Source: Erythrobacter sp. JK5 (GTDB lineage Bacteria; Pseudomonadota; Alphaproteobacteria; Sphingomonadales; Sphingomonadaceae). From it: a DNA stretch of 64,000 nt. The DNA is taken from contig NZ_CP073577.1 of NCBI RefSeq assembly GCF_018205975.1, positions 496,001 to 560,000 on the forward strand. Reading direction: 5' to 3'. A program made the position numbers and the translations under genes. Every line of letters begins with the position of its first letter. Position 1 is the first letter of the stretch. This document shows positions 1-64,000 of the stretch, one piece after another. Under the pieces are notes generated by a model that saw only the letters and a list, made by a program, of their open reading frames with translations, made no database searches and was not told the DNA's origin.

Positions 1-1501
1 CCTTGGATTGCTGCTCGCCCAGCAGACGAGCGGCGTCGCCCACGCCGCAGGCGGGCGGAGAGTATTCGCCCCGTGCCGTGCGCGCTTCCTGCATCGCCGA
101 CTGGCGCAGCAAGTAGCGGTCGGTCTGGAAGATCCGCGTCTGCGGGTCGTAGCTGTTGACCGAAACCGCCGCTTCCTCGTTCGGCACGAATACTCGCGAC
201 CATTTGCCGTCTTCCATCCCGTACTGCGTGCGCCGGTTGACGCAGCCATCGGCCGACCAGTCGAATTCGACATCGTCGGTGCGCGCGCCGGTGACCCGGC
301 TGCGTTCGGGCACCAGCGTGCACAGCAAGGTGCCGTCGCCTGCGAGCGAGGCGGTGGTGCCGTCTCCGTCGTCACCGTTGTTTTCTTCGGCCATCGCGGC
401 TTCGACCCGCTCCTCGATCTCGCTGAAGCTCGGCCGGGTGAGCCAGGCCAGCAGCGCGCCGATCAGCGCGGTTCCGGCCAGACCCGCCAGCAGCATCGCG
501 CGCTGGCGCGTCGCCTGCTTCTTGCGCAGCTGGAACGCGGCAAAGCCGAGCCCGATCGCGACCAGCAGCAGCACCATCGCCAGCGCCATCGCGTTCTCGC
601 GGCCTTCCATCACTTCCATCTGCGCGGTGAGCCGCAGCCGCGCGCGCTTCTCGCGCAGCTCGGCCTCGCGCGCTTCGAGCCGCGCCTGCGCTTCGGCCCG
701 CTGCGCTTCGAAGCGGTCGCGCTCGGCAGCGTTGAGCTCCTCGATCGAGCGGCACGGCAGTGCGTTGGTGCGCGGCTCGACATCGTTGGCGCGCAGGAAC
801 GGCAGCAGCTCGCGCAAGCTCACCGCGAAATAGAATTCCGCATCCGATCCGTCCGAATCCGCGCCGAAGGAATTGACCCCGAGCACCCGGCCGCAACCGT
901 CGAGCAGCGGTCCGCCAGAATTGCCGCGCGCGATCGGGGCGGTGTGGAGGATGGTGTCGAACTGGCGGCTGGGCCGCTCGCCCGACAGGAATCCGCGGCT
1001 TTTCACCGGCGGCTGCGCGCGGAAGATGTCGCCGATCTCCAGCCCCTGCGCAAGGTCGACATTCATCGGATACCCGATGGCCGAGACCTCGCCCATGTCG
1101 CCGCTGACGCCGCCGGCAAAGGTCAGCGGCGGCAGTCGCATCGCGCCGTCGACGATTTCGAGCAGCGCGAGGTCGTTGCGCGGGCTCACTGCGACCGGCT
1201 TGGCAAATGCACCCGCCGCGCCTTCGCTCGGCACGATCCCGATCCGCAGCGTATCGTCCTGCAGCGCTTCGCGGATGACATGGGCGTTGGTGACGATCCG
1301 GTTCGCGGTCACCGCAAAGCCGCTGCCATGGCTGACCGGCACCACATCTTCGCCATCTTGCGCGATCAGCACCACGCGGACCACGCCGCGCGCGGCGGCA
1401 TCGATATCGCCGGGGTCGGCCGTTGCAGGACCCGGAAGCGCGAACAGCGCGCACAGGGCGAGCAGCAGCGCCCCCCAGCTGGCAAAGCGAGAATCGAACA
1501 T
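1..1501 (-). CDS. Membrane-anchored trypsin-like serine protease (partial, runs off left edge)
   Basis: The frame opens with ATG at 1501 and stays open to the left edge, so about 500 residues are visible and the C-terminus is missing. Residues 1-28 form a signal peptide ending ATA-DPG. A trypsin-fold domain follows with the catalytic triad visible in order: TNAHV (His), NDLALLE (Asp) and GNSGGPLL (Ser), as in S1C/DegP-type proteases, but no PDZ domain. Next come an Arg/Glu/Ala-rich coiled coil, two membrane segments about 20 residues apart, and a further soluble domain. It probably cleaves proteins in the periplasm while tethered to the inner membrane. It is divergent from ada. The protease assignment is firm; its substrate cannot be inferred. 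Confidence 0.85.
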   Translation of the reverse strand, partial: MFDSRFASWGALLLALCALFALPGPATADPGDIDAAARGVVRVVLIAQDGEDVVPVSHGSGFAVTANRIVTNAHVIREALQDDTLRIGIVPSEGAAGAFAKPVAVSPRNDLALLEIVDGAMRLPPLTFAGGVSGDMGEVSAIGYPMNVDLAQGLEIGDIFRAQPPVKSRGFLSGERPSRQFDTILHTAPIARGNSGGPLLDGCGRVLGVNSFGADSDGSDAEFYFAVSLRELLPFLRANDVEPRTNALPCRSIEELNAAERDRFEAQRAEAQARLEAREAELREKRARLRLTAQMEVMEGRENAMALAMVLLLVAIGLGFAAFQLRKKQATRQRAMLLAGLAGTALIGALLAWLTRPSFSEIEERVEAAMAEENNGDDGDGTTASLAGDGTLLCTLVPERSRVTGARTDDVEFDWSADGCVNRRTQYGMEDGKWSRVFVPNEEAAVSVNSYDPQTRIFQTDRYLLRQSAMQEARTARGEYSPPACGVGDAARLLGEQQSK

Positions 1502-1570
1502 CACGCCTGCTCTATAACGCGGCTTTTCAAAAACGTGTTAGCGAATGGCGTGATTTCGGGTGAGGACGAT

Positions 1571-1608
1571 TGAGCGCAAGGTCCGGGATGCGGCGAATGT
1601 GCTATGAT
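1571..1608 (+). promoter_or_regulatory. Possible Ada-responsive promoter of ada
   Basis: A TATGAT -10-like hexamer lies at 1603-1608, and TGAGCGCAAG at 1571-1580 resembles the Ada box core (consensus AAAGCGCA) about 40 bases before the expected transcription start. No good -35 is visible, as expected of an activator-dependent promoter. The start codon at 1623 is only about 8 bases after the predicted start of transcription, and no Shine-Dalgarno is visible. The match is partial and this is an inference. Confidence 0.3.
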
Positions 1609-1622
1609 GCGACAACCGCGCC

Positions 1623-2687
1623 ATGACTGAAGCACGCAACACATTCGCAGCGCTGAGCGACGACGATCGCTGGCGAATCGCCATGGCCAAGGACCGCCGG
1701 TTCGACGGCGCATTCGTAACCGGGGTGCATTCGACCGGCATCTATTGCCGCCCGAGCTGTCCGGCGCGCGCTCCTTTGCGCAGGAACGTGCGGTTCTACG
1801 CCGCGGCTGCCGACGCAGAGGCGGCAGGGCTGCGGGCGTGCAAGCGCTGCTCGCCCAACACCCAGAGCGCAGAGGAGGCCTGCGTGCTCGCAGCGATCAA
1901 GGCGATCCGCGCCGAAGGGGCGATGACGCTCGATCAGCTGTCGGACCTCACCGGATATTCACCCACGCATTTCCAGCGCCTGTTCAAGCGCACCGTCGGC
2001 CTCTCGCCAGCTGCGTTTGCACGCGCGCTGCGCGAGGAACGGGTGCGCGAGGCGCTGGAGGGCGGGGCGAGCGTCACCCAAGCGCTCTACGAAGCGGGCT
2101 ATTCCGCACCCTCGCGGTTTTATGCGGACACGAAAGGAAGGCTCGGCATGCAGGCAAGCGACTGGCGCAACGGCGGGAAGGGGCGGATGATCCACTGGAG
2201 CGTGGTGCCGACCTCGCTCGGCGCCATGCTGGTGGCGGCGACCGGCAAAGGCGTATGCTGCCTTGCCTTTGGCGAGGGCGAAGAGGAATTGCGCGCGCGC
2301 TTCCCCAAGGCCGAACTCGTCGAAGGCCGCGAGGAATTCCGAGCGCTGTTCGAACAGGTGATCGCGGCGGTCGAGGAGCCGTCGATCGACAATTCGCACA
2401 TTCCGCTCGACGTGAAGGGCACCGCGTTCCAGCAACGCTGCTGGGAGGCATTGCGCAAGATTCCGGCAGGCGAAACGCGCAGCTACGGCGAGCAGGCAGC
2501 GATGCTGGGCAATCCCAAGGCGAGCCGCGCCGTCGGCAGCGCCAACGGGGCGAACAATATCGCGGTGCTGATCCCGTGCCACCGGGTGGTGCCCGCAAGC
2601 GGGGGCGTGGGCGGCTATGCCTATGGTCCGGAGATCAAGGCCGAGCTGCTGCGCCGCGAGGGTGCCGACCAGAAGGAGCTGTTCTGA
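1623..2687 (+). CDS. ada: Bifunctional Ada: methylphosphotriester-sensing activator and O6-methylguanine-DNA methyltransferase
   Basis: This 354-residue protein has the full Ada layout. The N-terminal zinc domain carries C42, C46, C73 and C76, with C42 the expected methyl acceptor from DNA phosphotriesters. An AraC-type HTH follows (QLSDLTGYSPTHFQRLFKR). The C-terminal methyltransferase carries the active-site motif PCHRVV with C319. It removes methyl groups from alkylated DNA in a suicidal reaction and, once methylated, activates the alkylation response. Its length matches E. coli Ada (354). The stop codon is one base before the next gene's ATG, so the two are probably co-transcribed. Confidence 0.95.
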   Translation: MTEARNTFAALSDDDRWRIAMAKDRRFDGAFVTGVHSTGIYCRPSCPARAPLRRNVRFYAAAADAEAAGLRACKRCSPNTQSAEEACVLAAIKAIRAEGAMTLDQLSDLTGYSPTHFQRLFKRTVGLSPAAFARALREERVREALEGGASVTQALYEAGYSAPSRFYADTKGRLGMQASDWRNGGKGRMIHWSVVPTSLGAMLVAATGKGVCCLAFGEGEEELRARFPKAELVEGREEFRALFEQVIAAVEEPSIDNSHIPLDVKGTAFQQRCWEALRKIPAGETRSYGEQAAMLGNPKASRAVGSANGANNIAVLIPCHRVVPASGGVGGYAYGPEIKAELLRREGADQKELF

Positions 2688-2688
2688 T

Positions 2689-3434
2689 ATGACCAGAAAC
2701 GATTTCGCGGCGCTCCATCGCAGCGGCGATCCGCTGGTGCTCTACAACGTCTGGGACGCGGGCAGCGCGGTCGCAGTGGCCGAGGCCGGGGCGCAAGCGA
2801 TCGCCACCGGCAGCCACTCGCTCGCCGGCGCGCAGGGCTACGACGACGGCGAGCACATCCCGTTCGTTCGGCTGACCGAAACCGCCCGGCAGATCGCCGA
2901 AGCGGTCGACCTGCCGGTCACGATCGACATGGAAGCGGGCTATGCCACCAATCTCGCCGACCTCGCGCGCAATGCCGATGCGCTGGTCCACGCCGGGGCG
3001 ATCGGCTGCAACCTCGAAGACCGCCTGATCCGCGCCGGGGGGCTGCGTTCGATCGAGGAACAGGCCGAGCGGATCGCGGCAGTCGATCGCGAGGGTCTGT
3101 TCGTGAACGCGCGCACCGACGTGTTTCTCGGGCCGCTTATGGCGGGCAGGGACCCGAACCAGGTCGAACTAGTACACACCGCGATCGAACGCGCCGCCGC
3201 CTACCGCGCGGCGGGGCGGGGTGCTTCTTCATCCCCGGTCTCAGCGATCCCGATCTGATCGCGCAAGTGTGCGACGCGGTCGCGCTGCCGGTCAACGTGA
3301 TGCGTTTGCCCGAGATGGTCAGCAATGCCGAACTGGGGAGGCTTGGCGTCGCCCGTATCAGCTACGGCGGCGCGCCGTGGCGGGCAGCAATGGCGAGTGT
3401 AACAGAGGCGGCGAAGGCGGCGTTTTCGGGCTAA
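2689..3434 (+). CDS. Isocitrate lyase/PEP mutase family enzyme, interrupted by a 1-nt frameshift
   Basis: ATG at 2689 follows the ada stop by one base. The product aligns with the PEP mutase/isocitrate lyase superfamily: VTIDMEAGYA (metal-binding region), GCNLEDRL and VNARTDVF are visible. In the run of Gs at 3213-3221 the frame is lost. Adding one G restores AGAGCFFIPGLSDPDLIA and an open frame to TAA at 3432-3434, giving about 248 residues, the normal length. Read literally the protein ends at 3258. A C-C bond lyase acting on a small oxoacid is likely; the substrate is unknown. Its stop codon overlaps that of the convergent desaturase. Confidence 0.8.
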
Positions 3435-4456
3435 GCCGCAACTCGGGCCGCTTCGCGGAAACTCACCAGCTTGCGGCGATCCTCATCCCATAGCGTCAGG
3501 ATCAAGGGCCGGAACGAATCCCGCGCGGTGTAGCGGTTGACCATGGCCAGGTCAGGGTGAGCCCGGAGCACTTCGGGCAGGCGATAGAATGGTATCCGGC
3601 TCGCGAGGTGATGCACGTGGTGGATGCCGATATTGGCGGTGAACCAGCGCAGCACGGGCGGCAGGTCGAGGTGCGTGCTGCCCAGCAGCGCGGCATCGTG
3701 GAAAGACCAGTCGTCCTGGTAATCCCAATGCGCCTCTTCGAACTGGTGCTGCACATAAAACAGCCACACGCCCATCGACGCGGCGAGCAGCAACGTCGGG
3801 AGAAATACCAGCGCGGTGGTCGCCAGCCCGAACTGATAGACAAGACCGCCCAGCAGCAGCGCAGTCGCCGCATTGGTCGCCATCGCGCTGATCCAGTAGA
3901 CCGATCCCGCTCTCATCAGGCCGATCGGCAGGCGGTGGCGCAACAGGAACAGATAGGCGGGACCGAACCCGAGGAGCACCGCCGGGTGTCGGTAAAGCCG
4001 GTATCCAAAGCGACGCAGCCACGGTTTGCTGCGGAATTCGCGGATGGTCAGCGTATCGACATCGCCGAACCCGCGAGCATCGAGGTTTCCCGTCCCGGCA
4101 TGGTGCAAGGCGTGAGACCGGCGCCACGGATCGTAGGGCGTCAGCGTGAACACCCCGATGGCCCGACCGAGCCAGTCATTCCCGGCCCGGTTCGGGAAGT
4201 AGGCGCCATGCCCGCAATCGTGCTGGATGATGAACAGCCGAAGCAACAGCAGCGCAGCAAGCGGGATGAGCGCCAGGGCGTAATAATATCCCGAATCGAT
4301 CGCCAGCAGCGTACCCGCGAACACGCCGATGAACGGCACGATCGTAATCGCGAACTCCCACAGGCTGCGAATGGTCTTCGGGTCTCGGAAAGCCGCAAGA
4401 TCGCGTATCAATTGCTTGGGATCGGGCGCAGTTTCGCGTTGGCTATGAGGGGGCAT
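3431..4456 (-). CDS. Membrane fatty acid desaturase
   Basis: This is a 341-residue integral membrane diiron desaturase of the acyl-lipid/omega-6 type. Three histidine boxes are visible: HDCGHGA, RRSHALHH and GIHHVHHL. Hydrophobic segments pair around them (VPFIGVFAGTLLAI, YALALIPLAALLLLRLF, and two more before the third box). It introduces cis double bonds into membrane acyl chains. I chose ATG 4456 because AAGGA lies a few bases upstream; the frame extends to 4549, but that extra N-terminus is Arg/Cys-rich and lacks family character. It is read in the same direction as the GST and photolyase genes. Confidence 0.88.
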   Translation of the reverse strand: MPPHSQRETAPDPKQLIRDLAAFRDPKTIRSLWEFAITIVPFIGVFAGTLLAIDSGYYYALALIPLAALLLLRLFIIQHDCGHGAYFPNRAGNDWLGRAIGVFTLTPYDPWRRSHALHHAGTGNLDARGFGDVDTLTIREFRSKPWLRRFGYRLYRHPAVLLGFGPAYLFLLRHRLPIGLMRAGSVYWISAMATNAATALLLGGLVYQFGLATTALVFLPTLLLAASMGVWLFYVQHQFEEAHWDYQDDWSFHDAALLGSTHLDLPPVLRWFTANIGIHHVHHLASRIPFYRLPEVLRAHPDLAMVNRYTARDSFRPLILTLWDEDRRKLVSFREAARVAA

Positions 4457-4586
4457 TCGGTTCCTTGGGGGAGTTGCGGCACTTCGATATGAACGACGTG
4501 TTATGGCAGACTTATGGCAAAGTCGCGAAACAGCGGCGCAAATTTCCACGTATCGGCGGGGTTAGTCGACCCATGCCGACTCTGGT

Positions 4587-5231
4587 TCAATCCAGTTTCG
4601 GCGGGAAGCCCGGCTCGCACTTCGCCATCGCACGCTGATACGCATCGCGAGAGCCGATCCGCTGGAGGTACGCTTGCAGGTTCGGCAGGTGGTCGATTGT
4701 CATGTTGTTGAAGGCGCGGCTGGTGGTCAGCTGGAATACCATCATGATGTCCGCCGTCGTCAGTTGCGAACCGCCGAAATAGTCGGCTTCGCCCAGCCGG
4801 GTTTCGATCTGCTCCCACGCATTGGTCACGCGCTTGGCCAGCGGCGGAGGCATCTGCGCACCGACCGCATTCACGGCGATCTGCATCATGCCGTTGGTCA
4901 TGAAGGTCGCGTTGGCGAAGTGGAACCAATAGAGGTGATCGGCGAAATCGGGGTGTTCGGGGCCTGGCACCAGATCGGTATCGGGCGCATACTTGCCGAT
5001 GATGTATTCTACGATCGCGCCGCTTTCGCCGAGCACCAGGCTTTGTCCGTCTTTGGCGTCGGTGATCACCGGAGCAACCTCCATCGGATGCAGCGCCTTC
5101 AGTTCGGGCGGAGCCAACCGTGTGTCGGGATCGCGATTGTAGAGCTTAAGTTCGTAATCGAGCTCCAGCTCCTCGAGCAGCCAGACGATGCGTTCGGATT
5201 GCGAGATCCGCAGATGGTGGACGGTCAGCAT
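4587..5231 (-). CDS. Glutathione S-transferase family protein
   Basis: A 214-residue protein with the two-domain GST layout. The N-terminal thioredoxin-like domain begins MLTVHHLRISQSERIVWLLE, with Ser in the usual active-site region, and carries the cis-Pro motif MEVAPVI and the glutathione-binding ESGAI. A helical C-terminal domain follows with the STADIMM-like sequence LTTADIMMVF. It presumably conjugates or reduces substrates with glutathione in the cytoplasm. It starts 15 bases downstream of the photolyase stop, so the two are likely one transcript. Substrate is not predictable. Confidence 0.88.
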   Translation of the reverse strand: MLTVHHLRISQSERIVWLLEELELDYELKLYNRDPDTRLAPPELKALHPMEVAPVITDAKDGQSLVLGESGAIVEYIIGKYAPDTDLVPGPEHPDFADHLYWFHFANATFMTNGMMQIAVNAVGAQMPPPLAKRVTNAWEQIETRLGEADYFGGSQLTTADIMMVFQLTTSRAFNNMTIDHLPNLQAYLQRIGSRDAYQRAMAKCEPGFPPKLD

Positions 5232-5246
5232 GGGGCGAAATCCTCT

Positions 5247-6823
5247 CTACTCGTTTCGCGCCCACCCTTTGCTGGCCGGTTCGAGGCTGTCGAGAAAATT
5301 CTGCGCGCTATCGAGGTAGTCCTGCCGTTTGCCTTCGTCCATCCGGTCCCAGTTGGAATAGATCCGCCCGATCCGGTGGTTGCTCTCCAGCCGATCGCGG
5401 TGGCGGTCCATGAAATGCCAGTACAGCGGGTTGAACGGGCAGGCGCCGTCGCCGGTCTTCTTGCTGACCGAATAGCTGCAGTCCTTGCAGTAGTCCGACA
5501 TCTTGTTGATGTAGTTTCCACTCGCCGCGTAGGGCTTGGTCGCGAGCTTGCCGCCATCGGCATAGAGGATCATGCCGCTGACATTGGGCAGCTCGACCCA
5601 TTGATACGCATCGGCATAGACCGCCAGATACCAGTCCTGCACGTCGCGCGGGTTGATCCCGGCGAGCAGGCAGAAATTGCCGAGCACCATCAGCCGCTGG
5701 ATGTGGTGGGCGTGGGCGTTGGCCTTTGTCGAGCGGATGCAATCGGCGAGGCAGCGCATGTCGGTTTCGCCGGTCCAGAAAAACTCGGGCAGGCCGCGCT
5801 GGGCGTTCAGCTGGTTGTCGCTTTCCAGCCCCGGCATGTGCAACCAGTAGAACCCGCGAATGTATTCGCGCCAGCCGATGATCTGGCGGATGAAACCTTC
5901 GACCGAATTGATCGGCGCGCGGCCATCTTCGTAGGCCTGTTCCGCGCGCTTGCAGAGCTCCAGCGGGTCGAGCAAGCCGCAATTGATGCTGGTCGACAGC
6001 ATCGAATGGAACATGTCGTCTTCGCCATGCACCATCGCGTCCTGATAGGGCCGAACTTCTCGATCCGCTCGGCGAAGAACGCGTCGGCGGCCTTTTCGGC
6101 GTCGTCTGACGTGACGGGCCAGCCGAACGGTTCGAGATCGCCGAAATGATCGCCGAATTTCTCGCCGACGAGGTCGATCACTTCCCGGGTAGTTTCGTCG
6201 GGCTCGAACTTGGGAACCGGTGGCGGGTCCATTTCTTCCTTGGGCGGTTCGCGGTTGTCCTTGTCGTAATTCCAGTCACCGCCGACCGGCTTCCCGCTAT
6301 CTGTCATCAGGATGCCGGTCTTGCGCCGCATTTCGCGGTAGAAATGCTCCATGGTGAGGTGCTTGCGCCCCTCGGCCCAGTCCTGGAATTCGGCATGCGA
6401 GCATAAGAACCGGTCGTCGGGGAGGATATCGACCGGGCAGGCAAACTTGTCGGGCCATTCCTCGATGGCCTGCTGCACCCGCCATTCGCCCGCTTCGACG
6501 ACGTGAATTTCGCGGGGGTCGTGGCGCTCGACCGCACGCGCGACTTCGCCGGTGAAGCTGCCCGAATTGTCGTCGTCGGTGAGTTCAACGTAATCGACCG
6601 TCCACCCGGCATCGCGCAGCTCTTCGGCGAAATGGCGCATGGCCGAAAAGATCAGGACGATCTTCTGCTTGTGATGTCTGACGTAGGTCGCCTCGTCCCA
6701 GACCTCCATCATCAGGATGACGGTGTCGTCCTTGGTGCGTCCGCGCAGCGAAGCGAGCGTGCGGTTCAGCTGGTCGCCAAGGATCGGGACGAGGATTGGG
6801 CCAGAGGTGGTATTGTTCGACAT
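5247..6823 (-). CDS. FeS-BCP type photolyase ((6-4) photolyase, PhrB-like), interrupted by a 1-nt frameshift
   Basis: The N-terminal half (ILGDQLN, alpha/beta antenna domain) and the C-terminal half (helical FAD domain) lie in different frames. The break is at the GGG run 6048-6050 (CCC in the gene). Restoring one C gives FGPYQDAMVHGEDDMFHSMLS and one protein of about 525 residues, close to PhrB of Agrobacterium. Cysteines for a [4Fe-4S] cluster are visible: one in PLELC, two in YCKDC and one in ACPFNPLYWHF, the signature of bacterial (6-4) photolyases. It would repair UV (6-4) photoproducts using blue light. GST follows in the same direction. Confidence 0.85.
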
Positions 6824-6856
6824 GCCGCATCAATGAATGGCGCGGCGATTGGTGCC

Positions 6857-9034
6857 TCAAACGAAGCTGTACGGATCGATATCGATGCCAACCCGCACGC
6901 CCGGCGCGAAGTCCTGACCGCCGACCCAATGGTTCAGCACCTGCTGGAGGTTTGCCGAGCGTCGGGCGTTGACCAGGAAGCGATAGCGATAGCGACCCCG
7001 CAGCAGCGACAGCGGGGCGGGGGCCGGGCCGAGGATGTAGAGGTCGTCGAGATGGGGGCGGGCATCGCCCAGCCGCACCGCAGCCTCGCGCGCCTCCTTC
7101 TCGTCTTCGCTCGACAGGATGATTGCGGCCCAACGCCCGAAGGGCGGGGCACCGGCATCGCGTCGAGCCTCGGTTTCAGCCTCGTAAAAGGCGTCGCGGT
7201 CACCGTTTGCCAGCGCCGCGATCACGGGCGCTTCGGGGTGACGCGTCTGAATCAGGACCTCTCCCGGTTTCTCACCACGGCCTGCGCGTCCGGCGACCTG
7301 CGCAACCTGCTGGTAGGTGCGCTCGGCAGCGCGCAGGTCTCCGCCTTCGAGGCCGAGATCGGCATCCACCACGCCCACCAAGGTGAGTTCGGGAAAGTGA
7401 AACCCCTTGGTCACCAGTTGCGTGCCGACGATCACGTCGATCGCCTTGGCTTCGGCCTGCGCAATGAATTCCGCCGCGCGTTCGGGCGAGCCGAGCGTGT
7501 CCGACGTGGCCACCGCGACCCGCGCTTCAGGGAACAGTTCGGCGACCTCATCGGCGATCCGTTCGACTCCCGGACCGCAGGCGACGAGGCAATCGCCTTC
7601 GCCGCATTCGGGACAGGTCTCGGGCGGTTGCGTCTCCAGCCCGCAATGGTGGCAGGCGAGTCGGGCGGAGAGGCGGTGCTCGACCAGCCACGCGCTGCAA
7701 TTGGGGCATTGGAAGCGATGCCCGCAATTGCGGCACAGGGTCAGCGGGGCATAGCCGCGGCGATTGAGGAACAGCAGCGATTGTTCGCCCGCTGCCAGCC
7801 GCGCCTCCAGCCCCTCGATCAGCGGGGCCGAGAGCCAGCGGCCATGCGCAGGCTTCTCCTTGGTGAGGTCGACCAGCTTGATATCGGGCAGCTCTGCCCC
7901 GCCGAACCGGCTCGGCAGCTCCAGCTTCGTGTAGGTCCCGATATCGGCCATGTGCAGGCTTTCGAGCGCCGGGGTCGCGCTGGCGAGTACTACCGGGATG
8001 CCCTCGAACCGGGCGCGCATCACCGACACGTCGCGGGCATTGTAGCGCACCCCGTCATCCTGCTTGAAGCTGATCTCGTGCGCCTCGTCGACCACGATCA
8101 GGCCGAGCTTGGCATAGGGCAGGAACAGCGCCGAGCGCGCGCCTACGATGACCTGCGCGCCCCCGTTCTTTGGCCCCTCCGAAATCGCCCGCCACGCCCG
8201 CCGCCGCTCGGTCGACTTGAGCGAGGAATGCCACAGCACCGGCGGCGTTCCGAAACGCTGTTCGAATCGATGGAGGAAGTTCTCGGTCAGCGCGATTTCG
8301 GGCAGCAGCACCAGCACCTGACGACCAAACCGCACCGCTGCGGCGATCGGTTCGAAATAGGTTTCGGTCTTGCCCGACCCGGTTACGCCGTCGAGCAGGA
8401 ATGGCTCGAAAGTCTGCTCCTCGACCGCCTGCACCAGCCGTTTCGCCACCGCCATCTGGTCGGGAGAAAGAGCTGGCTGATGGAAATCCGGATCGGCAGG
8501 CGGGTAGGGGCGATCGATCGCCACCGTCACCGGCTCGATCACCCCCTGGTTGACGAGACCGCGCAGCACCCCTTCGGAAACGCCCGCGATCCCGGCAAGC
8601 TCGCGGATCGTGCCTTGTTCCCCGTCGAGCGCCTCGATTGCGGCGGCGCGCTGCGGGGTCATGCGCTCCGGCACGCCGCCCGACAGGCGGTACTCGGTCA
8701 TGGTCGCAGGCCCGCCCAGTGCACCGCCGCTCGACAGGACCATCCGGGCGACGCTCGCCAGCGGGGCGCAATAGTAGTCTGCTGTCCACTCGATCAGTCG
8801 CCGCAGCGGCTTCGAAATTGGCGGCACGGGAATGATCTCGCGCAGCGCGCGCAGTTTGGAGGCGTCGACCTGCTTGCCGGGGAGCCTGCCTTCATCCCAC
8901 ACGATCCCCGTAACGGTGCGCGGGCCGAGCGGGGCGACGACGACGCTGCCCGGCGCGACAGCCATCCCTTCTGCCAGCTTGTAATCGAGCGGGCCGAGTG
9001 CTGCATTGAGGACAAGGAGTCGGACGCGGTTCAT
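6857..9034 (-). CDS. priA: Primosomal protein N' (replication restart helicase PriA)
   Basis: A 725-residue SF2 helicase that reloads the replisome at stalled forks. Walker A GVTGSGKT is at residues 216-223, followed by the DEAH box (VVDEAHE). The zinc-binding insert has paired cysteines CRNCG, CPNC, CHHC and CPECG. The N-terminal 3'-DNA binding domain starts RVRLLVLNAAL. I chose ATG 9034; the open frame extends 14 codons further (9076) but without family sequence and into the divergent promoter region shared with the DUF4197 gene. Confidence 0.95.
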   Translation of the reverse strand: MNRVRLLVLNAALGPLDYKLAEGMAVAPGSVVVAPLGPRTVTGIVWDEGRLPGKQVDASKLRALREIIPVPPISKPLRRLIEWTADYYCAPLASVARMVLSSGGALGGPATMTEYRLSGGVPERMTPQRAAAIEALDGEQGTIRELAGIAGVSEGVLRGLVNQGVIEPVTVAIDRPYPPADPDFHQPALSPDQMAVAKRLVQAVEEQTFEPFLLDGVTGSGKTETYFEPIAAAVRFGRQVLVLLPEIALTENFLHRFEQRFGTPPVLWHSSLKSTERRRAWRAISEGPKNGGAQVIVGARSALFLPYAKLGLIVVDEAHEISFKQDDGVRYNARDVSVMRARFEGIPVVLASATPALESLHMADIGTYTKLELPSRFGGAELPDIKLVDLTKEKPAHGRWLSAPLIEGLEARLAAGEQSLLFLNRRGYAPLTLCRNCGHRFQCPNCSAWLVEHRLSARLACHHCGLETQPPETCPECGEGDCLVACGPGVERIADEVAELFPEARVAVATSDTLGSPERAAEFIAQAEAKAIDVIVGTQLVTKGFHFPELTLVGVVDADLGLEGGDLRAAERTYQQVAQVAGRAGRGEKPGEVLIQTRHPEAPVIAALANGDRDAFYEAETEARRDAGAPPFGRWAAIILSSEDEKEAREAAVRLGDARPHLDDLYILGPAPAPLSLLRGRYRYRFLVNARRSANLQQVLNHWVGGQDFAPGVRVGIDIDPYSFV

Positions 9035-9087
9035 AAGTGCCTGCGCAATATGGGAGCGTGGGGCATCAAACCACAAGGAGAGGGGTC

Positions 9088-9789
9088 ATGGATATGAACG
9101 TTCGCGAATTCGGGGATCACGGTCGCAGGGATGCGCTGAAGCTGGGTCTGGGCGGCGCGCTGCTGCTGTCGCTGCCAGCCTGCGCGACCACGCAGGGCTT
9201 CAGCCTCACCGAAGCGATCCGCCGGTTGCTGCTGCTGTCGAGCGAGCGCGCCTTCGCGCGGCTGACCGCCCCGGACGGCTATTGGGACGATCAGGTTGCC
9301 CGGCTCGGCCTCGGCAATCTGCTCGGCACGCGCGGGGACGTGCTGTCGCGCATTCTCACCTCCGCGCTGTTCAAGGATCGGCTCGAAGATGCCTTCGCCG
9401 ACATCGCGATCGAGGGTTCAGAACGCGCGGCGCCGCTGGTGGCGGACGCGGTGCGGGTAATCGGCGTCGCCAACGCCGTCGAACTGGTTCGCGGCGGACC
9501 GACTGCGGCGACCGAATTGCTGCGCGGCGAGCTGGGCGGCCAGCTGATCGATGCGATGGTGCCTGAGCTGGGCGACGCGATCCGCATCGCCTCAGACCCG
9601 CTGGTCGGACAGTTGATCGATGCGGCGGCCGGAACCAATGTCAGCGGCATCGCGCAGCGGCTCGCGGGCAGGATCGACGACGCGATCTGGACCGAGATGG
9701 GATCCGAAGAGGCCGCGATCCGGCGCGATCCGGCGCAGACCGGCGATCCGCTGCTGATCGGCGTGTTCGGGGCCGAGCGGGTGCTCTAG
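9088..9789 (+). CDS. DUF4197 domain lipoprotein
   Basis: This 233-residue protein belongs to the DUF4197 family of unknown function. Its N-terminus has paired arginines (GRRDALKLG), a hydrophobic stretch and the lipobox LPAC, so it is likely exported and lipidated. The family core begins LTEAIRRLLLLSSERAF and is helical throughout. ATG 9088 was chosen because AAGGAGAGG lies 4 bases upstream; an earlier in-frame ATG at 9037 lies in the divergent promoter region. It faces away from priA with 53 bases between starts. No function is known for the family. Confidence 0.85.
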   Translation: MDMNVREFGDHGRRDALKLGLGGALLLSLPACATTQGFSLTEAIRRLLLLSSERAFARLTAPDGYWDDQVARLGLGNLLGTRGDVLSRILTSALFKDRLEDAFADIAIEGSERAAPLVADAVRVIGVANAVELVRGGPTAATELLRGELGGQLIDAMVPELGDAIRIASDPLVGQLIDAAAGTNVSGIAQRLAGRIDDAIWTEMGSEEAAIRRDPAQTGDPLLIGVFGAERVL

Positions 9790-9858
9790 CCTCGCAGCGA
9801 TGGCTGTGCCATCTCCGTCGGCAACGATTCGACACACGCGAGGGGAGCACAGCGCACC

Positions 9859-10512
9859 ATGAAATTCTTCGTCGACACCGCAGAGATCGATGACATCAAG
9901 GAACTGGCCGCAACCGGCCTGCTCGACGGGGTCACCACCAACCCATCGCTGATCGCCAAGTCGGGCCGCGATTTCATGGAAGTGACCAGGGAAATCTGCG
10001 GGATCGTCGATGGACCGGTCAGCGCCGAAGTCGTCGCGCTCGATCACGCGACGATGATGAAAGAGGCCGAAGTGCTGCGCAAGATTGCGGACAACGTCTG
10101 CATCAAGGTGCCGCTGACGGTCGACGGGCTGAAGACCTGCAAGGCGCTGACCGAGGACGGAACGATGGTCAACGTCACGCTGTGTTTCTCGGCCAATCAG
10201 GCGCTGCTCGCGGCAAAGGCCGGGGCGACCTTCATTTCGCCCTTTGTCGGAAGGCACGACGACAACGGATTCGACGGGATGGACCTGATCGAGGATATCC
10301 GCCTCATCTACGACAATTACGCGTTCGAAACCGAAATCCTCGTCGCCAGCGTGCGCCACGTGACCCACGTGCTCGAGGCGGCGAAGATCGGGGCGGACGT
10401 CATGACCGCGCCGCCCAAGGTGATCCACGGCCTGTTCAAGCACGTGCTGACCGACAAGGGCATCGAGGGCTTCCTCAAGGACTGGGAAAAAACGGGACAG
10501 ACAATCGTTTGA
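9859..10512 (+). CDS. fsa: Fructose-6-phosphate aldolase / transaldolase-like protein
   Basis: A 217-residue member of the short transaldolase family (TalC/FSA). It starts [17 protein letters not shown] and has the phosphate and substrate motif TTNPSLI. The Schiff-base lysine is K83 in CIKVPLT, and the later block is [12 protein letters not shown]. The length fits FSA (about 220) rather than classical transaldolase (about 317). It interconverts sugar phosphates of the non-oxidative pentose phosphate pathway or cleaves fructose 6-phosphate; sequence alone does not separate the two activities. Two REP-like hairpins follow it directly. Confidence 0.9.
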
Positions 10513-10523
10513 TCGATCGTGAT

Positions 10524-10589
10524 CTCCTGCAAAAGCAGGAGTCCAGTTCGCAACGTCGCGATTCTGGGTTCCTGCTTCCGCAGGAACTC
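10524..10589. repeat. Pair of REP-like hairpins between fsa and cobT
   Basis: Two perfect stem-loops share the core CCTGC/GCAGG. CTCCTGC-aaaa-GCAGGAG lies at 10524-10541. GTTCCTGC-ttcc-GCAGGAAC lies at 10568-10587 and extends by a G-U and a G-C pair to 10566-10589. They look like a dispersed palindromic repeat and may also end the fsa transcript; there is no T tract. Confidence 0.55.
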
Positions 10590-10612
10590 ACGAGTTGCTA
10601 ACGAAAACTCAA

Positions 10613-12451
10613 ATGGCTGAAGAATCCCCTCTCGACAGGTTCAAGCAGGCGCTGACCGGAGCCGCGCGGGCGATCGCGCGCGATCCTGAGGTCGAGGTTG
10701 CCTGGAGCGCCGATGTGCCGGGCGCGGCGGGCAACCGCTTTCGCGTGCCGCTGCCCGGGCGCGACCTGCCGTCCGATCAGGTGACCGAGGCGCGCGGCTT
10801 TGCCGACAGCTTCGCGCTCAAGCTGCGCCATCACGATGCCGGGCTGCACGCGGTCGGCGCGCCGCCCGAGCCGGTGGCGCGCGCCTGCTACGATGCGATC
10901 GAGCAGGTCCGCTACGAGGCGCTGGGTGCCAACCGGTTCCAGGGCATCAGGGACAATCTCGACGCCGCGACCGAAATGCGCACCGCGACCGATCAGATCG
11001 TCCGCGCGCAGAATTCGTCCGAAGTACCGATCCAGACCGCGCTTGCCTTGATGCTGCGCGAGCAGCTGACCGGCGAGGCGATCCCGGAAAAGGCCCGCGC
11101 CGGGATCGATCTGGTGCGCGATTTCATCGAGGATACGGTCGGCAAGGATTTCGCCGCGCTCGGCACCAGCCTCAACGATCAGGAAGCGTTCCAGAAACTC
11201 GCGCTCGACATGCTGCGCGAGCTCGATCTCACGCGCCCCACCGACGCGCCCGACGAGGCCGACAACGATGACGGCGAAGACGACGAGGGCGCCGACGACG
11301 ACCAGTCGGGCGACGAGCAGAACGAAGGCGACGCCGATCCGCAGGCCGCCGAGCTCGCCGGCGAAATGGCCGAGGGCGAAGGCGAGGGCGACAGCGACAG
11401 CGAATTCGCGCCCGATGACGACATGCAGGACGGCGAGCCGGGCGAAGAGGGCGACGCTTCCAACGCGCCGGTGCGGCCCAACCGCCCGCAGGCCGAGATT
11501 CCCGAGGGGCTCAATTACACCTACTTCACCGACCGTTTCGACGAGGTGATCGAAGCGCCCGAGCTGTGCGATGCCGAGGAACTCGACCGGCTGCGCGCCT
11601 ATCTCGACAGCCAGCTGACCGGGTTGCAGGGCGTGGTGACGCGGCTCGCCAACCGGCTCCAGCGCCGCCTGATGGCGCAGCAGAACCGCAGCTGGGATTT
11701 CGACCAGGAAGAGGGCGTGCTCGACGCCGCGCGGCTTTCGCGCGTGGTCGTCTCGCCCGGCACGGCGCTGTCCTACAAGGTCGAACGCGATGTCGATTTC
11801 AAGGACACGGTGGTTACGCTGCTGATCGACAATTCCGGCTCGATGCGCGGGCGTCCGATCAGCATCGCCGCGATCAGCGCCGATATCCTGGCGCGCACGC
11901 TCGAGCGCTGCGGGGTCAAGACCGAGATCCTCGGCTTCACCACCCGTGCGTGGAAGGGCGGGCAGTCGCGCGAAGCGTGGCTTGCGGATGGCAAGCCGCA
12001 AAATCCCGGTCGTTTGAACGACTTGCGGCACATCATTTACAAGCAGGCTGACGAGCCATGGCGGAGGGCGCGGCGCAATCTCGGCCTGATGATGCGCGAG
12101 GGGCTGCTCAAGGAGAACATCGACGGCGAAGCGCTGATGTGGGCGCATTCGCGCCTGATGGCCCGCCCCGAGGAACGCCGCATCCTGATGGTGATCTCGG
12201 ATGGCGCGCCGGTGGACGACAGCACGCTGAGCGTAAACAGCGCGGGCTATCTCGAAGCGCATCTGCGCGGCGTGATCGAATGGATCGAAGCGCGCTCACC
12301 GGTGCAACTCGTCGCCATCGGCATCGGCCACGACGTGACTCGGTACTATCGCCGCGCTGTGACGATCATGGATGTAGAGCAACTCGGCGGCACGATCATG
12401 GAGCAGCTTGCGGAACTGTTCGAGGATGAAAAGGGTAAGGGGCGGCGATAA
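10613..12451 (+). CDS. cobT: Cobaltochelatase subunit CobT
   Basis: A 612-residue CobT, the von Willebrand A partner of the AAA+ ATPase CobS in aerobic cobalt insertion into hydrogenobyrinate diamide. The N-terminal domain spans about 1-200. A very acidic linker follows (runs of Asp/Glu such as [12 protein letters not shown]). The C-terminal vWA domain has a MIDAS motif, [14 protein letters not shown] 10613 ([10 protein letters not shown]) was chosen over the in-frame TTG-type start at 10595, which overlaps the preceding repeat region. CobS and CobN are not in this window. A small membrane protein gene follows 5 bases later. Confidence 0.92.
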
Positions 12452-12456
12452 TCACA

Positions 12457-12732
12457 ATGGACGGTTTGATGATCGGCTTGGGGATCACGATCCTTGCTTT
12501 GGCGATACCGGCAATCATTCGACCTGAGTCACTGCACAAGGAATCGCTCAGGAATCGGAACAGAAGGCTTGAAGAACTGCGCAACGGTGCTCCCGAACGG
12601 TACTTCGAGGAGCAGCGTGAGCTGGAAGCCTATCGCCCGCGGTTCGATCCGAGCAGCCGGACCATCAGGGCGTTGGGGTTTGTCGGTGTGACCCTCGGCG
12701 TCCTGTCGTTGTTTCAGGGAATTTCTCAATGA
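12457..12732 (+). CDS. Small membrane protein of unknown function
   Basis: A 91-residue protein I do not recognise. It has a hydrophobic N-terminal segment (LMIGLGITILALAIPAII), a charged middle rich in Arg and Glu (SLRNRNRRLEELRNGAPERYFEEQRELEAY), and a second hydrophobic segment near the end (LGFVGVTLGVLSLFQGI). This predicts two membrane helices around a soluble loop. It starts 5 bases after cobT, and its stop codon overlaps the nitroreductase ATG by the ATGA arrangement, so all three are probably translated from one message. Such coupling supports it as a real gene. Confidence 0.65.
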   Translation: MDGLMIGLGITILALAIPAIIRPESLHKESLRNRNRRLEELRNGAPERYFEEQRELEAYRPRFDPSSRTIRALGFVGVTLGVLSLFQGISQ

Positions 12733-13391
12733 ACGTAACCGAAGCCGTCACCACCCGTCGCTCCGTACGCGAATTTCTCGACAAGCCGGTTGAGTTCGAC
12801 ACGCTTCGGCGGGTGATGGACAAGGCGCGCTGGGCGGCTTCGGGGTGCAATTACCAGCCGTGGCAAGCCTCGATCCTCACCGGCGAGCCGCTCAAGGACT
12901 TGCAGGCGAAGATCACCTCCACGCCGCCGCAAGAGCTCGAATACGATTGGGACGCGCCCAAGGCCGAAGACGCCTACAAGGAGCGGCTCTACGGCATTTC
13001 CAAGGGCATGTTCGACGCGCTTGAGATCGCGCGCGACGATGGCGCGGCGCGGATGGCGGCGATGGGCCGCAACGCCACCAGCTTCGATGCGCCTGCGGTG
13101 ATGTTCGTCTATTTCCCGCGGCTGATGAAGGAGCCGCAATGGTCGGACACCGGCATGTGGCTTCAGACGGTCGCGCTGCTGCTGCGCGAGGAGGGGCTGG
13201 ACAGCTGCTTCCAGGAATTCATGGCCTACTATGCCAACGTGATCCGCGACCACCTCGGCCTCGACCACGAGCGCACCATGTTCTTCTGCGGCATGGCGAT
13301 CGGCTATCGCGATCCGGATGCGCCGGTGAACAATTTCGAGCGCGAGCGCGTGCCGCTCGAGAACCAAGTGAAGTTCCTCGGCTGGGATTGA
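12729..13391 (+). CDS. Nitroreductase family FMN oxidoreductase
   Basis: A 220-residue member of the nitroreductase fold, with the family opening AVTTRRSVREFLDKPV (FMN phosphate-binding Arg and Ser) and ARWAASGCNYQPWQ. The LQTVALLLREEGLDSC block and a late C-terminal FCGMAIGYRDPDAPVN complete the pattern. These enzymes reduce nitro-aromatics, quinones or related substrates with NAD(P)H and work as dimers. Its start overlaps the upstream small gene (ATGA). The physiological substrate is unknown. Confidence 0.9.
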   Translation: MNVTEAVTTRRSVREFLDKPVEFDTLRRVMDKARWAASGCNYQPWQASILTGEPLKDLQAKITSTPPQELEYDWDAPKAEDAYKERLYGISKGMFDALEIARDDGAARMAAMGRNATSFDAPAVMFVYFPRLMKEPQWSDTGMWLQTVALLLREEGLDSCFQEFMAYYANVIRDHLGLDHERTMFFCGMAIGYRDPDAPVNNFERERVPLENQVKFLGWD

Positions 13392-13424
13392 CCGAAGCCG
13401 CGCAGGGCATCAAAGCGCCACGCC

Positions 13425-14903
13425 ATGACCGACGCGCCTTTACGATTGTTCAACTCGCTCACCCGCGAAATCGAAACCTTCACCCCCGTCCATCCGGGCG
13501 AGGCGCGGGTCTACACCTGCGGGCCGACGGTCTACAATTACCAGCATATCGGGAATATGCGCGCCTATGTGTTTGCCGATACGCTGGGACGGACTCTGCA
13601 ATACAAGGGCTACAAGCTTACCCACGTCATCAACATCACCGATGTCGGCCATCTGACCTCCGACGCCGATGAGGGCGAGGACAAGATGGAGAAGATGGCC
13701 GCCTCGCAGGGCAAGTCGGCGTGGGATATCGCGCGGTTCTATCAGGAAGATTTCGAGCGCGATCTGGCGCGATTGAACGTTCAGAAAAAACAGCACCCAC
13801 GCGCCACCGAATATGTCGAGGCGATGATCGCCTGGGGCGAGCGGATGGCCGACAAGCATTGCTACGAACTCGACAGCGGCCTTTATTTCGACGTTGCGAC
13901 GGTCGAGGACTACGGGCGGCTGGCTCGCGCTGTGACCGACGAGGGCGAAGGCCGGATCGACACGGTCGAAGGCAAGCGCAACGCCGCCGACTTCGCGATC
14001 TGGCGCAAGACCCCGCCGGGCGAGAAGCGCCAGATGGAATGGGACTCGCCATGGGGGAAGGGCGCTCCTGGGTGGCACCTCGAATGCTCGGTCATGGGCG
14101 AGAAGCTGCTGGGCTTCCCGTTCGACATTCACACCGGCGGGATCGACCACCGCGAAATCCACCACCCCAACGAGATTGCGCAGAACCAGGCGTTTTGCTG
14201 CACCGATGGCCTGCACGTGGCGGAAAACTCCGGCGCGCGGATCTGGATGCACAACAACTTCCTAGTCGAGCGCAGCGGCAAGATGAGCAAGTCCTCAGGC
14301 GAGTTCCTGCGGCTGCAATTGCTGGTCGACAGGGGCTACCACCCGCTCGCCTATCGTCTGATGTGCCTGCAGGCGCATTACCGCAGCGAGCTGGAGTTCA
14401 GCTGGGAAGGGCTGGAGGCAGCGTTCACGCGCTTGAAGCGGATGGTCATGGCGGTCGAGAAGTTGAAGGCGCGTCATGCCGATCGCGGCGAAAAGGTCGT
14501 CTATGGCGACGCTTGGGAACGGCATCCCAAAAGCCGGGAGTTGCTGGAAGCGTTCAACGCGGCGATTGCGAATGACCTCAATACTTCCGAAGCGCTGGTC
14601 CTCGCCGAACAGCTTCTGGCCCTGAAAAAGGGCGACACGCATTGCGTACTCTCCGGGCTGGGATCGATCGATTCGGTCCTCGGTCTCGGTCTGATCGACC
14701 TGACCCGCACCGACCTGCGCATCCGCCCCAAGAACGCCGAAATCACCGAAGCTGAGATCGAGGACGCGCTCGCCCGCCGTGCCGCTGCGCGTGCGGAGAA
14801 AGACTTCGCCACCTCCGACGCGATCCGGGATGAGCTCGCCGCCAAGGGTGTCGAGGTGATGGATGGCGATCCGCTCGGCTGGGAGTGGAAGCTCGCCCGC
14901 TAG
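13425..14903 (+). CDS. cysS: Cysteinyl-tRNA synthetase
   Basis: A 492-residue class I aminoacyl-tRNA synthetase charging tRNA-Cys. The zinc site starts at C32 (YTCGPTVYN), the HIGH-type signature is HIGN at 41-44, and KMSKS is at 286-290. Further zinc ligands are in WHLECS and the HHPNE block. The length is in the family's usual range (about 460-500). The stop codon TAG forms a CTAG palindrome shared with the stop of the convergent oxygenase gene. Confidence 0.97.
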   Translation: MTDAPLRLFNSLTREIETFTPVHPGEARVYTCGPTVYNYQHIGNMRAYVFADTLGRTLQYKGYKLTHVINITDVGHLTSDADEGEDKMEKMAASQGKSAWDIARFYQEDFERDLARLNVQKKQHPRATEYVEAMIAWGERMADKHCYELDSGLYFDVATVEDYGRLARAVTDEGEGRIDTVEGKRNAADFAIWRKTPPGEKRQMEWDSPWGKGAPGWHLECSVMGEKLLGFPFDIHTGGIDHREIHHPNEIAQNQAFCCTDGLHVAENSGARIWMHNNFLVERSGKMSKSSGEFLRLQLLVDRGYHPLAYRLMCLQAHYRSELEFSWEGLEAAFTRLKRMVMAVEKLKARHADRGEKVVYGDAWERHPKSRELLEAFNAAIANDLNTSEALVLAEQLLALKKGDTHCVLSGLGSIDSVLGLGLIDLTRTDLRIRPKNAEITEAEIEDALARRAAARAEKDFATSDAIRDELAAKGVEVMDGDPLGWEWKLAR

Positions 14904-15517
14904 CCGGATCGCGCCGCTCCCGCCGGGCGGTTGCGGTGGAGCCAGCAATTGATAGAGAACCGCCCGTCGGCAAAGGCGTCTCCCGGAACCGCGGTACGGT
15001 TGACTTCGTGCGGGGCGATCGAGGTGAACACCACCAGCCGATCGTGCCTGGGTTCGATCGCCAGCCTCTCCTCCCCCACCAGCGCGTGCAGGATCAGCTC
15101 GCCGCCCGAAAACGCCTGCGGCTCGCGATGGAAGTAGTAGACCGCGCTGACGATCCGGTCGGTGGGGGTGTCCAGCACCTTGGTGCGGGTGTCGATGTGG
15201 CGGATGAAATGACCACCGTCGCGGGTCGCCACCAACTCGATCTCCATCTGGTCGGGGCGAAACCCGGCGCTGCCCGCGCCGCTCACGATCTCTTCGATCC
15301 GGCTTTCAATCGCAGCGCGAAACCCCTTGCGCTGCGCCTTCCAGTCGCCTTCGAACCGGAACGAATGGCGGCTTTCGGAGCGCACCCCGGATCCGGATTC
15401 GTTGTTGTAGACCAGCGAGGGGGAAAACCCCGCCTCGTTGGCGAGCGCGAAATCGAGCAGGTCCTGCGCTGCAGCTGCGCCGAGGAACCCGTCGATGATG
15501 CAGTGGCTTGCCAGCAT
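14900..15517 (-). CDS. 2OG-Fe(II) oxygenase, prolyl 4-hydroxylase type
   Basis: This 205-residue protein has the double-stranded beta-helix oxygenase pattern. HID in FIRHIDTR supplies the first His and the Asp, IAPHEVNRT supplies the distal His, and a downstream Arg (DGRFSIN) fits the 2-oxoglutarate anchor. SAVYYFHREPQAFSGGELIL is typical of the P4H/PiuC type. It would hydroxylate a protein or small molecule in the cytoplasm; the substrate is unknown. ATG 15517 was preferred to the upstream 15547 start because the family sequence begins at CIIDGFL. Its stop overlaps the cysS stop. Confidence 0.8.
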   Translation of the reverse strand: MLASHCIIDGFLGAAAAQDLLDFALANEAGFSPSLVYNNESGSGVRSESRHSFRFEGDWKAQRKGFRAAIESRIEEIVSGAGSAGFRPDQMEIELVATRDGGHFIRHIDTRTKVLDTPTDRIVSAVYYFHREPQAFSGGELILHALVGEERLAIEPRHDRLVVFTSIAPHEVNRTAVPGDAFADGRFSINCWLHRNRPAGAARSG

Positions 15518-15579
15518 CCCCCGACTAGTGCAGCGCTCCCGATGCAAGTCAAGCGCGGGCAGGGCGGGAGAGCCGATCG

Positions 15580-16530
15580 ATGACCAGTTCCAGGACGACC
15601 CTTGCGATATCGGGCCTGATCCGCCCGCTGCTCGAGCCGCGCCTGCCCGACGATCTCGACGTGCGCTGGTTCATGACCCACGACGAGGCGCTGGAAGCGG
15701 TCACGGGCGCCGAGATCGGCTGGTTCGATTCCAACAACACCGACGACATGGTCAAATCGCTGATGGCGGCGACCGATCTCAAGTGGCTCAATTCGATCTA
15801 TGCGGGTCTCGATTTCCTGCCGATGGACGTGCTGATCGAGCGCGGGATCACGGTGACCAATGGGGCCGGGATCAACGCCATCACCATCGCCGAATACGTG
15901 GTGATGGGTATGCTCACCATCGCCAAGGGCTATCGCGACGTGGTGCGCGCGCAGGATCGCAGGGACTGGCTGCTCGACAGCCCGGGCAAGCGCGAGCTTG
16001 CGGGGTCGAAGGCGCTGCTGCTCGGCTACGGTGCGATCGGCCAGCTGATCGAGCCGCGGCTCGAAGCGTTCGATGTCGAGGTGACGGTGGTGCGCCGCAG
16101 CGGCGGCGAGGGCGTGCTGACCCCCGACGAATGGCGCGGGAAGCTGGGCGAATTCGACTGGATCATCCTCGCCGTCCCCGCCACGCCCGAAACCGAGGGC
16201 ATGATCGGTGCGGATGAACTGGCGGCGATGAAATCGGACGCGGTGATCGTCAACATCGCGCGCGGCAGTGTGATCGACCAGCCGGCGCTGATCGACGCGC
16301 TCAAGGGCAAGCAGATCGGCGGCGCGTTTCTCGACGTGACCACGCCCGAACCGCTGCCGCAAGACCATGAGCTCTGGACGCTCGACAACGCGCATGTCAC
16401 CATGCACCTGTCGGGCCGCGCGCAGGACAAGATGTTCCTGCGCAGCGCCGAACGCTTTCTCGACAATCTTGCAAAGTATCGCCGGGGCGAGCCGATCGGG
16501 CCGATCTTCGATCCCAAGCTCGGCTATTGA
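15580..16530 (+). CDS. D-2-hydroxyacid dehydrogenase, NAD-binding
   Basis: A 316-residue member of the D-isomer 2-hydroxyacid dehydrogenase family. The Rossmann motif GYGAIGQLIE sits after a split catalytic domain. NIARGSVIDQPALI is the classic signature, and the catalytic His is in HVTMHLSGRA. It reduces a 2-oxoacid to a D-2-hydroxyacid or the reverse. It lies just upstream of an acetolactate synthase-like gene and an aldehyde dehydrogenase on the same strand (gaps of 93 and 20 bases), so they may act on a shared oxoacid; that link is inference. Confidence 0.88.
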   Translation: MTSSRTTLAISGLIRPLLEPRLPDDLDVRWFMTHDEALEAVTGAEIGWFDSNNTDDMVKSLMAATDLKWLNSIYAGLDFLPMDVLIERGITVTNGAGINAITIAEYVVMGMLTIAKGYRDVVRAQDRRDWLLDSPGKRELAGSKALLLGYGAIGQLIEPRLEAFDVEVTVVRRSGGEGVLTPDEWRGKLGEFDWIILAVPATPETEGMIGADELAAMKSDAVIVNIARGSVIDQPALIDALKGKQIGGAFLDVTTPEPLPQDHELWTLDNAHVTMHLSGRAQDKMFLRSAERFLDNLAKYRRGEPIGPIFDPKLGY

Positions 16531-16623
16531 AGCGCGTCGCGTATCCGCCGCAGCGGTTTGCGCGAAACGATTGGCGGGTTCGCCCGTTGATACGGTGTCA
16601 ATCCGCCATAGGAGAGCGCCCGA

Positions 16624-18312
16624 ATGTCCGACACTCCGAACCAGACCAGAAAGGCGTCCGACCTGCTGGTCGAATGCCTCGAAGCCGAAGGGGTCGAATA
16701 CATCTTCGGGGTGCCGGGCGAAGAAAACCTCGACCTGCTCGAAAGCCTGGCGGATTCTTCGATAAAGCTGGTGCTGACCCGGCACGAGCAGGGCGCGGGC
16801 TTCATGGCCGCAACCTACGGACGGCACACCGGCAAGGCGGGCGTGTGCCTCGCGACGCTCGGCCCGGGCGCGACCAATCTGGTGACCGCGATGGCGTATG
16901 GCCAGCTGGGCGGGATGCCGATGCTGGCGATCACCGGGCAGAAACCGATCAAGCATTCGAAACAGGGCCGATTCCAGATTCTCGACGTGGTCGACATGAT
17001 GGGACCGCTGACCAAGTTCACCCATCAGCTGGCAAGCGGCGACAACATTCCCAGCCGGGTGCGCGAGGCGTTCCGGCTGGCCGAGGAGGAAAAGCCCGGC
17101 GCGGTACATCTCGAACTGCCCGAGGATATCGCGACCGAGGAGACCGACAGCCGCCCGATCCCGGCGAGCCAGGCGCGCCGCCCCTCGGCCGAAGCCAAGG
17201 CGGTGCGGCAGGCGGTCGAGGCGATCGAAGCCGCGAAGGCTCCGGTGCTGGTGGTCGCGGCGGGCGCGAACCGGCGGATGACCTGCAAGATGCTGCGCGA
17301 ATTCGTCGAGAAGACCGGTATCCCGTTCGTTACCACGCAGATGGGCAAGGGTGTGCTCGACGAACGGCACCCGCTGTTCCTGGGCTGCGCGGCGCTGTCT
17401 TCGGGCGATTTCTGCCACCGCGCGATCGAGGACGCGGACCTCGTCATCAATGTCGGCCACGACGTGATCGAAAAGCCGCCGTTCTTCATGACCGATGCGT
17501 TCGAGGGCGATGCGCGCGGACAGACCGACAAGGTCGTCCACATCTCGAACACCACCGCCGAAGTCGATCCGGTCTATTTCCCGCAAATCGAGGTGATTGG
17601 CGATATTGCCAACGCGATCTGGCAGATCAAGGAAGCGGTGACGCCGCAGGAGACGTGGGACTTCACCCGCATGCTCGAATATCGCCAGGCCGAACACGCG
17701 CATTCCACGCCGCTGGAAGAGGACGAGCGGTTCCCGATCTTTCCGCCGCATCTGGTGTGGCAGGTGCGCCGCGCAATGCCCGAGGACGGCATCATCTGCC
17801 TCGACAACGGGATCTACAAAATCTGGTTCGCGCGCAATTACACTGCGTATCGGCCCAATACCGTGCTGCTCGACAACGCGCTGGCGAGCATGGGCGCGGG
17901 GTTGCCGAGCGCGATGATGAGCGCGATGCTCTACCCCGATCGCCGGGTGATGGCGATCTGCGGCGACGGTGGGTTCATGATGAATTCGCAGGAGCTGGAA
18001 ACCGCCGTGCGGCTGGGGCTGAACCTGACCGTGCTGATCTTGCGCGACGATGCCTACGGCATGATCCGCTGGAAACAGAAAAACATGGGGTTCGAGGATT
18101 ACGGCCTCAAATTCGGCAATCCCGATTTCGTCGAATACGCGGCCAGCTACGGCGCGCACGGCCACCGGGTGACCAGCAGCGAACACCTCGCCGATGTGCT
18201 CGCCCAGGCCGGCGAGGGCGGGGGCGTGCACGTGATCGATTGCCCGGTCGACTATTCGGAGAACGACCGCATCCTGAACCACGAGATCAAGGAACTGAGC
18301 GCGGCGCTGTAG
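16624..18312 (+). CDS. Thiamine diphosphate enzyme annotated as acetolactate synthase large subunit
   Basis: A 562-residue ThDP-dependent enzyme. The N-terminal PYR domain has the catalytic Glu (TRHEQGAGFMAATYGR). A central FAD/Rossmann-like domain follows. The C-terminal PP domain has the GDG motif near residue 447 (CGDGGFMMNSQELET...LRDDAYGM). It resembles catabolic acetolactate synthases: no regulatory small subunit gene is adjacent. It would condense two pyruvates to acetolactate, or decarboxylate a related oxoacid. An aldehyde dehydrogenase starts 20 bases downstream, suggesting that an aldehyde product is also possible. The exact reaction is not fixed by sequence. Confidence 0.82.
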   Translation: MSDTPNQTRKASDLLVECLEAEGVEYIFGVPGEENLDLLESLADSSIKLVLTRHEQGAGFMAATYGRHTGKAGVCLATLGPGATNLVTAMAYGQLGGMPMLAITGQKPIKHSKQGRFQILDVVDMMGPLTKFTHQLASGDNIPSRVREAFRLAEEEKPGAVHLELPEDIATEETDSRPIPASQARRPSAEAKAVRQAVEAIEAAKAPVLVVAAGANRRMTCKMLREFVEKTGIPFVTTQMGKGVLDERHPLFLGCAALSSGDFCHRAIEDADLVINVGHDVIEKPPFFMTDAFEGDARGQTDKVVHISNTTAEVDPVYFPQIEVIGDIANAIWQIKEAVTPQETWDFTRMLEYRQAEHAHSTPLEEDERFPIFPPHLVWQVRRAMPEDGIICLDNGIYKIWFARNYTAYRPNTVLLDNALASMGAGLPSAMMSAMLYPDRRVMAICGDGGFMMNSQELETAVRLGLNLTVLILRDDAYGMIRWKQKNMGFEDYGLKFGNPDFVEYAASYGAHGHRVTSSEHLADVLAQAGEGGGVHVIDCPVDYSENDRILNHEIKELSAAL

Positions 18313-18332
18313 GGCCGCAAGCGAGAACCACC

Positions 18333-19772
18333 ATGCCCCAACTCAAAGACACATACCCGCTCTACCTCAACAACCGGGCCGAGCAGCCCAACACGGATCT
18401 GGCGGTGACCGACAAGTATACCGGCGAGGTCGCGTTCCGGGTCGCGCAGGCCGATGCCGAGACGATCGACCGGGCGATCGCCGGGGCGGTGAACGCCGCC
18501 GAACCGATGGCGAAACTTGCCAGCTACGAAAAGCAGGATGTGCTGATGCACTGCGTCAATCGCTTCAAGGAGCGGTTCGACGAGCTCGCCTATGCGCTGT
18601 GTGTCGAGGCCGGCAAGCCGATCAACGACAGCGAGGGCGAGGTCACCCGGCTGATCGACACCTTCCGCATCGCCGCCGAGGAATCGGTGCGCAATTACGG
18701 CGAGATCATGCCGCTCGACATCTCCGAGCGCGCGAAAGGCTATTCCTCGATGTGGAAGCGCTATCCGATCGGGCCGTGCAGCTTCATTTCGCCCTTCAAC
18801 TTCCCGCTCAATCTCGCCGCGCACAAGATTGCCCCCGCGCTCGCGGTCGGATGCCCGTTCATCATCAAGCCCGCTTCCAAGACCCCGCTGGGCACGATCA
18901 TCATCGGCGAAGTCTTGGCCGAGTGCGACGTGCTGCCGGAGGGCGCGTTTTCGGTGCTGCCCGCCAGCCGCGACGGCGCGGACCTGTTCACCGTGGACGA
19001 ACGGCTCAAACTGCTGAGCTTCACCGGCTCGCCCGCCGTCGGCTGGGAGCTGAAGGCGCGTGCGGGCAAGAAGAAGGTGATCCTCGAGCTCGGCGGCAAT
19101 GCGGCTGTGGTGGTCGATCACGACGCCGATCTCGACGACGCGCTCGAACGGATCATCTTCGGCGCGTTCTACCAGTCGGGCCAGTCCTGCATCGGGGTGC
19201 AGCGGATCATCATCCACGAGGACGTGTACGACCGCTTCAGGAAAATGCTGGTCGAAAAGACCAGAACGCTCGTCGCGGGCGATCCCAAGGATCGCGACAC
19301 CTTCATCGGCCCGATGATCTCGGAGGGAGAGGCGGAGCGGCTCAAGGGCTGGATCGACGAGGCCGTGGCAGGCGGCGCGACGCTGCTGACTGGCGGCGGA
19401 TTGTCGCGCGGCAACATGCTGGAGGCGACGCTGCTCGAGAACGTGCACCGCGACGCCCGCGCCTTGAACGACGAAGCCTTCGGCCCGCTGGCGATCCTGC
19501 AGAAATTCGGCACCTTCGACGAAGCGCTGGCCGAGGTGAACCGCTCGCAATTCGGGCTGCAGGCGGGAATCTTCACCCGCGACCTGTTCAAGATGTTCGA
19601 CGCGTGGGACCGGCTCGAAGTCGGCGGGATCGTCATCAACGACGTGCCCAGCTACCGGGTCGACAACATGCCTTATGGCGGGGTGAAGGATTCCGGCCTC
19701 GGCCGCGAAGGCATCCGCTTCGCGATGGAAGACATGAGCGAGATCCGGAACCTGATTGTAAGGCGGACTTGA
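18333..19772 (+). CDS. NAD(P)-dependent aldehyde dehydrogenase
   Basis: A 479-residue aldehyde dehydrogenase. The catalytic Glu is in LELGGNAAVVV, the nucleophilic Cys is in QSGQSCIGVQR, and NFPLNLAAHK and EAFGPLAI are family motifs. It oxidises an aldehyde to its acid. It has the length of the glyceraldehyde-3-phosphate/lactaldehyde-type subfamily. It begins 20 bases after the acetolactate synthase-like gene and likely shares its transcript. The upstream open frame that runs through it from 16527 is a shadow; MPQLKDTYPLYLNN at 18333 is the natural start. Confidence 0.9.
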   Translation: MPQLKDTYPLYLNNRAEQPNTDLAVTDKYTGEVAFRVAQADAETIDRAIAGAVNAAEPMAKLASYEKQDVLMHCVNRFKERFDELAYALCVEAGKPINDSEGEVTRLIDTFRIAAEESVRNYGEIMPLDISERAKGYSSMWKRYPIGPCSFISPFNFPLNLAAHKIAPALAVGCPFIIKPASKTPLGTIIIGEVLAECDVLPEGAFSVLPASRDGADLFTVDERLKLLSFTGSPAVGWELKARAGKKKVILELGGNAAVVVDHDADLDDALERIIFGAFYQSGQSCIGVQRIIIHEDVYDRFRKMLVEKTRTLVAGDPKDRDTFIGPMISEGEAERLKGWIDEAVAGGATLLTGGGLSRGNMLEATLLENVHRDARALNDEAFGPLAILQKFGTFDEALAEVNRSQFGLQAGIFTRDLFKMFDAWDRLEVGGIVINDVPSYRVDNMPYGGVKDSGLGREGIRFAMEDMSEIRNLIVRRT

Positions 19773-19780
19773 TTTCGTTT

Positions 19781-19802
19781 CGCAGGCCCATCCGGGCCTG
19801 CG
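19781..19802. terminator. GC-rich hairpin after the aldehyde dehydrogenase gene
   Basis: A perfect 9-bp stem, CGCAGGCCC-atcc-GGGCCTGCG, begins 8 bases after the stop codon. No T tract follows. The next 85 bases, to the stop of the convergent 131-aa gene, are GC-rich non-coding sequence that looks like a dispersed intergenic repeat. It may act as a bidirectional transcription stop. Confidence 0.45.
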
Positions 19803-19889
19803 TCCTCGGGGCAGCTCCTCCGCTTCGCTACGGTGCCCCTGCGGGCGCGCGGTCGCGCTTGCGGCCCGCCGATGGCGTGCCGATTGTCG

Positions 19890-20285
19890 CTAGCTCTCCT
19901 CCAGCAGCAACAGCACCGCCGTCACCACCATCCGCTCGTCCGCGCCGAAGCGGTGATCGACTTCGCGCACGGTGGCGTCGGCGACCAGTTGGCCGGGGAT
20001 GCGGAACTCGTGTTCGGCCAGGTTGGCGATGAAGTCCTCCCCGACCTCGACCGCGTCGCGCCCGTCGAAATCGAGCATCACTTCGTGACGGGTGCCGGAG
20101 AAGGTGATCGAGGACCACGCCTTCTCCTCATGGCTGAGCAGGCTCGCGCGTCCCTCTGCCAGCATCAGCAGCGCCTCGCGCACCCGGTCGGCGGTGGTGC
20201 GCCGGGGGCGGTAGCGCCGGCCGCGCGGGGCGGGCGAGGGGACGGGTTCGGCGGATTTGGTCTCGATGAGCGTTTCGGTCAGCAC
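19890..20285 (-). CDS. Conserved hypothetical protein, second gene of SOS-box unit
   Basis: A 131-residue protein I do not recognise. The first 30 residues are basic and Pro-rich (PSPAPRGRRYRPRRTTADR). A helix follows (VREALLMLAEGRASLLSHEEKAWSS), then a beta-rich C-terminal half (ITFSGTRHEVMLDFDGRDAVEVGEDF...VADATVREVDHRF). No signal or membrane segment is seen. It starts with GTG at 20285 inside the last codons of the 67-residue gene (7-base overlap), so it is translationally coupled to it and should share its promoter and SOS-like box. Function unknown. Confidence 0.65.
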   Translation of the reverse strand: MLTETLIETKSAEPVPSPAPRGRRYRPRRTTADRVREALLMLAEGRASLLSHEEKAWSSITFSGTRHEVMLDFDGRDAVEVGEDFIANLAEHEFRIPGQLVADATVREVDHRFGADERMVVTAVLLLLEES

Positions 20286-20482
20286 GGTTGCGCTACTCCC
20301 TTGGTCTGCGTGTTGGCGAAGTCGCGCATGAAGGCGCGGGTGCGTTGCTCGGTGGCGGGCCTGGGCACGCGGCCCATGCGCAGGTCCAGCACGAAGCGCG
20401 GATCGTGCGCGGCCAGCCGCCCGAACTTGGTCGCGGCCATGTCGTGCTCGCGCATGAATTTTTCGACGTCGCGGATCAGCAT
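20279..20482 (-). CDS. Small HTH-like protein behind an SOS-type box
   Basis: A 67-residue protein starting MLIRDVEKFMREHDMAATKF with AGGGAG a few bases upstream. The stretch AATKFGRLAAHDPRFVLDLRMGR has the spacing of a Cro/CI-type helix-turn-helix: a helix, a turn at AAHDP, then a recognition-like helix with basic residues. It is therefore likely a small DNA-binding protein. It is transcribed divergently from the S24 repressor at 22541 and shared a 110-base intergenic region with it before the transposon inserted. A GTTC-N7-GTTC box lies 46-60 bases upstream of its start. Regulation by DNA damage is inferred. Confidence 0.65.
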   Translation of the reverse strand: MLIRDVEKFMREHDMAATKFGRLAAHDPRFVLDLRMGRVPRPATEQRTRAFMRDFANTQTKGVAQPC

Positions 20483-20527
20483 GTGAACTCCCTGTTGCGG
20501 TTGGATCGAGCCGGCGAATCGCCCGAT

Positions 20528-20542
20528 GTTCACTAAACGTTC
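20528..20542. promoter_or_regulatory. Alphaproteobacterial LexA (SOS) box
   Basis: GTTC-actaaac-GTTC matches the alphaproteobacterial LexA consensus GTTC-N7-GTTC exactly (GAAC-N7-GAAC on the minus strand). It is centred about 53 bases upstream of the ATG of the 67-residue gene at 20482, where an operator would overlap the promoter. It lies just outside the left end of the transposon. LexA binding is inferred from the motif and its position. Confidence 0.6.
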
Positions 20543-20548
20543 CACGCG

Positions 20549-20556
20549 AAATCCTA
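20549..20556. repeat. Target site duplication, left copy
   Basis: AAATCCTA directly abuts the left inverted repeat of the IS1595-type element and is repeated exactly at 22497-22504. Eight bases is the target duplication length expected of this family. Confidence 0.8.
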
Positions 20557-20578
20557 CCGAGCTATCCCCTTGCCATAC
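20557..20578. repeat. Left terminal inverted repeat of the IS1595-type element
   Basis: It begins CCGAGCTATCCCCT and matches the reverse complement of 22475-22496 at 17 of 22 positions by eye. The first five bases are identical. Confidence 0.75.
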
Positions 20579-20605
20579 GTAATAATCTGTGGCATATAAT
20601 GGGGC

Positions 20606-21484
20606 ATGAAAACGAAACCTCAGACCATTGCTCAATTCTTCAAGCGCTTCCCGAATGACGAGGCTTGCTTGCAGCATCTTTTCGATGTTCGGTTTGGACA
20701 GGGGCACGAGTGCCCGAAGTGTAAGCGGGCCTCTAAGTGGTTCCGCATCAAGGCTGAGCGTGCGTTCTCGTGCCAATGGTGCGGCCACCACCTGCATCCG
20801 ACCGTTGGCACTCCTTTTGAGAAGTCCCGCACGTCGCTTCAGCTTTGGTTCTATGCAATCTTTCTGTTCACCACCACGCGCAACGGTGTGGCCGCTAAGG
20901 AACTCCAGAGACAGCTAGGAGTGACCTATAAGACCGCATGGCGCATGGCTGATCTAATCCGCAAGCACATGGCCGATGTTGACGGTGACAAGCCAATTGG
21001 CGGCGCTGGCACCATCGTAGAGGCTGACGAGACTTACATCGGGGGCGAAGCGCGGGGCAAAGGCTCCGGCTACAAGAAAAACAAGACAATCGTATTCGGT
21101 ATGCTTGAGCGCGGCGGCGATGTTGTCACCGAGGTTGTCCCCAATCGCGGGATCAACGCGCTGGTTCCGACCATGCTCAAGCATGTTGACCGCAACACGG
21201 AAGTCCACACTGACGAACTCGGTTCGTATGGCTACCTCTCGCTTGAAGGCTACGATCACAAGCGCATCAACCATAGCAAGGGCGAATACGTCGATGCAAA
21301 CGGTGTAGGCGTGAACTCAATTGAGGGCTTTTGGGCGCAGTTGAAACGCTCGATCTCCGGCACTCACATTCACGTGAGCGGCAAGCACCTCTGGAAATAC
21401 GCTAAGGAAGCGGAATACCGCTTTAATCGTCGTCACCGTCCTGAGGTGATGTTTGACGAGTTGGTTGAGACTTTCCAGCCATAG
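20606..21484 (+). CDS. IS1595 family (ISXO2-like) transposase
   Basis: A 292-residue transposase. The N-terminal zinc ribbon uses C36, C39, C56 and C59 (HECPKCK and FSCQWCG), followed by an HTH region (KELQRQLGVTYKTAWRMADLI). The ISXO2-like DDE domain has EADETYIGG (Asp near 141), VHTDELGSYGYL and GVNSIEGFWAQLKRS. The length is full for the family and no frameshift is seen. A TATAAT lies at 20595-20600, almost against the start codon, with GGGG just before the ATG. Its last 62 bases overlap an antisense passenger gene. Confidence 0.93.
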   Translation: MKTKPQTIAQFFKRFPNDEACLQHLFDVRFGQGHECPKCKRASKWFRIKAERAFSCQWCGHHLHPTVGTPFEKSRTSLQLWFYAIFLFTTTRNGVAAKELQRQLGVTYKTAWRMADLIRKHMADVDGDKPIGGAGTIVEADETYIGGEARGKGSGYKKNKTIVFGMLERGGDVVTEVVPNRGINALVPTMLKHVDRNTEVHTDELGSYGYLSLEGYDHKRINHSKGEYVDANGVGVNSIEGFWAQLKRSISGTHIHVSGKHLWKYAKEAEYRFNRRHRPEVMFDELVETFQP

Positions 21485-21587
21485 CCTCAACGGTTCGATT
21501 GAAGGCTTCCATATCGCCTTTCACCTCAGGGTGTTCGGCGATGAACTCACTCAGCTTGTTCTGCCGGATCGCTTCTTTGAGATTCAT
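21423..21587 (-). CDS. Passenger gene 3: 54-residue protein antisense to the transposase end
   Basis: A short gene starting ATG at 21587 with GAGGATATG just upstream. The product begins MNLKEAIRQNKLSEFIAEHP and has a very acidic tail ending GDDD. It is helical and charged, with no membrane segment. Its start lies 41 bases inside the end of passenger gene 2, in another frame, and its last 62 bases overlap the transposase coding end on the opposite strand. The overlap and the ribosome site favour a real coupled gene. No function recognised. Confidence 0.55.
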   Translation of the reverse strand: MNLKEAIRQNKLSEFIAEHPEVKGDMEAFNRTVEAMAGKSQPTRQTSPQDGDDD

Positions 21588-22113
21588 TTGCCATATCCTC
21601 TAAAGCATCAAGGACGCGATCAAGGCGCTGGTCTTGCGCGGCATCCTTCTCTGCTTGCTCAACAGCTGTTTCAGTGACTTGGCCCTCTATCGCAGCCCCG
21701 GCCCCAAAGGCATCACTCCACAACGCCACGATAGCAATAATCGCAGTGATTATGGTGGCAACTGCCCCTGCGATATAGTTCCTGAATGTTTCCTTCGTCG
21801 GCATTTTCCCTTCAGCCGTTTCAAGGCTGGTCGTCAACTTGTCGATGCTGCCACTAATCTCACTGTTCGCAACCTTGCGGTCAGCCTCAGCCTCCCTGAA
21901 TGCGGCCAGCACGTCGCGCACCTCCGCTTTAAGGTCAGCGTTTATTACATCGACCTTCGCCTCTACGCTTGTCATGCGGTTTTCCAGTTGGCGGAAACGG
22001 TTTTCGTTTCTGTTGTCGGTGCCGCCCTGGAACTGTCGATAGTCCGGCCCACCTTTAGGCTGCGGGAAGCCGCCGAAAGTAATTTCGTAGTTCGAGGAGC
22101 CATCGTTTTGCAT
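21547..22113 (-). CDS. Passenger gene 2: coiled-coil membrane protein
   Basis: A 188-residue protein I do not recognise. Residues 1-40 are polar and Gly-rich. A long amphipathic coiled coil follows (RFRQLENRMTSVEAKVDVIN through DKLTTSLETAEG), then a single hydrophobic segment near 118-138 (YIAGAVATIITAIIAIVALW), and a charged C-terminal helix (EQAEKDAAQDQRLDRVLDAL). This layout suggests a membrane-anchored oligomer resembling small phage or plasmid coiled-coil proteins. I chose ATG 22113, 14 bases after the stop of passenger gene 1; an earlier in-frame start at 22149 would overlap it. Function unknown. Confidence 0.65.
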   Translation of the reverse strand: MQNDGSSNYEITFGGFPQPKGGPDYRQFQGGTDNRNENRFRQLENRMTSVEAKVDVINADLKAEVRDVLAAFREAEADRKVANSEISGSIDKLTTSLETAEGKMPTKETFRNYIAGAVATIITAIIAIVALWSDAFGAGAAIEGQVTETAVEQAEKDAAQDQRLDRVLDALEDMANESQRSDPAEQAE

Positions 22114-22126
22114 GGATCGCTCGCTA

Positions 22127-22408
22127 TTATTCCGTTTGACCCGCTGCACTCACAAGCCATTCGCCCAGCGCTTTGACTTGGTTCTTTGGCATCGCAATTG
22201 TCGCCACGGTCTTTCGGACAAGCTGGCCGTCCTCGATCACAAACTCCAAGAGCGAAAATTTGGCGGTGTGGCTGCCAATCATGAGATTTCCGGCTGCATC
22301 CATATAGACCGTTGGCGCATTCGCATCCGCCTTTGAGGCGGGCAAGTCGCCAGTTTCGCCTTCCTGTGAGACGAACTGTGGCTTGGCGCTGTGATCTGTG
22401 TCCGACAT
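22127..22408 (-). CDS. Passenger gene 1: 93-residue soluble protein
   Basis: Starts ATG 22408 with a strong AGGAGG site 4 bases upstream. The N-terminal 35 residues are polar. A beta-rich core follows (PTVYMDAAGNLMIGSHTAKFSLLEFVIEDG) and then TIAMPKNQVKALGEWLV. The last motif faintly resembles the end of DUF3467-type proteins, but I would not assign it. It is the first gene of the minus-strand passenger array, so a promoter should lie between 22409 and the right inverted repeat. Function unknown. Confidence 0.65.
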   Translation of the reverse strand: MSDTDHSAKPQFVSQEGETGDLPASKADANAPTVYMDAAGNLMIGSHTAKFSLLEFVIEDGQLVRKTVATIAMPKNQVKALGEWLVSAAGQTE

Positions 22409-22474
22409 GAACCCTCCTGATTCGATCACCGGGTTCTAGCTTAGCCTCTGACATTCCAACAATTCCTTTTCTAC

Positions 22475-22496
22475 CTATGCTGAGGGGATACCTCGG
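22475..22496. repeat. Right terminal inverted repeat of the IS1595-type element
   Basis: Reads CTATGCTGAGGGGATACCTCGG; its reverse complement begins CCGAGGTATCCCCT and pairs with the left end. It is followed immediately by the second copy of the 8-bp target duplication. Confidence 0.75.
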
Positions 22497-22504
22497 AAAT
22501 CCTA
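22497..22504. repeat. Target site duplication, right copy
   Basis: AAATCCTA, identical to 20549-20556 and directly adjacent to the right inverted repeat. It also provides the left half of the dyad at 22500-22515. Confidence 0.8.
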
Positions 22505-22515
22505 CTTGTCTAGGA
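22500..22515. promoter_or_regulatory. Candidate operator of the S24 repressor
   Basis: A perfect dyad, TCCTA-cttgtc-TAGGA, 25 bases upstream of the repressor start codon; a further TAGGA half-site lies at 22529-22533. Two 5-base half-sites with a 6-base spacer is a plausible repressor operator. The left half-site is part of the target duplication, so the transposon insertion kept it intact on this side. Confidence 0.45.
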
Positions 22516-22540
22516 AATTTCTTTCATGTAGGAAGGAAAT

Positions 22541-23212
22541 ATGAACCAAACCGCAGACAACTTGCCCAAAGGCCCGCGCAAGCGGTTGCTCGAACTGTCG
22601 CAGGAGCGCGGCGCGAGCCTCAAGAGCCTGTCCGAGATGCTCGACCGAAACCCGAGCTATCTCCAGCAATTCATTACCAAGGGTTCGCCCAAGAAGCTGG
22701 AGGAGCAGGACCGGCGCACGCTGGCGCGGTTCTTCGGCGTGGCGGAGGTGGAACTGGGTGCGGTTAAGGATAATTCCTATATTGACGCAGTGTCCAAGCC
22801 GAGTCGCGACGACTGGGTCGAGGTTCCGCGGCTCGATATCGGCGCATCGGCGGGGCCGGGCGCACTACCTAGCGGCGAAGCGGTGTTCGACGCCTTTCGC
22901 TTCTCGCGCCGCTGGCTGGCCGAGCAGGGCTTCGAAGGCGCGCAACTGTCCGCAATCACTGTCGAGGGGGACTCGATGGAGCCGCTGCTCAACGACGGCG
23001 ACGAGATCCTCGTCGACCGCGCCCCGCACCCGTTCCGCGACGGCGTGCATGTCGTGCGCATGGGCGACACGCTGATGGTCAAACGCGTCGCCAGCGCCGG
23101 GAGCGGTCGGCTGGCGCTACTCTCGCAAAACCTCGCCTACCCGCCGGTGAGCGTCGAGACGGAGGATGTGGAGATTATCGGGCGGGTGGTTTGGAAGGGG
23201 GGGCGGATATAA
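22541..23212 (+). CDS. S24 family (LexA/CI-like) transcriptional repressor
   Basis: A 223-residue protein. The N-terminal DNA-binding domain contains GASLKSLSEMLDRNPSYLQQFI (HTH). The C-terminal S24 peptidase domain has nucleophile S145 in VEGDSMEPLL and general base K181 in LMVKRV, 36 residues apart as in LexA-like enzymes. An Ala-Gly pair (A104-G105 in GASAGPG) is a candidate self-cleavage site. It probably represses its own and the divergent gene, with release on RecA-stimulated cleavage; that is inferred from the family. AGGAAGGA lies just before the ATG. The IS1595 element ends 44 bases upstream. Confidence 0.85.
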   Translation: MNQTADNLPKGPRKRLLELSQERGASLKSLSEMLDRNPSYLQQFITKGSPKKLEEQDRRTLARFFGVAEVELGAVKDNSYIDAVSKPSRDDWVEVPRLDIGASAGPGALPSGEAVFDAFRFSRRWLAEQGFEGAQLSAITVEGDSMEPLLNDGDEILVDRAPHPFRDGVHVVRMGDTLMVKRVASAGSGRLALLSQNLAYPPVSVETEDVEIIGRVVWKGGRI

Positions 23213-23240
23213 TGGCCGCCGATCATTCGTTTCTTCGTCA

Positions 23241-23311
23241 CCCCGGACTTGATCCGGGGTCGGGCTGTTTTCGACGCGAGAAGTAAGCCTTGCCCCGGAT
23301 CAAGTTCGGGG
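23241..23311. repeat. REP/BIME-like inverted repeat pair
   Basis: CCCCGGA-cttga-TCCGGGG (23241-23259) and CCCCGGA-tcaag-TTCGGGG (23293-23311) are each hairpins, and each is the reverse complement of the other apart from one base. This is the layout of a bacterial interspersed mosaic element. It lies between the S24 gene and the MBL gene and may also end transcription. Confidence 0.6.
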
Positions 23312-23377
23312 CGACGACGGCCATATCCATGCGCTCGGCAGCTTGCTTTTCTACCAAGCCGCAGCCATTTCCCCCGC

Positions 23378-24043
23378 ATGACCGACAAACCCACCCTTCC
23401 CATGCGCGCCGCCATCATCCCGGTGACTCCGCTGCAGCAGAATTGCTCGCTGATCTGGTGCACCAAGACGATGAAGGCCGCGCTGACCGATCCGGGCGGC
23501 GATCTCGACCGGCTCAAGGAAGGCGTCGCCAAGGCGGGTGTGACGCTCGAGAAGATCCTCATCACCCATGGCCACCTGGATCATTGCGGGCAGGCGGGAA
23601 TGCTGGCGGACGAGCTTGGCCTGCCGATCGAAGGGCCGCACAAGGGCGACCTGTTCTGGATCGAGCAGCTCGACAATGACGGCGCGCGCTATGGAATGGT
23701 GGCCAAGAGCTTCGAGCCGACCCGCTGGCTGGAGCATGGCGACACGGTGACGGTCGGCGAATTGACGCTCGACGTGATCCACTGCCCCGGCCACACGCCG
23801 GGGCACGTCGTGTTCTTCCACGAGCCGAGCCGGTTCGCGATCGTCGGCGATGTGCTGTTCCAGGGCTCGATCGGCCGCACCGATTTCCCGCGCGGCAACC
23901 ACCAGGACCTGATCGACGCGATCACCCAGCGCCTGTGGCCGCTCGGCGAAGACGTGACGTTCATCCCGGGCCACGGCCCGACCAGCACGTTCGGGCAGGA
24001 GCGGAAGACGAATGCGTTTGTGTCGGATTATGCGTTGGCGTGA
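23378..24043 (+). CDS. MBL-fold metallo-hydrolase (glyoxalase II-like)
   Basis: A 221-residue metallo-beta-lactamase fold protein. The metal motif HGHLDHCGQ gives H-x-H-x-D-H. Later ligands are in HCPGHTPGHV, FAIVGDVLFQGSIGRTD and PGHGPTSTFG. The opening IIPVTPLQQNCSLIWC is typical of the YcbL/glyoxalase II-like group. It likely hydrolyses a thioester or related substrate with two metal ions. The start at 23378 is a choice; 23402 (MRAAIIPV) is equally compatible with the family, and neither has a strong ribosome site. Confidence 0.88.
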   Translation: MTDKPTLPMRAAIIPVTPLQQNCSLIWCTKTMKAALTDPGGDLDRLKEGVAKAGVTLEKILITHGHLDHCGQAGMLADELGLPIEGPHKGDLFWIEQLDNDGARYGMVAKSFEPTRWLEHGDTVTVGELTLDVIHCPGHTPGHVVFFHEPSRFAIVGDVLFQGSIGRTDFPRGNHQDLIDAITQRLWPLGEDVTFIPGHGPTSTFGQERKTNAFVSDYALA

Positions 24044-24076
24044 TCCATACGTCGCACGCCTTCCGGCGGCTTCTGT

Positions 24077-24472
24077 CTACATCACCCCAAGCCCGATCAG
24101 GACGGCAACAACCGCCAGCCCCAGCAGCGTCAGCATCGAAATGATCGTCCCGATCATCCGGCCCTTGGCGAGCGCTCCGCCGTCCATCCCGAATCCGTGC
24201 GCAACCCGGCCGAGGATGAACAGCCCGGCGACATAGGCGAGCCAGGGGTCGCCTCTGCCCGACAGTTCGATCACCGCGAGAAGGATCAGGACAAACGGCG
24301 CGTTCTCGGTGAAGTTGGCATGCGCGCGCATCCGGCGGATGACGTTCACGTTGTCTTCGTCGCCCACAAAGATCTTTTCCGCCGCGCGCACACGCCCCAC
24401 GCGGACCATCAGCCAGACGTTCAAAATCGCTGCGGCAGCCGCCGCTGCGAGCGTCACCGGTAAGAGCATCAT
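24077..24472 (-). CDS. MAPEG family membrane protein
   Basis: A 131-residue protein with four hydrophobic segments: LPVTLAAAAAAAILNVWLM, APFVLILLAVIEL, WLAYVAGLFILGRVAHGFGM and MIGTIISMLTLLGLAVVAVLI. The motif RRMRAHANFTENAPFVL is the signature of the MAPEG group (membrane-associated eicosanoid and glutathione metabolism). Bacterial members are glutathione-linked transferases or peroxidases of unknown substrate. I chose ATG 24472, where the hydrophobic family sequence begins; the open frame reaches 24532. It is divergent from rpmF across about 220 bases. Confidence 0.85.
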   Translation of the reverse strand: MMLLPVTLAAAAAAAILNVWLMVRVGRVRAAEKIFVGDEDNVNVIRRMRAHANFTENAPFVLILLAVIELSGRGDPWLAYVAGLFILGRVAHGFGMDGGALAKGRMIGTIISMLTLLGLAVVAVLIGLGVM

Positions 24473-24526
24473 GCAGGTTCCCCTCGAATAATCCTTGCGC
24501 GCATTGCTAGGCGGACCCACATGGCC

Positions 24527-24554
24527 TTGCAACGCACGAATTTTTCGCTATAGC
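24527..24554 (+). promoter_or_regulatory. Possible promoter of the rpmF-plsX-fabH operon
   Basis: TTGCAA at 24527-24532 and TATAGC at 24549-24554 are separated by 16 bases, in the roughly 220-base gap between the divergent MAPEG and rpmF genes. That would leave a leader of about 135 bases before rpmF. I see no riboswitch-like structure in the leader. Weak evidence. Confidence 0.3.
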
Positions 24555-24694
24555 GCGCGGCTTCCCGCCATTCTGGCCAGGACGCCCGCACTGGCGAAAG
24601 CTTGTGCGAGGGCAGGGCTTGGCCTAGGGCGGCTTTCGAGACGTAACGTCAAGTAACGCACAGACACGTATTTATTTGAGGAAGTGGTGCCGCC

Positions 24695-24874
24695 ATGGCT
24701 GTCCCCAAGAGAAAAGTATCGCCCCATCGCCGCGGCAATCGCCGGGCACATGATTCGCTCAAGGTCGAAGCGCATCACGAGTGCTCGAACTGTGGCGAAC
24801 TGAAGCGCCCGCACAATCTGTGCCCGCACTGCGGCTATTACAACGGCCGCGAGGTCGTCGCCGTCGGCCTTTAG
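24695..24874 (+). CDS. rpmF: 50S ribosomal protein L32
   Basis: A 59-residue protein beginning [20 protein letters not shown], the standard bL32 opening, with the zinc-type cysteine pairs CSNCG and CPHCG. GAGGAAG lies about 10 bases upstream of the ATG at 24695. It is a structural protein of the large ribosomal subunit. It precedes plsX by 33 bases, the usual rpmF-plsX-fabH arrangement that ties ribosome and membrane lipid synthesis together. Confidence 0.95.
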
Positions 24875-24907
24875 GTCTGACCAGCGATTGCAACCGGAGA
24901 AAGTGTC

Positions 24908-26017
24908 ATGAACCTGCCGCGTATCGCTCTTGATGCGATGGGCGGCGACGAGGGCGTGCGCGTGATGGTCGAGGGCGCGGCGCTCGCCCGTCGTCGGCAC
25001 GAAGGGTTCAAGTTTCTCCTGGTCGGCGACCAGAAACGGATCGAACGCGCGCTCGATACGCACCCGGGCATGCGCGGGGCTTCCGAAATCCTGCATTGCG
25101 AAGACGTGGTCGGCGGTGACGAGCTGCCGAGCCGCGCGATTCGCCGGGCCAAGACCACCTCGATGGGTCTCACCGTCAATGCCGTGAAACAGGGCGATGC
25201 CGGGGCCGCGGTGAGCGCGGGCAACACCGGCGCGCTGATGGCGATGAGCAAGATCGCGCTGCGCACGATGCCGGGCATCGATCGCCCCGCGCTCGCCGCG
25301 CTGATGCCCACGCTGGAGCCGCACGATGTGGTGATGCTCGATCTCGGCGCCAATACCGAGGCCGACGCGCGCAACCTTGTGCAATACGCGGTGATGGGCG
25401 CGGCCTATTCGCGGATCGTCAACGGGTTCGACAAGCCGGTCGTCCGCCTGCTCAACATCGGCACCGAGGAAATCAAGGGCACCGAAGCGCTGCGCGAGGC
25501 GGCGGCGCGGCTGCAGGCCGCGACCAGCCAGCCCGATGGCGGCCCGGCGCTCGAATTCGGCGGCTTCGTCGAATCCGACAAGATCAATCGCGGCGAAACC
25601 CACGTGGTGGTGACCGACGGATTCTCGGGCAATATCGCGCTCAAGGCGATCGAGGGTTCGGCGCGGTTTGTGACCGACCTGCTCAAGCAGGCTTTCACCA
25701 GCTCGCTGCGTTCCAAGCTCGGGTTCCTGGTCTCGCGCCCGGCGACCGAGCTGCTGCGCCATCATCTCGATCCCAACAACCACAACGGCGCGGTGTTTCT
25801 CGGGCTCAACGGCGTGGTGGTGAAAAGCCACGGCAGCGCGAACGCGAACGGCGTGGCCAATGCCGTGAACGTCACCGCCAGCCTGCTCGAAAATAACCTC
25901 ACCGCGCGGATCGAACAGGACCTCGCGGAACTCGGCGAACAGGCGCTGCGCGAAAACGGCACGGTGGCGTCCGGCATGTCCGAATCCGACGAACCCGGCA
26001 GCGAGGCTGCGGAGTGA
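24908..26017 (+). CDS. plsX: Phosphate acyltransferase PlsX
   Basis: A 369-residue enzyme that makes acyl-phosphate from acyl-ACP for phospholipid synthesis. It starts [16 protein letters not shown], the PlsX signature, and has [10 protein letters not shown] and [15 protein letters not shown] further on. Its C-terminal tail is acidic ([12 protein letters not shown]). Its stop codon overlaps the GTG start of fabH, so translation is coupled. Confidence 0.95.
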
Positions 26018-26991
26018 CAGGCTCGCGGCTGCTGGGGACCGGTTCGGCGCTGCCCGAACGGGTGGTTACCAACGACGAGCTCGCAGCGCGGATCGATACC
26101 AGCGACGAATGGATCGTCGAACGGACCGGCATCCGTCAGCGACACATCGCTGGTGTGGGCGAAACGACTGCCACGCTTGCGACATCGGCGGCGCGTGCCG
26201 CGCTCGACGACGCGGGCCTGACGCCCGCCGATATCGATATCATCATCCTCGCTACCGCCACGCCCGACAACACCTTCCCCGCCACCGCGACCAAGGTCCA
26301 GAACGCGCTTGGCTGCAACGGCGGGATCGCGTTCGATGTAGCGGCGGTCTGCTCGGGATTTCTCTACGCGATCGCGACCGCCGATTCGCTGCTGAAAACG
26401 GGCATGGGCAGTCGTGCGCTGGTGATAGGTGCCGAAACTTTCAGCCGAATTCTCGATTGGGAGGATCGCACCACTTGCGTACTGTTCGGCGACGGGGCCG
26501 GGGCGGTGGTACTCGCTGCGCCGGAGCCGGAGGCGGGTGAAGATGGCGATGCACCGGGCGTGCTTGCCACTCGTCTCCACGCCGACGGAGCGCAGCACGA
26601 TCTGCTGTATGTCGATGGCGGGCCGTCGACCACGCAGACGGTCGGTCACCTGCGCATGAGGGGCCGCGAAGTGTTCCGCCATGCGGTCGTCAACCTCGCC
26701 GATGTTCTCAACGAAGTGCTTGAAGATGCAGGAATTTCAGCGGACGATATCGACTGGGTCGTGCCGCATCAGGCCAACGCGCGGATCCTCGATGCGACCG
26801 CCCGCAAGCTCGGCATCCCGGCCGAGAAGGTGATTGTCACGGTCGATCGCCACGCCAACACCTCGGCCGCCTCGGTCCCGCTCGCGCTCGATGTTGCGCG
26901 CCGCGATGGACGGATCAAGCCCGGCGATCTGGTGATGCTCGAAGCGATGGGCGGCGGCTTCACCTGGGGCGCCACGCTGCTGCGGGTCTGA
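26014..26991 (+). CDS. fabH: 3-oxoacyl-[ACP] synthase III (KAS III)
   Basis: A 325-residue FabH that starts fatty acid chains by condensing acetyl-CoA with malonyl-ACP. The catalytic triad is visible: C113 in [11 protein letters not shown]252 in VPHQANARI and N282 in HANTSAAS. The [14 protein letters not shown] block is typical. It starts with GTG at 26014, overlapping the plsX stop. Confidence 0.96.
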
Positions 26992-27112
26992 ACCGCTCGT
27001 CGCAGCCCTTGTGCAAAACTTCGCGCAAGCGACGCGAAAGTTTGCGAAAAATGCATCCCGGGATATACTGCCAGCTCCTGGGATGGGTCGCGCCGAATTG
27101 GGAGAGGTACGC

Positions 27113-27415
27113 ATGATGCGTTCGGTGGGCACACTCACGAGAGCCGATCTGGCGGAAACGATCAACCGCAAGATGGGTTTCAGCCGGGCGGAATCGCTCG
27201 ATCTGGTAGAGGCAATCCTCGACAAGATGAGCGACGCGCTGGCTGCGGGCGAGAACGTCAAGATTTCCGGCTTCGGCAGCTTCGTGCTGCGCGACAAGAA
27301 CCAGCGGATCGGACGCAATCCGAAAACCGGCGTCGAAGTTCCGATCACGCCGCGCCGGGTCATGACGTTCCGTGCGAGCCAGCTGCTCAAGGAACGGATA
27401 GCCAAAGGCGCATAA
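27113..27415 (+). CDS. ihfA: Integration host factor subunit alpha
   Basis: A 100-residue DNA-bending protein of the HU/IHF family. It has [24 protein letters not shown] at the N-terminus and the beta-arm [18 protein letters not shown] with the intercalating Pro. ATG 27113 follows GGGAGAGGTACGC; the open frame extends to 27011 without family sequence. It sits between fabH and a MerR gene, the usual alphaproteobacterial location. It acts with IhfB in recombination, replication and transcription. Confidence 0.94.
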
Positions 27416-27420
27416 CGGGA

Positions 27421-27849
27421 ATGGCTGACTTCGAAGACGGCAAGGACGAAGGCGCACTGCGCACGATCGGCGAAGTCAGCGATGGTCTCGGCATCAAGCC
27501 GCATGTGCTGCGTTATTGGGAACAGCAGTTTTCGCTGCTCAACCCGCTCAAGCGCAGTGGCGGGCGGCGCTATTACCGGCCCGATGACGTGGCACTGGTC
27601 GAACGCATCGATCAGCTTGTGAATCAGGAAGGCTACACGTTGAAGGGTGCCGAAGCGGTTCTGCGTTCCTCCGGGGCGCCGGGCAGCGACCGACGTCAGG
27701 CCGATCGGCGCGAGGGAGACCGGCGGGCGACTGCCGATCCCGACGGTGCGCCGGGGCAGGCCCGCGCCGCGCCGGTGCGCGATCTCGGCGATGCCATCGC
27801 CCGCTTGAAGTCGATCAGGAGCCGTTTGGCCCGCGCCATCGAAGCGTAG
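27421..27849 (+). CDS. MerR family transcriptional regulator
   Basis: A 142-residue regulator with an N-terminal winged HTH (TIGEVSDGLGIKPHVLRYWE...GGRRYYRPDDVALVERI). It has a short, charged C-terminal region (DRRQADRREGDRRATADPDG) and no effector-binding cysteines. It begins 5 bases after ihfA and is the usual companion gene there in alphaproteobacteria. The ligand and targets are unknown. Confidence 0.9.
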   Translation: MADFEDGKDEGALRTIGEVSDGLGIKPHVLRYWEQQFSLLNPLKRSGGRRYYRPDDVALVERIDQLVNQEGYTLKGAEAVLRSSGAPGSDRRQADRREGDRRATADPDGAPGQARAAPVRDLGDAIARLKSIRSRLARAIEA

Positions 27850-27858
27850 CTTTCGCTG

Positions 27859-30800
27859 CTACTCCGCTGCCATCAGTTCCGCTTCGCCGAGGTCGACACT
27901 GACCAGGCGCGAAACGCCCTTTTCCGCCATCGTCACGCCGAACAGCCGGTGCATCCGGCTCATCGTCACCGCGTTGTGGGTCACGATCAGGTAGCGCGTG
28001 CTGGTCGTGCGGATCATCGAATCGAGCAGGTCGCAGAATCGCTCGACATTGGCATCGTCGAGCGGCGCATCGACCTCGTCGAGCACGCAAATCGGCGCAG
28101 GATTGGTCAGGAACAGCGCAAAAATCAGCGCGGTGGCGGTCAGCGCCTGCTCGCCGCCCGACAGCAGCGACAGCGACTGGAGCCGTTTGCCCGGCGGCTG
28201 GGCGAAGATCTCAAGCCCCGCCTCGAGCGGATCGTCGCTGTCGATCAGCGCGAGATGCGCCTGACCGCCCTGGAACAGCCGAGGATAGAGCTCCTGGAAG
28301 TGGCGGTTCACCTCCTCGAACGCGGCGCGCAGCCGCTCGCGGCCCTCGCGGTTGAGATTGCCGATCGAACCGCGCAAGCGGTTGACCGCCTCCGCCAGTT
28401 CGGCCTGCTCGCCGGCATTCGCGCCGTGCTCGTCCTCGATCCGTTTCAGCTCCTCGGCGGCGACGAGATTGACTGGGCCGATCCGTTCGCGGCTGGCGGT
28501 GAGCCGGTCCATTTCTTCCGACTCGGCGGTGGCGGGCTTCACATCCGCCTCCTCGAACCCGAAGCGCTCGGCGAGCAAAGGCGGCGGGCACTGGAAACGC
28601 TCGCCTGAAATCCGGGCCATTTCGCCGCGCCGCTGTTCCTCGTTCTCCGCGCGCGCTGCGAGCGTCGCACGGCCTTCGCGAGCCTGCGCCAGCGCTTCGC
28701 CTGCGTCCGCCAGAGCGCGCTCGGCCGTGCGCATCTCGGCTTCGTGTTCGTCGACCGCCGCCTGCGCTGTTTCGAGTTCGGCGGTAAGCCGCGCGCGCAT
28801 CGCGTCGCCCTGTTCGATTTCGGCCATCAGCGCTGCGGGCTTTGCAGCGATCACCGCGCGTTCTTCCTCGATCTCCTCCAGCCGCCGCGCGGCCTCGGCC
28901 ATCCGGCGGGTCGCCTCGCCCGAGCGCGCCTGCCAATTGGCCATGTCGGCTTGCTGCGCCGCAAGCCGCTCGCGCGTCACTGCCAAACCCTGATCGTGCG
29001 CCGCGAGTTCGGCGAGCGCGGCCTGCACCGCCGACTTCGCCGCTTCGTGTTTCGACTGCGCGGCCTCGAGCGCGGCGCGCCCGGCATCGGGGGCGGGCAG
29101 GGCTGCGCGCGCTTCCTGCGCGGTGACGCGCTCCGCTTCGGCGGCATCGCGCTGCTCGGCGAGGTCGGCCGACGACTGGTTCAGCTCCTTGAGCCGGGCC
29201 GCGATGCGCTCCCTGGCGGCTTCAGCCTGGTCGAGCCGCCGCAGCGCCTGGCGCTCGGCCTCGATCGCGCCTGCGATGTCGCGTTCCTGCGCCACCAGCG
29301 CCGATTGCAGCGCCGACAGCTCTTCGCGCGCCGCGCGCTCGCGGCTTTCGGCCAGCTCGGCGGCGCCGCGCAGGTCGGGCAGGATATTTTCGAGTTCCGA
29401 CAGGCGATTGGCAGCTTCGAGCTGCGCGGCTTCTGCGGAGCCTTCGCCGCGCGCGATGAACCCGTCCCATCGGCGCAGATGCCCGTCGGTGGTGACCAGC
29501 CATTCGCCGGGGCCGAGAGCCCGTCCGTCATCTTCCGCGGCGCAGTGCACCAGCGCGAGCCGGGCGCGCAACTCGTCGGGGCAGTCGGTAATGTGGTCGA
29601 GCAAACTGCCCGCGACCGGTTGCGGCGGCGCGCTGCCGGTCCAGAATCGGCCATCGCCGGGGTTGTCGGGCTTGCCCAGTGGAGACTTCGCATCGCGCCC
29701 CAACACCGCCGCGAGCGCGCGTTCGTGGCCCTTGGCGACGCGCACCTTGTCGAGCGCGGCGGGCAGCCCCTCACGTGCCGACGCCCGCCTGGCGCGGGCA
29801 TCGCGATCGCGCACCAGCGCGGCGTATTCGCGCTCGATCCCGGCAAGCTCGGCCTTGGCGGTGGCGAAGCCGGCGGCGGCTTCGTCGCGCGCGGTCTGCA
29901 ATTCGCCCTTGCGGGCCTGATCGGCTGTGAGTCTGTCGCGCAGCCGGGCGAGCTCCGCCCCGCGTCGTCGGCGGCTTCGCGGGCCTCTGCCACCGCCGTC
30001 TCCGCGTCCTCGCCGCCTTCGAGCTCGCGGCGGGTTTCGGCGATCCGTGCCGCTTCGCGCTGCAGCCGGGCGAGCCGCGCTTCGGCCTGCTCGATCGCGG
30101 CTTCGGCGACGCGCCACTCGGCTTCGACCCCGGCGTGATCCGCAGTCGCCTTGGCCAGCGCGAGTTCGGCGGCACGACTGGCCCGCTCGGCATCCTCGCT
30201 GCGATCGGCGAGGGCGGGGCGCTCAGCCTCGGCCTTCGCAAGCGCTGCGCGGCTCGCCTCGAGGTCCTTCTCGAGCTTCGCCAGCGCCTCGGCCGCGTCG
30301 CTGGTCAGCCGGTCGGCATCCTTCCGGTCCTCTTCGAGCCGGGTCTGCTGGCGTGTCAGGTCCGCGAGGCGCGTCTCCGCGGCTTCGAGCTTTTCCGACA
30401 GCGCCGCCATCCGATGGCCATGCGCGCTCGCATCGTCGCGCCGGTCGGCAAGTTCGTCGCGTGCCTCGGAGAGCTTCGCCGCGAGTGCAGCCTGCTCGTT
30501 CTGCGCCGCATCGACCGCGCGCTTGGCTTCGGCAACCTGGGCTTCAGCGCTTTCCGCGGCGGCACGCGCTTCCTTCGCCGCGTGCGCGGCATCGCGCCAG
30601 CGGGCGAAAACCAGCCGTGCCTCGGCGTGTTTGATCTGGTCGGTGAGACTGGTGTAGCGCTCGGCCTGCTTGGCCTGCCGCCGCAGCGAGGCCATCTGCG
30701 AATCCAGTCCCGCCATCAGGTCTTCGAGCCGCGCGAGGTTCGCCTCGGTCGAGCGCAGCTTGCTCTCGGCGTCCTTGCGGCGGACATGCAGCCCGGCGAT

Positions 30801-31280
30801 GCCCGCCGCCTCCTCGAGCATCTGGCGGCGTTCGGCGGGCTTGGCGGCGATCACCTGCGCGATCTTGCCCTGGCTCACCAGCGCGGGCGAATGCGCCCCG
30901 GTCGCCGCGTCGGCGAAGGTCAGCGCGACGTCCTTGGCGCGCACGTCGCGCCCGTTCACGCGGTAGGCGCTGCCCGCCCCGCGCTCGATCCGGCGGGTGA
31001 CGACCAGTTCCTCGCCCTCGTCATCCTGGGCATGCAGCACGACCTCGGCAAAGGCGCGTTCGGGCCGTGCCGAGGTCCCGGCGAAGATCACGTCCTCCAT
31101 CCCGCCGGACCGCATCGACTTGGGCGAATTCTCGCCCATCACCCAGCGGATCGCCTCGAGCAGGTTGGATTTGCCGCAGCCGTTCGGCCCGACGACCCCG
31201 GTCAGCCCGGGTTCGATACGCAGTTCGGCCGGCTCGACGAAGCTCTTGAAACCGCTGAGCTTGAGCCGGTTGATCTGCAT
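27859..31280 (-). CDS. smc: Chromosome segregation protein SMC, interrupted by a 1-nt frameshift
   Basis: Reading from ATG 31280, the N-terminal ATPase half has Walker A GPNGCGKSN at residues 31-39, followed by coiled coil. The frame breaks at the C run 29958-29961 (GGGG in the gene). Adding one G restores EAADDAGAELARLRDRLTADQ and the rest of the protein: second coiled coil, hinge, and the C-terminal signature LSGGEQALTATALIFALFLT with VLDEVDAPLDD. The corrected length is about 1,140 residues, normal for SMC. SMC organises and segregates the chromosome and is normally essential, so the break is probably a sequence error. An in-frame ATG opens a false start within the C-terminal part. Confidence 0.9.
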
Positions 31281-31307
31281 GAGTGTGCGTTGACCCCCGA
31301 GTGCCGT

Positions 31308-32078
31308 CTATTCCTTGCGAGCGCCGGCGCGCTGCAAGGCGGGTTCGATGTCTTCCCAGCTGATCCCTTCGACGCGGGAGCCGTTGAGGAAGAAGGTCGG
31401 GGTGCCGGTGACGTTGAATTCCTTCGCCTGTTCGTCGGAGGCCTTGGCGATCGCCTCGATCTTGGCGGTATCGGCCAGGCAGCTGCGCGCCTGATCGGCC
31501 GACAGCCCGCGCGCGGCGAAGAAATCGATCAGCCCGGTGACTTCGGCGACCCGGACGAAGCGCTGTTCGGGCGGCAGTTCGCCGGAAGCGTTGACCGCTT
31601 CGGGATTGGCCTGGATGCCGTTCATGATGTCGCTGAAGCTCTGCCACGCCTGATCCGACAGCGGCTGCATGCTTTCCTTCGGCCCGCACTGCACCAGCGT
31701 GGCCATCACCAGGTCGAACGAATTGCGGATCAGTTCGCGCTGTTCGAACGCGACCACACCGGTCGAAATGTAATTCTCCTTCAGCGGCGTTTTCGCGTTG
31801 GTCGCGAAAAAGGCGCAGGCATTACAGGTGTGCGATGCGTATTCGACGAGTTTGATCGGCGCCTCGGGATTGCCGACGAGATAGCCCATTTCCGGCGTGA
31901 CCGTGACCGTATCGAGCCACGTAGTGCCTGCGGGCGCGGGGATCGCGGCGATCGCTTCGCCTGACGGAGCCCCTTCGGGATCGTCCGAACCGTTGCATCC
32001 GGCGAGCGCCAGCGACAGCGGAGCGGCAAGAGCGACGATCGCGAGGCGACGGAACGGTGTGGCGCGGGTGACAGTCAT
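31308..32078 (-). CDS. DsbA-like thioredoxin-fold lipoprotein
   Basis: A 256-residue protein with a lipoprotein signal (RRLAIVALAAPLSLALAGC). Its thioredoxin fold has the active-site motif CNAC in EYASHTCNACAFF and the cis-Pro loop TGTPTFFLNG. A helical insert lies between them. It likely makes or shuffles disulfides in the periplasm. It is followed (upstream on this strand) by a second DsbA-like gene, 114 bases apart, with the same layout, which suggests an old duplication. It lies directly downstream of nothing else on the strand before smc, 27 bases away. Confidence 0.85.
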   Translation of the reverse strand: MTVTRATPFRRLAIVALAAPLSLALAGCNGSDDPEGAPSGEAIAAIPAPAGTTWLDTVTVTPEMGYLVGNPEAPIKLVEYASHTCNACAFFATNAKTPLKENYISTGVVAFEQRELIRNSFDLVMATLVQCGPKESMQPLSDQAWQSFSDIMNGIQANPEAVNASGELPPEQRFVRVAEVTGLIDFFAARGLSADQARSCLADTAKIEAIAKASDEQAKEFNVTGTPTFFLNGSRVEGISWEDIEPALQRAGARKE

Positions 32079-32192
32079 GGGCGAAATGTATCCTCCGGTC
32101 GGACGGTTCGGTTATAGGGGGAGCACCGCAGCGGCAAAAGCGCAGGGGACATGCTTGTGCACATATGTATCAGTCTGGTTGCGATATCCTGG

Positions 32193-32954
32193 CTAGTCGC
32201 CTGCATTCCCGGCTGAATTGTCGGGCTTGAACCGCGCCGAAAGCACCGGGTAGAGCGCTTCCCAGGAATGCACGCCTTCGAGCAGCGCGCCATCGAGCGC
32301 GAAGCTCGGCGTTCCGGGGACCCCGAATTCGGTGCGGTCGGCGTTGCTGTTGTCGATCAGCGCGCGGGCGGCGACATCGTCCGACAGGCAGGCATTCACT
32401 TCGGCGATCGATTGTCCGCGCTGGATCAGCGTGTCGTCGAGGTCGAGCGCGCTCGCGGCGTTCAGCCGCGCCGCACGATCGCCGCGCGCCCAGATCGCCT
32501 GCTGGCTCGCCGGAGCCTGCCGCGCCTTGCCCAGCCAGCGATCCTGCGAGGTCATGAATGCCCGGTGCCGGGCCTTGAAATCCTTGGCATCGCCGCATGC
32601 GGCCAGCAGCGAAACGGTAAGGTCGAGCGCGTTGCGGATCACCGGCCGCACTTCGAGGCTGGCCTTGCCGGGGATCAGCAACACCAGATCGAGCGCCGGT
32701 TCTCCCTGCGCGGTAAAGCTGGCGCAGTGTCCGCAGGTATAGCTGACGAATTCGATCAGCTGCGCATCGGCGCGCGGATTGCCGATCAGGTGGCCGCGTT
32801 CTGTCGTCACGATCACCGTCTGCCAATTGCCCTTGCGCGGTGAGTTGTCGAACGCGCTTTCCGAGTTGGACAGGTCCTGCTGCTGCGCGCTCGCTGGGCC
32901 GGTCAGGGCCAGCGCGGCTGCGAGCGCGGTCACGGATGAGAAGATGCGTCTCAC
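32193..32954 (-). CDS. Periplasmic DsbA-like thioredoxin-fold protein
   Basis: A 253-residue protein with a cleavable signal peptide (ending ASAQQQ). The active site is CGHC in VSYTCGHCASF, and the cis-Pro loop is GVPGTPSFALDG. Like its neighbour at 31308 it carries NAxDLxxSLLxxCG-type helices between the active site and the cis-Pro loop. Thiol oxidoreductase in the periplasm is the likely role. The start is GTG at 32954, overlapping the stop of the DUF721 gene by one base. Confidence 0.85.
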   Translation of the reverse strand: MRRIFSSVTALAAALALTGPASAQQQDLSNSESAFDNSPRKGNWQTVIVTTERGHLIGNPRADAQLIEFVSYTCGHCASFTAQGEPALDLVLLIPGKASLEVRPVIRNALDLTVSLLAACGDAKDFKARHRAFMTSQDRWLGKARQAPASQQAIWARGDRAARLNAASALDLDDTLIQRGQSIAEVNACLSDDVAARALIDNSNADRTEFGVPGTPSFALDGALLEGVHSWEALYPVLSARFKPDNSAGNAGD

Positions 32955-33514
32955 TAGGTGTCGTCGTCCTTCTGTTCGCCCTGGTCGAAACTGCGCGCGA
33001 GCGATTCGAGCACGGTGCGCAGTTCCGGATCGCCGATATCGCGCAAACTGTCGCCGAGTTCCATCGGTATCGACTTGAGCGAAGGCGGCGGTTTGGCGGG
33101 CTTTTCAGCATGCGTCGGCTTAACCGCGCCTTGCCGAAGCTTGACCCGCGATACCGCATTGTATCCGAAAAACCGGTTTACGCGGTCGATGATTTCCGGC
33201 GTGACCTGCTGGATCAGCGGCGCATGCGCCGGGGTAACGACGAGCTGCAGGATCCCTTCGCACTTCTCGCCGGGTGGAAAGCGGATCGCTTCGGGGCTGC
33301 ACACTTTCGCATGGTGCGGGCCGACGATTTCGGGCCAGCGCGTGACGACCGAGCTTTGCACAAAGCCGAATCGGCGGAACGCGGTGCGCCCGATCTGGGG
33401 CATGAGTTCGCCGATCGGCTTCGGCCCGCCGCCGCGCGGGCGGGTGAAGTGCCGCGCCTGCCTGCCCTTGTTCGAACCTGTGGTCTTGTCGCTTCCCATT
33501 GCGCGCGCAGCCAT
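32954..33514 (-). CDS. DUF721 domain protein
   Basis: A 186-residue protein with a DUF721 core (RFGFVQSSVVTRWPEIVGPHHAKV...LQLVVTPAHAPLIQQVTPEIIDRVNRFFGYNAV). The family is thought to bind nucleic acid and is often near RNA or DNA processing genes; no activity is established. The C-terminal tail is charged. I chose ATG 33514; 33499 is also possible. It is divergent from mutY with only 14 bases between starts, a common arrangement in alphaproteobacteria. Confidence 0.82.
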   Translation of the reverse strand: MAARAMGSDKTTGSNKGRQARHFTRPRGGGPKPIGELMPQIGRTAFRRFGFVQSSVVTRWPEIVGPHHAKVCSPEAIRFPPGEKCEGILQLVVTPAHAPLIQQVTPEIIDRVNRFFGYNAVSRVKLRQGAVKPTHAEKPAKPPPSLKSIPMELGDSLRDIGDPELRTVLESLARSFDQGEQKDDDT

Positions 33515-33528
33515 GCCATAGGCCCGGC

Positions 33529-34557
33529 GTGACCGCCAGCATCTCCTCCACGCTGCTCCACTGGTACGACCGACATGCGCGCGTGCTCGCATGGCGCAAC
33601 CCGCCCGGCGCGGCGCTGCCCGACGATCCGGCCTGGCCCTATCGCGTCTGGCTGTCCGAGGTGATGCTGCAGCAGACCACCGTTGCCGCAGTGAAACCCT
33701 TTTTCGAGAAGTTCACCGCGATCTGGCCCACCATCGAGGATCTCGCCGCCGCGAGCGAGGATGACGTCATGGCGGCGTGGGCGGGGCTGGGATATTATTC
33801 GCGCGCCCGCAACCTGGTGAAATGTGCGCGCGAAGTCGCGGCACGCGGCGGCTTTCCCCGGACCGAGCAGGGCCTGCGCGAACTGCCAGGGCTGGGGGCC
33901 TACACCGCGGCGGCCATCGCTGCGATCGCGTTCGGCGAGCATGCGGTGGTGGTCGATGCCAATGTCGAGCGGGTGGTGGCGCGGCTGTTCGCGATCGCGG
34001 AGCCACTGCCCGGCGCGCGCAAGGAAATCCGCGAGCGCGCCGAGGACATAACGCCGCAAGAGCGCGCTGGCGATTTCGCGCAGGCGATGATGGATCTCGG
34101 GTCGGGCATCTGCACTTCCAAGGCTCCGCGCTGCCTGCTGTGCCCGATCTCGGATCATTGCCGGGGCCTGAAAGCGGGAGAACCCGAACGCCTGCCGGTC
34201 AAGCCGCCCAAGAAGGCCAGGCCGGAGCGGCGCGGCACCGCCTACTGGATCGAGCGCGACGAGCATGTCTGGCTGGTCACGCGCGACGGCAAGGGAATGC
34301 TCGGCGGCATGCGGGCGTTGCCCGACGATGGCTGGACGGCACGCGCGGACGGCTCGCCGCGGGCGGGTGAGTGGGAGATGCTCGGCGTGGTGCGCCACGC
34401 CTTCACGCATGCGCAACTCACGCTCGCGGTCGTGCGCGACACGGGCGCGGCACCGCCCGAAGGTGCGGGCGAGTGGTGGCCGATCGCACGGATCGAGGAT
34501 GCCGGCCTGCCGACCCTGTTCGCCAAGGCCGCCCGGCTGGTGTTATCGCGCGACTAG
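33529..34557 (+). CDS. mutY: Adenine DNA glycosylase MutY
   Basis: A 342-residue base-excision enzyme that removes adenine mispaired with 8-oxoguanine. The features are EVMLQQTTV, the HhH and catalytic region LPGLGAYTAAAIAAIAFGEHAVVVDANV, and the FeS cluster cysteines C-x6-C-x2-C-x5-C in CTSKAPRCLLCPISDHC. A C-terminal NUDIX-like 8-oxoG recognition domain ends the protein. The GTG at 33529 is the likely start; the upstream ATG at 33499 would overlap the divergent gene. Its stop shares CTAG with the convergent small gene. Confidence 0.93.
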   Translation: MTASISSTLLHWYDRHARVLAWRNPPGAALPDDPAWPYRVWLSEVMLQQTTVAAVKPFFEKFTAIWPTIEDLAAASEDDVMAAWAGLGYYSRARNLVKCAREVAARGGFPRTEQGLRELPGLGAYTAAAIAAIAFGEHAVVVDANVERVVARLFAIAEPLPGARKEIRERAEDITPQERAGDFAQAMMDLGSGICTSKAPRCLLCPISDHCRGLKAGEPERLPVKPPKKARPERRGTAYWIERDEHVWLVTRDGKGMLGGMRALPDDGWTARADGSPRAGEWEMLGVVRHAFTHAQLTLAVVRDTGAAPPEGAGEWWPIARIEDAGLPTLFAKAARLVLSRD

Positions 34558-34775
34558 AAGAATCCCCCGCCGATCGCGAGCCGGACCCCGGCGATCAGCA
34601 ACACGATCAGGCAGAAGTTGCGCCCCGAATTGCTCGACGACAGCGCGCCAATGATCACGCCGATCGCGATCAGCGGCAACGCGAACCAGTTGGCCCAGCC
34701 TAAGAACGGGATTTGGGCCGGGATCACGATTACCAGCGACACCAGACCGATGAGGAAAGCGAGGATGTTGAGCAT
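34554..34775 (-). CDS. Small membrane protein of unknown function
   Basis: A 73-residue protein with three hydrophobic segments: LNILAFLIGLVSLVIVIPAQIPFLG, WFALPLIAIGVIIGALS and FCLIVLLIAGVRLAIGGG. No conserved catalytic residues are visible. ATG 34775 was chosen because the longer open frame to 34880 adds a Cys/Gly-rich stretch of no clear character. Its TAG stop overlaps that of mutY in a CTAG palindrome. I do not recognise the family. Confidence 0.6.
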   Translation of the reverse strand: MLNILAFLIGLVSLVIVIPAQIPFLGWANWFALPLIAIGVIIGALSSSNSGRNFCLIVLLIAGVRLAIGGGFF

Positions 34776-34915
34776 GTGTCTTATATGAGTATTACACCCC
34801 TTCAATGCAAGCCCCGCAAGGATGTTCAAACCGCGTTCAGCGCCGGTGCCGATTGACGCCCCGGCGCATCTGCCGCACACAGCCCGCCAATTTCAGTTTC
34901 GGAGAAATCCCGCCC

Positions 34916-36232
34916 ATGGCCTTCCGCACTTTCGACCAGCCCCACCTGTCGCGTCGTTCGCTGATTCGCAGCGGGGGCTACCTCGCCGCCGCTGCGACGC
35001 TTTCGACGCTGCCATTCGGCCGACAGCTGCTGGCGCACGATGTCAGCGATAGCTGGCCCAATGTCGCGGCGATGGCGGAGAAATACGTATCGGAGCGCAA
35101 GCTCGCCAACATGCTGCTGACGTTCGGCTGGGGCCAGCAGGACATGGCGCATACGGTCGGCGGCGGCACGCTGTCGCTCGCGGGCAGCGCCGAAGTCGAC
35201 CAGGATTCGCTCTTCCGCATCTATTCGATGACCAAGCCGATCACCGGCATGGCGACCATGATCCTGATCGACGAGGGCAAGCTCGGCCTCGACCAACCGC
35301 TCTACGACGTCTTGCCGAAATTTCGCGACACGCCGGTGCTGGTCGATCCCGAGGGGCCGCTGGACGATACCGTTCCGCAGGAGCGGCCGATCACGATCCG
35401 CCACTTGCTGACCCACACCGCCGGGCTGGGCTATCTCATCACCAGCAAGGGCCCGCAGCTCGAGGCCTATCGCAAGGCGGGCATCGTCGGCGGACGGGTC
35501 AGCCGCATGCCGATCCCGGGGATTCCGCCGGTCGAACCCGCGCCGGGTCTCGAGGTCTGGGCCGACCGGCTGGCCGAGATTCCGCTGACCGTGCAGCCGG
35601 CCACCAAGTGGATCTATTCCTGCAGTCTCGACCTGCTCGGCAGGGTGATCGAAGTTGCTTCGGGCACCGATTTCGAGACCTTCCTCAACCAACGCATTTT
35701 CGAACCCTGCGGCATGACGAGCACGTGGATGACCGTGCCGCAAGGCGAGACCGGGCGGATGACCGACAATTACGGCATCGTCGCGGGCACCCCGTTCCCG
35801 ATCGATCCGGGCGTCAACACGATCTATCTCGACGATCCAGGCGTCCCCTCGGGCGGCGGCGGCCTGGTTTCGAGCCCGAAGGATTACGATCGTTTCCTGC
35901 GCATGCTGCTCGGCTACGGCACGATCGACGGCAACCGGGTGATGAGCGAGGAAGCGGTGCGGGTCGGCAGCTCCAACCTGATCCCGACGACGGTCGACAT
36001 GACCGGATCGTGGATGGAAGGGCAGGGCCATGGCGCAGGCGGGCGTTCGCTGGGCAGCACCTTCGGCTGGGGCGGTGCGGCTGGCACGCTCGGCGCGGTC
36101 GATTTCAGTCTCGGCCTGCGCTCGGCGCTTTGGACCCAATATATGCCGACCGAAGCCTATCCGGTGCGTGACGAGTTCCTCGCCGCGCTGGAGCTCGACC
36201 TGAAGGCGATGCGCTCCGACAAAGCCGCCTGA
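34916..36232 (+). CDS. Serine hydrolase, beta-lactamase class C-like
   Basis: A 438-residue protein. The N-terminus has a twin-arginine-like motif (SRRSLIRSGGYLAAAATLS), suggesting export. The nucleophile motif S-x-x-K is visible as SMTK in FRIYSMTKPITGMATM. YSCSLDLLG fits the Tyr motif position, and HTAGLGY and GGGGLVSSPKDYDRF are family blocks. It is probably an esterase or D-aminopeptidase-type hydrolase rather than a true beta-lactamase. GGAGAAA precedes the ATG at 34916. Its TGA overlaps the nudC ATG (TGATG). Confidence 0.87.
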   Translation: MAFRTFDQPHLSRRSLIRSGGYLAAAATLSTLPFGRQLLAHDVSDSWPNVAAMAEKYVSERKLANMLLTFGWGQQDMAHTVGGGTLSLAGSAEVDQDSLFRIYSMTKPITGMATMILIDEGKLGLDQPLYDVLPKFRDTPVLVDPEGPLDDTVPQERPITIRHLLTHTAGLGYLITSKGPQLEAYRKAGIVGGRVSRMPIPGIPPVEPAPGLEVWADRLAEIPLTVQPATKWIYSCSLDLLGRVIEVASGTDFETFLNQRIFEPCGMTSTWMTVPQGETGRMTDNYGIVAGTPFPIDPGVNTIYLDDPGVPSGGGGLVSSPKDYDRFLRMLLGYGTIDGNRVMSEEAVRVGSSNLIPTTVDMTGSWMEGQGHGAGGRSLGSTFGWGGAAGTLGAVDFSLGLRSALWTQYMPTEAYPVRDEFLAALELDLKAMRSDKAA

Positions 36233-37146
36233 TGCACCATCCCGCGCATCCCGAACTGCCGCGAACCGGGCCGATCGCCTTCGCCGGGTCGCCGATCGAC
36301 CGCGCGGACCAGATCCGGGTCGATCCGGACAAGCTCGCGAGCCACATGAACTGGCGCGCCAAGGTGCTGTTGCTCGACGGGCTGTTGCCGCAGATGGACG
36401 ATGCAGGCGGGTTGCTGTGGGGCACGCTCGCCGACGTCGATCCGGAAGCGGAACTGGTGTTCCTCGGCCTGCTTGACGGCAAGGCGTGCTTTGCCGCCGT
36501 GCCGGGCGAGGGCGCGACGGGGCCGGCCTATGCGATGCCACGCGCGTGGCAGGCGATCCAGCAGCTCACGCCGCCCGACCTCGCGATCTATGGCGGGGCA
36601 CGCAGCCTCGTCGATTGGCACGCCCGCCACAAATTCTGCGCCCGCTGTGGCTCGGGCACCAAGATCGCTAAGGGCGGCTGGCAGCGAACCTGCGAAAGCT
36701 GCGATGCGCAGCACTTCCCGCGCACCGATCCGGTCACGATCATGCTGGTCGAGAACGATGGACGATTGCTGCTCGGGCGCCAGCCGCGGTTCCCGCCGCG
36801 CAGCTTTTCCGCGCTGGCGGGCTTTGTCGAGCCGGGCGAGACGATCGAGGAAGCGGTTGCGCGCGAGGTATGGGAAGAGGCCGGCCTGCGCGTCCGCGAC
36901 GTCGAATATATCGCGACCCAGCCGTGGCCGTTCCCGAGCCAGCTGATGATCGGCTGCTACTCGCAGACCGACGAGACCGAGATCACGCTCGATATCGAGG
37001 AGCTGGAGGAAGCGCGCTGGTTCACCCGCGACGAGGTGCAGCACGCGATGGATACGATCGGCAGCGAAGAAGGGCCGTTCAATGCCCCGCCGCCTGCCGC
37101 GATCGCGCACAGTCTGCTACGCTGGTGGCTGGAGAAGGACGCATGA
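36232..37146 (+). CDS. nudC: NADH pyrophosphatase / RNA decapping NUDIX hydrolase
   Basis: A 304-residue NudC. The zinc ribbon is FCARCGSGT...CESCDAQHFPR. The NUDIX box runs GFVEPGETIEEAVAREVWEEAGLRV. The NudC signature SQPWPFP appears as TQPWPFPSQLM. It hydrolyses NAD(H) and can remove NAD caps from RNA. ATG overlaps the preceding stop and its own stop overlaps the next ATG (ATGA), so three genes are coupled. Confidence 0.95.
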   Translation: MHHPAHPELPRTGPIAFAGSPIDRADQIRVDPDKLASHMNWRAKVLLLDGLLPQMDDAGGLLWGTLADVDPEAELVFLGLLDGKACFAAVPGEGATGPAYAMPRAWQAIQQLTPPDLAIYGGARSLVDWHARHKFCARCGSGTKIAKGGWQRTCESCDAQHFPRTDPVTIMLVENDGRLLLGRQPRFPPRSFSALAGFVEPGETIEEAVAREVWEEAGLRVRDVEYIATQPWPFPSQLMIGCYSQTDETEITLDIEELEEARWFTRDEVQHAMDTIGSEEGPFNAPPPAAIAHSLLRWWLEKDA

Positions 37147-37847
37147 CCACGCCAGAAAACGTCACCATCGATATCTATTCCGACGTGATGTGCCCGTGGT
37201 GCGCAATCGGATACGGTCAGCTGACCAAGGCGCTGGGCGCACTCGAAGGCGAGATCGAGGCCGAAGTGCGCTGGCGCCCGTTCGAGCTCAATCCCGACAT
37301 GCCGGCCGAAGGCGAAGAGCAGGAAGCGCACCTGCGCCGCAAATATGGCCGCAGCGCCGAGGAAGGCGCGGCGGTGCGCGGACAGATGAAGGCGATTGCC
37401 GAAAGCGCGGGCGTGTCGCTCGCCTACGAAGGTGATGGCGAAGCGCCCGCCGCGATGATGTGGAACACCCGCGATGCGCACAAGCTGCTGGGCTGGGCGC
37501 TGGAGCAGGCCGGGCCGCAGGTCCAGACGCGGCTGAAACTCGCCCTGTTCGAATCGCATTTCAACCATCGCAAGCGGATCGGCGAGCGCGAGGTGCTGCT
37601 CGATATCGCCGCCGAAGTCGGGCTCCACCGCGAAGCCGCCAAGGCCGCGCTAGAGGACGCCGATCTCGAAGCGCGCGTCGTCGCCGAGGAACGGCAGGCG
37701 TGGGACCTCAACATCAGCGGCGTCCCCGCGATGATCATCAACGGCAAGTTCATGGTTCCCGGCGCGCAGCCGCCCGAAACCTACGTCAACGTGCTGCGGC
37801 GCGTGGTCGAAAAGTCGCGCACGGCGGCGGAACACAGCGCGGGCTGA
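37143..37847 (+). CDS. DsbA family oxidoreductase, FrnE-like
   Basis: A 234-residue cytoplasmic protein (no signal) of the FrnE group of the DsbA fold. The active site is CPWC with C17 and C20 in YSDVMCPWCAIGY. FELNPDMPAEGEE is typical, and the cis-Pro loop is SGVPAMIINGKFMVPGAQ. FrnE homologues are disulfide isomerases or oxidoreductases linked to oxidative stress. It is coupled to nudC by ATGA. Confidence 0.9.
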   Translation: MTTPENVTIDIYSDVMCPWCAIGYGQLTKALGALEGEIEAEVRWRPFELNPDMPAEGEEQEAHLRRKYGRSAEEGAAVRGQMKAIAESAGVSLAYEGDGEAPAAMMWNTRDAHKLLGWALEQAGPQVQTRLKLALFESHFNHRKRIGEREVLLDIAAEVGLHREAAKAALEDADLEARVVAEERQAWDLNISGVPAMIINGKFMVPGAQPPETYVNVLRRVVEKSRTAAEHSAG

Positions 37848-37862
37848 CCCGTTCGAGCCTGC

Positions 37863-38738
37863 ATGAAAAGCATTCTCATCGTCATCGCCGTTACGGTCTT
37901 CGCACTGGCCTTCGCGCTGTTTGCGGGGGCGGGCAGCGTCGAGGTTTACGGCGTCAACGCCTTTCTGGACTGTGCATTCGTCGCGCTGGCGGTGAATTGG
38001 CTGGCCTTCATCCCGGCGGCGATCGCGCAGTCGGACAAGTATTACGACAGCGTCGGCGCGATCACCTATCTTAGCGTGACCGGCTTCGCCGTCTATGCCG
38101 CCTGGTCCGCGCTCGGCACGCTCGATGCGCGCGCGATCGTGCTGGCCGCGATGGTGGCGCTGTGGTGCATCCGGCTGGGCACGTTCCTGTATATCCGCAT
38201 CAAGGCCAAGGGCGGCTCGGATTCGCGCTTCGAGAAGATCAAGACGAGGCCGACCCGGTTCCTGGTGGCGTGGACGCTGCAGGCGCTGTGGGTGATACTG
38301 ACTGCGTCGGCAGCACTGATTGCGATCACGACCACCGATCCGCATCCGATCGGCGTGTGGTTCTGGATCGGCGCGGCGGTCTGGGTGGCGGGCATCACGA
38401 TCGAAGCGGTCGCCGATGCGCAGAAAAGCAAGTTCAAGTCCGACCCCGAAAACGACGGCGATTTCATCGATGTCGGCCTGTGGAAGTGGTCGCGCCACCC
38501 GAACTACTTCGGCGAGATCACCCTGTGGACCGGGATCCTGATCATGGCGATCCCGGTGCTGTCGGGCCTGTCGTGGCTCGCCGTCATCTCGCCGCTTTTC
38601 GTGACCCTGCTGTTGACCAAAATAAGCGGGATCAACCTGCAGGAAAAGCAGGCGCAGGAACGCTGGGGCGACGATCCCGCGTATCGCGAATACCGCAGGA
38701 ACACCCCCGCACTGTTTCCCAAACCGCCCAAATCGTGA
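37863..38738 (+). CDS. DUF1295 family membrane protein (steroid 5-alpha-reductase-like)
   Basis: A 291-residue integral membrane protein with about seven hydrophobic segments. Its C-terminal region has WKWSRHPNYFGEITLWTGIL and YREYRRNTPALFPKPPK, the signature of the DUF1295/3-oxo-5-alpha-steroid 4-dehydrogenase-like family. It may reduce a lipid double bond with NADPH, but the substrate is not known. It starts 15 bases after the FrnE-like gene on the same strand. Confidence 0.87.
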   Translation: MKSILIVIAVTVFALAFALFAGAGSVEVYGVNAFLDCAFVALAVNWLAFIPAAIAQSDKYYDSVGAITYLSVTGFAVYAAWSALGTLDARAIVLAAMVALWCIRLGTFLYIRIKAKGGSDSRFEKIKTRPTRFLVAWTLQALWVILTASAALIAITTTDPHPIGVWFWIGAAVWVAGITIEAVADAQKSKFKSDPENDGDFIDVGLWKWSRHPNYFGEITLWTGILIMAIPVLSGLSWLAVISPLFVTLLLTKISGINLQEKQAQERWGDDPAYREYRRNTPALFPKPPKS

Positions 38739-38826
38739 GGTGCAATCAGGGGGTTGCCGAACTATCCTCTCATCGGTTTGATCAATGTGACGAGAATTCG
38801 ATCCGTCAGCACAGGAGCTTTTCGAT

Positions 38827-39318
38827 ATGATGCATTGCCCAAAGACCCGGTTTATGATTGCCGCTCCGGTGATGGCGTTGCTCGCTGCCTGTGGCGGCGG
38901 AGCAGGCGATGCTCCCGCAGCCGAGGGCGATCCGCCCGCCGAGATCAAGGTCCGTCAGGACAATTTCGAAGCCATCGGAGACAGTTTCAAACTGATCCGC
39001 AACGAACTGGAACTGGAGAACCCCGACTTCCTCGCGCTTCAGGCGGCTGCAACCGACATCAATGACCGTGCCGCGCGGCTTGACGGATACTTCCCCTCCG
39101 GTTCGGGCAGGGCTGAAGATTGGGACACCGAAGCGCTTGCAGCGATCTGGGAAAAGCCGGAGGAATTCACTGCGGCCCAACAGAAGCTCATCGAGGAAAG
39201 CGGGCGCATGGTGGAGATCGTCAAGGGCGGTGACGCCGCAGCAGTGGGCGAGCAGGTCAAGGCGCTGGGCGCATCGTGCAAGAACTGCCACGATACGTTC
39301 CGTCTCGACGACGAATGA
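38827..39318 (+). CDS. Cytochrome c' (class II) lipoprotein
   Basis: A 163-residue protein with a lipobox, LLAAC, so it is predicted to be anchored to a membrane on the periplasmic side. The haem motif CKNCH is near the C-terminus (GASCKNCHDTFRLDDE), which is the cytochrome c' position. The rest is a helical bundle. AGGAG precedes the ATG at 38827. A b-type cytochrome gene follows 19 bases later, so the two probably exchange electrons. Confidence 0.9.
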   Translation: MMHCPKTRFMIAAPVMALLAACGGGAGDAPAAEGDPPAEIKVRQDNFEAIGDSFKLIRNELELENPDFLALQAAATDINDRAARLDGYFPSGSGRAEDWDTEALAAIWEKPEEFTAAQQKLIEESGRMVEIVKGGDAAAVGEQVKALGASCKNCHDTFRLDDE

Positions 39319-39337
39319 ACCGGACCGGGATCCGATC

Positions 39338-40003
39338 ATGGAGACCAGGCCGGTAAAGGTATGGGATTGGCCGGTGCGGGTGACACACTGGTCCTTTGCC
39401 GTACTGGTCCCCGCGATGTGGATCACAGCCGAAAACTCGCAGATGGGACTGCACATGCAGATTGGCCACGTGCTGCTGGCGCTGGTGATCTTCCGCCTCA
39501 TCTGGGGGTTCATCGGCACCGACACCGCGCGCTTTGCCAATTTCGTGAAAGGTCCGAGGGTGGTGCTGGCATACCTGCGCGGAGGCTATGACCATCAGCG
39601 CGAAATCGGCCACAACCCGCTTGGCGCGCTGGCCGTGCTCGCACTGCTCGGCGCGATGGGTGCGCAAGTCGGCATGGGTCTGTTCGCAGGCGATCCCTTT
39701 GACGGCGCGACCGGACCCCTCAATCCGCTGGTCGGAGTGATGACCGCCGACTGGCTGACCGACACCCACGAATGGTTCGTCTATGTCGTTTTCGCCATGA
39801 TCGGCCTGCACCTCGCGGCGATCGGTGTCTACGGCGTGATGCGGATGCAGAACCTGATCGGCCCGATCATTGTCGGAAAAGCCGAGAAGGCCGAAGGGGT
39901 TGCGGACAATTCGAGTCCGTCGCTGACTGCTTTGGTCATTGCCGTGGCCGTGTCCGTCGCCATCGCGGCCTGGATCTATTCGGGCGCACCGCCGCTTTCT
40001 TGA
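39338..40003 (+). CDS. Cytochrome b561-type membrane protein
   Basis: A 221-residue protein with about five hydrophobic segments, of the cytochrome b/b6 domain family. Histidines positioned to bind haem are visible in WPVRVTHWSFA, MQIGHVLLAL, LTDTHEWFVYVVFAMIGLHLAA. It starts METRPVKVWDWPVRVTHW, the family opening. It probably moves electrons between the quinone pool and the neighbouring lipoprotein cytochrome c'. The ATG at 39338 was chosen for the family start; the longer open frame is out of family. Confidence 0.88.
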   Translation: METRPVKVWDWPVRVTHWSFAVLVPAMWITAENSQMGLHMQIGHVLLALVIFRLIWGFIGTDTARFANFVKGPRVVLAYLRGGYDHQREIGHNPLGALAVLALLGAMGAQVGMGLFAGDPFDGATGPLNPLVGVMTADWLTDTHEWFVYVVFAMIGLHLAAIGVYGVMRMQNLIGPIIVGKAEKAEGVADNSSPSLTALVIAVAVSVAIAAWIYSGAPPLS

Positions 40004-40084
40004 TCGGCTTGCCCGCCTGCTCCGCCTTCGCGGGACAGTCGGCAAAAGCTGCAAGAGCGAGAGGCATGGCGCTCCCTATCGTGA

Positions 40085-40474
40085 TCAAACCAGCCCCAGC
40101 CGTTCCAGCCTTGCTGCCAGTTTCCCGGGCAGCGCGTCGCCGATGTCCTCGTCCGGCGCGAGGTCGCGCGGGGGCTCGCCCTTGAGGTAGCGCCAGCCCT
40201 GATGCGCGCGCTTGGTGCGGGGGGCGACGCGCACCAGTTCGGGCTTCAGTTCGATCCGCCAGCGCCCGTCGTCACCCTGCGTGAACCCGGTGATTTCCGA
40301 GCGCGCGACGATCGCATGCTGGTGTATCCAGTAGAGCGAGCCGCCGATGCACTGTTCCCACTTGGTCGGACGATACTTGGTCGTCAGGTAGGGGCTGCGG
40401 CGGCCGGCGTACCAGCTTTCGATATCGGCATAGCTCTGCGCGCCGAACGCGATCTTGGTCAGGTGGAGGGGCAT
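40085..40474 (-). CDS. DUF1489 family protein
   Basis: A 129-residue protein that begins MPLHLTKIAFGAQSYADIE and contains TKYRPTKWEQCIGGSLYWIHQHAIVAR, matching the DUF1489 family of alphaproteobacteria. No catalytic motif is evident and its role is unknown. It is downstream of nothing on its strand except mgtE, 52 bases away. Confidence 0.85.
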   Translation of the reverse strand: MPLHLTKIAFGAQSYADIESWYAGRRSPYLTTKYRPTKWEQCIGGSLYWIHQHAIVARSEITGFTQGDDGRWRIELKPELVRVAPRTKRAHQGWRYLKGEPPRDLAPDEDIGDALPGKLAARLERLGLV

Positions 40475-40526
40475 GTGGTCAAGATAGGGAAATCGTTCGC
40501 GGGTTCAAACGTCGGGTGCCTTGACC

Positions 40527-41978
40527 CTAGGCGAGCGGCGCGAGGCCTGCCAGCACGGCAAGGCCGAGGAAGGCGAAGAAGCCCATCGAATCGGTAATCA
40601 TCGTCACGAACACGCTGGAGGCCACCGCCGGGTCCTGATCGAGGCGTTCGAAGATCACCGGCACCAGCACCCCGGCCATTCCCGCGACCACGATGTTGAC
40701 GATCATCGCCACCGCGATCACCACGCCCATCATCGGCGTGAATAGCACCGCCGCCGCGATCCCGATCAGCACCGCCACGGTCGCGCCGTTGAGGATTGCG
40801 ACCCGCAGTTCGCGCCACACGATCCGCCAGGTGTTCGATCGGGTCAGCTGGTTGGTCGCGATCGCGCGCACCGCCACCGCCATCGTCTGCGTGCCGGCGT
40901 TGCCGCCGATGCTGGCGACGATCGGCATCAGCACCGCGAGCGCCACCAGCTGCTCGATCGCGGCGCCGAAGAACGCGATGATTGCGCTCGCCACCACCGC
41001 CGTGCCGAGATTGGCGATCAACCAGCGCACCCGGCTCGAATAGGCTTCGGCAATCGGTTCGTTGATATCGCCATCGCCCGCACCCGATAGCAGCAGCGCG
41101 TCCTCGCCCGCTTCCTCTGAGATGATGTGGACGATATCGTCGACCGTCATCTGCCCGACCAGCCGCCCGTTCTCGTCCACCACGGCGGCGGAAATCAGCG
41201 CGTATTTCTGGAACATCAGCGCGACTTCCTCCTGATCCATCGTCACCGGGATCAGGGTCTGGTCGCGCTTCATGATATCGGTCAGCTTGACCCAGCGCGG
41301 GGTGGTGAGGACCCAGTTCAGCGCGCAGGTGCCGACCGGATGGTGCGCGGCGTCGATCACGAAGACTTCGAAGAAATCGTGGTTCAGGTCGCCTTCGATG
41401 CGCAGATAATCGATCAGGTCGCCGACGGTCAGGTGCTCGGGCACCGCCATCACATGGCGGTTCATCAGCCGCCCGGCGGTCTCTTCCGGATAGGACAGCG
41501 CGCTCTCGACCGCGGCCTGCGTCTCCGGCTCCAGCTCGGCGATGATCGCGCGCTGATCGTCTTCGTCGAGATCTTCGAGCAGCTGGACCGCATCGTCGGT
41601 TTCGAGCTGTTCGGTGATCGCCGCGACCGCTTCGGGCGCGAGCGCCTCCATCATGTCCTCGCGGACGTGATCGTTGAGCTCGGCGACGACATCGCTGGTC
41701 ATCAGATCGGTGATCGCGGCGGCGAGCTGCGCGCGCGCGCCCTTGCCGAGCAATTCGATCAGGTCGGCGATGTCGGCGGGGTGGAGCGGCTCGACCAGGT
41801 CGTAGACCGCGCCCTTGTCCCCCGCGTCGAGCGCGTCTTCGACCGCGTCGACATATTCGGGCTTGAGCCGGTTTTCCTCGTCGTGCCGTTCGTCGTCGAT
41901 CCGGTCGTCGGGACGCACCTCCTCTTCGGGGGCGTCGGCGACCATCAGTTCGTCGTCAAGGCGCGTCGGATCGACCAT
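40527..41978 (-). CDS. mgtE: Magnesium transporter MgtE
   Basis: A 483-residue Mg2+ channel. The N-terminal superhelical domain (LVEPLHPADIADLIELLG...EDMMEALAPEAVAAITEQLE) is followed by two CBS domains, which sense cytoplasmic Mg2+. Five hydrophobic helices make up the pore (WLIANLGTAVVASAIIAFFG, GGNAGTQTMAVAVR with the conserved GNAGTQ). The first 45 residues are very acidic. The length is typical. Confidence 0.95.
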   Translation of the reverse strand: MVDPTRLDDELMVADAPEEEVRPDDRIDDERHDEENRLKPEYVDAVEDALDAGDKGAVYDLVEPLHPADIADLIELLGKGARAQLAAAITDLMTSDVVAELNDHVREDMMEALAPEAVAAITEQLETDDAVQLLEDLDEDDQRAIIAELEPETQAAVESALSYPEETAGRLMNRHVMAVPEHLTVGDLIDYLRIEGDLNHDFFEVFVIDAAHHPVGTCALNWVLTTPRWVKLTDIMKRDQTLIPVTMDQEEVALMFQKYALISAAVVDENGRLVGQMTVDDIVHIISEEAGEDALLLSGAGDGDINEPIAEAYSSRVRWLIANLGTAVVASAIIAFFGAAIEQLVALAVLMPIVASIGGNAGTQTMAVAVRAIATNQLTRSNTWRIVWRELRVAILNGATVAVLIGIAAAVLFTPMMGVVIAVAMIVNIVVAGMAGVLVPVIFERLDQDPAVASSVFVTMITDSMGFFAFLGLAVLAGLAPLA

Positions 41979-42089
41979 GCGGCGGGTTTAGAGTTGAGCG
42001 CTTGAAAAGCAAGCGGATGGCGCGTCGCGCGGGTGACAGCGCGGTGCAAAGCCGTTAGGTGCAGCGCAAGTCAAAGGAGATACCGAACA

Positions 42090-42551
42090 ATGGCCGACAA
42101 GCTCACTTTCACGCTCGACACCGGCGACGGCGAGAACAAGGACGTCGTCATCAAGCTGCGCCCCGATCTGGCCCCCGGCCACGTCGAGCGCATCACCGAG
42201 CTGGCAAGCGAAGGCTTTTACGACGGCGTGGTTTTCCACCGCGTGATCCCCGGCTTCATGGCGCAGGGCGGCGACCCGACCGGCACCGGCATGGGCGGCA
42301 GCGACAAGCCCGATCTCAAGGCCGAGTTCAATGCGGAGCCGCATGTGGAGGGCACCTGCTCGATGGCGCGTTCGCAGATGCCCGACAGCGCCAACAGCCA
42401 GTTCTTCATCTGCTTCGAAGACGCGGGCTTCCTCGACAACCAGTACACCGTCTGGGGCCAGGTCGAGAGCGGGATGGAACACGTCCATGCGCTGCCCAAG
42501 GGCGAGCCGCCGGCAAGCCCGGGCAAGATCGTCAAGGCGACGGTGGGCTGA
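42090..42551 (+). CDS. Cyclophilin-type peptidylprolyl isomerase
   Basis: A 153-residue cytoplasmic cyclophilin (no signal peptide). The fold motifs FYDGVVFHRVIPGFMAQGGDPTGTG, MARSQMPDSANSQFFIC and FLDNQYTVWGQVESGM are intact, including the catalytic Arg in HRVIPGF. AAAGGAGA is a few bases upstream of ATG 42090. It catalyses proline cis-trans isomerisation during folding. Confidence 0.94.
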   Translation: MADKLTFTLDTGDGENKDVVIKLRPDLAPGHVERITELASEGFYDGVVFHRVIPGFMAQGGDPTGTGMGGSDKPDLKAEFNAEPHVEGTCSMARSQMPDSANSQFFICFEDAGFLDNQYTVWGQVESGMEHVHALPKGEPPASPGKIVKATVG

Positions 42552-42577
42552 ACGCCTATCCCGGAACCGGGTGAGCG

Positions 42578-42880
42578 ATGGAATACTACGCATCGTTGCT
42601 GATCGCGGGCGCGGCGGGGTTCGCAGTGACGCACTTGCTCGGCTGGCTCGCGCCCGCAGCGGGGCGGGTGCGGGCGGTGGTCCTCGCGCTGATCCCGCCG
42701 GCCCTGCTGTTCGCGGTCTTCCTCGCATTTTTCGAAGGCAGTCCGGTGGGCGAGGACTGGCTCTGGCTCGGCATCGGGGTGGTGTATTTCTGGCCGTGGT
42801 ACCTGTCCTGGTGCCTCGGCTGCGCCGGCGAGTGGCTGGTGCGCAACCGATGGAAACGTGCGAGGGGGAATGCCGGCTAG
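42578..42880 (+). CDS. Small membrane protein of unknown function
   Basis: A 100-residue protein with three hydrophobic segments: SLLIAGAAGFAVTHLLGWLA, VVLALIPPALLFAVFLAFF and WLWLGIGVVYFWPWYLSWCLGCA. Its C-terminal tail is basic. No known motif. The end overlaps the start region of the next gene by 11 bases, which supports one transcript. I do not recognise it. Confidence 0.6.
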   Translation: MEYYASLLIAGAAGFAVTHLLGWLAPAAGRVRAVVLALIPPALLFAVFLAFFEGSPVGEDWLWLGIGVVYFWPWYLSWCLGCAGEWLVRNRWKRARGNAG

Positions 42881-43328
42881 GATCGACCGCGATGTTTCGG
42901 CAGTCCTGCGCCGCGTTGCGCGCGTGCTTGAGGCTGCCGATGATCCGTGGTGGGTAATCGGCAGCGCGGCGGTGGCATTGCATGGCGGTTCGCCGGGCGC
43001 GATAGGCGATATCGACGTAATCGTCTCGCGGCGCGATCTTGATTGGCTCTACGAAGAGCTCCCGCTGACCGCGACGCCTGACGAGACGAAGGATGTGTTC
43101 CTGTCAGAGCGGTTCGGGCGCTGGTCGGAGCCCGCTCTCGACGTCGAATTCATGACGGGCCTGAAGGTGCGGGTCGGCGGGGAATGGTCTGCGGTGGAGC
43201 CCCGGTCCCGGAAAGCGATCCGGATCGGCAAGGCGCAGGTTTTCGTGCCCGAGCGCGCGGAGCTGATCGCGATGCTCCAGCGATTCGGACGCGAGAAGGA
43301 CGTGCGCCGTGCGGCGACGCTGATGTGA
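42870..43328 (+). CDS. Nucleotidyltransferase-fold protein
   Basis: A 152-residue protein with the minimal nucleotidyltransferase signature: VIGSAAVALHGG, then GDIDVIVSR, i.e. Gly-Ser followed at the right spacing by Asp-x-Asp. A third carboxylate may be D in ALDVEFM. It resembles the AbiEii/MNT-like NTase group, but no partner toxin or antitoxin gene is adjacent. The start could be ATG 42870 or GTG 42858. Its substrate is unknown. Confidence 0.65.
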   Translation: MPARIDRDVSAVLRRVARVLEAADDPWWVIGSAAVALHGGSPGAIGDIDVIVSRRDLDWLYEELPLTATPDETKDVFLSERFGRWSEPALDVEFMTGLKVRVGGEWSAVEPRSRKAIRIGKAQVFVPERAELIAMLQRFGREKDVRRAATLM

Positions 43329-43404
43329 GCTGTCTCCAGCATCGAATTCGCGGAAGCTCGCATGTGTTGGCAAGGGTTCCCAATCCCGCTAAACGCGCCG
43401 CTCC

Positions 43405-44748
43405 ATGAAACCGCAAACTCCTCCCAAGACCTACCGGGTCAAGAGCTTCGGCTGCCAGATGAACGTCTATGACGGCGAGCGGATGGCCGAATTGCTCGGC
43501 GAGAAGGGCTTGCATTCTGCGCCCGAGGGCGAGGAAGCGGACCTCGTAGTTCTCAACACCTGCCACATTCGCGAAAAGGCCGCCGAAAAGGTCTATTCGG
43601 ACATTGGCCGGCTGGTGAAGGCCGGCGAAGAAGCGGGCAAGGCGCCGATGATCGCGGTCGCGGGCTGCGTGGCGCAGGCCGAGGGCGAGGAGATCATGGC
43701 GCGCGCCCCGGCGGTGAGCATGGTGGTCGGCCCGCAAGCCTATCACCGCCTGCCGGAGATGCTCGACAAGGCGGTGCAGGGCGAACGCGCGAGCGACACC
43801 GATATGCCCGCGATCGCGAAATTTGATTCCTTGCCCCAGCGCACGCGGCGCTCCCCCACCGCCTTCCTCACCGTGCAGGAGGGCTGCGACAAGTTCTGCA
43901 CCTATTGCGTGGTGCCCTATACGCGCGGCGCGGAAATCTCGCGTCCGTTCGGTGACCTGATCGCCGAAGCGCGCAGATTGATCGAGGCGGGAGCGCGCGA
44001 GATCACGCTGCTCGGCCAGAACGTGAATGCGTGGGCGGGCGAGGATGACAAGGGGCACGACGTTGGCCTCGGCGGGCTGATCCATGCGCTCGCAAGGCTC
44101 GATGGGCTCGAACGCATCCGCTACACCACCAGCCACCCCAACGACATGGACGACGCGCTGATCGCGGCGCATGGCGAAGTCGACAAGCTGATGCCCTATC
44201 TCCACCTGCCGGTGCAGTCGGGCAATGACCGCGTGCTCAAGGCGATGAACCGTGCGCACACCGCCGAAAGCTATATGCGCCTGCTCGAACGCTTCCGCGC
44301 GGTGCGGCCCGACATCGCGCTCAGCGGCGATTTCATCGTCGGCTTCCCCGGCGAGACCGAGGCCGAGTTCGAGGATACGCTCAGGATCGTCGATGAAGTT
44401 CGCTACGCACAGGCGTTTAGCTTCAAATATTCCCCGCGCCCCGGCACGCCCGCAGCGACGATGGTGGGCCAGATCGCCAGGGAGGTGATGGATGATCGCC
44501 TCCAGCGCCTGCAAGCGCGCCTCAATCGCGACCAGCTGGCCTTCAACGAGGCGAGCGTGGGCAAGACTTGCAGTGTGCTGATCGAGCGCAAGGGCAAGCA
44601 TCCCGGCCAGTGGCTCGGCAAATCGCCGTGGCTGCAAAGCGTCTGGTTCGAAGGCGAAGCGGCGATCGGCGATCTGGTCGAGGTCGAACTGCTCGAAGCC
44701 GGGCCCAATTCGGTGATGGGTCGGCCGCTGGCCACAGTCTCTGCATGA
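43405..44748 (+). CDS. miaB: tRNA-2-methylthio-N6-dimethylallyladenosine synthase
   Basis: A 447-residue radical SAM methylthiotransferase. The N-terminal UPF0004 domain has its three cluster cysteines in GCQMN, NTCHIR and GCVAQAE. The radical SAM motif CDKFCTYC follows, and a TRAM domain ends the protein. It adds the methylthio group to position 37 of tRNAs reading U-codons. The stop codon overlaps the ATG of an oxygenase gene (ATGA). Confidence 0.96.
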
Positions 44749-45329
44749 CACTGCCGTTCTGGGAGGACGGATACCAGCTGGTCGAGGGGCTGCTCGATCA
44801 AGACAAACTGGCGCTGGCTTCGGCGGCGATGGACCATTCGAGCGCAAGCGGTCTGACGAAGCTGCGGACCGATCCGGCGGTGGGCCATGCCGAAGACGAA
44901 TATTCGCCCCGGATCGGCGACATGCTGCTGGCCCACTGTCAACCCGCGATCGAAGCGGTGGTGGGCCGCGCTCTGATCGGTTCCTACGCCTATTGGCGCA
45001 TCTATCGCGAGGGCGGGGTGATGCAGCGGCACAGAGACCGCGCGGCGTCCGAAGTGGCGGTTTCCATCGGGATCGGGACAGAGCCGGGCACACCCGATTG
45101 GCCGCTACGGATTCAGGACCTGCATGGAAAGGAAATGGCGATCGTCATCCCCCCAGGCGCGGGGCTGGTCTACCAGGGGCATGCGATCGAGCATTGGCGC
45201 GACCGGCTGGACACCGGCGCACAACGGCAGCTGTTCATTTTCTACGTGTTCAAAGACGGCGAGTTTGCGAACCATGCCGGCGACAGGATCGAAGTGCCTG
45301 TTTCGCGCTGGGGAAACGCAGATGACTGA
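44745..45329 (+). CDS. 2OG-Fe(II) oxygenase-like protein A (tandem copy 1)
   Basis: A 194-residue protein with a jelly-roll oxygenase pattern: H96-x-D98 in [12 protein letters not shown], and a distal His (H146 or H150) in [13 protein letters not shown]. The spacing fits a non-haem Fe(II)/2-oxoglutarate enzyme. It begins inside the miaB stop (ATGA) and its own end overlaps the next gene by 8 bases. Its paralogue follows directly, colinear over the whole length. The function is unknown; the coupling to miaB may hint at a role in tRNA modification, but that is inference. Confidence 0.7.
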
Positions 45330-45900
45330 TCCGTTCTGGGACGATGGCTATCTGATTGTCGAGGACATGATTTCCCCGGCTCAGGTCGCGTTTGTGGCAT
45401 CCGCGATGGATACGCAGAGCCGGATTGGGAAGATGGTTCCGACCCAGACCCGCTATGTCACCGGAGCGGAAGACCAGTATTCCCCTGTCCCCGCTGCGAT
45501 CCTGCTCAAGCATTGCCTTCCGAGGATCGAGCAGCTGGTCGGCAAGGACCTGCTTGTGGGCTATGCCTATTGGCGCAAATACAGCCATGCGGCCGTGCTG
45601 CGCTCACACGTCGATCGGGCGACCTGCGAAATCAGCGTTACGGTGGCGATCGGCACCGAACCGTCTGGCAGCATCTGGCCGTTCCACATCGAGGATCTGC
45701 ACGGCAACCGGATCGCAATCGCGCTGTCGCCCGGTGCGGGCGTGATCTACCAGGGGCACAGGGTCAAACACTGGCGCGAACCGCTCCAGGCCGAGTGGCA
45801 CAAGCAGATGTTCCTGCATTACGTGCTCAAGGACGGCGAGTTTGCCGACCATGTGTTCGACAAAAACGCCGGGGAACGGGTTCGCCGTATTCCGGTGTGA
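45322..45900 (+). CDS. 2OG-Fe(II) oxygenase-like protein B (tandem copy 2)
   Basis: A 192-residue paralogue of the preceding gene. Both open with PFW(E/D)DGY, carry YAYWR near residue 81 and the iron motif H96-x-D98 (here RSHVDRATCEI), and share YQGH(A/R)xxHWR and LKDGEFA/FKDGEFA. The metal ligands are kept in both, so both may be active. Substrate unknown. Confidence 0.7.
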   Translation: MTDPFWDDGYLIVEDMISPAQVAFVASAMDTQSRIGKMVPTQTRYVTGAEDQYSPVPAAILLKHCLPRIEQLVGKDLLVGYAYWRKYSHAAVLRSHVDRATCEISVTVAIGTEPSGSIWPFHIEDLHGNRIAIALSPGAGVIYQGHRVKHWREPLQAEWHKQMFLHYVLKDGEFADHVFDKNAGERVRRIPV

Positions 45901-46006
45901 CTTTCCACCGCCGCGTGCGCCCGCCGACCTTGCTTTGCTCCCGCGCGTGCTTACCTTTCCGACTCGGGACCCGCGCGAAGGGTGCGGGCCATCGGCAAAG
46001 GATTTT

Positions 46007-47038
<1,032 letters not shown>

Positions 47039-47518
47039 GTGAACCTCGACATCGACATCGAGGAATGGCCGGCAGGCGTATGGGAAGCGCTGGCCGGGCG
47101 TGCTGTGGATGCGACCGCGGAAGCCGAACCGCCGCTCGCAAACCCGCGCCTCTGCGCCAGCATGCTGTTCACCACCGATGCCGAGGTCCATGCGCTCAAC
47201 CGTGAATGGCGCGGGCGCGACAAGCCGACCAATGTGCTCAGCTTTCCGATGCTGGAGCGCGACGCCTTGCGCGAACTTGCCTCCGAAGGCCCGCCGGTCA
47301 TGCTCGGCGATCTGGCACTCGCATACGAAACCTGCGCCCGCGAAGCGGCGGAAAAAGGCATTGCGCTCGAACATCATGCGGCGCACCTGCTCGTCCACGG
47401 CCTGCTGCATCTGGCCGGCCACGATCACGAAACCTCCGACGAAGATGCGGATGAAATGGAAGCGCTTGAGACCGCGATACTTGCAAAGATGGGCATCGCG
47501 GACCCATATGGTACCTGA
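47039..47518 (+). CDS. ybeY: Endoribonuclease YbeY (rRNA maturation)
   Basis: A 159-residue metal-dependent RNase. The zinc motif HGLLHLAGHDHE is clear, near the C-terminus, and NVLSFPM is the typical earlier motif. It starts with GTG directly after the phoH stop. It helps process the 16S rRNA 3' end. Confidence 0.94.
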   Translation: MNLDIDIEEWPAGVWEALAGRAVDATAEAEPPLANPRLCASMLFTTDAEVHALNREWRGRDKPTNVLSFPMLERDALRELASEGPPVMLGDLALAYETCAREAAEKGIALEHHAAHLLVHGLLHLAGHDHETSDEDADEMEALETAILAKMGIADPYGT

Positions 47519-47560
47519 GCCCGACCGGCTCGATTGAATGGAGGAAAAGTCGCAAGGGCC

Positions 47561-48481
47561 ATGCCCGATTCCCAATCCCCCGCCGGAGACGCGGAGAGTA
47601 GCAGCGGGCTGTGGCCTGCGATCCGGAAAATCCTCAAGGTCGGCGATGTCGATCGCTCGCTGCGCGCCCAGCTCGAAGAGGCGATCGACGAACACGAGGA
47701 CGACAACGACGAGGACAGTCGGGACGAGGGCGCCGGCAACGGCGACCTCTCGCCGGTCGAACGGCAGATGCTGCGCAACCTCCTGCATTTCAGCGAACAC
47801 GACGCCGACGATGTCGCGGTGCCGCGCGGCGAGATTATCGCGGTCGAAGCGGGGATCAGCTGGGAAGAACTGGTCGCCAGTTTCAGCGAGAACGGCCATT
47901 CGCGCATGCCGGTCTATCGCGGCACGCTCGATGACGTGATCGGGATGATCCACATCAAGGACGTGTTCGGGTTTCTCGCCAACGGCAAGACGCCGCCCGC
48001 GGACTGGACCACGCTGATGCGCCAGCCGCTTTACGTGCCGCAGGTGCGCGGGGCGCTGGACGTGCTGGCGGACATGCGCTCCCGCCGGGTCCACCTGGCG
48101 ATCGTGCTGGACGAGTTTTCGGGCACCGACGGGATCATCACGATCGAGGACCTGGTCGAGGAAATCGTCGGCGAGATCGAGGACGAGCACGATGAAACGC
48201 CCGAGGAACTGATCGTGTCGATCGGCGAAGGGATGTGGGATTGCGATGCCCGCGCCGAGCTCGATGACGTTGCCGAACAGGTCGATCCGCGCCTCGCCGA
48301 GGTCGAGGAATCGGTCGATACACTGGGCGGGCTCGCCTTTGTCCTCGCCGAGCAGGTTCCCCCGGTCGGGGCGGTGGTCGAACACCCGAGCGGCTGGAGG
48401 ATCGAGGTCACCGCAGGCGACGAAAAGCACGTTACGCGCCTGCGTCTGCACGCCCCGCAAGTTGAGAACGACGTGCAATAA
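47561..48481 (+). CDS. corC: CBS-domain hemolysin/CorC family protein
   Basis: A 306-residue protein of the CorC/TlyC family without the N-terminal membrane domain. Two CBS domains are visible (DDVAVPRGEIIAVEAG...RMPVYRGTLDDVIGMIHIKDV; then the LAIVLDEFSGTDGIITIEDLVEEIVGEIEDEHD signature), followed by the CorC_HlyC domain. It is acidic at the N-terminus. A role in magnesium or cobalt export is suggested by the family. I chose ATG 47561; a TTG at 47534 is in frame. The lnt gene that often follows is not present. Confidence 0.88.
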   Translation: MPDSQSPAGDAESSSGLWPAIRKILKVGDVDRSLRAQLEEAIDEHEDDNDEDSRDEGAGNGDLSPVERQMLRNLLHFSEHDADDVAVPRGEIIAVEAGISWEELVASFSENGHSRMPVYRGTLDDVIGMIHIKDVFGFLANGKTPPADWTTLMRQPLYVPQVRGALDVLADMRSRRVHLAIVLDEFSGTDGIITIEDLVEEIVGEIEDEHDETPEELIVSIGEGMWDCDARAELDDVAEQVDPRLAEVEESVDTLGGLAFVLAEQVPPVGAVVEHPSGWRIEVTAGDEKHVTRLRLHAPQVENDVQ

Positions 48482-48574
48482 GCGCAATTCTTCCCACGCA
48501 GTTCACATCTTTCTTTCGTTTTTTGCATCCAAATCGCTGGTCAAGCGTATCTCCTTGAGAGCAAGGAGACCCGA

Positions 48575-49459
48575 ATGCCGACTCGCCGACTACCACCGCT
48601 GCGCGCGCTTGAAGCGTTCATGCGCACGGTACGCCTGGGATCTGCACGTGCAGCCGCCGAAGAAATCGGATTGAGCCCGTCCGCACTGTCGCGGCGGATC
48701 TCGAATCTCGAGGAATTCGTAGGCAAGAAGCTGTTCACGCGCGCGCGCCAATCGATGCAGCTTACCGACGAGGGGCAGGCATTCTACGAAGCGGTGAACC
48801 CGCATCTCGAATCGCTCGCGCGGGCGGTCGAAAGCCAGTCCGAGAATATCTCGCTGCTGCGGCTGCGGCTGGGTGTGTTGCCGCTGTTCGGCAGCCAGCG
48901 GCTGTTCCCGCGACTGGGCGAGCTGCGCAAACGGCACCCGCTGTTGCATATCGACATCGACACCGGGCCGCATCTCGAAGACCGGGTCGGCGACACGCTC
49001 GACGCGGCGATCATCCTGTCGCGCGGGCCGGCATCGGGCCTGCACGCGGTGCGTCTGGACCACAATCTCGTCCACGCCATCTGCAGCAAGGATGTGGCCA
49101 ATGTGGTGGGCGACGAAGTGACCAGCGAGAGCCTCGCCAAGCAGACTTTCCTGATCCACAACGAACTGCCCGAAAGCTTCGTGGCATGGAAGAAGGCACA
49201 CGAGCTCGACGAGATGGAGCCCGCGGCTATCGATCACTACGATTCGGGCCAGTTGATGCTCGAAGCCGCCGCGCAGGGGCTGGGGATCGCCATCATGCAC
49301 GACGATCACATGCGCCGCGCGCAGGACAACCGCTTGACGGACCTGTCGAAAAAGCAGGTCGAAAGCCCGTACAGCTACTGGTTCGTGTGCAAGCCCACCG
49401 CGCTTGAATCGCGGCCCGTGCGGCTGTTTCACGATTGGCTGGTGCGCGCCGGGCTCTAA
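48575..49459 (+). CDS. LysR family transcriptional regulator, GcvA-like
   Basis: A 294-residue regulator with an N-terminal winged HTH starting RRLPPLRALEAFMRTVRLGSARAAAEEIGLSPSALSRRISNLE, the GcvA-type form. The C-terminal periplasmic-binding-like effector domain follows. No target gene is obvious; the divergent neighbour is on the same strand, and an acyltransferase gene converges on its 3' end with overlapping stops (CTAA). Confidence 0.92.
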   Translation: MPTRRLPPLRALEAFMRTVRLGSARAAAEEIGLSPSALSRRISNLEEFVGKKLFTRARQSMQLTDEGQAFYEAVNPHLESLARAVESQSENISLLRLRLGVLPLFGSQRLFPRLGELRKRHPLLHIDIDTGPHLEDRVGDTLDAAIILSRGPASGLHAVRLDHNLVHAICSKDVANVVGDEVTSESLAKQTFLIHNELPESFVAWKKAHELDEMEPAAIDHYDSGQLMLEAAAQGLGIAIMHDDHMRRAQDNRLTDLSKKQVESPYSYWFVCKPTALESRPVRLFHDWLVRAGL

Positions 49460-50400
49460 CCGGCCCGTTCGTCGACCTGTTCGTTGACGATCACGCCCAC
49501 GCCCTGCGCCCCCTTCGGTGCGTCGTAGCGGACCGGGGGCACATCGTGCGCGAAATCGCGCACCGGTTTGCCCAGCGCCGTTTCCAGCGCCTCCTCGATC
49601 CGCCGCCGCGCTTCGGCGGCGATCGCCTTGCGCCCGCGAACATCCTCGGGGCTGAAGGGTTCGAGGAAATGCATGTGGAGCGTGAATGTGCCGCGCCGCG
49701 CCAGCACCCGCTTGGCGTTGTTGAGGCCGCTTTCCTGCCCGACCCAGCCGATCCATTCGGCGACCGAATTGTAATCGAGCATCACCGGCTGGACGAGCAC
49801 CTCTCCGGGCGGCGGCTCGAGTACCGAGAGCATGCTGCTCTTGAAGGGCAGCAGCGAATGACCATCGGTGGTCGTGCCTTCGGGGAACACCGTCACCGCC
49901 CAATTGTCCGCCAGCGCCTCCTTCAGGGCGTTGATCTGCGCGGCGACGCCGAGGCGGTTCTCGCGCTTCACGTAAACCGTACGGTTGAGCGAGGCGAGCC
50001 AGCCGACCACCGGGGCTTCGGCCAGTTCGGCCTTGGCGACGAATGCCGTGCCGCACGCGCCTGCCATGGCGAGGATGTCGATCCAAGAGATGTGATTGGC
50101 GATGTAGAACACATCGCGCTTCAGATGCGTGCCGTGGACCACCACCTTGCAGCCCGAAACCCGCGCCGCATAGCGCAGGAACAGCATCGGGAAGGGCGAT
50201 CCATAGCGAAAGATGCGGTAGAGGTAGTGCAGCGGCACGAAGACCAGCAGCAATCCGATCAGCGCGAGGGAACGCAGGCCGATCCGCATCCAGCCGCCGG
50301 TCGAAATCGGCGTTTTCTCGCCGCGCGCCGCCGCGACGCGATGGTCCCAGATCTTGCTGCCCGGCGCGTCTATGCCGTGTTCGGCAGGATTGTCAGTCAT
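49456..50400 (-). CDS. 1-acyl-sn-glycerol-3-phosphate acyltransferase family protein
   Basis: A 314-residue lysophospholipid acyltransferase with the H-x4-D motif in NHISWID and the substrate motif FPEGTTTDG. A hydrophobic helix (LRSLALIGLLLVFVPLHYLY) anchors it to the membrane. It transfers an acyl chain to a lyso-phospholipid. It starts 8 bases inside the end of fur and so is co-transcribed with it. It could instead be an ornithine-lipid type acyltransferase (OlsA-like); sequence does not decide. Confidence 0.87.
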   Translation of the reverse strand: MTDNPAEHGIDAPGSKIWDHRVAAARGEKTPISTGGWMRIGLRSLALIGLLLVFVPLHYLYRIFRYGSPFPMLFLRYAARVSGCKVVVHGTHLKRDVFYIANHISWIDILAMAGACGTAFVAKAELAEAPVVGWLASLNRTVYVKRENRLGVAAQINALKEALADNWAVTVFPEGTTTDGHSLLPFKSSMLSVLEPPPGEVLVQPVMLDYNSVAEWIGWVGQESGLNNAKRVLARRGTFTLHMHFLEPFSPEDVRGRKAIAAEARRRIEEALETALGKPVRDFAHDVPPVRYDAPKGAQGVGVIVNEQVDERAG

Positions 50401-50815
50401 CCCGCGAGAGCCTGACCCCGTAGAGCTCCATCCGGTGATCGACCAGGCGATAGCCGAGCTTTTCGGCGATCTGGCGCTGCAGCGCCTCGACCTCGGGATC
50501 GACGAATTCGACGACCTTGCCGGTTTCGACGTCGATCAGGTGATCGTGATGCGCTTCGGGAACGGGCTCGTAGCGCGAGCGCCCGTCGCCGAAATCGTGG
50601 CGGTCGAGGATACCGGCCTCCTCGAACAGGCGAACAGTGCGGTAGACCGTCGCGATCGAGATTCCCGGATCGATCGCCGATGCGCGCTGGTGCAGCATCT
50701 CGACGTCGGGATGATCTTCGCTGTCCGACAGGACCTTGGCAATCACGCGACGTTGTTCGGTGATGCGCAGGCCCTTTTCGGCGCACAATTGTTCGAGATC
50801 GATTTTCTGTGTCAA
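50393..50815 (-). CDS. fur: Fur family metal-responsive regulator
   Basis: A 140-residue Fur-type repressor. The N-terminal HTH includes RITEQRRVIAKVL and GISIATVYRTVRLFEEAG. The metal site HHDHLIDVETGKVVEF lacks the CxxC zinc motif of E. coli Fur (the usual Cys is Asp), as is common in alphaproteobacterial Fur/Mur proteins. It binds Fe2+ or Mn2+ and controls metal uptake. It is coupled to the downstream acyltransferase by an 8-base overlap. Confidence 0.92.
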   Translation of the reverse strand: MTQKIDLEQLCAEKGLRITEQRRVIAKVLSDSEDHPDVEMLHQRASAIDPGISIATVYRTVRLFEEAGILDRHDFGDGRSRYEPVPEAHHDHLIDVETGKVVEFVDPEVEALQRQIAEKLGYRLVDHRMELYGVRLSRDD

Positions 50816-50840
50816 TTGGCGCTCCGCGAGACGAGTAGTG

Positions 50841-50863
50841 CCCCGTCTTCTATCGAGACGGGG
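50841..50863. terminator. Hairpin between mucR and fur
   Basis: A perfect 8-bp stem, CCCCGTCT-tctatcg-AGACGGGG, in the 91-base gap between mucR and fur (both minus strand). No T tract. It could end the mucR transcript. Confidence 0.5.
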
Positions 50864-50906
50864 CGACTAGCTCAAGCTGGCGACACAGAGGCGTGCCGGA
50901 CGAGTG

Positions 50907-51347
50907 TCAGGCGGCTTTCTTGCGCCGTCCGCGCCCGGTGCCCGGCTTGCGGCCGAGGCCGATCTTCTTGGCCAGATCGCGGCGCTTGGCTGCGTAGTTC
51001 GGCGCCACCATCGGGTAATCGGCCGGCAGGCTCCAGCGAGCGCGATATTGTTCCGGCGTCATGTCGTAATTGGTGCGCAGATACCGCTTGAGCATCTTCA
51101 GCTTCTTGCCGTCTTCGAGGCAGACGATGTAGTCCGGCTTCACCGAAGCGCGGATCGAAACCGCCGGTTCGGGCAGCACTTCTTCGGCTTCGGCGGGTTC
51201 GCCTAATCCCTGCAACGCCGCATAGACGGTGGTAATCAGCGTCGGCACGTCGGCCACGGTGACATCGTTATTGCTGACATGTGCGGCGACGATGTCGCTC
51301 GTCAATGTGATCAGCGTTTCCTTCATCTCGTTTTCCAGATCTTGCAT
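50907..51347 (-). CDS. MucR/Ros family transcriptional regulator with degenerate zinc finger
   Basis: A 146-residue MucR family protein, a global regulator of surface polysaccharide, motility and cell cycle genes in alphaproteobacteria. The fingers' usual ligand pattern is C-x2-C/D-x9-H-x3-H. Here it reads C76, D79, then Y89 and N93 (CLEDGKKLKMLKRYLRTNY), so both histidines are gone. TPEQYRARWSLPADYPMVAPNYA is the family core. The tail is basic (GRGRRKKAA). It begins with GAGGAACTC ahead of the ATG. It lies between rimI and fur in a conserved run. Confidence 0.9.
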   Translation of the reverse strand: MQDLENEMKETLITLTSDIVAAHVSNNDVTVADVPTLITTVYAALQGLGEPAEAEEVLPEPAVSIRASVKPDYIVCLEDGKKLKMLKRYLRTNYDMTPEQYRARWSLPADYPMVAPNYAAKRRDLAKKIGLGRKPGTGRGRRKKAA

Positions 51348-51462
51348 GAGTTCCTCACAGTTTTAGCTCGGGTTTTCCCGATTAGTGATCCATGAACCAA
51401 GCACGCAGTGAATGCAAGACGGCACAATGCTGACTTGTAAATAAGTCGGGGAATTACAGGCC

Positions 51463-51930
51463 CTAGATTGTTCGACCGAAAGTAATCGCGTCGATTCTTT
51501 CACCATTAGCGGCCTGGTAATAGTTGGGTCGCTCACCGATCGGCTCGAATCCGGCCTTGTCGTAGAGATGCACGGCCGGGTTTCCGCGCCGCATTTCCAG
51601 GTAAATCCGCGTGGTCCCGCGTTCGCGCGCAGCGGCGAACAACTGGTCAAGCAGGACCTGCCCGAGACCCTTCCGGCGAAACTGCGGCAGAACCGCGATC
51701 AGCAGCAGTTCCTCCTCATCCGCCGCGTGCCGGGTGAGCACGAACCCGGCTGGAACGCTGCCCGCTGTCTCGATTGGCTGCCCCTCGGGATCGACCACCA
51801 GCGCATGCGTGCTGGGCAGCGTCAGCGCGTCGCTGATCTGGCGGCGGTTCCAGGCTTCGCCGAAGGTCGGATCGAACGCGGTTTCCATGACCTCCATGAT
51901 CCGGTCGATGAGGTGCGGGCAGGGCGTCAC
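51463..51930 (-). CDS. rimI: Ribosomal-protein-alanine N-acetyltransferase RimI
   Basis: A 155-residue GNAT-fold acetyltransferase. The CoA-binding motif is LPQFRRKGLGQVLLDQL and the family end LEMRRGNPAVHLYDKAGFEPIGERPNYY is the RimI pattern. It acetylates ribosomal protein S18. It overlaps the tsaB stop by four bases (ATGA), the standard pairing. Confidence 0.92.
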   Translation of the reverse strand: MTPCPHLIDRIMEVMETAFDPTFGEAWNRRQISDALTLPSTHALVVDPEGQPIETAGSVPAGFVLTRHAADEEELLLIAVLPQFRRKGLGQVLLDQLFAAARERGTTRIYLEMRRGNPAVHLYDKAGFEPIGERPNYYQAANGERIDAITFGRTI

Positions 51931-52571
51931 GACGCTGTCCGCCCGGCGATCGGGGTGGCGTCCGGCCCGCGTCCGTAGATCGGCGTGAGGTCGGATGTCA
52001 GGCAGACGGCAGGCAGCAGGTCGGTGCGCGCCGCGTCAGGCAGAATGACAAGCGGGCGAAGCTCTGCACCCTCATGGAGCGCGGCCAGCTCGGCGGCGCG
52101 GTTGCCCGCGATCACCGGGCGCGGCGCGCGCGCGCTCGCCTGGTCTAGGGTCAGCGATGCGACAGTTGCTTCGGGCCGGCCATCGCCACCGAAATCCTGC
52201 ACGAACCATTCGCCGTGTCCGCCATTCGTGCACACAGTGATTCCTGTCCCCGCCGCCGCAAGGTCCGGATCGGAGCGGGCCATCGCCGCCAGCAGCGCGA
52301 GCGTCGGGTAGCCGAGCACCTCGGCCTGCCACGCAAACCCGAGCGCGCGCGCCGTCGCGATGCCGATCCGGACTCCGGTAAAGCTGCCGGGGCCGAGCGA
52401 CACCATGATCCGCTGCGCCTCGCCCTTGTCGGGCAGTGCAGCGATCATCGGCACCAGCCGTTCGGCATGGCCCCGGCCGAGGATGCGATGGTCGTGCGCA
52501 CGCAATGCGCCGCCCTCGAACAGGGCTACCGAACAGGCTTCGCTGGCGGTTTCGATCGCGAGAATGCGCAT
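51927..52571 (-). CDS. tsaB: tRNA threonylcarbamoyladenosine biosynthesis protein TsaB
   Basis: A 214-residue ASKHA-fold partner of TsaD in t6A37 formation on tRNA. It starts MRILAIETASEACSVALFE and has the VSLGPGSFTGVRIG motif. The length and position next to rimI match the family. It is on the minus strand in the nifU-rutE-tsaB-rimI run. Confidence 0.93.
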   Translation of the reverse strand: MRILAIETASEACSVALFEGGALRAHDHRILGRGHAERLVPMIAALPDKGEAQRIMVSLGPGSFTGVRIGIATARALGFAWQAEVLGYPTLALLAAMARSDPDLAAAGTGITVCTNGGHGEWFVQDFGGDGRPEATVASLTLDQASARAPRPVIAGNRAAELAALHEGAELRPLVILPDAARTDLLPAVCLTSDLTPIYGRGPDATPIAGRTAS

Positions 52572-52620
52572 GGCGGCTGCCCTGCCTTACCGCGTCGTGC
52601 CTCGCAAGATCGCAGGACGA

Positions 52621-53229
52621 TCAGACGATGGTGTTGAAGCGTTCGAAATCGGGGCGCGGGCTGCGGTCGAAGATGCTGTCGGGATCGCCATAGCCGATCG
52701 AGCAGATGAAATTGACCCGGTGGCGCGGCTGATCGGCGAAGAACGCTGCATTGACCGCGTCGGCATCGAAGCCCGACATCGGCCCGCAATCGAGCCCGAT
52801 CGCGCGCGCGGCGAGCATCAGATACGCGCCCTGCAACGACGAATTGCGGAACGCGCCCTCCTTGCGCCCTTCCTCATCGCCTTCGAACCAGCTTTTCGCA
52901 TCGGTATGCGGGAACAGCCACGGCAGTTCTTCGTGAAAGTCGATGTCGTAGCCGATCACTGCGGTGACCGGCGCGGCGCGGACCTTGTCCTTGTTGCCGT
53001 CCGATACGCATTCGACCAGCGTGTCCTTCTGCGCATCCGACTTGACCCAGACAATCCGCACCGGCTGCATGTTGGCCGACGTCGGAGCCATCTTCATCAG
53101 GTCCCAGATGGCGTGCAGCTGCGCTTCGCTGACCGGCCGATCGAGCCAGCCATTGTAGCTTCGCGCGTCGTTGAAAAGCTGTGCGAGCGCCGCGTCCGAA
53201 AGGACGACGTCGTGAAATTGCTGTGTCAT
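52621..53229 (-). CDS. Nitroreductase-family reductase, RutE-like (malonic semialdehyde reductase)
   Basis: A 202-residue FMN oxidoreductase of the RutE subgroup, with MTQQFHDVVLSDAALAQLFNDARSYNGWLDRPV and KMAPTSANMQPVRI. RutE reduces malonic semialdehyde in pyrimidine catabolism, but no other rut genes are near, so that role is unproved. ATG 53229 was chosen; the frame extends to 53274 and would overlap the NifU gene. Confidence 0.85.
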   Translation of the reverse strand: MTQQFHDVVLSDAALAQLFNDARSYNGWLDRPVSEAQLHAIWDLMKMAPTSANMQPVRIVWVKSDAQKDTLVECVSDGNKDKVRAAPVTAVIGYDIDFHEELPWLFPHTDAKSWFEGDEEGRKEGAFRNSSLQGAYLMLAARAIGLDCGPMSGFDADAVNAAFFADQPRHRVNFICSIGYGDPDSIFDRSPRPDFERFNTIV

Positions 53230-53254
53230 TGTGTCCCCGTTCTGGAGCGAGTTT

Positions 53255-53836
53255 TCAGGCGGCCCGTACCTCAACGACCTCGGGCAGATAATGTTTCAGC
53301 AGGCCTTCGATTCCCTGCTTGAGCGTCGCGGTGCTCGAAGGGCAGCCCGAACAGGCACCCTGCAACGCCAGGTAGACGACTCCGTCGGAAAACCCGCGAT
53401 AGGCAATGTCGCCGCCGTCGCCGGCCACCGCCGGTCGTATCCGCGTTTCGAGCAATTCGTTGATTGCGGCGATTACTTCGGCGTCTTCTTCCTTGTCCTG
53501 GATCGCCATCACGGGTTCTTCGGGCGGAACCGCGATCCCGTCGGCCGATCCGCCTGCGAACAGCGGCGCTTCGGAAACGAAATGATCGAGCAGGATCGCG
53601 ACCACCTGCGGCTTCAACGCGCTCCAGTCGCTCCCCGGGGCAGCGGTGACCGTGACGAAGTCCCACCCGTAGAACACGTTGACGACTTCGCCGGTGTCGA
53701 AAATCGCCTGCGCCAGCGGGCTCGCTTCGGCGGCTTCGGGCGAGGCGAATTCGCGCGTGCCGCTCTCCATCACGGTCCGGCCGGGAAGGAATTTGAGGCT
53801 CGCCGGGTTCGGCGTGGTTTCGGTTTCGATGAACAT
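53255..53836 (-). CDS. NifU-domain FeS scaffold protein (NfuA-like)
   Basis: A 193-residue protein. The N-terminal degenerate Nfu_N domain starts MFIETETTPNPASLKFLPGR. The C-terminal NifU domain carries CSGCPSS (CxxC), which holds a [4Fe-4S] cluster at a dimer interface. It delivers FeS clusters to client proteins. It is divergent from the M16 peptidase gene. Confidence 0.93.
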   Translation of the reverse strand: MFIETETTPNPASLKFLPGRTVMESGTREFASPEAAEASPLAQAIFDTGEVVNVFYGWDFVTVTAAPGSDWSALKPQVVAILLDHFVSEAPLFAGGSADGIAVPPEEPVMAIQDKEEDAEVIAAINELLETRIRPAVAGDGGDIAYRGFSDGVVYLALQGACSGCPSSTATLKQGIEGLLKHYLPEVVEVRAA

Positions 53837-53934
53837 GGATGATATCTAGGAGCGGCAAGGGCGCGCGGCAACCGGCGATTGCGGCAAAGAGCATTCACTA
53901 TCCCTTCATGGCTCGACCGATTATAGACACCGTC

Positions 53935-56900
53935 ATGAACGTACTTTCCCGTGCATTTCGCGTCCTGATTCTGCTTGCGGCGCCGGTTGCCATTGCGCTT
54001 CCGGCCAGCGCCCAGCAGGCGACCGCCGAGCCCTCGATCCCGCCTGCGCAGGCGCTTCAGACCGGTGACGAGGTGCCGTGGCTGTACGAAGGCAGCAACG
54101 TCCCGGTCGATCGCGAATGGCTGTTCGGGGAGATGGACAACGGGCTGCGCTATGCCGTGCGGCGCAACGGCGTGCCGCCGGGCCAGGTTTCGATCCGGGT
54201 CCGCATCGACGCGGGTTCGCTGCACGAACGCGACGAGGAACAGGGGTTTGCCCACCTGCTCGAACACCTGCTGTTTCGCGAAAGCAAGTATCTCGGGCAG
54301 GCCGAGGCGATCGCCGCCTGGCAGCGGCTGGGCGCGACCTTCGGCAGCGATGCCAACGCCGAAACCAGCCCGACCCACACCGCCTACAAGCTCGACATTC
54401 CGAACGTCGACCGCGCCAAGCTGATCGAGAGTTTCCGGTTGCTGTCGGGCATGATCCGCGAGCCGGTGCTGAGCGAGGCCAACGTCGCTGCAGAGCGTCC
54501 GATCGTGCTCGCCGAAAAGCGCGAACGCGGCGGGGCGGCGGAACGGGTGAGCGATTTCACCCGCCGCACGTTTTTCGCCGGTCAGCGGCTGGCCGAACGC
54601 AACCCGATCGGCACGGTCGAAACGCTCAATGCCGCCAATGCCGCTTCGGTGCAGGGCTTCTACGATCGCTGGTATCGTCCGGAAAACACGGTGATCGTGG
54701 TCGCCGGCGATGCCCCCGCAGAGCTGCTGGCCGGGCTGGTCGAGCAATGGTTCGGGGACTGGCAAGGCACCGGCCCGGCCGGCGAAGCGCCCGATTTCGG
54801 CGATCCGGTCGCGCCCGCAGACGCCACGATCCCCGCAGGCTCGGACCTGCCGCTGGGCGAGATCGGCGTCGTGGTCGAGCCCGACCTGCCGCGCAACCTC
54901 ACCTATGCGGTGATGCGTCCGTGGCGACCGGTGCAGGATACGATCGTCTACAACGAAGGCCTGCTGCTCGATGCGCTGGCGCAGCAGATCATCAACCGCC
55001 GGCTGGAAACCCGCGCGCGGGCGGAGGCAGCTTCCTCTATGCGCAGGTGCAGCAGGACGACATCTCGCGTTCGACCGACGCGACCTTTGTCAGTTTCGCA
55101 CCGATCACCGCCGACTGGCAGACCGCGCTCGCCGACGTCCGCGCGGTGATCGCCGATGCGCTCGCGACACCGCCCTCGCAGGAGGAAATCGACCGCGAAG
55201 TCGCGGAATTCGACGTGATCTTTGCCAACCAGGTCGAACAGAGCAGCGTCCAGGCCGGATCGGAACTCGCCGACAACATCGTCAACGCGGTCGATATCCG
55301 CGAGACCGTCGCCTCGCCCGAGACCGTGCTCGCGGTGTTCCGCGGCATGCAGCAGCGGTTCACGCCCGAAGAGCTGTTCGAACGCACCCGGATGCTGTTC
55401 GCTGGCGACGTGCTGCGCTCGGTCTATGTCACGCCCGGCGTCGGCGAAGCAAACAGCGAGGCCCTGCGGCTGGCGCTGGCCAGCGAGGCGGCGGTCGATG
55501 CCACCGCGCGGCTCGCCGCCGCATCGATCTCGTTCGACGAATTGCCACCTGTCGGTCCTGCGGGCGAGGTGGTCGACGAACGGCTGCTCGGGATCCTGCA
55601 GGTTGAACAGGTCGATTTCGCCAACGGCACGCGCGCGCTGCTGTGGTCGAACAACGCCGAACCCGGCCGGGTCACGGTGCGGGTGCGGTTCGGTTCGGGC
55701 TATCGCGCGTTCGACGCCGGCACCGCAGTTTACGCCCCGATCGGCGAGATTGCGCTGGTGGGTTCGGGCATCGGCGAGCTGGGCCAGAACGAGATCGACC
55801 GGCTCGCGACCGGGCGCAAGCTCGGGTTCGAATTCGAGATCGACGACGGGGTGTTCACCTTCACCGCGCAGACCCGTTCGGAAGACGTCGCCGACCAGCT
55901 GTACCTGTTCGCCGCCAAGCTCGGCATGCCGCGCTGGGACCCGGATCCGGTGATCCGCGCCAAGGCGGCGGCGGAACTGGCCTACAACACCTTCTCGACC
56001 AGCCCGGCGGGCATCATCAACCGCGATCTCGAGTACCTCGTCACCAACCGCGATCCGCGCTTTGCCACCCCTTCGCCCGAGGCGCTGCAGCAGGTGACGC
56101 CCGAAGGATTCCGGCAGGTATGGGAGCCGTTGCTAAGGCAGGGGCCGATCGAAGTGCTGGTGTTCGGCGAATTCGACCGCGACGCGATCGTCGATAAGCT
56201 CGCCGAGACCTTTGGCGCGTTGCCGCCGCGCGAACCGATCCCGCCCGCAGTCGCGGCGCGGGTTCCCGATTTCCCGGCGTCCAGCGCCGAACCGACCGTG
56301 CTGACCCATCGCGGCGATGCCAACCAGGCGGCGGCGGTGATCGCGTGGCCCAGCGGCGGCGGGGTCACCAGCATCCGCGAATCGCGCCAGCTCGAAATCC
56401 TCACCCAGCTGTTCAACAACCGCTTGCTCGACGCGCTGCGGGAACGCGCCGGGGCGAGCTACGCCCCGCAGGTCTTTTCCAACTGGCCGACCGATATCGA
56501 AAGCGGCGGGACGATCACGGCGCTGGCGCAGCTCGAACCCGAATTCGTGCCGGTGTTCTTTGCCGAAGCCGATCGGATCGCGCGCGATCTCGCCGAAAAT
56601 CCGCCCAGCGCCGACGAGCTCGACCGCGTGACCGAGCCGCTTGCGCAGCTGATCCGCCGGGCGTCGACCGGGAACACCTTCTGGCTTTACAATCTCGAAG
56701 GGGCGACCGTCGATCCGCGCCGGGTATCGCTGTTGCGCAGCCTGTTGCAGGACTATTCGCAGACCAGCCCGCAGGTCATGCAGTTTCTCGCCGATCGCTA
56801 TTTCACCCAGCGCACCCCGCTCAAGCTGGCGGTGATCCCCGAAGGCCAGACGCTGGCGACGCAGGTCGGCCGGCAATACGGCCCGGACGCGGTGCCGGCC

Positions 56901-56945
56901 GTGCGCCCTGCGCAGCCCGCAGCCAAGGAGATCGTCGGGCGCTGA
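53935..56945 (+). CDS. M16 zinc peptidase (two-domain), interrupted by a 1-nt frameshift
   Basis: A signal peptide (MNVLSRAFRVLILLAAPVAI, ending ASAQQ) opens the protein. The first M16 domain has the inverted zinc motif HLLEH in FAHLLEHLLFRES. The frame breaks at the G-rich stretch near 55020-55026: adding one G gives TRARAGGSFLYAQVQQDD and continues through the second, probably non-catalytic, M16 domain to 56945. The corrected length is about 1,003 residues. It degrades peptides in the periplasm. An earlier ATG at 53908 is possible. Confidence 0.85.
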
Positions 56946-56957
56946 TCGATTGAGGCG

Positions 56958-56974
56958 GTCGCGCTGAGCGCGAC
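56958..56974. terminator. Hairpin after the M16 peptidase gene
   Basis: GTCGCGC-tga-GCGCGAC, a perfect 7-bp stem starting 13 bases after the stop. It is followed by TATAAT at 56976-56981 inside another small dyad (GCGACA-tataat-TGTCGC, 56970-56987), which may be part of the promoter of the DAHP synthase gene. Confidence 0.45.
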
Positions 56975-57066
56975 ATATAATTGTCGCACAGCGCCTCTTG
57001 CCTTTACAAATCGAACCCCGCTGCGTAGCCGCGCGGCGACGCAATTGGACGACACGAGAATTGAAC

Positions 57067-58452
57067 GTGGCTCAGAACTGGACCCCCGACGGCTGGAAAG
57101 CCCACGAAGCGCGGCATTTGCCGCAATACGAGGACGCTGCGGAGCTGGCTGCGGCCGAGGCGACGCTGCAATCCTACCCGCCGCTGGTGTTTGCGGGCGA
57201 GGCGCGTGCGCTCAAGGCCGATCTGGCCGATGTGGCGAACGGTCACGCCTTCCTGTTGCAGGGCGGCGACTGCGCCGAAAGCTTTGCCGAATTCCATCCG
57301 AACAACATTCGCGACACGTTCCGCGTGTTGCTGCAGATGGCGGTCGTCATGACCTTCGCGAGCAAGCGGCCGGTGGTGAAGGTCGGACGCATGGCCGGGC
57401 AATTTGCCAAGCCGCGCTCCTCGCCGACCGAAACCAAGGACGGCGTCACGCTGCCGAGCTACCTTGGCGACAACATCAACGGCATCGAGTTCGACGCCGA
57501 CCAGCGCCGCAACGATCCGGCGCGCATGGTGCGCGCCTATTCGCAGGCGGCAGCGACGCTCAACCTGCTGCGCGCCTTCGCCGGCGGTGGTTACGCGAAC
57601 CTGCGCCAGGTGCACCAGTGGACGCTCGATTTCATGGGACGCACCTCGTGGACCGAGAAATTCTCCGAAACCGCCGACCGGATCGGTGAAGCGCTCGATT
57701 TCATGGAGGCCTGCGGGGTCGATCCCGCAACCGTGCCGCAATTGCAGGGCACCAGCTTCTACACCAGCCACGAAGGGCTGCTGCTGCCCTACGAACAGGC
57801 GATGACCCGGCAGGATTCGCTTACCGGGGACTGGTATGCCACCTCGGCGCACATGCTGTGGATCGGCGACCGCACCCGCTTTCCTGGCAGCGCGCATATC
57901 GAATTCGCGCGCGGGATCGGCAATCCGCTCGGCATGAAGTGTGGGCCGAGCCTCGAGCCCGATGCGCTGCTCGAACTGCTCGACGTGCTCAATCCCTCCC
58001 GCGAACCGGGGCGGATCACGCTCATCAGCCGCTATGGCCACGACAAGGTCGAAGACGGCCTGCCCAAGCTGGTGCGCGCAGTAGAGCGCGAGGGGCATCC
58101 GGTGGTGTGGAGCTGCGATCCGATGCACGGCAATGTCATCAAGTCCGAAAGCGGCTACAAGACGCGTCCGTTCGACCGCATCCTGAAAGAGGTGAAGGGA
58201 TTCTTCGCGGTGCACCGCGCCGAGGGCACGCATCCCGGCGGCATCCATATCGAGATGACCGGGCAGGACGTGACCGAATGCGTCGGCGGAGCGGTGGCGA
58301 TCACCGACGATGCGCTGGGCGACCGCTACCACACGCATTGCGATCCGCGCCTCAACGCCGAACAGTCGCTCGAGCTCGCGTTCCTGCTCGCCGAAATGCT
58401 CAACACCGAGGTGGGCGACCGCGCCAAGGGCCTGTCCGCCGACGCCGCCTGA
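57067..58452 (+). CDS. Class II 3-deoxy-7-phosphoheptulonate synthase
   Basis: A 461-residue class II (plant-like) DAHP synthase, the first enzyme of the shikimate pathway. [43 protein letters not shown] and the [18 protein letters not shown] block are all present. It condenses PEP with erythrose 4-phosphate. The start is GTG at 57067 ([10 protein letters not shown]); the upstream open frame is Arg-rich and not in family. Confidence 0.95.
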
Positions 58453-58548
58453 TCCGGTTTGCCGGTTAGGTAGATTTCCGCAGGGCATATTGCGCCTTCG
58501 CTAGGCCTATCCCCGCTATCGCGTTCGCACCTCGTGAGGGCGAACCCG

Positions 58549-59640
58549 ATGCGCACCGTTGCCGATCCCCAGTTCCAGATCGCCGGTCAACCGGTCGGTG
58601 CTGACCTGCTGGTCGCGATGAGCCTGCTGCTGGCGCTGGTCGCGTTGGTGGGAATCGTAGGGGTGATGCTGGCGCGCCGCGAAACCCGCTTTGCAGCCCG
58701 GCTCGCGCGGCAGCGCGCCGGCAGGGTGGGCGATTTGCTGCGCACCATCCGGATGGCGGAAAGCATCGCCGAACTGGGCGTGTGGCAATACGATCCGGCC
58801 ACCGGCAGGCAATCCTGGTCTCACGGCATTCGCGCGTTGTTCGGCGCCGAGGAAAACCTTGCCTTTGCCGAAAAAGACGCCGCGAACCTGCTGCTGGCCA
58901 ACGAGATCGACCTTGTCGGTAGCGCTCTTGCGCACCGCGACGACGAATGCCCGTTCGAATTGCAGTTCGACATCGTCGGGTTCGACGGGATTGCGCGGAC
59001 GCTTGCCGTTCACGCCTGCAACCTGCCCGGCAAGAATCGCGGCATCGCGATCGTCGTGGCGGTGGTGAGGGATGTGACCGATCAGGTCGAGCGCGAACGC
59101 CGGCTCGAGCAATCGCGCGCGGTCGCCGTGTCCGAAGCGCGCCGGGCGCGCCAGCTGGCGGCAACCGATGCCCTGACCGGCCTCGCCAATCGCCGCCGGG
59201 TGCAGAAAGATCTCGAGCGGATCGTGCGCGAGTCGCGACACTCAGACCGGCCGCTCGCGCTGATCGTGTTCGATATCGATCACTTCAAGCGGGTCAACGA
59301 CACCCACGGCCATCTCCGCGGCGATCAGGTTATCCGCCGGGTGGCCGAGATTGCGCTGGCGCAGGCGCGAGACAGCGACCTGGTGGGGCGCGTCGGAGGC
59401 GAGGAATTCATCTGGGTGATCCCCGGTGCCGATGCGAACCTCGCCCGCGTTCTGGCCGAGCGGCTGCGGCACGCGGTGTCGCTGCAAAGCTCTGTCGGAC
59501 CTGTGCCGGCGGTGACGGTCAGCGTTGGATTTGCCGCGCTTTCACAGGGCGATAGCGCGACGGCCCTGTTTGCGCGCGCCGATGCCGCGCTGCATTCGGC
59601 CAAGAGCGCAGGGCGCAACCGGGTGCGGCGCGCAGCCTGA
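58549..59640 (+). CDS. Membrane diguanylate cyclase with PAS domain
   Basis: A 363-residue protein: one hydrophobic segment (LLVAMSLLLALVALVGIVGVML) near the N-terminus, a PAS domain (LGVWQYDPATGRQSWSHGIRALFG), and a GGDEF domain with active motif GGEEF in GRVGGEEFIWVIPG. The inhibitory I-site RxxD is present five residues before it (RDSD). It should make cyclic di-GMP with product inhibition. ATG 58549 was preferred to GTG 58534. Confidence 0.93.
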   Translation: MRTVADPQFQIAGQPVGADLLVAMSLLLALVALVGIVGVMLARRETRFAARLARQRAGRVGDLLRTIRMAESIAELGVWQYDPATGRQSWSHGIRALFGAEENLAFAEKDAANLLLANEIDLVGSALAHRDDECPFELQFDIVGFDGIARTLAVHACNLPGKNRGIAIVVAVVRDVTDQVERERRLEQSRAVAVSEARRARQLAATDALTGLANRRRVQKDLERIVRESRHSDRPLALIVFDIDHFKRVNDTHGHLRGDQVIRRVAEIALAQARDSDLVGRVGGEEFIWVIPGADANLARVLAERLRHAVSLQSSVGPVPAVTVSVGFAALSQGDSATALFARADAALHSAKSAGRNRVRRAA

Positions 59641-59768
59641 CGCGGCTGTCGGACAAACCGGCGGAATGCGATCCGCCTTCGCCTTGCATGCCTTTCAATT
59701 GTCATGGCTTTCGGGCATGTCTGCGGCAGGCAGCCGGCGCGAGGGCCGGACAAGCACGGGAGGCCGAT

Positions 59769-61031
59769 GTGCCCCGATCACAGCCGAACGAGCGTCCGCA
59801 AGACGAGCACCAGCTGCGCGAGCGCTTCGCGGCGACCCGTTCCCTGGCGCAGGCGCTGGTCGAGCCGCTGTCCGACGCCGACGCCACGCTCCAGTCGATG
59901 GACGACGCCTCGCCCGCGAAATGGCACCTCGCGCATACGACGTGGTTCTGGGAGACGTTCCTGCTGCGCGATCATGCACCGGGTTATGCGCTGTACGACG
60001 AACACTGGCCGTTCTGCTTCAATTCCTATTACGAGGCCGAGGGCGCGCGGATCGAGCGACCGTCGCGCGGGCTGCTGTCGCGCCCCTCGCTCGAGAAGAT
60101 CCTCGCATGGCGCGCGCATGTCGATGCGGCCATGGCGCCATTGCTCGACGATCCGGCCCATGCCGGTCTGATCGAACTCGGCATCGCGCACGAGCAGCAG
60201 CACATCGAATTGCTGCTGACCGACATCAAGCACGCGCTGTTCCACAACCCGCTCGGTCCGGCGATGTTCGGCGGATCGCCCGAGGCAGCGCTGTCGCCCG
60301 GCGGCGGCAATGTGGGATGGCACACGCACCCCGGCGGCGTCGCGCTGATCGGCGCAGGCGAGGGTGGCTTTGCGTTCGACAACGAAGGTCCGCGTCACCG
60401 CGTGCTGCTCGAACCCTTCGCCCTGTCGCGGCGGCTGGTCAGCAACCGCGAATGGGATGAATTCATCGCCGATGGCGGCTACGAAACCGCCGGGCTGTGG
60501 CTGTCGGACGGCTGGGCGTGGGTGAAGGAGCACGGGATTGCCGCGCCGCTCTATTGGCGCGACGATCAGGCCTATACCCATCAGGGGTGGCAGACCCGCG
60601 ATCCCGATGCACCGGTGACGCACATTTCCTATTACGAGGCAGATGCCTTCGCCACCTGGGCCGGAGCGCGCCTGCCGACCGAATTCGAATGGGAAGCGAT
60701 CGCGCGCGGACAGGATGGCGCGAATGCGGCGCACAATCCGGCGGGCGGCAACCAGCTCGACGATGCCGGGCCGCCGGTTCCGCACGGCGGCGAAAGCCTG
60801 TTCGGCGATTGCTGGCAGTTCACCCGCTCGGCCTATTTGCCCTATCCCCGGTTCAGGCCGGCCGAGGGTGCGGTGGGCGAATACAACGGCAAGTTCATGA
60901 GCGGGCAGTTCGTGCTCAAGGGTGCCAGCTGCGCCACCGTGCGCGGCCATTCGCGCGCCTCCTATCGCAACTTCTTCTACCCGCATCAGCGCTGGCAATT
61001 CACCGGCCTGAGGCTGGCAAAGGACGTCTGA
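59769..61031 (+). CDS. egtB: Ergothioneine biosynthesis sulfoxide synthase EgtB
   Basis: A 420-residue EgtB. The N-terminal DinB-like domain has the iron ligands H in WHLAHTTWF and H-x3-H in HEQQHIELLL. The C-terminal formylglycine-enzyme-like domain follows (FALSRRLVSNREWDEFI...LPTEFEWEAIAR...RGHSRASYRNFFYPHQRW). It joins a sulfur donor to hercynine with O2. I chose GTG 59769 because GGGAGG lies 5 bases upstream; the ATG at 59688 adds 27 residues of no family character. Its stop overlaps the egtD ATG. Confidence 0.93.
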   Translation: MPRSQPNERPQDEHQLRERFAATRSLAQALVEPLSDADATLQSMDDASPAKWHLAHTTWFWETFLLRDHAPGYALYDEHWPFCFNSYYEAEGARIERPSRGLLSRPSLEKILAWRAHVDAAMAPLLDDPAHAGLIELGIAHEQQHIELLLTDIKHALFHNPLGPAMFGGSPEAALSPGGGNVGWHTHPGGVALIGAGEGGFAFDNEGPRHRVLLEPFALSRRLVSNREWDEFIADGGYETAGLWLSDGWAWVKEHGIAAPLYWRDDQAYTHQGWQTRDPDAPVTHISYYEADAFATWAGARLPTEFEWEAIARGQDGANAAHNPAGGNQLDDAGPPVPHGGESLFGDCWQFTRSAYLPYPRFRPAEGAVGEYNGKFMSGQFVLKGASCATVRGHSRASYRNFFYPHQRWQFTGLRLAKDV

Positions 61032-62017
61032 TGAATACCAAGAAGGGCCTCAAGCTGGTCGAACGCGACGAAGAGGGCATCGACACCGCCTTCCGCGCCG
61101 ACGTTCTCGAAGGATTGGCGCAATCGCAAAAGGCGATCCCGGCGCGCTGGCTCTACGACGAAGCGGGTTCGCAGCTGTTCGAGGATATTACCCGGCTGCC
61201 CGAATATTATCCCACTCGCGCCGAGACCGAGATCCTGACGGAGCGCGGCGCGCAGTTCGCGGCGCTGATTGGCGAAGGCCGGGCGGTGGTCGAATTCGGC
61301 TCGGGCTCGTCGGTCAAGACCCCGCTGCTGCTCTCCGCGATCGCGCCGAGCGCCTATATCCCGCTCGACATTTCGGGCGAGTTCCTGCGCGCTGCCGCTG
61401 CCGATCTGGCGCAGAAATTCCCCGGCCTGCCGGTCTACCCGGTCGAGGCGGATTTCATGCGCCGGGTGGAGCTGCCCGCCGAAATCGTCGATCTGCCCAA
61501 GCTCGGGTTCTTTCCCGGATCGACCATCGGCAACATGGTCGCGCGCACCGCCGTGGACCTGCTGCGCTCGATGCGCGAGACACTCGGCACCGGCGCGCAA
61601 TTGCTGATCGGGATGGACCTGATCAAGGACGAAGAGGTGCTGGTCTCCGCCTACGACGATGCCGCCGGGGTGACCGCCGAATTCAACACCAACCTGATCC
61701 GCCGCATCAACCGCGAGCTGGATGGCGATATCCCGGTCGAGAAGCTTTCCCACGAGGCCCGCTGGCACGACGATTGCGCGCGGGTCGAGATGCACCTTGT
61801 CGCAAGCGAAGCGCTGGAATTCTCGGTCGACGGGCGGCGCTTCGCGATGCAGGCGGGCGAGACGATCCACACCGAGAACAGCCACAAGTTCGATCGCCGT
61901 ACCTCCAACATGCTGCTGCTCGCCGGGGGTTGGGAGCCGCAGGCGCGCTGGCTCGACAGCGAGGGGCGGTTCTCGCTGATCCTCGCCCAAGCCAAGCCGC
62001 CGCGCAGCGCACCCTGA
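61031..62017 (+). CDS. egtD: L-histidine N(alpha)-methyltransferase EgtD
   Basis: A 328-residue SAM-dependent enzyme that trimethylates histidine to hercynine, the first step to ergothioneine. Motifs ARWLYDEAGSQLFEDITRLPEYYPTR, VEFGSGSSVKT, FPGSTIGNM and IHTENSHKF are all EgtD features. It starts in the TGATG overlap with egtB, so the pathway pair is co-translated. Confidence 0.96.
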   Translation: MNTKKGLKLVERDEEGIDTAFRADVLEGLAQSQKAIPARWLYDEAGSQLFEDITRLPEYYPTRAETEILTERGAQFAALIGEGRAVVEFGSGSSVKTPLLLSAIAPSAYIPLDISGEFLRAAAADLAQKFPGLPVYPVEADFMRRVELPAEIVDLPKLGFFPGSTIGNMVARTAVDLLRSMRETLGTGAQLLIGMDLIKDEEVLVSAYDDAAGVTAEFNTNLIRRINRELDGDIPVEKLSHEARWHDDCARVEMHLVASEALEFSVDGRRFAMQAGETIHTENSHKFDRRTSNMLLLAGGWEPQARWLDSEGRFSLILAQAKPPRSAP

Positions 62018-62048
62018 AACCGCGCGCCGATTGGCGCGTTGGGCGGCC

Positions 62049-63005
62049 ATGGACGGACAACATCACGACATTCTGATCATCGGTGCGGGCATGGCCGGGC
62101 TGACCTGCGCGACGCGGCTGGCCGAAGCGGGCTACCAGGTCCGCATCATCGACAAGGGCCGCGGGCCGGGCGGGAGGATGGCAGCCCGGCGGGCGGAGAT
62201 CGCGGGCGAGGTCGTCTCGTTCGATCACGGTGCGCAGTATTTCACCGCGCGCGATCCCTCTTTCCGGGAGGTCGTGGAGGAGTGGGCGGCACAGGGCGTC
62301 GTCGCCCCCTGGCCTGCCGCAGGCGACGACGCGTGGGTTGGCGTTCCCGGAATGAACGGACCGATCCGGGCGATGGCGGATTCGCTCGATGTGAATTGGG
62401 GTATTCGTGCCGAGAGCATCGCGCGCAGTGCCGAAGGATGGCGCATCGAAGCGGGAGAAAGTTCTCTCACCGCGCAAACGGTACTTGTCGCGGTTCCAGC
62501 TGAGCAGTCTTGCGCGTTGCTGAAACCGGTCGTGCCACAACTCGCTGCACTCGCCGGTTCCGTTCGGTCCGAACCGTGCTGGGCCGTGATGGCTGCCTTT
62601 GCCGGACGGCTCGCGATCGAAGCGGACACGTTGCGCGATCCCGATGCGTGCATTTCATGGGCTGCGCGCAATTCGGCCAAGCCCGGGCGCTTGGGCACCG
62701 AATGCTGGGTCCTGCACGCGTCGCCCGCGCGCAGTCGGGACCTTCTCGACGGGCCCGGCGAGGAGGTCGGGCCGCTGCTGCTGGCGGATTTCTTCGACCA
62801 GACCGGAGCCGATCCGGTCTCTCCGATCCATCTCGTCGCGCATCGCTGGCTCTATGCCATGCCCGAAAAGGCCGGAGGCGAACCCGCGCGCTACGATGCC
62901 GAGGCACGGATCGGCATCGCCGGCGACTACCTGCATTCGCCGCGGGTCGAGGGCGCGTTCCTGTCGGGCCGCGCGCTCGCCGAAAAGGTGCTGGCAGCCG
63001 CATAA
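62049..63005 (+). CDS. FAD-dependent oxidoreductase, renalase-like
   Basis: A 318-residue flavoprotein. The dinucleotide motif is ILIIGAGMAGLTCATRLAEAG, followed by DKGRGPGGRMAARR and FDHGAQYFTAR, the renalase/amine-oxidase-like pattern. A C-terminal GDYLHSPRVEGAFLSGRALAEKVL closes the FAD site. Bacterial renalase-like proteins oxidise isomeric forms of NAD(P)H. It starts 31 bases after egtD on the same strand; whether it acts with ergothioneine is unknown. Confidence 0.88.
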   Translation: MDGQHHDILIIGAGMAGLTCATRLAEAGYQVRIIDKGRGPGGRMAARRAEIAGEVVSFDHGAQYFTARDPSFREVVEEWAAQGVVAPWPAAGDDAWVGVPGMNGPIRAMADSLDVNWGIRAESIARSAEGWRIEAGESSLTAQTVLVAVPAEQSCALLKPVVPQLAALAGSVRSEPCWAVMAAFAGRLAIEADTLRDPDACISWAARNSAKPGRLGTECWVLHASPARSRDLLDGPGEEVGPLLLADFFDQTGADPVSPIHLVAHRWLYAMPEKAGGEPARYDAEARIGIAGDYLHSPRVEGAFLSGRALAEKVLAAA

Positions 63006-63068
63006 GCGCTAGTGGACGCGGCTCGCGCGCCGCGCTTACCTCGCCGCAGACCAGCGGGGAGAGAATGC

Positions 63069-63833
63069 ATGCAGGACCTGTTCGACCTTACCGGCAAGAC
63101 CGCAGTGATTACCGGGGCCGGGCGCGGCATCGGAGAGGGCATCGCCCACCTGCTTGCCGAAGCGGGCGCCAACGTCGTCTGCGCGGCGCGCTCGGCAGAC
63201 CAGATCGAACAGGTCGCCGAGGCGATCAACGCCCGCAATTCGGCGGGCAGGGCGGTGGCGCACGTCACCGACGTATCGCGTGAGGAAGACATGGAAGCGC
63301 TCGCCCAGCGCGCGGTCGACGAATTCGGGCGGCTCGATATCTGGATCAACAACGCGGGCGGATCGTTGGTCTCCGCGCCGCTGGTCGAGCTCGCCCCGGC
63401 AGAATGGGACAAGACGCTCGCGGTCAACCTCACTTCGGTATTCTGGGGGGTGCGCGCGGCGGTCAAGCACATGACAGACGGCGGCTCGATCGTGAACACC
63501 TCGAGCATGGCGGGGCGCGATCCGTTTCCCGGCAGCGGCCACTACAGCGCGGCCAAGGCGGGGGTGAGCATGCTGACCAAGACGCTCGCGCTCGAGCTTG
63601 GCCCGCAGAAGATCCGGGTGAACGCGATCCTGCCCGGCTTCGTGCCGACCGATACGGTGAAGCAGGCGCTCGACATGACCGACGAGGATTTCGGCCCGCT
63701 GCTGGAACAGCTGAACCTGCCCGCCGGGCGGCTTGGCACCCCGCGCGATATCGCCGCCTGCGTGCTCTACCTGGTCGGCGATTCGGGCGAATGGGTGACC
63801 GGGCAGAACCTGGTCGTGGCGGGGACGGTCTGA
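63069..63833 (+). CDS. SDR family oxidoreductase
   Basis: A 254-residue classical short-chain dehydrogenase. The cofactor motif is TGAGRGIGEG, the structural motif INNAGG, and the catalytic Tyr-x3-Lys is YSAAK with Ser upstream (NTSSMAGRD). It ends VTGQNLVVAGTV. GGGGAGAG precedes ATG 63069. It converts an alcohol and a ketone with NAD(P); the substrate is unknown. Confidence 0.92.
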   Translation: MQDLFDLTGKTAVITGAGRGIGEGIAHLLAEAGANVVCAARSADQIEQVAEAINARNSAGRAVAHVTDVSREEDMEALAQRAVDEFGRLDIWINNAGGSLVSAPLVELAPAEWDKTLAVNLTSVFWGVRAAVKHMTDGGSIVNTSSMAGRDPFPGSGHYSAAKAGVSMLTKTLALELGPQKIRVNAILPGFVPTDTVKQALDMTDEDFGPLLEQLNLPAGRLGTPRDIAACVLYLVGDSGEWVTGQNLVVAGTV

Positions 63834-63900
63834 CCTGAGCACCCGCATCCTCGGGTGCGTCTTCGGTGCGAACCGGCGGATGCCGGTCGATGCGGCACAG

Positions 63901-63975
63901 TGGCTGGGGTGGCAGGGATCGAACCTGCGAATGCCGGTACCAAAAACCGGTGCCTTACCACTTGGCTACACCCCA
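63901..63975 (-). tRNA. tRNA-Gln (anticodon TTG)
   Basis: On the minus strand the gene runs TGGGGTG (acceptor) to CACCCCA-GCCA, 75 bases including an encoded CCA. The D arm (TAGCCAAGTGGTAAGG), the anticodon arm CCGGT-TTTTGGT-ACCGG with TTG at positions 34-36, and the T arm GCAGG-TTCGATC-CCTGC all pair. It reads CAA/CAG codons. Confidence 0.95.
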
Positions 63976-64000
63976 GCAGAGTGGCGGGCATATAACGCCT

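Follow-up and report, generated by a model that had tools for sequence, protein, structure and literature searches.

According to the accessible part of PMC8101967, insertion sequences of the IS1595 family usually produce an 8-bp target duplication and carry a single transposase gene. IS elements with passenger genes have been described (Siguier 2009, as cited in the available section of PMC3129680). The available part of PMC3942029 reports that TnGBS, ISLre2 and ISKra4-group Mutator-like elements insert upstream of vegetative promoters, 15-17 bp before the -35, and the corresponding part of PMC4542609 describes integron-like elements that use site-specific recombinases, insert inside rulB and are bounded by a 3-bp repeat. 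Our search of the open-licence literature found no DDE transposase tied to the SOS regulon. To our knowledge, few bacterial DDE transposases choose promoters.

Our analysis of Erythrobacter sp. JK5 shows that positions 20557-22496 of the window (the whole 64,000-nucleotide stretch analysed) are a complete IS1595-family transposon of 1,940 bp with an intact transposase and matched ends, as a sequence-only reading had proposed (Table 1). The transposase matches the DDE_Tnp_IS1595 domain (PF12762, 134.8 bits), the N-terminal zinc ribbon (PF12760, 42.2 bits) and NCBIfam NF033547 (196.8 bits, cut-off 75); IS1595 domains are its sole strong matches. The left end reads CCGAGCTATCCCCTTGCCATAC at 20557 and the right end, as reverse complement, CCGAGGTATCCCCTCAGCATAG up to 22496. 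Of 22 bases, 17 pair, in agreement with the imperfect 22-bp inverted repeats originally described, and identity is 80% when the repeats are stretched to 25 bp. The flanks have 10 bases in common (GAAATCCTAC), despite which the duplication had been read as 8 bp. That reading holds; a 10-bp duplication is ruled out because the relatives inserted at this locus agree with 8 bp (AAATCCTA, ATTTCCTA).

The element is single-copy in its own 3.34-Mb genome. A protein search of that genome counted two transposase matches, and this element is the sole one among the matches listed. An empty site, which the earlier reading had proposed looking for, is present in related genomes of the same genus. When the two flanks are joined, they align as a single block, with small gaps, to L111, L114, L115, L116, L118 and L119 (68-72% over 1.3-1.4 kb), and to the closest, L117, in two pieces, one of which runs across the junction. 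In L117 the empty site reads TTCACTAAACGTTCCATGCGAAATCCTACTTGTCTAGGAAA.

Table 1. Features of the transposon and its target locus, in positions of the window
Feature	Position	Strand	Remark
Divergent small gene, 67 aa (MLIRDVEKFMREHDM...)	20279..20482	-	Start 45-106 bp from operator in empty sites
Exact LexA-box match GTTCACTAAACGTTC	20528..20542	+	6 bp from duplication, on the divergent-gene side
Left target-site duplication copy AAATCCTA	20549..20556		Exact; empty site in relatives
Left terminal inverted repeat	20557..20581	+	TATCCCC core common to clade
IS1595-family transposase, 292 aa, zinc ribbon and DDE domain	20606..21484	+	Domain search
Small ORF, 54 aa	21423..21587	-	Antisense, overlaps transposase 3' end; conserved gene of the element, not cargo
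Cargo gene 1, 188 aa (200 aa with upstream GTG)	21547..22113	-	Mostly helical, hydrophobic stretch
Cargo gene 2, 93 aa (100 aa with upstream GTG)	22127..22408	-	Weakly similar to same-place proteins in two relatives
Right terminal inverted repeat	22472..22496	-	Pairs with left repeat
Right target-site duplication copy AAATCCTA	22497..22504		Exact; doubles as left arm of operator-like motif
Operator-like motif AAATCCTACTTGTCTAGGAAA upstream of S24 gene	22497..22517	+	Whole on gene side
Putative sigma-70 promoter of S24 gene	22506..22534	+	Consensus match only
Target gene: regulator with Peptidase_S24 (LexA-like) domain, 223 aa	22541..23212	+	PF00717, 66.2 bits

Searching 397 genomes of the family with the transposase gave some match in 163. 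We fetched 39 regions; seven partial or contig-end matches were excluded (G226, G175:C23, G018:C100, G136, G067:C48, G067:C6 and G221). Matched repeats with a TATCCC core and an exact 8-bp duplication bound 30 of these 39 other regions, or 31 elements with that of the window, which is more than chance; four more have 9 bp. Both checks set by the sequence-only reading thus came out in its favour: an empty site exists, and the inverted repeats are common to other copies of this kind of transposase. The other five regions (L069, L072, L093, L095, L100) have no resolved ends. A second set, of 16 regions from the order, gave ten resolved elements with 8 bp and two with 9 bp, which brings the relatives with a 9-bp duplication to six; L155, L157, L161 and L163 have no resolved ends. 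Three elements (L107-L109) came from the operator scan described below and ten from a replication set of 14 regions, in which L226 and L232 were not resolved and L225 and L238 duplicate L108 and L233; L101 repeats L062. In total 60 elements were resolved, and 56 of them (60 minus the window element and the three from the operator scan) were not chosen by site.

The ends of the clade follow NNNNNNTATCCCC, with a core of TATCCC after six variable bases. These outer six bases differ among elements and match between the two ends of one element at 162 of 186 positions, compared to 89 when shuffled. Elements of the first set (n=31) span 1.6-3.5 kb, and all 31 have cargo ORFs between the transposase and the right end; these were picked by length only, which misassigned at least one of them (L065). 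Across the clade, the transposase, the terminal repeats and a small antisense ORF are conserved, and the central part is swapped for unrelated genes; this variable part is probably load. In transposase domains, 8-bp duplication, single transposase gene and matched repeats common to relatives, our element is like the IS1595 family, and like passenger-bearing (transporter) IS it has genes unrelated to transposition between its ends. Compared to the part of the family description available, the clade differs in the cargo of every first-set element, the conserved antisense small ORF, duplications of either 8 or 9 bp, and recurrent SOS and S24 promoter targets.

The sequence-only reading counted three unknown passenger genes. 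Two of these (188 and 93 aa) are cargo and are nearly without relatives, but the 54-aa ORF is a conserved gene of the element, because 56 of the 60 related elements have it. A profile seeded with the portion of this ORF that lies beyond the transposase recovers it in 36 of the 60. Among 27 additional or weakly matched elements, 23 have an FDRLLxAM-like form, three of them already counted in the 36.

Pfam assigns no family to either cargo protein of the window. The 188-aa protein is probably a membrane-anchored coiled coil, the anchor having been judged by eye; its structure model has three helices at low confidence (pLDDT 51.5). Among ~5.8 billion proteins, in a search that reaches sharers of short exact words only, it has two other relatives and the 93-aa protein has none. 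We ran PADLOC on 18 cargo proteins of the clade, including these two, and eight of the 18, the 93-aa protein among them, matched no model. The 188-aa protein weakly matches PDC-S04 (16.8 bits, E 0.001, coiled coil). PDC-S42 is matched by cargo of L062, L068, L071, L073, L075 and L076 (25.8-41 bits), with L068, L071 and L073 picked partly for their resemblance to L062. The capP model is matched in L063 cargo (88 bits) and pAgo-type models in L089 cargo (172 bits), in a protein that also has an SLFN_AlbA_2 domain; L078 cargo gives a weak match. By these profile matches, the cargo of several relatives is defence-like.

Comparison with the nearest relative, L231, indicates that the 188-aa and 93-aa genes are swappable cargo, exchanged between nearly identical transposases. 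The two transposases are 94% identical, and the element DNA matches at 84% over bases 1-989 and at 73% over the last 98 bp, with no match between, so that cargo DNA similarity is absent. The layout is the same in L231, with a 107-aa protein that is weakly DUF3467-like (16.5 bits, cut-off 25) and a 172-aa protein with a hydrophobic stretch and coiled-coil-like matches; L065 cargo resembles this layout as well. G656, the genome that contains L231, has two copies that differ by one mismatch and have different duplications, and therefore this lineage moved recently. Of this nearly identical pair, only one member lies at the S24 locus.

At that locus, a target that the sequence-only reading had not noted, AAATCCTACTTGTCTAGGAAA directly adjoins the right end of the window element, and the putative promoter consists of TTGTCT (22506-22511), a 17-bp spacer and TAGGAA (22529-22534). 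The divergent 67-aa gene has no match in Pfam or NCBIfam. With up to three mismatches, the 21-mer AAATCCTACTTGTCTAGGAAA is found in 291 of the 397 family genomes, mostly once, and its neighbourhood has diverged. The octamer AAATCCTA is also the one duplicated in L062 and L085, which come from genera other than that of the window element and differ from it in their ends and cargo. Scanning an 84,980-species collection for an element end beside the AAATCCTACTTGTCTAGGAAA motif gave nine genomes, all nine with an adjoining IS1595 transposase. These nine include L062 and L085 again; adding the window, L158 and L231 gives 12 genomes in which this position is occupied (the window, L062=L110, L085=L106, L153=L104, L160=L103, L158, L231, L102, L105, L107, L108 and L109, with a single junction seen for L102 and L105). 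L108 is Erythrobacter fulvus. The transposase runs with the S24 gene in six genomes and against it in six.

A single inherited insertion is ruled out by the opposite orientations and by the differing ends and cargo, and for L231 by a transposase 94% identical to ours in an inverted element with another duplication. Promoter capture as the cargo's gain is likewise ruled out by the 6-to-6 orientation, and AAATCCTA as a general target motif by the differing sequences of other sites. We also looked at 50 other S24 loci, 30 supplied by the search and 20 hand-picked. An ordinary gap of 45-106 bp is present in 48; in the other two the divergent gene was not found and the gap is not measurable. No IS1595 transposase occurs in the 20 hand-picked loci, which were the ones searched for it. 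The S24 site is therefore not a sink for all kinds of element in this sample.

A second signature of the insertion sites is GTTCN7GTTC, which we take to be the alphaproteobacterial LexA box; no paper giving this consensus was found in the open-licence literature, and in our element set it stands before lexA, recA, radA and mmcB. LexA boxes, promoters and operators are called here as sequence matches only. An exact box lies within 80 bp of 11 of 44 elements, compared to 0.45 expected, and within 60 bp of 16 of 60, or 15 of the 56 not chosen by site (~0.6 expected, from a background of 15 boxes in 277,055 bp of flanks). The JK5 genome has 95 exact boxes in 3.34 Mb. Members of the clade are found at the promoters of lexA (3), recA (3), radA and mmcB. 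The target genes score 161.7 bits for LexA in L065, 374 bits for RecA in L159 and 117.5 bits for MmcB in L088; RadA in L078 scores 268 bits on a cut sequence, under the cut-off of 403, lexA in L064 and L077 was assigned by flank similarity, and recA in L228 and L229 by likeness of sequence. Comparing flanks showed that L064, L065 and L077 share the lexA promoter as their site, and that L063, L080 and L074 share an XRE-regulator operon.

The distance between duplication and box takes recurrent values. Five sites (radA, mmcB, recA in L228 and in L229, and that of L236) share a gap of exactly 4 bp and the same orientation, and all three lexA insertions have 26 bp. At the S24 locus the orientation is the opposite one and the gap is 6 bp in the window, L153, L160 and L231. 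Gaps of -4, 13, 15 and 23 bp occur in L159 (recA), L237, L154 and L092, respectively. A constant box distance describes radA, mmcB, the two recA sites and L236, and lexA and S24 are better described by how far the -35 lies; neither rule covers all sites. At the S24 site, L062, L085 and L158 are without an exact box, so LexA itself cannot explain that site. Because 38 of the 56 elements picked without regard to site have neither an S24 site nor a LexA box beside them, targeting of SOS sites is a preference and not a rule. Several elements seem to lie inside long ORFs.

The excess of LexA boxes over their density in the flanks has a Poisson P of ~1e-16. A conservative test, which assumes one promoter per kb and puts every background box and every insertion inside promoters, gives P 2e-7, and P 0.0013 when each locus is counted once. 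In a sister IS1595 clade of the same family (ends mostly NNNNNNTATATAC, 2-3 kb), one of 22 elements has a box; this control was hand-picked as 40 lower-identity matches among those listed, of which 22 were resolved and 18 were not, and the difference in share is modest alone (Fisher P 0.023). For replication, the recA-site transposase of L159 was used as query in three genera (114, 60 and 201 genomes). A box is present in five of the ten newly resolved elements, two at recA, one at the S24 locus and two elsewhere; these elements were picked by transposase similarity and not by site, with a query from a clade rich in such sites. The preset prediction that new close relatives of SOS-site transposases lie at SOS promoters held for L228 and failed for L227, and L226 was not scorable.

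Target class follows transposase lineage, because on the transposase tree (62 rows) it needs 15 changes, compared to 27.0 when shuffled (0 of 200 shuffles as low). In a clade of 14 (support 98/93), 11 members did not come from the operator scan, and nine of these are at S24 or LexA-box sites, at five loci, the remaining two being L080 (XRE operon) and L227; in a nested clade of 10 (98/89) the count is nine of nine, both clades having been picked post hoc after the tree was viewed. S24 and lexA sites recur in the other large subclade too. Well-supported branches force at least eight changes of SOS label, which may be gains or losses.

Lineages of this clade are thus found far above expectation at lexA, recA, radA and mmcB promoters and at one exact S24-promoter position, in either orientation, which suggests a transposon group with an unusual landing-site preference. 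We think it quite likely that the element is a mobile, cargo-bearing IS1595 transposon whose clade favours DNA-damage promoters and chooses them via something these promoters share. The DDE transposase would carry out strand transfer with a stagger of 8-9 bp at the border of a promoter under repressor control, and the shared property could be a bound LexA-family repressor or activity during DNA damage. The host may tolerate the window insertion because duplication of AAATCCTA keeps the S24 operator and putative promoter intact on the gene side, and the cargo may bring the host a defence- or membrane-related benefit. A more specific version, which we regard as possible but rather doubtful, is that the transposase, perhaps with a small antisense-encoded partner, docks on operator-bound LexA-family repressors (LexA, S24) and delivers defence-like cargo beside DNA-damage promoters, several lineages having specialised on different members of the regulon.

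Alternatively, the transposase may aim at promoters of any kind, on their upstream edge, as TnGBS elements do, the SOS excess arising from transposition in DNA-damaged cells with very active SOS promoters; this is a serious candidate to which we give tentative credence, short of even chances. At the strictest score (6.7), six of 30 distinct loci have a promoter-like pair with the -35 starting at -3 to +1 of the duplication edge; control windows, two of which overlap the test window, give a median of 1 and 5 at most. The XRE-operon sites and a GntR-like regulator site (L071) fit, and L231 occupies the S24 position with the AAATCCTA arm replaced, so that the -35 side is the constant part. However, looser scores are not outstanding (7 where controls reach 8, and 12 where they reach 13), we set the scoring weights ourselves and picked the test window after the sites were seen, and the offset signal is weak outside the hotspots (z ~3, one offset). 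At recA (L228, L229), the likely -35, judged by eye, is well inside the flank and LexA-box distance fits better, and no rRNA or tRNA promoter stood out by eye among the flanking genes, which were not systematically identified. Insertion upstream of promoters is a likeness to the TnGBS/ISLre2/ISKra4 group, but compared to the available part of its description, our clade has an IS1595 rather than a Mutator-like (p-MULT) transposase, abuts a putative -35 or sits 4 bp from a LexA box, and favours SOS genes. Similarly, the rulB integron-like elements, as far as the accessible account goes, share a variable cargo side and have a UV-tolerance gene as hotspot, whereas here we find a DDE transposase, promoter insertion and an 8-9 bp duplication.

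Could the transposase read DNA sequence or shape alone, preferring AT-rich 8-9-mers that are often short palindromes, with SOS and S24 operators and REP-like palindromes fitting by chance? The duplications are AT-rich and symmetric (A/T 0.89 at positions 2 and 7, 28 elements), six elements lie in REP-like palindromes, and the HS2 and S24 targets are palindromic. Nevertheless, by eye the lexA, recA, radA, mmcB and S24 duplications have no common motif, while the type of regulator is common to them, and we judge this account unlikely. Near-random insertion without targeting, in which selection retains harmless insertions that leave the operator whole, agrees with the whole gene-side promoters at S24 and lexA, but harmless positions would be far too numerous for 12 genomes to share one by survival, and the ordinary gaps at 48 of the 50 other S24 loci and the lack of IS1595 transposases in the 20 searched for them speak against it as well, making it highly improbable.

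Taken together, these observations indicate that IS1595 elements can be real carriers of cargo, with genes swapped between nearly identical transposases. If the preference for DNA-damage promoters is real, the clade would be a natural repeated experiment on the evolution of transposase target choice, and may offer a possible case of a host-repressor tether in bacteria. Collecting the contents between these ends would then be a route to candidate defence genes.

Across the 31 elements of our first set, which includes the IS1595-family transposon of the window and was resolved by 8-bp duplications and matched repeats, the outer six bases of the terminal repeats vary from one element to another, yet are concordant within an element (162 of 186 positions agree, versus 89 after shuffling). 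In two related elements, L063 and L080, these bases (GGACAT, CGACAT) match the half-sites of the palindrome into which the element inserted; each junction therefore restores that palindrome, either completely or almost so.

Six other elements (L066, L081, L082, L150, L156, and L087) have generated 9-bp duplications at the center of REP-like palindromes, which are CCTGAAACAAGTTCAGG-like in five cases and of a different type in L087. In the sister IS1595 clade of the same family (L171-L205), the ends are mostly NNNNNNTATATAC, and the resolved elements are likewise 2-3 kb, a size sufficient for cargo.

Cargo proteins of 244-320 aa repeatedly match PDC-S42, a PADLOC model for candidate phage defense (L062, L068, L071, L073, L075, and L076); three of these six were selected partly because of their similarity to L062.

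Coordinates of the transposon and its right flank
Feature	Window position	Strand
IS1595-family transposon	20557-22496	
21-bp motif	22497-22517	
S24 regulator gene (LexA-like Peptidase_S24 domain)	22541-23212	+

The 21-bp motif upstream of the S24 gene, counted with up to 3 mismatches, is retained by 291 of the 397 genomes of the family and usually occurs once per genome, whereas the surrounding intergenic DNA is not kept. Judged by its sequence, this motif is a highly conserved, operator-like site.
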